A stretch of DNA of 43,160 nt, taken from assembly GCA_027353465.1 (NCBI GenBank), contig DAIEHR010000262.1, positions 1 to 43,160 of the forward strand. The letters run 5' to 3'. Under the pieces are notes generated by a model that searched no databases, was not told the origin of the DNA, and saw nothing but the letters and a program-made list of their open reading frames with translations. The position numbers were made by a program, and so were the translations under genes. Positions within the stretch are counted from its first letter, which is position 1. The number at the start of each line of letters is the position of its first letter. Shown here in pieces: positions 1 to 43,160 of the stretch. The DNA comes from Acetobacteraceae bacterium (GTDB taxonomy: Bacteria > Pseudomonadota > Alphaproteobacteria > Acetobacterales > Acetobacteraceae).

Positions 1-1691
1 TCGATCCAAGCATCTGTGGCGTGCGGCAGCACCTCGCGGGAGAAATATGCCTCCACGGACTCCTCCAGCGGCACCGTCTCGGTATCACGCAGGGCGGGAT
101 CGGGCTGCCTAAGGCCCTTCTGCTTGCCCTTTAGGCCCAACACCACCTTGCCAGCCTCGTCCCGCAGAGGCCGCTCCACGGTGATGCTGCGATACCCAAA
201 GGCCTCGTTTGGGAACAGCCTAGACAGAGGTGCCAGCCGGACCTTGCCGCCCTCGGGAGCCTGTGGCGGGGCCTCGCCATCAAATACCGGCTGGATCGTG
301 CTGCGGCCTTCGGCGTCCGTGATGGTGGCCAGTCGGGCCTCCGCCGCATCCCCGAACAACCGGGTGACCAAGGCGATGTTATCGTCGGACATCTCCCGCC
401 GCTTGGACCCGAGGCTCTTGCGCATCTTTTGCCACAGCGCCGACCCATCGATCAGTTGCACTTTGCCCTTACGGGCTGCCGGCTTGCGGTTCGAGACAAT
501 CCAGACATAGGTTGAGATGCCCGTGTTGAAGAACATGTCGGTCGGCAGCGCGATGATCGCCTCCACCAGATCGTTCTCCAGCACGTAGCGGCGGATTTCG
601 CTCTCGCCCGAGCCGGCCCCTCCGGTGAACAGGGGGGACCCATTGAGGACGATGCCGAACCGGCAGCCGCCCTCCTGCGCCGGCCTCATCTTGGACAGGA
701 GGTGCAGCAGGAACAGCATGGACCCATCCGACACACGCGGCAGCCCAGGCCCGAACCGGCCGGCATGGCCCATCTGTTCGTGTTCCTTGCGGACCTCCTT
801 CTCGACCTTTTCCCACTCCACCCCGAAAGGCGGGTTGGACAGCATGTAGTCGAACTTCCGGCCAGCGTGGCCATCATCGGAAAGCGTGTTGCCTGCGACG
901 ATGTTCCGCACATCCTGGCCCTTGATCAGCATGTCGGCTTTGCAGATCGCGTAACTCTCGTCGTTCAGTTCCTGCCCGAACATGGTCAACTGTGCGGCCG
1001 GGTTGTGCTCCAGCAGGTGTTCGGCTGCGACCGACAGCATGCCTCCTGTGCCCGCAGTGGGGTCGTAGATGGTCCGCACGACAGGTTGCCCGGGCGTCAG
1101 GATGTCGTCGTCCTCGATGAACAGCAGATTGACCATCAGCTTGATGGCATCGCGCGGGGTGAAGTGTTCCCCGGCCGTCTCGTTCGATGCCTCTGCGAAC
1201 TTCCTGATCAGTTCCTCGAAGGCGAGGCCCATGTCGTGGTTAGACACCCGAGCGGGGTCGAGGTCGAAGCCGGCGAACTTCTCGGTGACCTGATACAGCA
1301 GTCCGGCCTTGCGCAGCCTGTCCACCTGCTCCGCGAACCGGAACCGTTCGAAGATGTCACGGACCGAGTCGGAGAAGCCCTGGATGTAGGAGGTCAGGTT
1401 GGTGGCGAGGTTGTCCTGGTCCCCCATCAGCTTCTTCAGGTCCAGGGACGAGGTGTTGATGAACCGCAACTTGGCCACCCGGAGCATGAACGGCTCGGGA
1501 TTGACCCCCTGGGCTTCCCGCGTGGCCTTTTCAGCCAGCACTGCGGCCTTTGTGGGGGCCAGGACGCAGTCCAGGCGGCGGAGCACAGTGAAGGGCAGGA
1601 TGACCTTGCCGTAGTCGGCGGGCTTGTAATCCCCCCGCAGGAGGTCCGCGACGGACCAGATCAGGGCAGAGATGGATGCGGGCTGGCTCAT
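1..1691 (-). CDS. hsdM: Type I restriction-modification system methyltransferase subunit HsdM (C-terminus cut by window start)
   Basis: Minus-strand frame open to the window edge; reads [41 protein letters not shown]...[12 protein letters not shown]...NPPFGVEW, the N6-MTase motifs. Missing from the ORF track because it has no stop inside the window. Confidence 0.93.
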
Positions 1692-1938
1692 CGTATTGTT
1701 CTGGCTCCGGCACGGAGGGGGACGCGGACGGTTCGTGCTGTTCAAAGCCATGTTGTCCCCCACCAGGAGGGAAATGTCGATGAGGGCGAGACCTTAGCCG
1801 GGGCAGAAACGAAGGTGCCCTCATACGGCTCCCCGGGAGGCCGCCTACGCCGTCCGAGGCCCGCCCCCACCCTAAAGTCATAATAACATACGACCGCCGC
1901 CAGAAACCTTCAGGGCACCCCACGGCGCATCTTGAATG

Positions 1939-3750
1939 TTATGCTGTCGTAGGCAGTCCAACGGTGGTCCGAACCTCGATCCCGGCATGATACCCGAATG
2001 ACCCCCTGATCAGCATCTGGGCGTTCTGGACGGCCGACTGGGCCACGATGATGCCGTCGAACATCGACAGGGCCAGCGCCGGGCCTGGGGCTTGGCTCCA
2101 GTTCTTCAGCAGCATCATCACGGTGGTTAATGCCCGGGCCTCGATACCCTGGAGCCGCAATGCAAGGAGGCGCTCCGGTGACCCGAGATGAGACAGCTTC
2201 GTCAAGCCGGCAGGGACCGCCACAGCCTGTGCAGGTGTCGACAAGAATGGATATTTTGCGCAGACAACAGCCTTCACCGCCGATGCATCGAACGATCTGA
2301 ATAATTCTGCTTCCTCGGGCGAGGCGTTTTTCAACTGGCGTTTCGGCCATGACGTGACCCCGACCCCGTTCCCCAACGACGCGAGAATCCACTTCTTGAC
2401 GATATCGCGTGGCACCTCGGGGACCTCATAGGGATCGCCTTCAGGCAATTTCAGGCCGAGCAGGCCATGCATGATGGATAGGTGGGAGGCCTGAATGTCG
2501 ATCTCGGCTACAGGTTCGCCGTTAATCCTGATGTCCGCACGGCGTTGAGCCTTGGGCATTGACTGATAGGGTCGATCCGCCGATCCCCCAAGGGCATACC
2601 ATCGGCCATGAAGGGCATCGCAGGCTTGAAATACCCGCTTCCAGCGAGGCGGCAGGCAGCCCTCCACAGCCTGTTCCGCAGCGAAGGCATTGAAACTCTG
2701 GACCTCCCTGATCAGTCGCTCTGCATTATGACCGAGGGCGCTAATCGGTAATAAGTCCTTGCCCACATCCCTTGCTGCCGGGTCGTATTGTCTGGAGGTC
2801 ACCCTACGGACCAATACAGGTTCAGGCGGGAGCGGCGGGGCCTTGGTGGACGGCTGGGACCTAAAGTCGGCATTGACGGTCGCCGCTGTGACGCCGTGCA
2901 ACGTCGCCATGTCCAGCAGGTCCAAAGTCGGCCAGTAGCGGGTTACCGCGCCGCTCCATGATCGAACGCCTTCTTCCCAGTCGATCGGTGGCTTCGTGAT
3001 ACCTTCAGCAACCCCCAGGAGGCGCAGGCCACGCAGCGCGGTGGTTGCAGCCTCGAATGCTCGCCTGCCTATCGGTTGGCCGGTAAACGACGCGGCTTGA
3101 AGTTTCCTGTAGCTTGGTATGGTCTGTGTCCAAGCCCTGAGAACTCCCCCAACCACCGCACCTACGGCTCCCCTGAGAAGTTTCCTTCCGGCCTCACCCC
3201 GACGGACAGGTGTCGTCAGCGCCTCCTGGACTGCCACGTGGGTGGTTAGCTCCTCCACCAGGGCAACAGCAGCGGGCGTCACCGGGATGTAGTTCAGAGG
3301 CATTTGGGTCGCCCTACGGAGCCAAATGGCGAACTCCCGGTTCTCGGCAGGATTGCCCTCCGGCGGCGGAAGAGAGCCGGGCCACGGTGGTTCGGGAAAA
3401 TTGGTTCCAGTTACCCCTGAGGGGCCTTCTGGGCCGTGGAGGATCGAGACAGCATCACCTCCATCATCACCCCCCTCATCAGCGCTATTAGGGCATAGAG
3501 GTTGGGAGGTTTCCTGGCAGGCCATTAAAGGAACATCAGGTCCAGTAGGCGCTATTCGGGGTTTCGGTCTTTGTGGGGGTGAGATCGGATGTTCATCAGT
3601 GCCACCCCGTTGCTGGACCTTGCTTTGGTCAACGTCTGCTGACGACGAAGCGTTTATATCGGCTCCGAGGGCCTGAAGCGGGGTTGTTATGGTCCCAGTC
3701 GAGTATGAGGCGCGTGCGGCTTTAGCGGCGGGCGAAACGTGTTCAGTCAT
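1939..3750 (-). CDS. Large hypothetical protein with possible family-A DNA-polymerase-like palm/finger motifs
   Basis: 603-aa ORF; C-terminal half contains AEIDIQASHLSIMHGLLG...DPY, RDIVKKWILASLGNG and SMFDGIIV, in the order of PolA motif A, O-helix and motif C. N-terminal ~150 aa is low complexity, so the start is uncertain. Confidence 0.6.
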   Translation of the reverse strand: MTEHVSPAAKAARASYSTGTITTPLQALGADINASSSADVDQSKVQQRGGTDEHPISPPQRPKPRIAPTGPDVPLMACQETSQPLCPNSADEGGDDGGDAVSILHGPEGPSGVTGTNFPEPPWPGSLPPPEGNPAENREFAIWLRRATQMPLNYIPVTPAAVALVEELTTHVAVQEALTTPVRRGEAGRKLLRGAVGAVVGGVLRAWTQTIPSYRKLQAASFTGQPIGRRAFEAATTALRGLRLLGVAEGITKPPIDWEEGVRSWSGAVTRYWPTLDLLDMATLHGVTAATVNADFRSQPSTKAPPLPPEPVLVRRVTSRQYDPAARDVGKDLLPISALGHNAERLIREVQSFNAFAAEQAVEGCLPPRWKRVFQACDALHGRWYALGGSADRPYQSMPKAQRRADIRINGEPVAEIDIQASHLSIMHGLLGLKLPEGDPYEVPEVPRDIVKKWILASLGNGVGVTSWPKRQLKNASPEEAELFRSFDASAVKAVVCAKYPFLSTPAQAVAVPAGLTKLSHLGSPERLLALRLQGIEARALTTVMMLLKNWSQAPGPALALSMFDGIIVAQSAVQNAQMLIRGSFGYHAGIEVRTTVGLPTTA

Positions 3751-4053
3751 CGGAATACGTTGGCAGAAGCTCGGTCATGGAGGGCCATCGATAATGCCAC
3801 ATGAATGAGGTCTTCGCTGCATTTTTGTTCGTCGGCGCTGTTGGCCAAAGGGGACCCGCCAGCCGCCGAGTATGAGCATAGCAGGTCTACGCTCGTGACA
3901 TAGATGAACCATTTAAGCTATGCTTCCTCGGCCTGCCGTCATGCTTTCGCGGGACTAAAGGGTGATGGTGTTGTTCGCTGAGGTTGGCCCTCGCGACCCC
4001 CGGTGATCATTTAGCCTTAGGATCGGACGTTCTGGCGGCGCTGACGCGCGTAT

Positions 4054-4080
4054 GGGCGGGTCGTTGATCCTCGCCCGCCC
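4054..4080. terminator. Inverted repeat, possible terminator of the 4086-5208 minus-strand pair
   Basis: GGGCGGG-tcgttgatcctcg-CCCGCCC directly after the stop of the minus-strand ORF ending at 4086. Confidence 0.4.
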
Positions 4081-4085
4081 GTAGG

Positions 4086-4307
4086 TCAGGTCTCACACAT
4101 GGCGGTGCAATGCAGATCGGATCGCGTCGCATTCGTCACCGAGTTTATTAGCCCCCCACGGCCCGCCAGCGCCTCCAGCCGCCGATACAGCCCGCACGGC
4201 GGCCACATCGAAGCCCCGTAGCGGTTGTCGGTGGTCTCGTCCATGTAGAGGTCCCGTCGAACCTTCAGCGTCGCCAAACGGACCCATTTCGCTTTACTCG
4301 TCCTCAT
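4086..4307 (-). CDS. Small hypothetical protein overlapping the end of the Tat-exported protein gene
   Basis: MRTSKAKWVRLATLKVRRDLYMDETTDNRYGASMWPPCGLYRRLEALAG...; ATG lies inside the 3' end of the upstream gene, suggesting translational coupling. Confidence 0.4.
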   Translation of the reverse strand: MRTSKAKWVRLATLKVRRDLYMDETTDNRYGASMWPPCGLYRRLEALAGRGGLINSVTNATRSDLHCTAMCET

Positions 4308-5208
4308 CAGACTGGTTCCAATTCGGGTGATACAGACTTGGATATCGGCGGACTTCAGCGTTCGGCTTGGGGCCTGGAGGAACTGGCCGTGGCTCATTAA
4401 GCAGGTAATCCAGGTCTTCCTGCTCGGGCTGTAGGGGAAGGGTCGCCGAAGTAATGGGCGCGACAAGCGGACTGTTGTCTGTCTCCAGGTCAGCATTAGC
4501 ATCATCAATGAGTTCGAGGGTAAATCGGATTGGAATACCGGCTGCCTCCGCCCGGCGGTTTGCCTCCTCAACCGACACGGTGAGTTCAGCAGCGTAGTAG
4601 GTGCTGCCTGGGCGATCCCCTTCGACGACGATGACCCCCAGCAGTTCCTCGGGGTCCCCAGGGAAGTGGCTCTGGAAGAACCTGAACGCGTAATCGTCCC
4701 CGTCCGCTGGGGTGGCGAAATACTCGTTCTCCTCGTTCTGATAGTCGGGTTCGGCGTCCAGCCATGCGTGAACCGTCTGCCGCAGGTTGGCGAACGCCAG
4801 CGGGTCCAACCCATCCACCCAGGCTTCTACCCCGTCCTCGGGTTCCTCAGGCCACCGCTCCTGATCGATCTCGGGCAGGCTGTCGCGGAATTCGGCGTAT
4901 TCAGAGTAAAGATGCCACATCAGTGGCTGCACGTCGTCGGCGGCCAGCAGTAAGGCAGCAGAGGTCGCCGCATCGTCGTAGCCGAGATCGAACGCGTCGG
5001 CCCTGGTCTCCGGGTTGGAGTAGTCCGACTGGCCAATTCGGCCGTCTCCGTTGACGGTGAAGGTGACCGGATGCAGTTCCATCAGCCTCCAAACGTCTGG
5101 GGTTACCTCGGCGGCCTCTACAGCCTTCTCCGGGATCACGGCGGGCAACAGCAGGCACGCGGCGAGACCCCGAAGGAAGCCCCGGCGGTCGAGTTTGAAC
5201 GACGGCAT
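4294..5208 (-). CDS. Hypothetical Tat-exported protein
   Basis: 304 aa with a twin-arginine leader (DRRGFLRGLAACLLLPAVIPEKAVEA); acidic mature protein; no family recognised. Confidence 0.7.
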   Translation of the reverse strand: MPSFKLDRRGFLRGLAACLLLPAVIPEKAVEAAEVTPDVWRLMELHPVTFTVNGDGRIGQSDYSNPETRADAFDLGYDDAATSAALLLAADDVQPLMWHLYSEYAEFRDSLPEIDQERWPEEPEDGVEAWVDGLDPLAFANLRQTVHAWLDAEPDYQNEENEYFATPADGDDYAFRFFQSHFPGDPEELLGVIVVEGDRPGSTYYAAELTVSVEEANRRAEAAGIPIRFTLELIDDANADLETDNSPLVAPITSATLPLQPEQEDLDYLLNEPRPVPPGPKPNAEVRRYPSLYHPNWNQSDEDE

Positions 5209-5226
5209 GGTGATACGGCTCCTTCC

Positions 5227-5519
5227 TTAGAACTTCGAGTAAGACGCTGACTCGTTGCGGATGAGGACCTGCCTGACTGCGTCGGCACTCCAGGCCCCGC
5301 CACGTGACGTGCGGGTGCCCCGTGCGGTCAATTCAGCGGCGATCTGGCGCAGGCTCTGTCCATACGAACGCATGTCGGTGATCATCGGCCCCACTGCCCC
5401 CGCAAAGGCCCTGGCGCGGTCCTGGAGGGCCTGTGCTCCTGCCAGGGAGAAGGGGCCGCCTTTCCAGCCCCCAGCGTGACGCCATGGGACTTTGCGGCCA
5501 CTTCCCCTTTATGCTGCAT
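5227..5519 (-). pseudogene. C-terminal fragment of a serine recombinase, frameshifted
   Basis: Two minus frames join: MQHKGEVAAKSHGVTLG / GWKGGPFSLAGAQALQDRARAFAGAVGPMITDMRSYGQSLRQIAAELTARGTRTSRGGAWSADAVRQVLIRNESASYSKF*, a typical resolvase C-terminus without a catalytic domain. Confidence 0.65.
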
Positions 5520-6084
5520 CCCGGACCCTCATAATGGTCTGGCGGCTGGTGCCGTGCTGTTTGGCTAAAGCCGATACGCTAATGCCAGCGGCCAAGGCAT
5601 CCCGCACAGCATCCCGCTGGGCAGCATTCAAGGTTGCAGGCCGGCCCAGAGTCGCCCCCTCAGCCCTCGCCCTTTCCAGCCCCGCCTGGGTCCGCTCAAT
5701 CAGCAAATCCCGCTCGAACTGCGCGACGGCATTAATCACGCCCATGGTCATGCGGCCCGCTGGGCTGGTCAGATCAACTCCTCCTAGCGCGAGGCAATGA
5801 ACCCGGACACCCATGGCGGCCAGCCTATCGACCGTAATGGCCACGTCGATGGCGTTACGGCCCAACCGGTCCAGTTTGGTGACGATCAGCACATCATCCG
5901 CCTCAAGCCTATCCAGCAGCCGCGTGAAGCCGGGTCGCTGCTCAATCGCGGAACTCCCGGAAACCGTCTCCGCGATCACACGTCGGGTGTCCACGCGAAA
6001 CCCGGCGGCTTCGATCTCCCTGATTTGGTTTTCCGTAGTCTGGCCAGCGGTGGACACCCTGACGTAGGCGAAGGTGCGAGACAT
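5509..6084 (-). CDS. Serine resolvase/invertase family recombinase
   Basis: MSRTFAYVRVSTAGQTTENQ...VLIVTKLDRLGRNAIDV...GVINAVAQFERDLLIERTQAGLERARAEG...SVSALAKQHGTSRQTIMRV: resolvase N-terminal catalytic domain plus HTH. Confidence 0.93.
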   Translation of the reverse strand: MSRTFAYVRVSTAGQTTENQIREIEAAGFRVDTRRVIAETVSGSSAIEQRPGFTRLLDRLEADDVLIVTKLDRLGRNAIDVAITVDRLAAMGVRVHCLALGGVDLTSPAGRMTMGVINAVAQFERDLLIERTQAGLERARAEGATLGRPATLNAAQRDAVRDALAAGISVSALAKQHGTSRQTIMRVRDAA

Positions 6085-6224
6085 ACGTGGAACTCCATGT
6101 CCGAAAACGATGTCCGTATCCAAGGCAATGCCCGTAATGTCGTCAAGCTGTTTTTCGGACAGTTTGACCGGGCCCGTCCGAAATCGTTCGTTTTTGGACA
6201 GGGTAAGGCCCCACAACGCACTTT

Positions 6225-6542
6225 TTAGAACGGGAAGGCGCCTAGCTTGTGCGCGATCGTAAACAATATGACTGCAATCACGGCCAGGGTGGTGCGGATT
6301 TCCGCAAGTAGGCCCCCGGTCTTGTCCGTCGTGCGGTTGATTGCCCCTTGCACGTCCCACAGCTTCTCTCGCACTCCGTCCCGGACGTTCCCCAGGCCGT
6401 CTATTATCGCTGCACAGCCGGGATGGCTGGCTAGATATGTGTCCTTCTCCATCCCCCGGTGAGCGTCATAGGCGTCCTGGACCTTCCGCCAGCCTGCCGC
6501 TTCGTCCCACGGCTCTTTGCGGTATCTCGGTTCCCGTTCCAT
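6225..6542 (-). CDS. Small hypothetical protein with C-terminal transmembrane helix
   Basis: MEREPRYRKEPWDEAAGWRKVQDAYDAHRGMEKD...LLAEIRTTLAVIAVILFTIAHKLGAFPF. Confidence 0.5.
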   Translation of the reverse strand: MEREPRYRKEPWDEAAGWRKVQDAYDAHRGMEKDTYLASHPGCAAIIDGLGNVRDGVREKLWDVQGAINRTTDKTGGLLAEIRTTLAVIAVILFTIAHKLGAFPF

Positions 6543-6776
6543 GGTGTTCTCCCGTTGCCCGACCACTACGGCCCGGCCGCACGCCGCATCGTTGCGAGAG
6601 AGAAAAAGCGGCGTCAACGGTCCCTAGGCGGCATTCCCTGGGTCCTGAAGGATTTCAAAGAAGGGTTAAAGGTTCGCCATGTTGTTGTTCGGTTCTGGCA
6701 TGAAGAGTGGGCGCCCCAAAAGCCCCTGGTTCCCCTTGGGTCCCATCCCCGGTCCCTCCCGGCCTCCTTCCAGCCC

Positions 6777-6793
6777 GTCTCATTTTATGAGAC
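6777..6793. repeat. Perfect 7-bp inverted repeat with TTT loop
   Basis: GTCTCAT-TTT-ATGAGAC in the noncoding stretch between the accessory region and the T6SS locus. Confidence 0.5.
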
Positions 6794-6941
6794 ATTTGCC
6801 GCCTTCTGCTGGGTCCTCTCGTTGGGTTCCCATCCCGACCGATCTCTTCAGTCCCATTCAGGTGGTGCCGCCTCTGTTATACGCGGGGAGGGTTCAATGC
6901 GGGCTTCCGCTGCTCCCGTGGGCGGGTGGCAAGCTTCCATT

Positions 6942-6963
6942 TTGCACCAACGATTGCACCAAC
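6942..6963. repeat. Short direct repeat TTGCACCAAC-GA-TTGCACCAAC
   Basis: Two identical 10-mers separated by 2 bp at the edge of the accessory region. Confidence 0.5.
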
Positions 6964-7221
6964 TACAGGCAAAACAAATTCTTATTTTGAGCCGCTTTAT
7001 GCGATTTTTCCGGTTCGGAATGAGTATCTCATCCCCTCCGCCAATCTTATCATTCAAGCACTTGATTTAACCCCATTGTTCGCGGATCGGAGCGCTGCTG
7101 CGCTTTGCGCTACCGCAACATCTTTGCGATTGTCTTTGCACGTTCGCGCACGCGGCGCGCCCACGGGGGTCAGCGTCACTGGCGCGATGGAGTAGCGAAC
7201 GGTCGGATATACCAACCCGAG

Positions 7222-8226
7222 TCACAAAACGGAATCGAAGGTAGCATCGGTAGCATCGGGCAACGCCAGTCCAACGGGCACGCTCGTCCAGGTATTCCAC
7301 CCAAGACGCGGCGGGGCCGCTCCATTCAGCGACAGTGGAAACCTAGCGCCCGCGCCCAGCACGGGATTGATGACGAAGCCCACCTCCAAACCGAGGAATG
7401 CCTGAACCAGGCTAACGAGGCGGCGATGCGCCGGTTGGTCCGGCAGCAGCGCCTCAAAATCGTTCCGGTCCAGCGGGCCGATCCGCAGTACAATTCGGCC
7501 CTGGGTTTCCCAAGCTCGGTCTCCGACCACCGCATCGACGCCTAAACGGTTCCACGCACCCGCGTCCATCAGCCGCGGCAGGCAGGTCTGCTGGTCGGGC
7601 GGCAGAACGATCCAGCCGCCCGTGAATTGGCGGACTTCAACCGGCCTGCCGATCCAGTCGCCGACCAAGGCCGACAGACGCTCGGCGGAACGCGGATGCA
7701 TCGCGAACGATCCCGCATAGTGAAGCAGCGGGTCCGGACCAGCCTCCAGCCGCGCGAGCAAACCGGACGTGCCGTAGCCGGACACCGCAAGCAACGACGT
7801 GCTGATCGGGTCGGCCCGCGGCGGGACGGCCATGGCTGACACCTCGGCAGCACGATGCAGGCGATACTTGAAACCGGCCCGTCCGAACGCGGCCACCATG
7901 CGGTGCGACAGAAGATCCAGGAAATCGTGCAACGCGCTTGATCCGCGCCGGGACGTTTCCGCGGCCAGGGACTCATACAAACGCGGGAGGACGCCGCCGG
8001 CCCCGATCAGGCCAATCAGGGACACCGTGACGCGCGGTTCGGCCTGCCGATCAACCGCCGTGACCTCGCCCGCCGGAAACGCTCGGCCGGGTTGGGTGCG
8101 AAAGCGCGCCGCCTGCGATGGATCGCAGGTCTTCCGCAAACGCATCAACACCCGCAAGGCCGCGTCGAAGCCAAAGCGGTGCGGCTGTGTCAGAAGCCGG
8201 TGATGCACGGACGGTGCGCGCCTCAT
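7222..8226 (-). CDS. tssG: Type VI secretion baseplate protein TssG
   Basis: TssG-like start (PHRFGFDAALRVLMRL) and FLDLLSHRMVAAFGRAGFKYR; overlaps tssF. Confidence 0.92.
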   Translation of the reverse strand: MRRAPSVHHRLLTQPHRFGFDAALRVLMRLRKTCDPSQAARFRTQPGRAFPAGEVTAVDRQAEPRVTVSLIGLIGAGGVLPRLYESLAAETSRRGSSALHDFLDLLSHRMVAAFGRAGFKYRLHRAAEVSAMAVPPRADPISTSLLAVSGYGTSGLLARLEAGPDPLLHYAGSFAMHPRSAERLSALVGDWIGRPVEVRQFTGGWIVLPPDQQTCLPRLMDAGAWNRLGVDAVVGDRAWETQGRIVLRIGPLDRNDFEALLPDQPAHRRLVSLVQAFLGLEVGFVINPVLGAGARFPLSLNGAAPPRLGWNTWTSVPVGLALPDATDATFDSVL

Positions 8227-10031
8227 AGAAGCACCTGTGCACCGGCCCTTGCCGGCCAGGATACCACCTGCTGCCCCTGAACCATGACCCGCGTGCGGAC
8301 GAAAGCATTGACAGTGGCGTGCAGCGCCAGAAACCGGTCAAGGACGGAAGCCAGGAGAAACAAGCCGCTGGTCTGCCATAGGCGGGCATCAAAGCCGAGG
8401 CTGACATCAACGCCACGGCAAAAGGAACCGGGCCTGGCACCTGGGACGCGGGCAACCCCTGGTTGCGCCGACACCGAAACCAGGCCTTCGATGACGGCGC
8501 GGGTTTCCGGCGTGTCACGCCGATCGTAGAGGCGGAGTACCTCCTTCAGTGCCGTCGCTGCCGCTTCGCCGCCAACGATGGAAAGGTGGCCCAGCGACAG
8601 ATGCGAAACCAGGCGCCAGAGAGTCCCCTTACCCGGCGGCAGCCCTAGTGTAGGTGTTGGCGCGGTCATGCAATTCACCTTACCTATCGCAGCGTGGCCT
8701 TCCACGATTTGCAGGGTCGGATGACCGCCGCCGAACGGCAAGGCGGCCGGAAGGTCGCGGTTGAAGCACAGTGCATCCACGGACAGGACGCTGTCGGCGG
8801 GATCGTCGGGATCGAAGTCGGGATCCGACGTGCCAAGATAGGTTTCCGAACCGCCCATCGGCGATGGCCGGCGGATTGTGATGAAACTGCCGCCCGCCCC
8901 ATCCATGTCGCCGGAGAGCCCAGACAGGCGGTAGAACGGCCGCCAGGGCCGTGACTTGCCATCCCCCAGTATCTCCTGCACCCGCTCCACCTGCCACACT
9001 TCCATCGATGCCGTTCGGCGGGCATCCGGCACGACGCGATATTCGGTATCAGTGTGGGTCAGGGCGATTGGTTCGCAGCGCTGCTGGAACAGATTGATAG
9101 CGGGCGCACAACCCAGCGCCAGGGTATCATCGCCGACCATCCGTTCCAGGTCTGGCACCGCGCGGTCCATATAGACGAATATGTCCAGTTCCTTGCCGGC
9201 TTGCAGCAGGGTCTTGGCCTCGATTCCGGTAAAATCCAGGAACAGGAATTTTTCCGGAAAAGCGAAATATTCCGTCAGCAGGCGAAAACCCGAGAAGCCA
9301 CGAGGCGACCACGGGATCAAGGCATCCTCCGATGCGTAGCCCACCGGTTCAATCGCGGATCCCGGCAAGATGGCCGGCCTGGGGTCGGCTGGACCATCGG
9401 CATAAGCCACTGAAATTGCTCGGGTTGACAGCAATTCCAGCAGGGGCAACGACACGTTGGGGCTGGCGCGCAGAAAGAACCGCAGGCGGTCAAGCCGCAG
9501 CGTGGTGAAGTCAACATCAGCGGTGCAACGCAAGCGGATCCGCAGCACCGAAACGGCGCCAGCCGCGTGCGGATTGGCCGGTGCGGCGAGGGGCAGGCCT
9601 GACAGGCGAACGGACTCGATCTCGATGGGCCAGATGGTTTGCGGCCACGCGGTGCGAAATCGGCAGACCTCGCCGCGGACCGGTTCGGTGGCCAGGGCGA
9701 GGCCAGCCGGCAGGGTGACTGGCCGGTCCAGACCTGGCTGACTCTGGAATCTGGCGATCATGCATGACGGCACCGGGGCAAGGTAGTGCGGGTAAAGGAT
9801 TCCCAGCAGCGCCTCGGTGAGTTCGGGGAATTCATCGTCCAGCCGTTGCTGCACGCGGGCGCCGAGGAAGGCAACGCCTTCCAACAGGCGGGCGACGTGA
9901 GGATCATCGACAGTGTCGGCGGACAGGCGCAGGCGGGCGGCGATCTTCGGATGCGCCTCCGCGAACCGGCCCGCCAGCGAGCGGATGGCGGCGAGTTCCT
10001 GGTTGTAATATGGCAGCAGAGAGTCAGACAT
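8223..10031 (-). CDS. tssF: Type VI secretion baseplate protein TssF
   Basis: MSDSLLPYYNQELAAIRSLAGRFAEAHPKIAARLRLSADTVDDPHVARLLEGVAFLGARVQQRLDDEFPELTEALLGILYPHYLAPVPS, typical TssF N-terminus. Confidence 0.97.
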   Translation of the reverse strand: MSDSLLPYYNQELAAIRSLAGRFAEAHPKIAARLRLSADTVDDPHVARLLEGVAFLGARVQQRLDDEFPELTEALLGILYPHYLAPVPSCMIARFQSQPGLDRPVTLPAGLALATEPVRGEVCRFRTAWPQTIWPIEIESVRLSGLPLAAPANPHAAGAVSVLRIRLRCTADVDFTTLRLDRLRFFLRASPNVSLPLLELLSTRAISVAYADGPADPRPAILPGSAIEPVGYASEDALIPWSPRGFSGFRLLTEYFAFPEKFLFLDFTGIEAKTLLQAGKELDIFVYMDRAVPDLERMVGDDTLALGCAPAINLFQQRCEPIALTHTDTEYRVVPDARRTASMEVWQVERVQEILGDGKSRPWRPFYRLSGLSGDMDGAGGSFITIRRPSPMGGSETYLGTSDPDFDPDDPADSVLSVDALCFNRDLPAALPFGGGHPTLQIVEGHAAIGKVNCMTAPTPTLGLPPGKGTLWRLVSHLSLGHLSIVGGEAAATALKEVLRLYDRRDTPETRAVIEGLVSVSAQPGVARVPGARPGSFCRGVDVSLGFDARLWQTSGLFLLASVLDRFLALHATVNAFVRTRVMVQGQQVVSWPARAGAQVLL

Positions 10032-10536
10032 CGGGGCGTTCCCCTTGATCGCGGACGGTGACCGTGGCGGCGGCGGTGTCGATGACGGTTTCAAATGCAA
10101 CGGGTTCCTCGGCCGGTTCGGCCCGCAGCAGGGCTTCGACCCGCAGACGCAGGCGCGGGTCCAGCGGATCGCTATTGTCGAGCAGCGCGACGCGGAGGCG
10201 CGCAAAGCGCGGTTCGAACCGGCGCAGCGTGATTTCGATTTCGGTGCGAAGGTGTTCGCGCTGGGCTGGGTCGTTCAGGACGCCGGAGGCGAAGTCGGGG
10301 ATGCCGTAGCCGATCGACGATACCGCGAGTTCAGTCAGGTGCGGCGGGCACGATCGCCAGCGGCGGCGCGTATTCAGCAGGGCTTCAAGGTCCCGCTGCA
10401 CGCTGCGGCGCAAGGCAGCCAGCGCCCGGGCTGACGACATCGGCTTATCCTTGGACTGTTCAGGTTCAAGGTCCAGCAGGCGGTCCAACAGCGGCAGGCT
10501 GGCACGTGGAGCTTCGGTATGACCGGGACTTTGCAT
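10024..10536 (-). CDS. tssE: Type VI secretion baseplate protein TssE (gp25-like)
   Basis: PLLDRLLDLEP...SVQRDLEALLNTRRRWRSCPPHLTELAVSSIGYGIPDF, gp25-like. Confidence 0.94.
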   Translation of the reverse strand: MQSPGHTEAPRASLPLLDRLLDLEPEQSKDKPMSSARALAALRRSVQRDLEALLNTRRRWRSCPPHLTELAVSSIGYGIPDFASGVLNDPAQREHLRTEIEITLRRFEPRFARLRVALLDNSDPLDPRLRLRVEALLRAEPAEEPVAFETVIDTAAATVTVRDQGERPDV

Positions 10537-10548
10537 GGACGGGCTTCC

Positions 10549-11931
10549 TTACGATCCAGGGGCCGCGAGATCGGTGATCATACGGAACGTCGCCGATACG
10601 CCATCGAGTTGGAAATGCGGCTGCAGGTGGACGGTGCAGGTAAAGGTGCCGGGCTTTCCGATCTTCTCGCGCACGGAAACCCGAGCGGTGGCAAGCGGAA
10701 AACGGGCACGTACATCGCTGGGAGCGGACATGCTGGGGTTCACGTAGCCCTGCAACCACGCATGCAGCCGCTGCTCGATGTCCGCCGCGTCGTGGAACGA
10801 TCCCACCGCCTCGCGCCCGAGCAGTTTGACGTAATGCGCGAAGCGCGACACGCAGAGCATGGAATTGAGTTGGGAGGAGAAGCGCGCGTTGGCATCCGCG
10901 ACCGCGCCGTCGGGTCCGGCGTAGCGCTGCGGCATGTGCAGGGTGCGAACGCCGGCAAATACCCCCTGTTCCCCGAACGGGAGCGCGGTCAGCGGCATCA
11001 GTCCGGCCTCGATCAACATGCGCTCCTGGCGATCGGACAGGGCGACATCGAGGCTGGACCGGAACCAAGCCGGATCGGTGGGGAACAATTGGGCCGGCAT
11101 GTCGGTGACGAGACCGCCGCCCAGCCGGTTTGTCTCCGCGCCGCGGACGTCGGCGGGCCAGTGGTGGTTTGCGAACGCGCGCGTGGCGACGGCGGCGAAA
11201 GGAAAGCCGGCGGTCATCCATACGTTTTCGTCGGGGCCGGAGACTGTTTCGGCATAGCGGAAGCCGTCGCCTCGCGCCGGGTCATCGGCCCAGGCCGGAC
11301 GCGCCAGCGCGCGCGGCAGGGTTACCGCCACGAAACGCATGTCGTCCTGCCGCGCCAGTCCGCGCCAGCGCACGAATTCGTCGGAGCGGAACGGGTCGGC
11401 CAGGTCGCCGGCCAAGGCGAGGTCGCCGAAACTGTCCACCTGCAACAAGGCAGGGGCGGCACCGATCACAACGGGGGCAAAGGCCGCCGCGGCGACGCCG
11501 GCCAGTGCGGCCATAGCATTGACATCGTCGGTCGGGGCCTCGGCCACGGGGCGGTGGCGGAGTTCATGGTCGATCACCAGAAGTCCATATGGTTCGCCGC
11601 CGGGCATGCCGAATTCCTCCTCGTACACCTTCCGGAACAGGTGGCTGCGATCGAATTCGGTTGCCCTGGCCAGATCGCGGCAAAGGTCCCGCCAGGGCAG
11701 GTTCAGCACCTTCACCCTGACGGTTCCGCCGGGATCCAATCCCTGCACTAGCCAGGCGAGGCCACGCCAAGACCCTTCCAGACGCCGCAACCGGCTGTGG
11801 TGCAGGATCGCATCCAGTTGTCCGCTAACCAGCGCATCGATCGCCGCGATGCAGCGATCAAGCGCTAGTCGGAATGCCTCCATCGTGCCGGCGGACCGGG
11901 CGGTCGCAAGGAGTTCGGAGACGGGCAGCAT
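10549..11931 (-). CDS. Second TssC-family sheath protein paralogue (ImpD-like)
   Basis: 460 aa, shares [12 protein letters not shown], F(D)RSHLFRKVYEEEFGMPGGEPYG with the adjacent tssC; clearly divergent. Confidence 0.88.
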   Translation of the reverse strand: MLPVSELLATARSAGTMEAFRLALDRCIAAIDALVSGQLDAILHHSRLRRLEGSWRGLAWLVQGLDPGGTVRVKVLNLPWRDLCRDLARATEFDRSHLFRKVYEEEFGMPGGEPYGLLVIDHELRHRPVAEAPTDDVNAMAALAGVAAAAFAPVVIGAAPALLQVDSFGDLALAGDLADPFRSDEFVRWRGLARQDDMRFVAVTLPRALARPAWADDPARGDGFRYAETVSGPDENVWMTAGFPFAAVATRAFANHHWPADVRGAETNRLGGGLVTDMPAQLFPTDPAWFRSSLDVALSDRQERMLIEAGLMPLTALPFGEQGVFAGVRTLHMPQRYAGPDGAVADANARFSSQLNSMLCVSRFAHYVKLLGREAVGSFHDAADIEQRLHAWLQGYVNPSMSAPSDVRARFPLATARVSVREKIGKPGTFTCTVHLQPHFQLDGVSATFRMITDLAAPGS

Positions 11932-11937
11932 CCGCTG

Positions 11938-13425
11938 TCAGCTTTTCTGCGGAATGCTGGCCACCATGCGCAAGCTGGTGGTGAGTTCCTCCATTTGCAG
12001 CCAGGGGCGCAGATAGGCGATGGCGTTATATGAGCCCGGCTTGCCTGGGATTTCCCGCACCTCCACCTTTGCCTCCCGCAACGGATAACGGGCCTTGGTC
12101 TCCGCGCCGGCGCTTTCGTTTGGGTTCACGTAGTTCATGATCCAGCGGCTCAGCCAGGTCTCGCACTCCGTTGCTTCCATGAAACTGCCGATCTTGTCGC
12201 GGGCGATCACCTTCAGGTAATGGGCGAAACGACCGCTGGCCATGATGTAGGGCAGACGAGCGGAAATCGCGGCATTGGCCGTCGCCTCGGGGCGGTCGTA
12301 CTTCTTCGGCTTCTGCGCGGACTGGGCACCGAAGAACACGGAATAATCAGTATTCTTGTAGTGACAGAGCGGCAGGAACCCGAGATTCGACAGTTCAAAC
12401 TCACGCCGGTCGGTGATGCCGATTTCGCTCGGACATTTCGTATCCGTATCGCCATCATCCGAGGTAAAAATGTGAGTGGGCAGGTTGTCCACCCGGCCGC
12501 CGCCTTCGGCGCCACGGATCGCCACGCAGAAACCGGATTTGGCATAGGCGTCGGTCAAGCGGGCGCCCATGACATAGGCGGCGTTCATCCAGCAATACTC
12601 GTTGTGCTCCAACGCGCGGGCAGCGCCGGTATCGTCTTTCGGGGCCTCCTCATAAGCGAATTCCTCCACCGGGCGGGTCGCTGCGCCGTAAGGGAGACGG
12701 GCGATGACGCGTGGCATCACCAGTGAAACGAAACGCGAGTCCTCGCTGTCGCGAAAGCTACGCCATCTGGTGTATTCCTGGGTTTCGAAGATCTTCGCCA
12801 GGTCACGCGGCTTTGACAGTTCGGTCCAGTCGTCGAAGCCGAACATCTTGGCGCCCGCGGCAGAAATGAACGGCGCGAAGGCCCCGGCGGCGACGTTGGA
12901 AACAAGACGCAGGGTTTCGACATCTTCGGGATGCGCGGTCCATTCATAGTCGCCGATCAGCGCGGCATATGGCTCGCCGCCCGGGGTGCCAAATTCATTT
13001 TCGTAGATCTTCTTGAAGAGCTGACTTTGATCGAATTCGACCGCGCGGGTCAGGTCGCGGGTAAGATCGCGCTTGCTGGCGTTCAGCACCCGCAACTTCA
13101 GGCCGGTGCCGGTTTCGCTGTTCATCACCAGGTGGTTCAAGCCACGCCAGCTTCCTTCCAGTTGAAGAAAGCGCGGATCGTGCATGATCGCGTTCAGCTG
13201 GCTGGATAGTTTCATATCAATCGCGGCGATAGCCCGATCGATGGTGCGCGACAGGTTGCGATCGAACGTCACCGTGCCGGTCATCGCCTGTTCAACGAGG
13301 GTCTTTACCAGCTCCTGGGCGCGATCTGGTTCCGTCTGCTTCGTCGCGGCGACGACCTGGTCCAGCAGATTGATAGTCTCGGTCTGACCAGACGGCGTTG
13401 CCGTCTGCATCTGTGTTCCCGACAT
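11938..13425 (-). CDS. tssC: Type VI secretion contractile sheath large subunit TssC
   Basis: 495 aa; [18 protein letters not shown]...[32 protein letters not shown]. Confidence 0.97.
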
Positions 13426-13428
13426 CGG

Positions 13429-13938
13429 TCAGCCCTCCTTCGTTTCCAGGCCAAGCTGGCCGGACAATGCCTTAAGTTCTGTTTCGCTCTTGAGAATTTC
13501 TTCCAGCAGTGATTCGAGCTGGGTAGAGCGATCGGCCTTGCTCATCAGGTCGCGAAGCTTTTCGCGCACGTCCAGCAGCGCCTTCAAAGCGGGGACCTGC
13601 GCGGCGATTCGGGCCGGTTCAAAATCCTCCATGGCGTTGAATGCGAGGGCGACAGGTATTTGCGTGCCGTCATCGTTCAGTTTGTTATCGACTTTCAGGT
13701 TCAAACCAGGGGACATCCTGGACATGACGTCATCGAAGTTGTCGCGATCGACCTGAATGAACTTCCGCTCCGCCAGCGGACGCAGGGGCTGCGTCGGGTC
13801 ACCGGAAAAATCGCCGAGCACGCCGACGACGAAGGGAAGTTCCCGGAGGACCTGGGCACCTTCCGTTTCGACATCGTAGGTGATGTGGACGCGCGGTTTA
13901 CGCACGCGCTTCAGCTTGTCATGAATACTGCCGCTCAT
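13429..13938 (-). CDS. tssB: Type VI secretion contractile sheath small subunit TssB
   Basis: [41 protein letters not shown]...[15 protein letters not shown]. Confidence 0.97.
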
Positions 13939-14051
13939 TTGCCTCTCCCGTGGGAATGTTTCGCCGTTTCAAGTATAGAATGGCCTTGATCTCGCGGTTT
14001 AAAGGTAGAGATCGGCTGCCAGCAGGGTCAACAAGACAAACAGGTGATTTT

Positions 14052-14067
14052 AGTGACGCACGTCACT
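14052..14067. promoter_or_regulatory. Near-perfect palindrome between tssA and tssB
   Basis: AGTGACG-CA-CGTCACT, overlapping the tssA stop codon. Confidence 0.35.
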
Positions 14068-15130
14068 CCGAAGACGAATGAGGACGAATACCAAGGCTGC
14101 TGAGGATCGCGGCCCGGCTGTCATTGTCCGGCACGATCTCCTCAAGCAGTTCAGGCCAGGTGAGGCGCCCCCGGCGGACAGCCTCACGCAAGGTATAGGC
14201 AAGCGGCGAATGGGGCTCAGTGCGACGAAAGAATTCGGCGACTTCATCCAGGACACGCAGCGCGTCCTCGCGTGTGCTGACGCGGCCAGTAAAAGTGGTG
14301 GCGGGCGCGGCGTCATCCGCCACTGGTTCGGTTGCTTCGCTATCGGCCATTTCCGGCGATGCGTATCGACCGGCCACCTCGGCGATTTCCATAAGAATCT
14401 GGCGCACACGTCCCATCGGCGGGCCGTCGCGTTCGGTCAGATCGGCGAGAAGCATGTCCAACCTGCCCCAAGCCGCAAGGGCGCTGCCCGCCGCCTGTCG
14501 CACCTCACCCATGCGCGCGCTTGCCGCGCGGGCGCCGCGTTCAACATCCTCAAACGGTATGACGCCAGCATTCAGGCGCTGACGCTTCCGTTCCGTGTCA
14601 GATATGGTCAGCAGCTCAGCCGATTGCTGGTATTGCCACAGCCCAATCGTTTCACCTGTTGGCATATTGAACAATGGAACCTTGCGGAGAGGCTGGATCA
14701 GCAAGCCTTCCGCCCCCTCACCATTCAGCCCGGCAATGGGCGCAAGGCGGCGCGCCAGACCTTCATCGTCGGGCATTGGGTGCAAATCGTCCCACCATCT
14801 CTCCACCAGTCCCACCATCAATTCAAAACCGACGGCGAGCCCCGCCAAATCGTTGGTACGCAGCAGTGCCTCGGCCAGCCAGACGGCCACCTCCAGATCC
14901 TTGGCTCGGGTCTTGAGCAATTCAACCGCCATTCGGCGGACTGGGCCCCACTCAGCGGATGCGGTGTCATCCGCGGCATCCGCGCGTCGTTCCGCCGCCC
15001 GGGCCTCGGTTCGCGCATCGCGCAGCCGGAAATACAAAGCATCCGGGGCGAGATCTTCGCGCGGGTCCGTGCCGGTTGGGCTGTCACCCGGAAGCGGGGC
15101 AAGCATCGCGGCCAAGTCGAGTTCTTCCAT
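14063..15130 (-). CDS. tssA: Type VI secretion protein TssA (ImpA family)
   Basis: LAPLPGDSPTGTDPREDLAPDALYFRLRDARTEARAAER...GPVRRMAVELLKTRAKDLEVAVWLAEALLR, ImpA N-terminal domain. Confidence 0.94.
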   Translation of the reverse strand: MEELDLAAMLAPLPGDSPTGTDPREDLAPDALYFRLRDARTEARAAERRADAADDTASAEWGPVRRMAVELLKTRAKDLEVAVWLAEALLRTNDLAGLAVGFELMVGLVERWWDDLHPMPDDEGLARRLAPIAGLNGEGAEGLLIQPLRKVPLFNMPTGETIGLWQYQQSAELLTISDTERKRQRLNAGVIPFEDVERGARAASARMGEVRQAAGSALAAWGRLDMLLADLTERDGPPMGRVRQILMEIAEVAGRYASPEMADSEATEPVADDAAPATTFTGRVSTREDALRVLDEVAEFFRRTEPHSPLAYTLREAVRRGRLTWPELLEEIVPDNDSRAAILSSLGIRPHSSSE

Positions 15131-15213
15131 CTACGCCTTCCCCCTGCGATCACGCCCGCGTTCGGGCGCCGCGCACGCTTTTCGTAGCTTAATACAACCC
15201 CGGGAGCAGAATC

Positions 15214-17823
<2,610 letters not shown>

Positions 17824-17835
17824 AAGGTATATCCG

Positions 17836-18321
17836 ATGGCCATCTACATGAAAAACGACAAGATTCCCGGCAACACCTCCACCGAGGGATTCAAGAACCA
17901 GATCGAGCTTCACAGCGCCAGTTTCGGCGCCGGTCGCATGATGGGCATGAGCAAGCGCAGCGATGCCAACCGCGGGCATGCCGAACCGCACCTGTCCGAG
18001 ATTTCGTGCTCCAAGGAATGGGACTCGGTGGCGTCAGGCAAACTCCTGCAGGACTCGCTGGCCGGCGTGGGCGACCACACCGTAACGATCAGCTTCACGA
18101 CAACCAGCAAGAACGTCGTTATCGCGTTCATGACCTATGAGTTGGAGGGCGTTGTCATCAGCAACTACTCCGTCGGCGCCGGCGGAGACTCGCAGCCCAG
18201 CGAGTCGTTCACCTTGAACTACACCAAAGTCACAGTCACCACCTTCGAAGTTAAGGACGGCAAGGCGACGAAGAAGGACGTTATCGTTTACTCTCTGCCG
18301 GAGATGAAGGCGAACGGCTGA
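17836..18321 (+). CDS. hcp: Type VI secretion tube protein Hcp (TssD)
   Basis: 161 aa; MAIYMKNDKIPGNTSTEGFKNQIELHSASFGAGR...EISCSKEWDSVASGKL, Hcp1 family. Confidence 0.95.
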   Translation: MAIYMKNDKIPGNTSTEGFKNQIELHSASFGAGRMMGMSKRSDANRGHAEPHLSEISCSKEWDSVASGKLLQDSLAGVGDHTVTISFTTTSKNVVIAFMTYELEGVVISNYSVGAGGDSQPSESFTLNYTKVTVTTFEVKDGKATKKDVIVYSLPEMKANG

Positions 18322-18350
18322 TCTGTCTTCCTACAACGCGCACAACAGGT

Positions 18351-18385
18351 AGGCCCGTGACATGTGTCACGGGCCTTTGTCTTTG
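18351..18385 (+). terminator. Rho-independent-like terminator after hcp
   Basis: AGGCCCGTGAC-ATGT-GTCACGGGCCT followed by TTGTCTTTG, 30 nt after the hcp stop. Confidence 0.8.
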
Positions 18386-18414
18386 CGGAGCGAGGCTGGG
18401 ATGGCCGCATCGGC

Positions 18415-18780
18415 CTACGTCGCGTCAGTCACCACCGCTCGCGCATCAGTCTCTTGTCGCGGCAGCGCTGCTAGTTCCGCGACCGGCACCGCCCTGCTGA
18501 TGCCGTCGCCGCACAACAGGAAACGATCGCCGGCCGAGGGTCAGTTGTTCGATTGGGCCGCCCTGTAAACAGCCGGCCGCGACGTCGGCACCGATGCAGG
18601 CGATAGTCAGGGGAAAGCAGCGGCCGACGCGGTCAACACAGGCCAGCCGACAGACGGAAGAACCAGGCGTCCCAATGGTCGGTGAAGTGCCTCGGCAGGT
18701 CGGTTCGGACGAAATTGCCGCGCGAATGCTAACTTGCCGAAGTACCCCAGTGCCGGCGGGGTCAGTGCACGGCCGGGCAT
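18415..18780 (-). pseudogene. Decayed tagF (ImpM) with remnant of a PP2C/PppA-like phosphatase
   Basis: Minus-strand remnants in successive frames: MPGRALTPPALGYFGKLA / GNFVRTDLPRHFTDHWDAWFFRLSAGLC* / CVDRVGRCFPLTIACIGADVAA (TagF-like), then GDRFLLCGDGISRAVPVAELAALPRQETDARAVVTDAT* (PP2C C-terminus-like). Start ATG overlaps the tssM stop. Confidence 0.72.
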
Positions 18781-21700
18781 CGGAATGCCTCCAGCGCGGC
18801 CGGTTGCAGTGGATTGATCACCGACCCGGTGCGGATGGAGAATACCGCACGCCGCGGCCCCTGCTGGAATGTCAGCGTGTAATGGTCGGGCGAACCGTCC
18901 CCGGTCAGCGTGCCTTTTTGGAGCAACCGGAACAGTGCCCAGGGGCCGGAGGCGTGCAGGCTGCCGCCGCTCGCGGGCGGATCGAAGACCAGCCGGGCCG
19001 CGCTGCCCCCCTCCCTCGGCCACGCAACCTGCGTCGCCTGCTCCGGCCCGTGGGCGTAGACGATGCTCTCATCGCCGAGATCCAGGGTCACCTGCCTGGC
19101 GCCGGGATCCAGATCGACCGGAGTGATTTCCAGGTGAACCGATGGTGTCGATCCGCCGCCGGCGAAGAACATCTGGCGGATCAGTGAGGCTCGCTGGAAC
19201 TGCGCCAGTTCACCATCCGAGACCGGCGCGGCAATGCCATCGGCCGCCCGGGCGCGCCAGACAGGGCCGGTGGTGTCAGCATACGGGCGAATCTGGGTGT
19301 TGAAGTAGCCGTCGATCAGCCCGTTCGGCGCGAACAGGCGACCGAAATCGTCCAGCGGGATGCCGGCGGCAGCGGTGGTAGCGAATGGGTAATGGCCCTG
19401 AACAGTCTGCACGCACAACGCGGCCGGGCCGCCCTCCCCGTTAAACGCGGCGGCGGCCTGCTGACGGGCGCCCCCGGTGCGCAGGGCGGTAGCGGCGCTG
19501 GCCACGGACATCAGCCAGCGCTGCACCGGCTGCGGCGCCTGTGTGGCGACAGCCCGCAGCGTCGGGACCGGATCGGCGCCCCCCGGAGGCGTGGTCCCGG
19601 GAGGCGCGGCCGCGAGTTGCGCCAAGCTCTGCTGCACGCCGTTGATGGCGGTCAGCGCCTGGTCGATGCCCTGGCCAAGGAAATCGCTAAGCGGCTTGAA
19701 GTGCGCCTCAATCGCGGCTCCGGGTTGGACGACCCCGGCATTGGCGGCAGGGACCAGCAGGCGTTGCAGTTCGGCGGCGGCGCCGGTCGTCGCGGCCGGG
19801 GCGGCGGCCGGTGGCGCCATGGTCAGTTCGTGCGCAATCGACGCCAGCAAGGCGCGCATCGGCGATTGCGGGGACCCTAGCACATACAGCGCCTGTGCCG
19901 CCTGTGGCAGGGACTGTTGCGGCGCCAGGTTCAGGTCAGCCAGCAGGGCGTCCCACCGCCGGATCACGTCGGCCTCATAAAGTCCCACCACGGCGCTTTG
20001 CAGGCTCGCCAAGGCCGGACCGGAGAGATCGATCTGGCTCTGCTTGCCAAGCACCCAGCTTTCAGCCGCGACCTGCTTTGCCATCGCGGGAACCGAGGGC
20101 AGCAACACGGTATTGAATCCGATCTGGGTGTAGAGGCCCGGGACCCCGTCGGTCAGTGGCTTGCCGGAGGCTCGGACAAACAACGATGCGCCCGCCGCAC
20201 CCAGCGCGTCGGACGGGCGCCAGGGCGGCAGGGCCTGCGACGCGGCGGACAGGGCGATGCGGGCATAGACGCGTTGTGCGACCGAAACGCGGCTGAAGGT
20301 AACGCGCGCGGTATCCACCAGGGCGCCGTCGAGCGCGATGCTTGGCAGCGGCATTGCAAGCAGGGCGTTCAGGTGGCCAAGCAGATCGGCGCGCACGGGG
20401 GCGAGTTCGGCGCCGGGCAGTCGTTGTGCCCAATCCAGCCGCATCCAGGCGGTAACGAAGTCGCGGTCGAGCGGGCCCTCGCTGCCAAGCATCAGGTAAA
20501 CCCGGGTGGCCTCGTAGAGGAAATCGGGCTTGTCCCGGGCGGCGCGCATCTGGATTTCCAGCCGCACGATCAGACGGGGCAGTAGGATGTTCTGCAACGC
20601 GTTGCGGTAGACCGCTCGACCCGCGGCTGCGAGTTTATCGTGCTGCGACAGGCCGAGGCTGATCCGATCACTGCCGGCCGCTTGCAAGAGGCCACGGGCC
20701 TGGTTCAGCACAGGCACGATGGCGCGCAAATCCGCACTGGCGACCGGGGTCAACGTCCGCTGCGAAACCGTGTTGTCATATGCCGAGACCGCCCGCGCGA
20801 ACCGGCCAATATCGCCCTGGTTTACGGAGCGGGCGCTCCACAGCGCCAGGCCGCCGCCGGCGGTGGCCAATGCCAGGGTGGCATACCCGGCCGCCAACAG
20901 CAGGCGCCGCTTGCGGGCGGTACCGACCGGTTCCGAGACCAGCATGGCCTCACCCAGCACAACCTGGCAAAGCAAACGATTGAGGAAGAAGCTCTTCCCG
21001 TGATCGGGCCGCAGGCTGGGCATCCGGCGCTGATCGATGCCGAATCCCCCAGCCAGAACGCCGGTCAACCGATCGATCGGCGTACCCTGCTGGGTGCCGG
21101 AGGTCAGATAGACGCCACGCAGCATCGGCGCCGGGGCAAGCCGGGAGCCGCCGAAGGCCGCATCCAGGAACTGTTGCAGCGAGGTGCCAAGACTGGCGAC
21201 CTGGGCCGGGAAACCGGCGATCAGCGCCCGGCGGTCGGGGCTGCGCTCCGCCTGCATGCGGTCGAGCAAGCGGGCATCCAGGCGTTGCACCAAGCCCTTG
21301 AACGCGGCGGCAAAGCCGGACGTTACACCCGTGTCGGGTTGGGACAGCGGGAACGTGGTGCCCCACACTTGCGCCCGCTTTTCGCGATCGAGGTCGTCAA
21401 AGAACTCGGTGAAGCCGGCGATCAGGTCGGCCTTGGTGAAGACCGCATAGACCGGCAGGCGGACGCCCAGGCGGTCACGCAGTTCGTTCAACCGGCGGCG
21501 GATGGCGGCGGCGTGCATGGCAGAGGCTTCCGGCGAGTCGGTGGCGATGTCCGGCAGGGCAATCGCGACGATCACGCCGTTCAGCGGCTGACGGGTCCGG
21601 GTGCGCTTCAACAGATCGAGAAAGCTCTCCCAGCCAGCGCGGTCAACGGCGGCATCGGAATCCTGCGTGGTGTAGCGGCCGGCGGTGTCGATCAGCACGG

Positions 21701-22193
21701 CGTCATCGGTGAACCACCAATCGCACAGGCGCGTGCCACCGACGCCAGGGATCGCGTCCTCGCCCATCTCGTCGGCCAGGGGGAACCTCAGGCCAGAGTT
21801 CAGCAGGGCGGTGGTCTTGCCTGCGCCGGGCGGCCCGATGATGACGTACCACGGCTCCTGATACAGATAGCCGCGCTGGCCACGCGCCTTCCTCAGCAGT
21901 GCCATCGCTCGGCCAAGCCGCTCTTGCAGGGCGTCGGCTTCCTCGGCTGAGGCGACGGCAGCCGGGTCGGCCTCGGCAACGCCCGTGGCCAGTGCCGTGT
22001 CGCGCGCCCGACGGCGCCAGTCGATCGCCAGGTTGGCAACAACCCAGACGCCGAACAGCACAGCGATTACGGCGGCGCGGGGCAGCCATGGTTCCAGCGC
22101 GGCCAGGAACGGGCCGAACACCCAGACCAGGGCGGCGAGCAGCGCGGTGCCGATAAAGGTCAGTAACCAGCGGGAGAACTGGATATTGCGCAT
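18762..22193 (-). CDS. tssM: Type VI secretion membrane complex protein TssM (IcmF)
   Basis: 1143 aa; N-terminal TM segments, Walker A GPPGAGKTTALLNSGL, IcmF and DUF1215-like C-terminal regions. Confidence 0.97.
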   Translation of the reverse strand: MRNIQFSRWLLTFIGTALLAALVWVFGPFLAALEPWLPRAAVIAVLFGVWVVANLAIDWRRRARDTALATGVAEADPAAVASAEEADALQERLGRAMALLRKARGQRGYLYQEPWYVIIGPPGAGKTTALLNSGLRFPLADEMGEDAIPGVGGTRLCDWWFTDDAVLIDTAGRYTTQDSDAAVDRAGWESFLDLLKRTRTRQPLNGVIVAIALPDIATDSPEASAMHAAAIRRRLNELRDRLGVRLPVYAVFTKADLIAGFTEFFDDLDREKRAQVWGTTFPLSQPDTGVTSGFAAAFKGLVQRLDARLLDRMQAERSPDRRALIAGFPAQVASLGTSLQQFLDAAFGGSRLAPAPMLRGVYLTSGTQQGTPIDRLTGVLAGGFGIDQRRMPSLRPDHGKSFFLNRLLCQVVLGEAMLVSEPVGTARKRRLLLAAGYATLALATAGGGLALWSARSVNQGDIGRFARAVSAYDNTVSQRTLTPVASADLRAIVPVLNQARGLLQAAGSDRISLGLSQHDKLAAAGRAVYRNALQNILLPRLIVRLEIQMRAARDKPDFLYEATRVYLMLGSEGPLDRDFVTAWMRLDWAQRLPGAELAPVRADLLGHLNALLAMPLPSIALDGALVDTARVTFSRVSVAQRVYARIALSAASQALPPWRPSDALGAAGASLFVRASGKPLTDGVPGLYTQIGFNTVLLPSVPAMAKQVAAESWVLGKQSQIDLSGPALASLQSAVVGLYEADVIRRWDALLADLNLAPQQSLPQAAQALYVLGSPQSPMRALLASIAHELTMAPPAAAPAATTGAAAELQRLLVPAANAGVVQPGAAIEAHFKPLSDFLGQGIDQALTAINGVQQSLAQLAAAPPGTTPPGGADPVPTLRAVATQAPQPVQRWLMSVASAATALRTGGARQQAAAAFNGEGGPAALCVQTVQGHYPFATTAAAGIPLDDFGRLFAPNGLIDGYFNTQIRPYADTTGPVWRARAADGIAAPVSDGELAQFQRASLIRQMFFAGGGSTPSVHLEITPVDLDPGARQVTLDLGDESIVYAHGPEQATQVAWPREGGSAARLVFDPPASGGSLHASGPWALFRLLQKGTLTGDGSPDHYTLTFQQGPRRAVFSIRTGSVINPLQPAALEAFRCPAVH

Positions 22194-22204
22194 GACGGGT
22201 TTCC

Positions 22205-23563
22205 TTAGCCCAGACGGTGCAGAATGATTTCGATGCGGCGGTTTGCCGCGCGCCCCCGCGGCGTGGCGTTGGAGGCGATCGGGTCCGCGTCCGCTCGGCC
22301 CTCGGTGGACAGCCTGGCGCGGTCGCCGATCGCGGTGGCGAGGATCGCGGCGGCGGCATCGGCCCGCGCCGCGGAGAGCTGGAAGTTGGAGGGGAAGCGG
22401 ACGGTGCGAATCGGTTCGTTGTCGGTATAACCGAGCACCTGGACCGGGCCGGGTTCGTCCTTCAGGGCGGCGCCGATGCGTTGCAGGACGGGCGTGGCCT
22501 TGGCCAGCACGACGGCACTGCCGGCATCAAAGGTGGCCCCCCCATGCAGACGCACGATCGGGGCGGATTCGGTCCCCACCACCTCCACCAGTCCGGCCTG
22601 GATTTCTGGTTGCAGGAAGGCTCTCAGCCGGTCGAGGGCGCCGGGTTCGATCGAGGCCACCGTGGCTGGGGGCTGAACCGGGCTGGGGCGCGTGATTTCC
22701 GGCATGGTGACCGGCGGAGCCCGCAGCGCCGCTTCATAGGCCGCGTCCGAAGCCGTGTTCAGGCCGAGGCTGGACCACACGAACAGCCCACCGAGAACTG
22801 CCAGTCCGGCAACGCCGGCGACCCAGAAAGGCAGACGGCGGGAGGTTGGGCGATACGGGGCATCAACCCCGCGCCAGGCGGCGGAAAGATCTGGCTCCGC
22901 GCCGGGACGCACCCCGGCGATGACCGCGTAAAGCTCCTCCCGCAAGCGGTCCACCTCGGCGGGGCCCCGCGGCGACAGGCGGTAGCGGCCCATGAATCCC
23001 AGCGAGAGGCAGACATACATGATCTCCAGGACGGGGAGATTCGCGGCCGGGCTGGCGCACAGACCCATCAGCAGTTCGTAGAAGCGCTCGCCGCTGCTGA
23101 CCTCGTTATGGAAGGCCGAGATCAACGATTGCGAGGCCCAGTTGCCCTGGCTGCCCCACGGGGTGTTCAGCACAATATCGTCCAGGCTGGCGCACAGGGC
23201 GTAGTGCGCTGGCCGCAGCAGGCCCTCCGGAACGCCACCAGCTTTGCCGTGGCGCTCAAAGTCGCGCAGGGCCGCGGCGGCACAGGCGCGCAGGTCCCCG
23301 GAGTCCGGTGGCGTGAGCGTGTTGCGCAGGCGCGCCAGCAGTTGCAGCAGTGGAGCAGCCGCCGCTGCGAGCGGTGATTCGACCCCGGATGCCAGCGCGA
23401 CCGATACGGCCGGGCTCACTGACGCGGCACGGCGCCGCGGCGGGACGACGGCAACCGTTGCATCCGGGGACGACGGTCTGGTCGCCTCGGGATGCGGTTT
23501 GATCAAGGACCGGACCACGGTGCGATCGTTGTCGTCCGGTTCGGCGAAGGGATTCTCTTTCAT
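22205..23563 (-). CDS. tssL: Type VI secretion membrane protein TssL with C-terminal OmpA-like peptidoglycan-binding domain
   Basis: DotU domain (ALCASLDDIVLNTPWGSQGNWASQSLISAFHNEVSSGERFYELL), a TM helix, then an OmpA-like domain (QVLGYTDNEPIRT...RGRAANRRIEIIL). Confidence 0.96.
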   Translation of the reverse strand: MKENPFAEPDDNDRTVVRSLIKPHPEATRPSSPDATVAVVPPRRRAASVSPAVSVALASGVESPLAAAAAPLLQLLARLRNTLTPPDSGDLRACAAAALRDFERHGKAGGVPEGLLRPAHYALCASLDDIVLNTPWGSQGNWASQSLISAFHNEVSSGERFYELLMGLCASPAANLPVLEIMYVCLSLGFMGRYRLSPRGPAEVDRLREELYAVIAGVRPGAEPDLSAAWRGVDAPYRPTSRRLPFWVAGVAGLAVLGGLFVWSSLGLNTASDAAYEAALRAPPVTMPEITRPSPVQPPATVASIEPGALDRLRAFLQPEIQAGLVEVVGTESAPIVRLHGGATFDAGSAVVLAKATPVLQRIGAALKDEPGPVQVLGYTDNEPIRTVRFPSNFQLSAARADAAAAILATAIGDRARLSTEGRADADPIASNATPRGRAANRRIEIILHRLG

Positions 23564-23594
23564 GGGCGCTGCCTCTGTTCAGCGCCCGCCGTGG

Positions 23595-24923
23595 CTATCC
23601 GCGGATTGCCCAGAGTTCCAGGCGCAGGTTGGGAAATTCGCCGGACACGTGAATCGCGAAGCCGCCCGATGACTGCATCTGCTGCCAATGGGGACTGTTG
23701 CGATCCAGCTCGAAATAGGACGCTCCGGCATGGAACGGTATCTGCCGCGGCGCGACGGGCAACGGACGAATACCGATGCCCGGCAGCGCAACGTTCACCA
23801 GCTCGCGGATTTGCTCCACGGCGCCGATCTTGACCTGCGCCGGGAACAGCCGGCGCAGCGTTTCGGTGGGCAGGTCGGCCTGCACCGACAGCACGAAATT
23901 CGATCCCCGCAGGATCCCGCGATCGGCGATCGGGCCGACGCGCACGCCCTGCCGGCGTTCCTGCAACGGGATGGCAACAGCGTTCTGCTCGATCACCGCC
24001 GAAAGCGAGCGGCGCAGATCGGCGATCACCGGGGCAAAGCTCCGTTGCAGATCCTCGTGCCGGTACGACGGATACTGAGAGGGCCGTCGTGTCGTTTCCG
24101 TGAACGTGGCGAACTCGCCGACCATTTGCACCAGCGCGGCGTAAAGCTCGACCGGATGAATGCGCGGCGCATCCGCCCAATGCGCCAGCAGCTTCTGCCA
24201 GCGATTGATCGATTGCAGCAGCAGGAAGTCGGCGACATCCGACACGCCCCGTCCGGCCGGTGCCGTCAATCGGGCTGCGAGGGCCTCGCCGCGTTGGTTC
24301 AGCATGCCGGTGAGTTCGGCAATCAGACCAACCAGAGGCAGTGATGCGGATGATGTGATACATGGCGTGATCCACCGATCATCCAGGATCACCCGCCGGT
24401 CGGATGTAACCTCGGTCACCTTCGCCAGCGGAATGCAGAAAAACCCCGCGCGATCCTCGGTTTCCAGCATGTAGCGCAGCCGCAGACGGCCAATCAGCAG
24501 ATCAGCTGGCTTAGGCGAGGCGGAATGCGTGTCGTAGGCTTCGAAATCACGAACGGTGAAACGGCCCTCGGTCGATCCGGCTTGCACCATCTCCACGCCG
24601 CCGGCCTGGGCGATCGGCACGGCCAGATTGACTATTGTATCGCGGGTGCCGTCTGGCAGGTCCAGCGGCGATGGATGATCGGTGTCGCCCGGAATGGTAA
24701 AGGCAGTTCCATCCTCGAACAGGCCCGTTGCGCTCGACAGGGCGAAGCGGCCGGTTGCCAGCAGGTCGCGATCGATCACCATGCTGGCGACGCCCCACGG
24801 ATAGGGGTGAAGCATGGCTAAACTGGTTCGCAGCCGATGATCCAGATGCCGGTCCTGTTGCTGGAAATGCTGTGCCCGCAGGAACATGCCCTCCTGCCAG
24901 ACGACGCGATTGGTCCATGTCAT
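23595..24923 (-). CDS. tssK: Type VI secretion baseplate protein TssK
   Basis: MTWTNRVVWQEGMFLRAQHFQQQDRHLDHRLRTSLAMLHPYPWGV, canonical TssK N-terminus. Confidence 0.97.
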   Translation of the reverse strand: MTWTNRVVWQEGMFLRAQHFQQQDRHLDHRLRTSLAMLHPYPWGVASMVIDRDLLATGRFALSSATGLFEDGTAFTIPGDTDHPSPLDLPDGTRDTIVNLAVPIAQAGGVEMVQAGSTEGRFTVRDFEAYDTHSASPKPADLLIGRLRLRYMLETEDRAGFFCIPLAKVTEVTSDRRVILDDRWITPCITSSASLPLVGLIAELTGMLNQRGEALAARLTAPAGRGVSDVADFLLLQSINRWQKLLAHWADAPRIHPVELYAALVQMVGEFATFTETTRRPSQYPSYRHEDLQRSFAPVIADLRRSLSAVIEQNAVAIPLQERRQGVRVGPIADRGILRGSNFVLSVQADLPTETLRRLFPAQVKIGAVEQIRELVNVALPGIGIRPLPVAPRQIPFHAGASYFELDRNSPHWQQMQSSGGFAIHVSGEFPNLRLELWAIRG

Positions 24924-24941
24924 GTCTGGCTCTTCCCTCGA

Positions 24942-25400
24942 TCAGCTCGGCGAAACGGTCAGTTGAAGGCCGCTGGTAACCAGCGTCAGCCGGGTCGGCC
25001 CATTCGGCGCGGCCGGGACGTGCACCCGCCATGTCGCCCGGTCGATCGCGCGAAACAGCGCGACGGCGCCGATGAAGCGGGTGTTCGGCTTCAGGTCCAT
25101 GACCTGCGTGTGCGTCGCGCCCTGGGCGACAATGATTTCGTCGGAGGCCAAGCGGTCCGACCCCAGCGCCTCGGCTTCCCGGTCCATCAGCGTGTACACG
25201 TCAGCCCGTTCGAACGCCCCCAGCGCGGCAAGTTGATAGATACGGATCGCCACCGGCGTTGGCCGGCCGGCCGGGTCGGGATTCTGGTCGGCGCCCGCGT
25301 GGATGGTCAGCGCCAACGTGGGGGGCTGTGGCGGTGGTGCGGCACAGCGCGCCACCAATAGCAGCGGCGCCAGCAGGACGGTTCGACGATGCGGCATCAA
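24942..25400 (-). CDS. tssJ: Type VI secretion lipoprotein TssJ
   Basis: Signal peptide with lipobox-like LVARC; TssJ core (NPDPAGRPTPVAIRIYQLAALGAFERADVYTLMDREAEALG). Confidence 0.92.
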   Translation of the reverse strand: MMPHRRTVLLAPLLLVARCAAPPPQPPTLALTIHAGADQNPDPAGRPTPVAIRIYQLAALGAFERADVYTLMDREAEALGSDRLASDEIIVAQGATHTQVMDLKPNTRFIGAVALFRAIDRATWRVHVPAAPNGPTRLTLVTSGLQLTVSPS

Positions 25401-26503
25401 CTCGCCGCCCGCGCTTCACGCAGCGCCTGCTCATACGCTCGGGCGAAGGATCGGCCAAACGCACTTTCAAAGCTGTCCGACAACGCGCTGGTCAACCGGC
25501 CGTGCGCGACCTCGAATGCTTCCCATGCGCGCGCCTTGCGTTGCGCCTCCAGCAGGCCGCCACCGCTGCTCTCGCGCAGCTTGGCCGGGTCGAGTTCCCT
25601 CAGCAGGGCACGCACGGCGCTCTGCATTGCGGCAATGGCGGCCAGTTCGTGCAGGCGAATGTCCTGGAATGCCTCCGCGACGGCGGCGGCGGGGGCCATT
25701 TCGGTGCGGCGTCCGGCGCCCACCAGGGCAAGCAGGGCGTCGTCATCGCTGGCCGAGAATTTCAGCGGGTTGTTGCCATGTGCACGGATTACCGTCTGGT
25801 CGATGCGGAATTCGCTTTTGACCGCGGCGCGGGCGGCCAAGGTCTCGCGCAGGCCGCCGGCCATGGCCCGAAACGCCGCACCGAGGCGTTCCATGGCGGC
25901 GACCGGATCGGCGGGATAAGCGTCCGGCATCGCCGCACCGCGCAGGAACGCTGCCATTAGGTCGGTGGTGGACGACGCTGGCACCGGCGCGGGCGCCAGA
26001 TCTGGCGTGATCGCGGCCACGAGTGGCGGCGCGGGTGAGTCGGAAAGGTCCCAGTCGTCATCCAGCAGGACCACGGGACGAGGCGGCCGGAAGGCGTCCT
26101 CGACGCCCGGCGTGTGATCCGGTTGGACAGGGCCGGCGAACACCTCTGGCTCCAATGAACCGAACAGGTCGATGGGCTGTGACGCGGGTTCAGCTATGCT
26201 GACGCCGATCTCATAGCCGCCCAGACGGACACGGTCTCCGTCACGTAGGTCGCGGACGCCGTGGGCACCGATCGGATCGCGTTCGTCGTTGAGGAAGGTG
26301 CCGTTTGTGCTGAGATCAGTGACCTCCCAGGCGCCATCCCGGAAGCCGACGGCGCAATGACGCTTCGACAGGTGGCGTTGGGGGTCGGGCAGCACCCAAT
26401 CGTTGTCCGCCCCCCGTCCAATGGCGAACGTGCCGCGCGGGATGTCCCGCGTGTCGCAGCCGGCGCTGCCCGGTCCGGCCAGAACGGAAAGTGTCAAGCG
26501 CAT
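25397..26503 (-). CDS. tagH: Type VI secretion-associated FHA domain protein TagH
   Basis: N-terminal FHA domain (GTFAIGRGADNDWVLPDPQRHLSKRHCAVGFRDGAWEVTDLSTNGTFLND) and C-terminal T6SS-FHA domain. Confidence 0.93.
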   Translation of the reverse strand: MRLTLSVLAGPGSAGCDTRDIPRGTFAIGRGADNDWVLPDPQRHLSKRHCAVGFRDGAWEVTDLSTNGTFLNDERDPIGAHGVRDLRDGDRVRLGGYEIGVSIAEPASQPIDLFGSLEPEVFAGPVQPDHTPGVEDAFRPPRPVVLLDDDWDLSDSPAPPLVAAITPDLAPAPVPASSTTDLMAAFLRGAAMPDAYPADPVAAMERLGAAFRAMAGGLRETLAARAAVKSEFRIDQTVIRAHGNNPLKFSASDDDALLALVGAGRRTEMAPAAAVAEAFQDIRLHELAAIAAMQSAVRALLRELDPAKLRESSGGGLLEAQRKARAWEAFEVAHGRLTSALSDSFESAFGRSFARAYEQALREARAAS

Positions 26504-26507
26504 GCCA

Positions 26508-26795
26508 TCACCCAATCAACACGCGAGGCCAGCCGAACACGATCGTCCCTCCGTGGCCAGTAACATCCCCCATACGAGCAGCCGGCAGCTTGCCGATCAG
26601 CACGGTGGGCGACCCAAGGGCGATCAGGTCGGGCGGGCCGACGCAGACCAGTTGGTCGGTGGCGCGCGCGGCGGGCAAGCCGCCGACCAGCACCGTCGGT
26701 TGGCCCTTGATGATCGGACCGCCGACATGCGGGACCGGTCCGTTGCACATCGGGCAGATGTGCATGTCGGTGATGCGGGCGGCTGGCTGTCCCAT
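26508..26795 (-). CDS. PAAR domain spike-tip protein
   Basis: 95 aa; MGQPAARITDMHICPMCNGPVPHVGGPIIKGQPTVLVGGLPAARATDQLVCVGPPDLIALGSPTVLIGKLPAARMGD. Confidence 0.95.
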   Translation of the reverse strand: MGQPAARITDMHICPMCNGPVPHVGGPIIKGQPTVLVGGLPAARATDQLVCVGPPDLIALGSPTVLIGKLPAARMGDVTGHGGTIVFGWPRVLIG

Positions 26796-27373
26796 CAGGC
26801 TGCCTCCGGGTCCAGATGGCCGGCACCACCGGCGGCGATATCCAAGGCGCTGCCGACAAATCGGCGCAGGCGTTCAGCTTGCCGTTCAGGATGCGCTCGG
26901 ACCGAGGCCAGGATCACCGCGCCGGCAACGGCGGTGCCGGGGAGATGCGGCGCCGGCGGGACTTTGGGTTGGTCCGGCGGCGACATGGAATCGCCGCTCC
27001 AAAAGGCGGCGACAGCGGCCCAGGCTTCCGGCGAGGCGCAACCGGCGCTGATAGCCTTGTCCATGCCCGCGCGGCGGGTTTCGTCGGTGCGGCGGCGCAC
27101 CCATTCCTCCGCCAAACCGCGGGCCTGCTGGTCCAGATCAGGCAACCCGGCGGCGGACGTTGCCCTAGCGCAACGGGTTGCCCACCAGACGCGTTCACGT
27201 GGTGGCAGGGCGTGGGCGCACAGGCGGGCGGCTTCCAACAGCAGATCCGACTTCAACAGGTGGTCCAGGGCTTCGGGAACGGCTCGGCAGGCGCCGATGG
27301 CAGCGGCGGTTTCCGTTGGCAGTTCCAACCGCGGGAGGATCGATTGCAGGTCGGCGGAGTCCAGCTTGTTCAT
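26795..27373 (-). CDS. T6SS-associated hypothetical protein (DUF6931-like)
   Basis: 192 aa between PAAR and vgrG; LPRERVWWATRCAR-type core. Family name is from memory. Confidence 0.6.
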   Translation of the reverse strand: MNKLDSADLQSILPRLELPTETAAAIGACRAVPEALDHLLKSDLLLEAARLCAHALPPRERVWWATRCARATSAAGLPDLDQQARGLAEEWVRRRTDETRRAGMDKAISAGCASPEAWAAVAAFWSGDSMSPPDQPKVPPAPHLPGTAVAGAVILASVRAHPERQAERLRRFVGSALDIAAGGAGHLDPEAA

Positions 27374-27381
27374 GGCACGCC

Positions 27382-29289
27382 TCAGTTCAGCATCATGATG
27401 CCGCCGGAAGCCTTGAGCATCCCGTCGGCATCCAGTTGGGTAATCGGCGCCTTGATACTTGTCATGATCTGACCCTCGACTTGCACCTGCATGCCTTTGA
27501 TGGTCACGCCGGTTTGATCGAGCGTAATGGTGGATTGTCCGACTTTCAGGGTTAGCGACCGCATGGCTTCGACACTGACCGCGCCGAGGCTGGTCTTGAT
27601 GGTGATGTCGCCCATGTCTGTCTGGAGCGCGATGTTGCCCTGCTTTGACTTGATGGTGTGGTCGCCCATTGGCACATCGATCGTGCGGCTGCCCTGCTGA
27701 ACAGTGACGGTGTCGTTGCCTTCGGCAATCGTTGCCCTGCGGTTTTTGGTGATTTCGTGGGTCGAGTCATTCTCCACCTCCACCTTCAAGTCACGTTCGG
27801 CATGCAGGCAGACAAGTTCACTGCCTTTCTTGTCATCAAACCAGAATTCGGAGCAGTTCTGCTCCCCACCGTCGGGGGTGGAGCGCGTCCGCAGGCCGCT
27901 GCGGGTTTTCTGTTCGGGCAGCGGCCAGGGTGGATGCTGCTCGCCGTTGTGGATCTGGCCGACAACGATGGGGCGGTCGGGGTCACCGTCCACGAAGTTG
28001 ACGCCAACCTCGGTGCCGACTCGGGGGATGAAGGTCCATCCAGTGTTGGCGCCGCTCCATGGCTGCATGACGCGGACCCAGATCGCCCCGCCGGGGGTTG
28101 CGTCCTTGCGGCGGTCCCAGCGGAACCGGATCTTTACGCGACCGAGTTCGTCGGTATGGATCTCCTCATTATCCGGTCCAATGACGAGGGCGGAATGGAG
28201 GCCTTCCATGCGTGGACGCGGAGGCGATTGTGCCGGACGCCAAGGCATGTCGCCGGGAAAGGCGCGAAACGTGTTGGTGTAGCTGGGCGGCTTTTCGTCG
28301 TTGCACCAGGTCCCGTCGGTTGCCTGGTGGGTGACGCTTTGCAACAGGTATTCAAGCGGGTCGGCGCCGGTTCGGGCGACTACCTGGATGCGGCCGCCGG
28401 CGAAGAAGGCCGGGTTGAAGCCGGCGCCCCGGGCAAGGGCGGCCTCGGCCTCGGCGGCCTCGATACCGCGACGGGTGCGCTGCTCGATCTGGTCATTTGT
28501 CAGCGCTCGGGCCGGCCAATGAAAGTGGTCTCGCTGAGCAGCGCCGGCGGTTCGGGACGTGGTGTTCGTCTCGCCGTTAAGTGTTGTTGAGGGCTTTTCG
28601 GCATCGTAATCACCCAGCATGACCTTGCCGTGGGCGGTGGCGCGGCCCGGCCGCCATTCGGAAAGGATGGTTCGACCTTGGCCGGGACCGAGGGTAACGG
28701 TTGCGTCGGCGATCTTGTTGAATGACGCGTTCGAGTCGGTGATAACCAGGGTATGAGAGGCCGCTTCGTGGCGGAACAGATAGAACCAGCCTTCCTCGGC
28801 CATCAGACGCGTGATGAAATCCAGATCGGTCTCGTTATATTGCACGGTCAGCGGGCGCGGCTTCGGGTTGCCAACGCGGAAGGCGAACCGAATGCTGTGT
28901 TCGGTCAGGATGGACTGGACGATATCCTTGGTAGATTTGTTTTCGAAGATGCGGCAGTCCCCGGTTTGTTGCAGGAACCAAAGGCTGGCAACAATTTCCA
29001 GGCGATAGCCGAACAGGCCACGGATTTGCGGGCCGGTGGACTCGAAGTAACGGACCAGACCTTGTATGTAACGAGTCGGGCACTCGGACAGTGTCACGCG
29101 CACGCACGCTGGTTGGTGCAGCAGATCGTCCGGATCGATCGCCTCGCGGGTGGACACCAGGTCCACCGTACAGCGGAAAGGCGCGGACAGAGCTTCCTCC
29201 GCGCGCATCGCCACGGGGACCAGCACATCCGCGCCGAGAGGGCTGGTGATCGAAAGCAAAGCGCGGTCGCGGTTGATGTCGGTCGCCAT
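27382..29289 (-). CDS. vgrG: Type VI secretion spike protein VgrG (TssI)
   Basis: MATDINRDRALLSITSPLGADVLVPVAMRAEEALSAPFRCTVDLVS...GRVKIRFRWDRRKDATPGGAIWVRVMQPWSGANTGWTFIPRVGTEVGVNFVDGDPDRPIVVG. Confidence 0.97.
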   Translation of the reverse strand: MATDINRDRALLSITSPLGADVLVPVAMRAEEALSAPFRCTVDLVSTREAIDPDDLLHQPACVRVTLSECPTRYIQGLVRYFESTGPQIRGLFGYRLEIVASLWFLQQTGDCRIFENKSTKDIVQSILTEHSIRFAFRVGNPKPRPLTVQYNETDLDFITRLMAEEGWFYLFRHEAASHTLVITDSNASFNKIADATVTLGPGQGRTILSEWRPGRATAHGKVMLGDYDAEKPSTTLNGETNTTSRTAGAAQRDHFHWPARALTNDQIEQRTRRGIEAAEAEAALARGAGFNPAFFAGGRIQVVARTGADPLEYLLQSVTHQATDGTWCNDEKPPSYTNTFRAFPGDMPWRPAQSPPRPRMEGLHSALVIGPDNEEIHTDELGRVKIRFRWDRRKDATPGGAIWVRVMQPWSGANTGWTFIPRVGTEVGVNFVDGDPDRPIVVGQIHNGEQHPPWPLPEQKTRSGLRTRSTPDGGEQNCSEFWFDDKKGSELVCLHAERDLKVEVENDSTHEITKNRRATIAEGNDTVTVQQGSRTIDVPMGDHTIKSKQGNIALQTDMGDITIKTSLGAVSVEAMRSLTLKVGQSTITLDQTGVTIKGMQVQVEGQIMTSIKAPITQLDADGMLKASGGIMMLN

Positions 29290-29382
29290 TGGATGTTCCT
29301 GAAATCCTGAGTGACCCCAGGTTAGAGGCGGTCGCCCTTCGCCGAAGCGACCAGGGTCACATCCAGGCGGCAAAAGCCGTCG

Positions 29383-30780
29383 TCAGGTCGACTTCGCCTC
29401 GATCTCGGTTCGGAGCCTGCGTTGCAGGCGCACGCGTTCATCGGGCTTCTCGACATGGGCGCAAAGGCGTTCGATGAAATCGCTGATCGAGATAGCCTTC
29501 GCGGCCGCGTCCCGGACCAGAACCCGAGCGATCGGCCCCACATGGACCACCAAAGCGGCTTGCGCCGTCGCCGCGGCATCGACGGAAATCAACGCCTGCC
29601 CGCCCCCCATGACAGAGCCCATCATCGGCCCCGGCATCCGGTCTTGGCGGGTGTGCCCAGCGTCCGTGTGCCCCGCTCCTGTCCGGCCCGCCAGTGTCCG
29701 AGCACCGCCGAGGCTCGGTTCGATCCGGCCGCCGCCGACGGCGCGCAGGAAGCGGCTCCGTTCCGCCGCACTCGGCAACTCGTTCGCCAGGGCCGCATAT
29801 AGCTCGCTGGGTGTGACGGCATTGCGCGCGGCCCGCAACACCATGGCGCGCGCCATCGGGCCGACGAATTTGCTAAGCTGCCGCTCCGCTTGCTGCACGA
29901 GCGAGGGGTCCAGCGTCGGTGCCGGATGTCGTGAAGCCGCCAGAACAACCGTGGCTCCGGGGTCGCCGATGGCGGACTGAAGGGCCGCGGAAAACGCGTC
30001 CGCGGTTTGAAAACGCCGGCTCCTGTCTTTGTCCAATCCACGCCGCAGCAACGCCACATAGCCGCCCTGGATGGGGTTGAGATCGACCGGATCCGGACTG
30101 GACAGACGGCCAATGGTCTCGGTCACGGTCCGGCCAACAAACGGGGGCTTGCCGGCGAGCATTTCATAGATGATGGCGGCGACCGCAAACAGGTCCGCCC
30201 GGCGGTCCACCGCGTCGTCTGTCAACTGCTCCGGCGCCATGTAGCTCGGCGTGCCAAGCATGCCGCCGCCGATCGTGGCGTTGCCGTCGGTCAGGCGAGC
30301 TACGCCGAAATCAGCGATCTTCGCCTGACCGGATGTCGTCAGCAGGATGTTCGCCGGCTTGATATCGCGATGGATGATGCCCTGGCCATGCGCGTAACCC
30401 AGACCGTCCAGCACCTGCTGCATGACATCCGGAATGGACAAGGCGGCGCGGCGAACCGGGTCGCGCATGGCGCTGTACAGGCTGCTGCCCTCGACCAGTT
30501 CCATGACGATGGCGGGATCGCCCAACTGTTCCAGGAAGTCATAGACCCCGACGATCGCGGGATGGGTGCAACGTCCCGCGGCCTGCACCTCCGCGCGGAA
30601 ACGTATGAGCGATGCAGTCCGCTCCTCCGGCTCCCCCGCCTCCATGCGCACCACTTTAATAGCGACATTGCGGCCAATGACCGGGTCGTAGGCCTTGAAC
30701 ACGGCCCCCATCGCGCCGCTGCCAAGCATGTCGAGCACTTGGTAGCGTCCGATGTTCACAGGTCGCGGAGGATCTGTCAT
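29383..30780 (-). CDS. Serine/threonine protein kinase, PpkA-like, with two C-terminal repeated domains
   Basis: Kinase motifs YQVLDMLGSGAMGAVFKAYD, VAIKVV, HRDIKPANILL, DFGVAR; no TM helix seen; C-terminal related segments FVGPMARAMVLRAARNAVTPSELYAAL and HVGPIARVLVRDAAAKAISISDFIERL. Confidence 0.93.
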   Translation of the reverse strand: MTDPPRPVNIGRYQVLDMLGSGAMGAVFKAYDPVIGRNVAIKVVRMEAGEPEERTASLIRFRAEVQAAGRCTHPAIVGVYDFLEQLGDPAIVMELVEGSSLYSAMRDPVRRAALSIPDVMQQVLDGLGYAHGQGIIHRDIKPANILLTTSGQAKIADFGVARLTDGNATIGGGMLGTPSYMAPEQLTDDAVDRRADLFAVAAIIYEMLAGKPPFVGRTVTETIGRLSSPDPVDLNPIQGGYVALLRRGLDKDRSRRFQTADAFSAALQSAIGDPGATVVLAASRHPAPTLDPSLVQQAERQLSKFVGPMARAMVLRAARNAVTPSELYAALANELPSAAERSRFLRAVGGGRIEPSLGGARTLAGRTGAGHTDAGHTRQDRMPGPMMGSVMGGGQALISVDAAATAQAALVVHVGPIARVLVRDAAAKAISISDFIERLCAHVEKPDERVRLQRRLRTEIEAKST

Positions 30781-30793
30781 GTCGCTTGTTTGT

Positions 30794-31672
30794 TCACGGC
30801 TCCAGCATCCTCATGGCGCTGTCCAGGCTGCGGCGCATGCGGTTGAAGGACATCGAAAGCACCGCGATCTCATCCTTGCCCTTCCGTTCGTACTCTTCGA
30901 CGTTCATGTCGCCCAGACTGACCGCGTTCGCCATTCGGGATAGTTTTACGACGGGCTTCACCACGGCGTAATGCAATAATACGTTTAGGATGATGACGAT
31001 AGCGATGAAGACGCCGAACAGGATCGCCATGAAGGTCATGAAGGTGGCATGAGCCTGCCGGAGTGGAAGCGCCATAGGCACCGAAACGATCTGGGCGCCC
31101 ACGACTTCATGCAACTTCCAGCCGAAGCCGTTTGTGCCGCCATAAGTCGCCACCAAGGCAGCGGGCGCCTTCGATGGCGTGCCGTGACAGGCAAGGCAGT
31201 CCGCGCTATCGACCGCGATCGGCCGGGCGAGGCTGAGCACCGCGCCGGTCGGCGTCTCTCGCACGCCCGTCAATTCCTTGAGACCCTGTTTGTCGCGAAA
31301 GGCGTGGATATAGTCCGCCTCCCAGTCGGTTGGCCGATCGTTCAGGTTGGTCGGGTTCAGCGCCGGCTCCCGGTAGGTGTAGTCTGGGAATTGGGCCTGC
31401 ACGTCCTTAAAGGTTGTTTGCGCGGCGAAAAACGGGATCGACGCCGCGACGAACTTGCTGCCGGCGTTGTTGATCGGTTCCGCTAATGGCCCGACATAGG
31501 TGTCGGTAAAGTGACTGACCGCATCCGCCGCGCTCATCATGATACGGGCGTTTTGCAGCACCTGCTCGCGGGCGTTCTCCACGAACAGGCGTTGCAGGAA
31601 CACACCGGCGCCCGCGAAGCCGATCAGAAACGCGGCGACGATGGCCAGATTGAATTTTGTCCTCAGTCCCAT
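30794..31672 (-). CDS. Membrane sensor: Tll0287-like/DUF3365 c-type heme domain plus HAMP domain
   Basis: N-terminal TM, periplasmic domain with CLACHG (CxxCH), second TM and a HAMP-like C-terminus; no output domain. Ends 13 nt before the kinase start. Confidence 0.85.
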   Translation of the reverse strand: MGLRTKFNLAIVAAFLIGFAGAGVFLQRLFVENAREQVLQNARIMMSAADAVSHFTDTYVGPLAEPINNAGSKFVAASIPFFAAQTTFKDVQAQFPDYTYREPALNPTNLNDRPTDWEADYIHAFRDKQGLKELTGVRETPTGAVLSLARPIAVDSADCLACHGTPSKAPAALVATYGGTNGFGWKLHEVVGAQIVSVPMALPLRQAHATFMTFMAILFGVFIAIVIILNVLLHYAVVKPVVKLSRMANAVSLGDMNVEEYERKGKDEIAVLSMSFNRMRRSLDSAMRMLEP

Positions 31673-32094
31673 GGCGGCACATCCCTCATTCATTTTCGTG
31701 GTTCAGGTCGATCGGTTTCGAGTGGCCAGATATATGCGGAACATCGGCGGCCTCGGCGGCACGGGATCAAGGCAATCGATCGCGGTGTTCTCTTCGGTTG
31801 CACTCAGTTTCTGGAACATGAAGTGGCGGTATACCCGAATATCCGGGGAGGCCCTGTGCCACCGGTCACAGTATCTGCGCGTTAAGCCCGCCTCGCACGC
31901 GCAGGGTTGTGCCATCGGACCGTCAATCGGCACGCAAATCACCCCGGTTTGTGTCCAGCCGATGCGGGCCACCTCAACGCACCGGCGCCGATCCCCACCG
32001 GGGCGCGAGTTGTCCCGGCGTTGGAATGTCCGGGAACATGTGGGACAGGACGCTGGCGAAAGGCCTCGTCCATTCCGGCACGGGCGCGACACGT

Positions 32095-32108
32095 TTGATA
32101 TAAATCAC
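32095..32108. promoter_or_regulatory. Candidate FNR/FixK-type box (9/10)
   Basis: TTGAT-ATAA-ATCAC upstream of the 32142 ORF. Confidence 0.45.
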
Positions 32109-32141
32109 TGCGCGATGCTTTCAGGCTGCTGTAATTGCTGA

Positions 32142-34790
32142 ATGACCAGCATTCATTTTAAGTTCGGTGACCGAGCGGATGCAGGCCGCCAATTGGCAGC
32201 CAGATTGGTTACGATGACGCTTGATCGGCCCGTGGTTTACGCTCTGCCCCGCGGCGGTGTTCCCGTCGCCCTGGAAATCGCGCAGGCTCTGCATGCCCCG
32301 CTCGAGCTTATGCTGGTGCGCAAGATTGGGGCGCCAGGCGCACCCGAAGTGGCACTTGGCGCGGTTGTCGAGGGCGAACATCCCGAGACCGTTATCAATG
32401 AAAACATGCGGCGCATTTCCGGCGTGGACGACGCTTATCTTGAGCGTGCCCGCCAGCGCGAACTTCGGGAACTTGAACGTCGCCGTGCCCGATATTTGGG
32501 CGACCGCCCGCGCCTGAGCCCGGCAGGATGCACCGCGATCATTGTCGATGATGGTCTTGCCACGGGGGCCACGGCTAAAGCCGCCCTGATTGCCCTCAAA
32601 CGCCAGGGCGCGGCCAAGACTGTGCTCGCGATCCCGGTTGCGCCGGAGGAAGCGCTGACCGATATCCGCAAGCACGCCGACCTTGTCGTATGCCTGCATT
32701 CCGCCAGGCGCTTTAACGGGGTTGGTGCTTTCTACAGCGATTTCCATCAACTCACGGATGAAGAAACACTCGGGTTGTTGCGTCAGGGTTGGGCGGAGGC
32801 TCCGGGCCCGTCCCAGGTCTTTGCCAGACGGCAGATCGCAGTGCCGCCCTTGGGCCTGGTCGGCGACCTGTGCGTGCCGCCGGAACCGCGCGGCATTGTT
32901 CTGTTCACGCATGGGAGCGGGTCGAGCCGACTTAGTCCTCGCAACATCTCCGTTGCCGACGCATTGAACACAAAGGGCTTCGCCACGCTTCTGCTGGATC
33001 TGCTGACTGTGGATGAGGCGAAGGACCGGCGCAATGTCTTCGATATTTCCCTGCTCGCGGAGCGCGTGCTGGAGGCGGCGCAATGGATCAGTGCTGAGCC
33101 CGACATCGCCGATCTGCCGCTGGGTCTGTTTGGAGCCAGCACAGGCGCTGGGGCGGCTTTACTGGCCGCGGCGGAACTTCGTGGCCGGGTGCAGGCAGTG
33201 GTCTCCCGCGGCGGCCGTCCCGATCTGGCCGGGTCGCGATTGGCTGAGGTCAGCGCGCCGACCCTGCTGATCGTCGGTGGCGACGATCGTAAGGTGCTCA
33301 CCCTGAACCGCCAGGCTCTGGCCGATTTGAGGTGTGAAAAGCTGTTGAGGATTGTCCCCAACGCGACCCATTTGTTCGAGGAGCCTGGCGCGCTGGAAAC
33401 GGTCACCGAGATGGCAGCCGCCTGGTTCCAGCACTATCTGGTGCCGCCAGCACGACGTCACGCCCCTATAGCGCCCTCGGTGGCCCAACCAGTATCGACG
33501 GCGGCATTGCTGCGTGGCGCGGCAGAACCATTGCCTGCCTTGGACGATCCGGCCTTCGCTGACGCCTTCGACCGGTTTGGTCAGTCGCGCATTGTGTTGC
33601 TCGGAGAGGCCTCCCACGGCACGTCGGAGTTCTATCGGGCCCGCGCCGCCATCACGCGCCGGCTGATCGAGCGTCATGGTTTTACGATCGTGGCGGTGGA
33701 GGCCGACTGGCCTGATGCCGCCGCAATCGACCGCTATGTGCGGCGAAGCCCGCATGAGCCAATGAGCTCATCACCGTTCTCGCGCTTCCCGACCTGGATG
33801 TGGCGCAACAAGGATGTCGATGACTTCGTTGCCTTCCTTCGGCGCCACAACGCTACGCGATCGCCCGGCGACAGAGTGGGGTTCTACGGTCTCGATCTGT
33901 ACAACATGACCGCCTCGATTGCCTCCGTCCTTACTTACCTCGATCGCGTCGATCCCAAGGCGGCGGAAGTAGCGCGCCTTCGCTATGCCTGCCTGTCGCC
34001 CTGGTCGCGGGAACCGGCGGCCTATGGGCGGGCTTCGCTCACCGAAGGCTACGCATTGTGCGAACAGCCGGTGACCCGCATTCTCGTCGATCTAATGCAA
34101 AAGGAACTTCGATACGCACGCCACGACGGCGCGGGGTTTTTCGACGCGGCGCAGAATGCCCGTCTGGTGGCTGACGCGGAGCGTTATTACCGGGTCATGT
34201 ATTACGGTTCCCACGAGTCCTGGAACCTGCGCGACCAGCATATGTTTGATACGCTGCGGCACATTCTGGAATGGGCTGGTCCCGACAAGAAAGCCGTTGT
34301 CTGGGCCCACAACTCCCACATTGGGGATGCGCGGTTCACCGATATGGGCATGGAGCGCGGGGAACTGAACATCGGCCAGCTGTGCCGCCAGTCTTATGGG
34401 GGCGATGCTACGTTGATCGGCTTCGGCACGCATACCGGTACTGTTGCGGCGGCCTCCGAATGGGATGCGCCGATGGAGATCAAGACAGTGCGGCCGTCCC
34501 GGCCCGACAGTTACGAGGCGTTGTGTCACCAGGTCGGCCACGAACGCTTCCTGTGGGACCTGCGGGCCGGACATCGTGACGATCTTCGGCATGTTCTGGC
34601 CGAACCCCGATTGGAACGTTACATTGGGGTTATATATAGGCCGGAGACGGAACGCTGGAGCCATTACACCTACGCGACGCTTCCCGACCAGTATGACGCC
34701 TTCGCATGGTTCGATAAGACCCGCGCGGTGATACCGCTGCCTGGGCAGGTGACCGCCGGAGATGATGAGACCTATCCCTTCGGCCTCTGA
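32142..34790 (+). CDS. Three-domain fusion: phosphoribosyltransferase, dienelactone-hydrolase-like alpha/beta hydrolase, erythromycin esterase family
   Basis: PRTase (ALPRGGVPVALEIAQAL...CTAIIVDDGLATGATAKAAL), hydrolase (LFTHGSGSSRLSPRN...GLFGASTGAGAAL), esterase (IVLLGEASHGTSEFYRARAAITRRLIERHGFTIVAVEADWPDAAAIDRYV). Confidence 0.92.
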   Translation: MTSIHFKFGDRADAGRQLAARLVTMTLDRPVVYALPRGGVPVALEIAQALHAPLELMLVRKIGAPGAPEVALGAVVEGEHPETVINENMRRISGVDDAYLERARQRELRELERRRARYLGDRPRLSPAGCTAIIVDDGLATGATAKAALIALKRQGAAKTVLAIPVAPEEALTDIRKHADLVVCLHSARRFNGVGAFYSDFHQLTDEETLGLLRQGWAEAPGPSQVFARRQIAVPPLGLVGDLCVPPEPRGIVLFTHGSGSSRLSPRNISVADALNTKGFATLLLDLLTVDEAKDRRNVFDISLLAERVLEAAQWISAEPDIADLPLGLFGASTGAGAALLAAAELRGRVQAVVSRGGRPDLAGSRLAEVSAPTLLIVGGDDRKVLTLNRQALADLRCEKLLRIVPNATHLFEEPGALETVTEMAAAWFQHYLVPPARRHAPIAPSVAQPVSTAALLRGAAEPLPALDDPAFADAFDRFGQSRIVLLGEASHGTSEFYRARAAITRRLIERHGFTIVAVEADWPDAAAIDRYVRRSPHEPMSSSPFSRFPTWMWRNKDVDDFVAFLRRHNATRSPGDRVGFYGLDLYNMTASIASVLTYLDRVDPKAAEVARLRYACLSPWSREPAAYGRASLTEGYALCEQPVTRILVDLMQKELRYARHDGAGFFDAAQNARLVADAERYYRVMYYGSHESWNLRDQHMFDTLRHILEWAGPDKKAVVWAHNSHIGDARFTDMGMERGELNIGQLCRQSYGGDATLIGFGTHTGTVAAASEWDAPMEIKTVRPSRPDSYEALCHQVGHERFLWDLRAGHRDDLRHVLAEPRLERYIGVIYRPETERWSHYTYATLPDQYDAFAWFDKTRAVIPLPGQVTAGDDETYPFGL

Positions 34791-34977
34791 TGGCAAAACG
34801 ACCGCGAGGGCCAGGTAGAGGCACCGCAGGAACCACGATTGTTTTCATTTAACAAAAAAACCAGTGCATCATAACGGCTCTCGCTGACTTGAGACTGGGA
34901 GCATGATGGCATCGCCCGAGACCCCGTGGCTCAGTCGTTTACCCTACGACACGAATGACGCCACTCTTTAAGCCGTG

Positions 34978-35988
34978 TCATCGCTCACCGCCTAATGCGT
35001 GGGAGACCAGGTTTACCGAACCAACCGTTGGAGTGGCTATCGGAAACGCCGCCGGCGGTTCAGCCTGCCGCGGGACACCACCGTCCAGTGCGCGGCATTC
35101 GCTCTCGCGGCCGCGCACCACCCGACGCCCGCGTGCCGGTCCTTGAGTCTCGTTAACGATGGTCCGCCGTCCTTCGGGCCTGGCGTCGCGATGGAAATAG
35201 ACGACGACCCAATCGCCCGTTCGCTCAAGTTGATGGGCGCGCGCGGTGTTGGAGTAAAGTGCCGTGAAGTGCCAACGGCCACGCATCGTATGCAGCACGG
35301 GCAGCCACGCCGCACCCGTCGGATTGAAGCGCTTGGGCGCGATCCGGTGCAGTGCGTTTGCCGCCGCCTTCTCGCGATATTCACGATCGACATCAAGCAG
35401 TATTGCGACGTCCGGCTCATCCACGACGCGAGACACCGGCGGCCTCGCCCTGGCAAGCAGCGCGGCAAGAGCGCTCCGAATGATCGCCGTCCGACGCTCG
35501 CCGAAGCCGGGCACCTGTCGCAGGCGTCCATCATTTGCCGCGATTTCCAGTGCCTCCAGTGACTCTAAATGCAGCGTTTCCTGGATCCGGTGAGCCAGGC
35601 CCGAGCCTATACCGGGAACGGAGCAAAATAGCGCCTCCGGGTCACTGCTACCCTTCAGCCGCTCAAGAAAACCCCAGCGTCCGGTGGCCAACATTTCCGA
35701 CATGGCACCGGCAATCGATGGTCCGATGCCGGGAATTGCCTCCAGGGCCATTTGACCACCTTCGGTCACCACATCTCGAAGGTCCGCCTCCATCCCCACA
35801 ATTGCGTCGGCGGCACGGCGATAGGCCGCGGTTCGAAACGGGTTGGCACCTTGTGCCGCAAGCAGGCTAGCAGCCTGCCGAAGCCGATCCGCGATCCAGC
35901 CATTGCTTCGTAATGGAAGAAATTCACGCATGGAAACATCGGCGGCGGGAACACCGGGAGACCGCTTAGAGGACGGCTCAGTGCTCAT
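34978..35988 (-). CDS. Helix-hairpin-helix DNA-binding protein, PolX N-terminal-domain-like
   Basis: IADRLRQAASLLAAQGANPFRTAAYRRAADAI...LEAIPGIGPSIAGAMSEMLATG...FCSVPGIGSGLAHRI...VPGFGERRTAIIRSAL: repeated HhH motifs, no nucleotidyltransferase domain. Confidence 0.8.
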   Translation of the reverse strand: MSTEPSSKRSPGVPAADVSMREFLPLRSNGWIADRLRQAASLLAAQGANPFRTAAYRRAADAIVGMEADLRDVVTEGGQMALEAIPGIGPSIAGAMSEMLATGRWGFLERLKGSSDPEALFCSVPGIGSGLAHRIQETLHLESLEALEIAANDGRLRQVPGFGERRTAIIRSALAALLARARPPVSRVVDEPDVAILLDVDREYREKAAANALHRIAPKRFNPTGAAWLPVLHTMRGRWHFTALYSNTARAHQLERTGDWVVVYFHRDARPEGRRTIVNETQGPARGRRVVRGRESECRALDGGVPRQAEPPAAFPIATPTVGSVNLVSHALGGER

Positions 35989-36412
35989 CGACCGGCAGGC
36001 TCGTTTCGCCAAGATCGTAAAGGCCCTTCCTCAGATGAATATGTAGGTCGTGATCTCCCATAAGGTCCGCCGCGATTTCATCCTCCTTCAGTGTCTTGGC
36101 GGAACGGATCGTTGCGTCGCGGTCCTCGATCGCGGCATCGCCTCGACCGATGCGCGCCACGACCCATAGATTTTCCCGAATGTCACGTGGGAGTACCTCG
36201 ATTGCCCGCAGCAAGGCGACGAACGCGGGCTGCGTCCGCGGCACGGCATCCAAACTGCCCCCGGCCGCGGGATCGCGGTCGCCGCGAGCCAGCGCCGGTT
36301 TGCCCAAACCTTTTTCAGGAACCGTTTCCAACAGTCGATCGCGAACCATGCGCGCGTCCAACGCCAGATCGGCTATGTGACGCACTTCAAGAACCTCCAA
36401 TTGATACAACAT
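35978..36412 (-). CDS. DUF3775-like hypothetical protein
   Basis: ALLRAIEVLPRDIRENLWVVARIGRGDAAIEDRDATIRSAKTLKEDEIAADLMGDHDLHIHLRKGL; family assignment from memory. Confidence 0.6.
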   Translation of the reverse strand: MLYQLEVLEVRHIADLALDARMVRDRLLETVPEKGLGKPALARGDRDPAAGGSLDAVPRTQPAFVALLRAIEVLPRDIRENLWVVARIGRGDAAIEDRDATIRSAKTLKEDEIAADLMGDHDLHIHLRKGLYDLGETSLPVDEH

Positions 36413-36445
36413 CCCGGGTTCCTTGGTTGCTGGCCCTGACCGCCC

Positions 36446-36790
36446 CTACAGCCGGCCGTCCGGTGTCATATGATGCACAGCCCTCGGCAATTGGCGTGCC
36501 AGATGCACCAGAAAGTCTTCCGAAGACAAGCCGGTCAGGGTTGCCAGATCCTGCGCTCGTTCTTCACCGAGGATGCGCCTCAGATCCGTTGTGCTGATGG
36601 ATAAGTTTGGCCCATTACCGATCCATGAGGCCATGATTCGTCCAAGACCGACCTGAGTAAACCGATCCGCCAGATCAGTTAAAGATCCTCGTTCGCCGCC
36701 GAGCAGTTCTTCCAGTGCCGCACCCATGGGACTTACATCCTCATCCGGCCGGCCTCGCAAATCTTCGATCACCTGATGGATCAACCGCAT
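36446..36790 (-). CDS. YidB-like (DUF937) protein
   Basis: GSLTDLADRFTQVGLGRIMASWIGNGPNLSISTTDLRRILGEERAQDLATLTGLSSEDFLVHLARQLPRAVHHMTPDGRL; MRLIHQ start chosen because the FNR box overlaps the longer start. Confidence 0.8.
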   Translation of the reverse strand: MRLIHQVIEDLRGRPDEDVSPMGAALEELLGGERGSLTDLADRFTQVGLGRIMASWIGNGPNLSISTTDLRRILGEERAQDLATLTGLSSEDFLVHLARQLPRAVHHMTPDGRL

Positions 36791-36864
36791 TGCCTTGCCC
36801 CATGAACCTGACGAAGAGTGGAATTGCGAAGACTCTCGATTAGAGACGCTGCCGATTCCGAGCA

Positions 36865-36878
36865 TTGATTTGGGTCAA
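36865..36878. promoter_or_regulatory. FNR/FixK-type box, perfect match
   Basis: TTGAT-TTGG-GTCAA; centre about 80 nt upstream of the yidB-like start (36790, minus). Confidence 0.65.
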
Positions 36879-37143
36879 GATCAGGTTGGTTTTTCGAGTC
36901 TTGATCAGGTGGAGATACATCAATGGGCCTGAAGAGGGGAAATCCAGACTACGTGTCGTTAATAATGAATGGTTAACCATTATGAACATCTCATCGACCT
37001 CCAATGGTTTCTTTTCGTATCTTACAGAATTCTCGCCCTGGTCTGCCCGAACGGGAATTGGATCGCGGCTGTAAGAACCCTGCCGGCCATTCACCACAGA
37101 CGTAATGGGAATGGCTGCGTCCTGGGGTCGCGCGGTCGCCAGT

Positions 37144-38162
37144 CTATGCGATAAGAACCGCGGCTCCCTCAAAGCGTCCGGCCCGTAAATCATCGAGTGC
37201 GCGATTGGCGTCGATAAGTGAATAAACCGTCGTTTTCGTCAGGATGCCGATCCTTGGGGCCAGATTCAGGAAATCCAAGCCGTCACGACGTGTGAGGTTC
37301 GCAACCGAGAGGAGTTGCCTCTCCTCCCAAAGTAAACGATACGGAAAGCTCGGAATGTCGCTCATGTGAATGCCGGCGCATACGACGCGACCTCCCTTCC
37401 GAACCGCGCGCAATGCCAATGGAACAAGGCTTCCCACGGGCGCATATATAATCGCAGCATCCAGCGGTTCCGGCGGCATTTCGTTAGAGCCGCCCGCCCA
37501 TACCGCGCCGAGACCCCGGGCGAAGCTTTGCGCGGCCGTATCGCCGCATCGGGTGAAAGCGAACACGGATCGGCCTTGCCACGCCGCGACCTGAGCCACG
37601 ATGTGGGCAGCGGCGCCAAAGCCATACAGACCGATCGTCTTGCCATCACCGGCCATCGCCAGTGATCGCCAGCCAATCAGGCCGGCGCAAGCAGGGGCGC
37701 GAGCGCCTCATCACTGACTTCCTCTCCAAGGGGAAAAACGTAACGTGAGTCGGCTATCGTCGTCGTCGCGAAGCCGCCGTTTCGGGTGTGGCCGGTAAAA
37801 AGTGGATTATAGCACAAATTCTCCCGGCCGGTCTTGCAATATCCGCAGGCGCCGCATGTGTGTCCGAGCCATGGAATGCCAACCCGCTCACCTATCCGCA
37901 GCCCCGTAACACCCGGGCCAATAGCATCGATGCGGCCTATAATTTCGTGCCCCGGAATGATCGGCGTGATTGCACCAGACAGTTCGCCATCAACGACGTG
38001 CAGGTCCGTGCGGCAGACGCCACACGCCGCCACGTGAACGCGCACTTCAAGTGGTCCCGGCTGCGGATCGGGAAGTTCCGTCCATTCCAGAGGGTGTCCC
38101 AGCGCCTTTAATACCATACCGTACATGGCGTTCCCGACTCGCTGGCGAGTGAATGCAAGCAT
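37144..38162 (-). pseudogene. Zinc-dependent alcohol dehydrogenase (MDR family), interrupted by a -1 frameshift
   Basis: Two ORFs (37677-38162 and 37144-37656) join as ...DEALAPLL[C][28 protein letters not shown]... if one base is restored near 37685-37694. Confidence 0.85.
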
Positions 38163-38240
38163 AACCGGCCCGACGCGCCCGTGTCATGGATTGGGCTGTC
38201 TTAAGAGCGAAATTCGTAGCTAAGGCGGACTGCATCTGCA

Positions 38241-38254
38241 TTGTTAGAGATCAA
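38241..38254. promoter_or_regulatory. Candidate FNR/FixK-type box (9/10) upstream of adh
   Basis: TTGTT-AGAG-ATCAA upstream of the minus-strand adh. Confidence 0.4.
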
Positions 38255-38415
38255 ATGTTCGGTGGCCGGCGTGCGGAATAGTCAATCCGCCAAAGGAGGT
38301 GGATTCCCCTCGCATCAAGATCTGGTCGAGACCCCCGACAAAGAACTGTGGCCGCCACGTTGGGGCGTGGCTGCGGCCCGTTCACCGCACAGTGACTTGA
38401 AGAAGAGTGGATCGT

Positions 38416-38429
38416 TGACTTGCATCAAG
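38416..38429. promoter_or_regulatory. FNR/FixK-type box, perfect match, upstream of hsp20
   Basis: TTGAC-TTGC-ATCAA; centre about 75 nt upstream of the hsp20 ATG. Confidence 0.7.
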
Positions 38430-38497
38430 GGCAGTCCACACCGTATCGCGCAAAAAATTCCCGCGTCCATCGTCAACAAAATGAAGGAAATATTGAT

Positions 38498-38995
38498 ATG
38501 GCAACGAATATCGTCCCCGTGAAGCAATCGGCACCGTCGGTCATCGGCACGACGGACGTCTGGCAGTCGCTACGCTCCGAAATGGACCGGCTCTTCGATC
38601 GATTTACCAGCGGCTTTGGCATGGTGCCGTTTCAAACGCGGCGTGCGGAGACGGGATTTAGTATTCCGTCCCCAGCCGTCGACATCAATGAAGATGATAA
38701 ATTCTTCAGGCTGACCGCCGAACTTCCAGGGATGGCGGAAAAGGATATCGAGGTTTCCGTTTCAGGAAATACGCTCGTTATCAGAGGTGAGAAGCGCCAG
38801 GAGAAGGAGCAAAAGGAGAAGGGATATTATTTTTCGGAGCGGAGTTACGGGGAATTCCAACGGTCGTTCGTACTGCCCGATGGCGTCGATGGCACGAAGA
38901 TCGAGGCCAGTATGGCCAAGGGAGTACTAACCGTAACCGTGCCGAAAAATGCTGAGGCCGCGCCCAAGAAGATCGAGGTTAAGGCGGCCGGCTGA
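38498..38995 (+). CDS. Hsp20/alpha-crystallin family small heat shock protein
   Basis: MATNIVPVKQ...EMDRLFDRFTSGFG...PAVDINEDDKFFRLTAELPGMAEKDIEVSVSGNTLVIRGEKRQEKE...FQRSFVLPDGVDGTKIEASMAKGVLTVTVPK; RBS AAGGAA. Confidence 0.97.
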   Translation: MATNIVPVKQSAPSVIGTTDVWQSLRSEMDRLFDRFTSGFGMVPFQTRRAETGFSIPSPAVDINEDDKFFRLTAELPGMAEKDIEVSVSGNTLVIRGEKRQEKEQKEKGYYFSERSYGEFQRSFVLPDGVDGTKIEASMAKGVLTVTVPKNAEAAPKKIEVKAAG

Positions 38996-39007
38996 ATAAC
39001 GGGGTCT

Positions 39008-39039
39008 GCTCGGGGCGGGATAGAAATCCCGCCCCGAGC
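39008..39039. terminator. Strong hairpin after hsp20
   Basis: GCTCGGGGCGGGA-TAGAAA-TCCCGCCCCGAGC, 13-bp perfect stem 12 nt after the stop; no T-tract follows. Confidence 0.6.
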
Positions 39040-39341
39040 CAATCAAACCCGGGGGGTCGAAAAGATTGTTGGCGTCACGCTCGTCCCGGAGCAGACCAAC
39101 CAGGCACCGCTTGGTGCGCCCCACAAGACTCCAGGATGCGCAGGGTGGCAGGAAGCACATCTACAGGCCCCAGTCGTTCACGGGGGGCGATCGCGTCGCC
39201 CAGACTACTTAGTTAGGCTTTATCTCACGCCCATCACGGAACTGATAGTCAACGGCGGCCTTGCCCGCACGAGCGATGCTTGTGGTTCAAGCGATAACCC
39301 GGATGCGGACGCCTGCCAGTGGCGAGGCGTCCACGTTGGCG

Positions 39342-40007
39342 TCAGGCGGCGACGACAAGGTGATTGGCGACCTCGGTAATCCCGGGGGCCGACCAAGCCG
39401 CATTCTCGGCGATCCCGCGCTCCCACCAGCTTTTCACCCGACCCTCCAGGGTAGCCGTTCCGCCGCTGACTTTGACCGTGATATGCGACGCTTCGAACTC
39501 CGCGCTGCGTCGTAATGCGGCCTCGATCTGGTCATGTAAGCTCGCGGCGTGCGCGACTTCCCGAGAACTGCCACGGACCTCGATCAGGTCCAGGATGTCA
39601 ACAACGCCGCTAAGTAGCCTGATGTCGTTTTCGGCGGCCTGCTTCTGAAATTGATGTGAAACAAAGCCGGTCAACGTCACGACGCCTTTTTCGACCTTCA
39701 CCTGAAGCTGTTTATCAGGCACCTCCGCATCCCAACTGAGGATTTTGACCGCCCGTTCAGCAATTTCCTCGTCCGACCGCTTGTGCGCCGCCGGGGGCCG
39801 GACCACGATCTCCTCCGCCAGTCCGCGTACCCCCTTCACGCGGTTGGCAGCTCGTTCGGCGGCAAGTTTTTCGGCATAGGTTGAAACGATACCGCTGAGT
39901 GTTACGACACCGTTCCGTGCGGAAACACCGATATGTGCGGTATCAACATTGGGAACCCATACGAGTTCGTCCATCACCTGGGCTTGCAGTGTTACGTCGT
40001 CAACCAT
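39342..40007 (-). CDS. BON domain protein (three BON repeats)
   Basis: Repeats IGVSARNGVVTLSGIVSTYAEKLAAERAANRVKGVRGLAEEI, VKVEKGVVTLTGFVSHQFQKQAAENDIRLLSGVVDI, VKVSGGTATLEGRVKSWWERGIAENAAWSAPGITEV. Confidence 0.93.
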   Translation of the reverse strand: MVDDVTLQAQVMDELVWVPNVDTAHIGVSARNGVVTLSGIVSTYAEKLAAERAANRVKGVRGLAEEIVVRPPAAHKRSDEEIAERAVKILSWDAEVPDKQLQVKVEKGVVTLTGFVSHQFQKQAAENDIRLLSGVVDILDLIEVRGSSREVAHAASLHDQIEAALRRSAEFEASHITVKVSGGTATLEGRVKSWWERGIAENAAWSAPGITEVANHLVVAA

Positions 40008-40033
40008 CGTACTCTCCTGTTCAAAAACATCCA

Positions 40034-41655
40034 TCACGCCGCCAAATCCGGCTCCAGGCCGCGGCTTTTCCCCGGTTCCGGAATGTCGGTCATCGTCGCC
40101 TCCGTCAGCAGCAGAACACTGGCGACGGAGACGGCATTCTCCAGGGCGATACGAACCACTTTCGTCGGATCGATGATTCCTGCCTCAAACAAATCGACGT
40201 ATACCTTCCGGGCCGCGTCGAAGCCTTGCGCGCCTTGTCCGGCAAGCATTCGGGCAACCACAACCCCACCATCCACAGAGGAATTCTCAGCGATCTGGCG
40301 GGTGGGCGCCTCCAGCGCGCGTTTAGCACCTGTACGCCTGTGCGCTCATCGCCCTCGCACTTCGCTTCTTCCGCGCCGACCGCTTCGATGCAACGGATCA
40401 GCGCCAACCCGCCACCTGGCACGATCCCTTCCGCGACCGCGGCCTTGGTGGCACTGATCGCATCATCCAGCGCCTCCTTCCTGACCTTCATTTCGGCCTC
40501 GGACGGCGCGCCGACACGGATCACGGCAACGCCGCCGGATAGTTTCGCCAGTCGTTCCTGCAACTTCTGACGGTCATAGTCGGAAGTGGCATTCTCTATC
40601 TGTTGATGTATCCGCTTGCACCTGCCTTCGATATCTTCTTTCTTCCCGGCACCGCCCACGACCGTTGTGTGTTCATTTGTTATGACCACCCTCTTGGCAA
40701 TTCCGAGCGCCTCGATGGTTACAGATTCGAGTTTGACACCGACCTCCTCGCAGATCATCTGGCCGCCGGCCAGCACAGCGAGATCCTCCAGCATCGCTTT
40801 CCGACGATCGCCGAAACCCGGGGCCTTCACAGCCGCGACCTGCAAGCCACCCCGCAGTTTGTTCACCACCAGTGTCGCCAGGGCCTCCCCTTCGACATCT
40901 TCCGCGACGATCAGTAGCGGCCGTCCAGATCGTACGATGGCTTCAAGCAGGGGCAACATAGGTTGCAGACTTGCCAGCTTCTTCTCATGAATAAGGATAT
41001 ACGGATCCTCAAGCTCGACGATCATCTTCTCCGCGTTGGTAACGAAATACGGTGAGATGTAGCCGCGGTCGAACTGCATACCTTCAACCACTTCCAGTGT
41101 GGTCTCCGTTGTCTTCGACTCCTCGACGGTGATGACTCCCTCGCCGCCAACCTTTTCCATGGCGTCAGCGACCAATTCGCCGATCACCCGATCATTGTGG
41201 GCGGCGATGGTGGCGACCTGAGCCTTTTCCTTTCGGGTGCTCACGTCGCGGGAAATCTGACGCAGCACTTCGATCGCGACTTTCGCGGCGCGGTCCAGGC
41301 CACGTTTCAAATCGATCGCACTGGCACCGGCGACAACGTTGCGCACGCCGTCGGCGAAAATCGTCTGGGCGAGGATTGTTGCGGTGCTGGTGCCGTCACC
41401 AACCGTGTCGCCCGTCTTTTCCGCGGCCTGCCGCAAGACCTGCGCACCCAGGTTTTCCTCGGGGTCCTTGAGGTCAAACTCCTTGGCGATGGTGACGCCA
41501 TCGTTGCAGATAACCGGCGACCCCCAGCTTTTTTGGATCAGCACCGACTTCGATTTCGGCCCCAGGGTGACCCGAACGGCATCGCAAAGCAGCGTCGTCC
41601 CACGCAGTATTTTCTCGCGGGCAGCGGAACGGAAAAGTACTTGTTTGTGCCCCAT
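40034..41655 (-). pseudogene. groEL: Chaperonin GroEL, interrupted near its C-terminal quarter by a -1 frameshift
   Basis: [69 protein letters not shown]...; frame breaks at GVQVL (TAAAC where TAAAAC restores [27 protein letters not shown]...). No groES ORF adjacent. Confidence 0.9.
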
Positions 41656-42054
41656 GGGATGGACTCCTGGTATCGGCAGCTATTCTGCTGTTATACAGAT
41701 CCGGCGGAAACTCACTATATTATTCGTAGAAATATCACTTATACATTCGGTGATGCACAAATATTCAAAGTATAACTGGCCGCATTTAACATTGACCCAC
41801 AAGCGCGCATATCATCTATCATTGCGCCTTGGCGAAACCAATTCCGTCAATGCTAATGGACTGGCGCTGATCAGGATGGCTGCCAACCACCCGTCAGGCC
41901 CCAACTGCATCGTTCATGGCAGGATCCCCGTTGTTTACAGGGCTATTTTATCGAAATTCTCCACGCCGTCTCCGCAAAACCATCCAGCCGATCACGAGAT
42001 ACCTAACTCAGCGGATGCACACCGACAGGAAGACATTAACGACCCTGGCTATCC

Positions 42055-42068
42055 TTGATCGAGATCAA
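42055..42068. promoter_or_regulatory. FNR/FixK-type box, perfect match
   Basis: TTGAT-CGAG-ATCAA about 400 bp upstream of groEL, in a stretch without a recognised gene. Confidence 0.6.
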
Positions 42069-43029
42069 TGTAACTGGCAGCAAGTCTTTGGAAGTGATCA
42101 CGACGGCGCGATACAGTCCCGCACGCCACCTTTCGGAAGGTCCGTGAATACAGTAACCACGCCAAAATACAAAGGCCCAAGAAGGCGATGTGGCGGCATG
42201 AGGCCCCTATTTCCAGTCTCTGGCATTCTGCTTGGCGCCGTGGTTTCGGCACCATCGGAGCAGACCGCTGCGACAAAGCTTCCGTTCGGCCTGGATCCAA
42301 TAACAGTGAGATGGGAACGGGACGTTCCCTGCGGAAAAACAACAGCGCCAGCAATATGACGCCCGAAGCTACCCAGTCGATTTTCACGCCCAACCCCCGT
42401 TCAACGGAGAGTGGGAAAATGCCATCCCGTGCGACTACCTTGTGGCTGCGAGCAAATCGTTGGCAGCGGGACAGGCGCGGCAGGCTTTAGCGATGGCCGA
42501 GACACGGCTGCTCGATCGATCGGTGCTGCTGCACCAAGGTAAGGGCGATCACTTGCGTTCAGCCCGACCTATCGAAGCCGCCATGACGAGGACCGCGCTT
42601 CACCGACGGCACCTTCGGTGGCCACGATCCTGCGGCGGAGCTTGGGACGAAAGCGCCGAGACGTCCATCACTTCGAGGCGTTCGCGCGCGACAGTGGCGA
42701 CCCAGCGGTGCCAAGTGCTCGACCGAGGCAATATTCGGCGTCCCAGGCCCATGCTCGTGCGCTCCGCGACGCCAGCGCCCTCGCATTGGCGATCTTCGCC
42801 GCTTGCTCTGCTGCCGCCCTCGCGTCGATGGGACTACCCGGACGGCAGGCAGGCGCCGCGCGTCAGACAGTTCGACAGGAGCCAACGGTAAGGTGACAAC
42901 AGCCTCGGCCGCGGCTTACATTGACTTTCACCCCAACCATCGATCATGTGACGCCGTTTTGACATACAGCCCGCCCGGAAGGGGCTTGCACACGCACGCT
43001 CCAACCGGCCCAAAATCGGCCGCTCAGCC

Positions 43030-43160
43030 ATGCTTCTTGTTATCGACGCCGGCAATACCAACATCGTATTCGCTGTTCATGACCCGTCCGGCTGGCGCGG
43101 GGTGTGGCGCATCCGCACCGATGCCCAACGCACGTCCGACGAATACGCGGTTTGGCTCAA
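43030..43160 (+). CDS. coaX: Type III pantothenate kinase (truncated by window end)
   Basis: [43 protein letters not shown]; DxGNTN motif. Confidence 0.93.

Follow-up and report, generated by a model that had tools for sequence, protein, structure and literature searches.

The gap between hcp and tssM in an Acetobacteraceae T6SS cluster holds the pseudogene remnant of a tagF-pppA pair that formerly followed tssM, very probably left in an accessory T6SS whose cis-encoded pair eroded under relaxed selection; an intact pair remains on another contig (C337) of the same genome. The window, i.e. the whole stretch of 43,160 nucleotides that was analysed, is contig C36 of a metagenome-assembled genome (G000; 77% complete, 413 contigs). 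Its T6SS gene set comprises tssA, tssB, two tssC-type genes, tssE, tssF, tssG, clpV, hcp, tssM, tssL, tssK, tssJ, the gene of an FHA protein, vgrG and a ppkA-type kinase gene (Table 1). The kinase and the FHA protein, which the original prediction held to be retained at the locus, are both open frames. In characterized systems, TagF acts on Fha to block T6SS assembly, and PppA counteracts PpkA (PMC5995506, PMC6082577).

The end of hcp (18321) and the end of tssM on the minus strand (18762) are 440 bases apart. Between 18415 and 18780, the minus strand carries fragments of tagF and pppA that are scattered across three frames and interrupted by stops and large deletions. They keep the gene order, the tagF start coming first, then the middle of tagF and the C-terminus of pppA. 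All the peptides that had been quoted from this gap are present on the minus strand where they were placed, among them SRGNFVRTDLPRHFTDHWDAWFFRLSAGLC at 18633-18728. Each piece is only 7-31 aa long. The GYFGKLA piece alone is too short for an HMM score and is supported by its position: the first ATG overlaps the tssM stop, as had been noted by comparison with an intact operon. No single open frame runs across the TagF_N domain, which is distributed over three frames with stops and missing segments, so that tagF persists as a pseudogene only. Traces of the GK, DF, DW and SDR motifs, reported as necessary for Fha binding after their mutation in Agrobacterium and Pseudomonas (PMC5995506), sit in different frames of the remnant and never together in one protein. 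The pppA remnant lacks a complete catalytic domain, about 37 of 235 model positions being left. Production of TagF or PppA from the gap is ruled out by the frameshifts, stops and deletions. A search of the gap for structured RNA gave no Rfam family reaching its gathering score.

Table 1. Coordinates of the T6SS genes and tagF-pppA remnants in the window, and contigs of the filamentous-haemagglutinin-linked pairs
Feature	Location	Strand	Evidence and remarks
hcp (T6SS tube protein), convergent with tssM	17836..18321	+	Pfam T6SS_HCP 9.3e-23
Probable intrinsic hcp terminator (hairpin of a perfect 11-bp stem with a 4-nt loop, then a T-rich tail)	18351..18376	+	Terminator scan, consensus match only; 1 found vs 1.4 expected in shuffles
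pppA (PP2C phosphatase) C-terminal remnant	18415..18540	-	GDRFLLCGDG...VPVAELAALP; genus PppA HMM E=7.6e-7, model positions 177-213 of 235; nucleotide match collinear with G002 pppA
tagF remnant, third frame	18596..18649	-	VDRVGRCFPLTIA segment; TagF_N positions 72-89; genus HMM E=1.5e-4
tagF remnant, second frame	18633..18728	-	SRGNFVRTDLPRHFTDHWDAW...SAGLC; TagF_N positions 8-29; genus HMM E=1.7e-7
tagF remnant, first frame	18727..18780	-	ATG at 18780, start codon overlaps tssM stop by 19 nt; carries GYFGKLA (18727-18747); position-supported
tssM, intact	18762..22193	-	IcmF-related domains
fha, FHA-domain protein	25397..26515	-	T6SS_FHA_C 3.2e-50, FHA 1.7e-15; Fha is the known TagF target elsewhere
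ppkA-type Ser/Thr kinase	29383..30780	-	Pkinase 9.2e-49; VAIK, HRDIKPAN, DFG and APE motifs
tagF-pppA pairs linked to filamentous haemagglutinin	G000 C337, G020 C29, G005 C107		

The identity of the fragments was established by family searches. E-values with the Pfam model TagF_N (PF09867) were 8.5e-4 for the second fragment alone, 0.035 for the third frame and 3.4e-10 once the pieces were joined; a Pfam search with the pppA C-terminal piece alone returned no match. Genus HMMs were trained solely on the TagF and PppA of relatives, trimmed so that tssM sequence stays out, and run against the window as 1281 six-frame pieces. The only significant matches (TagF 1.7e-7 and 1.5e-4; PppA 7.6e-7) all lie within the gap, and the next-best TagF match among the 1281 pieces has E=0.15. 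In ten Markov-shuffled windows the maxima were 9.9 bits for TagF and 5.7 bits for PppA, against observed scores of 27.2, 17.6 and 25.0. That such short pieces are chance peptides of GC-rich non-coding DNA is vanishingly improbable, given per-piece E-values of 1e-7 to 1e-4 found nowhere else among the 1281 pieces and a gene order kept at the very site where relatives hold tagF-pppA; the HMM and shuffle control, together with the collinear nucleotide matches to a relative (G002), refutes a chance origin.

This relative carries the intact counterpart. The nearest relative of the window T6SS is found on contig C89 of genome G002 (TssM 75.7% and Hcp 73.9% identical; clade support 100/100). Exactly where the window has its gap, between tssM and hcp, G002 has an open tagF (181 aa) and an open pppA (255 aa): the start of tagF lies within the tssM end, and tagF is followed by pppA and then by the convergent hcp. 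The tagF-tssM overlap is 19 nt, the same as in the window (locus L101: tagF start 2939, tssM end 2921). The nucleotide sequences of the window and G002 match collinearly at either end of the pair, which is intact in G002 and broken in the window. Because an intact pair stands at the same place with collinear matches at both ends, the gap is a decayed tagF-pppA pair, and the predicted remnant is thus borne out by the HMM matches and by G002 alike. G002 has, in addition, an open frame of 186 aa between its hcp and its pppA (L101:704-1264), which the window lacks. The same arrangement recurs in the genus: among the neighbourhoods read, tagF-pppA directly follows tssM in 12, and hcp lies beyond pppA in all nine of these 12 that have hcp on the stretch.

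The stretch measures about 1300 bp in G002 and 366 bp in the window, which has thus lost about 930 bp of coding sequence. This bears on the possibility that a sequencing or assembly error makes intact genes look broken. The genome is indeed a fragmented metagenome assembly with a near-identical alternative contig end at tssG, but a loss of this size, over more than one junction and with several frames shifted, is more than read errors can produce, and hcp and tssM on either side are both open. Such an error is accordingly considered very improbable.

The locus can be compared with T6SSs of the threonine phosphorylation pathway, represented by the Agrobacterium TagF-PppA (Atu4331), the Pseudomonas aeruginosa TagF PA0076 (PDB 2qnu) and the Serratia TagF encoded downstream of tssM. 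It resembles them in gene content, in gene order after tssM and in the TagF_N and PP2C domains, and differs in that both genes are broken. The parallel drawn earlier with the Agrobacterium TagF-PppA is supported (PMC5995506), except that in G002 tagF and pppA are separate, overlapping genes; the genus relatives read likewise mostly have two separate adjacent genes instead of a fusion.

Genome G000 contains at least two further T6SS clusters, one on contigs C222 and C50, which are probably two parts of one tssM, and one on contig C290. Contig C222 carries a kinase gene, so that one further T6SS has its own kinase. Both of these other T6SS types are present in the sister genomes G020, G005 and G018, in which no window-type tssM was found; this absence argues that the window T6SS is accessory in the clade. 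Part of the right flank of the window is 93% identical to G020, and the tetranucleotide profiles of the window T6SS part and of contig C337 correlate at 0.96. On these grounds both C36 and C337 look native. As regards a possible insertion of the T6SS beside the right flank, the G020 contig stops at this point, and G005 has the flanking gene with no T6SS nearby.

Several further features of the window deserve mention. The first 7 kb have a deviating tetranucleotide profile (correlation of 0.85 or lower with the rest), and a resolvase-family recombinase is encoded at 5509-6360, near the tssG edge of the cluster. The tssG end with its downstream flank (7026-7406) recurs, 97.9% identical, where contig C303 terminates (L166 18058-18438). 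This repeat suggests either a strain variant or a duplicate of the cluster edge. A single open frame at 32142-34790 fuses phosphoribosyltransferase-like, hydrolase-like and erythromycin-esterase-like domains.

Elsewhere in the genome, on contig C337, tagF (TagF_N, 132.5 bits) and pppA (PP2C_2, 44.4 bits) are both intact, with pppA immediately after tagF. The pair occupies L032 9292-10772 and occurs also in L040 and L042, i.e. in three species. Its neighbours encode a 1165-aa protein, a ShlB/FhaC-type transporter and a filamentous-haemagglutinin-like protein that exceeds 2400 aa and was recognized by its own sequence and its partner; G020 and G005 carry the same pair with the same neighbours (FhaC and the 1165-aa protein). 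A T6SS-unlinked pair beside a two-partner-secretion (FhaB/FhaC-type) locus is an unusual neighbourhood for T6SS regulators. These pairs share the two families and the gene order of the window remnant but, unlike it, are not beside T6SS structural genes. Among the sister species, dN/dS is 0.27-0.31 for tagF and 0.12-0.13 for pppA, which points to purifying selection on the haemagglutinin-linked pair. The C337 TagF has all of the GK, DF, DW and SDR motifs and matches structures 6iz8 and 2qnu. In the TagF and PppA trees the three haemagglutinin-linked pairs form one well-supported clade. Support is poor for the point at which this clade joins the T6SS-linked pairs, and G002 sits on a long branch.

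Across 33 genomes of the genus, a related tssM was found in 25 and TagF in 24, and nearly all the TagF-bearing genomes have a single intact TagF, even those with two or three T6SSs. On the stretches read in G005, G018 and G020, neither tagF nor pppA was found around the C222/C50-type tssM, and we infer for this reason that the C337 pair is most simply the trans-encoded pair of that T6SS. Genome G018 (94% complete; L104, contig C135) has two T6SSs, with no TagF and no close PppA found. Since it has the same other T6SSs without TagF, a trans copy is not required. In G029, which has two T6SSs, a tagF frame on contig C148 (L044 7600-8950) keeps the N-terminal motifs without the region of the SDR motif, next to an open pppA, while the other T6SS cluster has a full tagF; this is an apparent independent case of tagF erosion.

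The original prediction concluded that the organism had lost both negative regulators, which would favour a de-repressed T6SS. The loss is correct for the locus, which makes neither TagF nor PppA, and wrong for the genome, in which a search for intact copies recovered the C337 pair. A T6SS freed of both regulators and firing constitutively is unlikely. The locus does make neither protein while ppkA and fha are open, and G018 illustrates that T6SSs of this clade exist without TagF. Against this stand the intact, conserved tagF-pppA pair on C337 and the finding that deletion of tagF alone in Serratia leaves Hcp secretion unchanged, although PpkA is then no longer needed (PMC6082577). When pppA is lost, according to PMC5995506, killing declines even though secretion rises. 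De-repression therefore does not follow from the literature. If the C337 TagF is inactive on the window cluster, the Serratia result leads one to expect independence from the kinase, not necessarily hyperactivity.

The history favoured here, that of a cis pair eroded in an accessory T6SS, runs as follows. The tagF-pppA pair once followed tssM in the window cluster, as it does in G002, and both genes were broken in the window lineage by frameshifts, stops and deletions. The accessory T6SS's own pair most likely became dispensable and decayed under relaxed selection, either because the C337 pair was already in the lineage or because the window T6SS no longer needed the repression and phosphorylation cycle. 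Two consequences may be envisaged: the C337 TagF would bind the window Fha and restrain the window T6SS in trans, or the window T6SS would assemble without TagF and without need for PpkA. The evidence favours neither. As the C337 TagF shares only about 43% identity with its counterpart in the ortholog cluster of G002, any action on the window Fha is hypothetical. All statements at the level of the genome are to be read with its 77% completeness and 413 contigs in mind, a missing further intact copy and a strain mixture being possible. It is a tentative and rather doubtful proposal that the T6SS-unlinked C337-type pair acts as a genome-wide brake shared by more than one T6SS, which would have made the cis copy dispensable and let it decay.

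The decayed pair is in itself an ordinary pseudogene case, and the interest lies in the intact T6SS-unlinked pair by an adhesin-type locus. A T6SS cluster without its own negative regulators is not by itself proof of a de-repressed weapon, as the regulators may be encoded elsewhere. The genus offers a tractable setting for asking whether one TagF serves several T6SSs and, if a shared brake does exist, it could link the restraint of T6SSs with a contact-dependent surface system.
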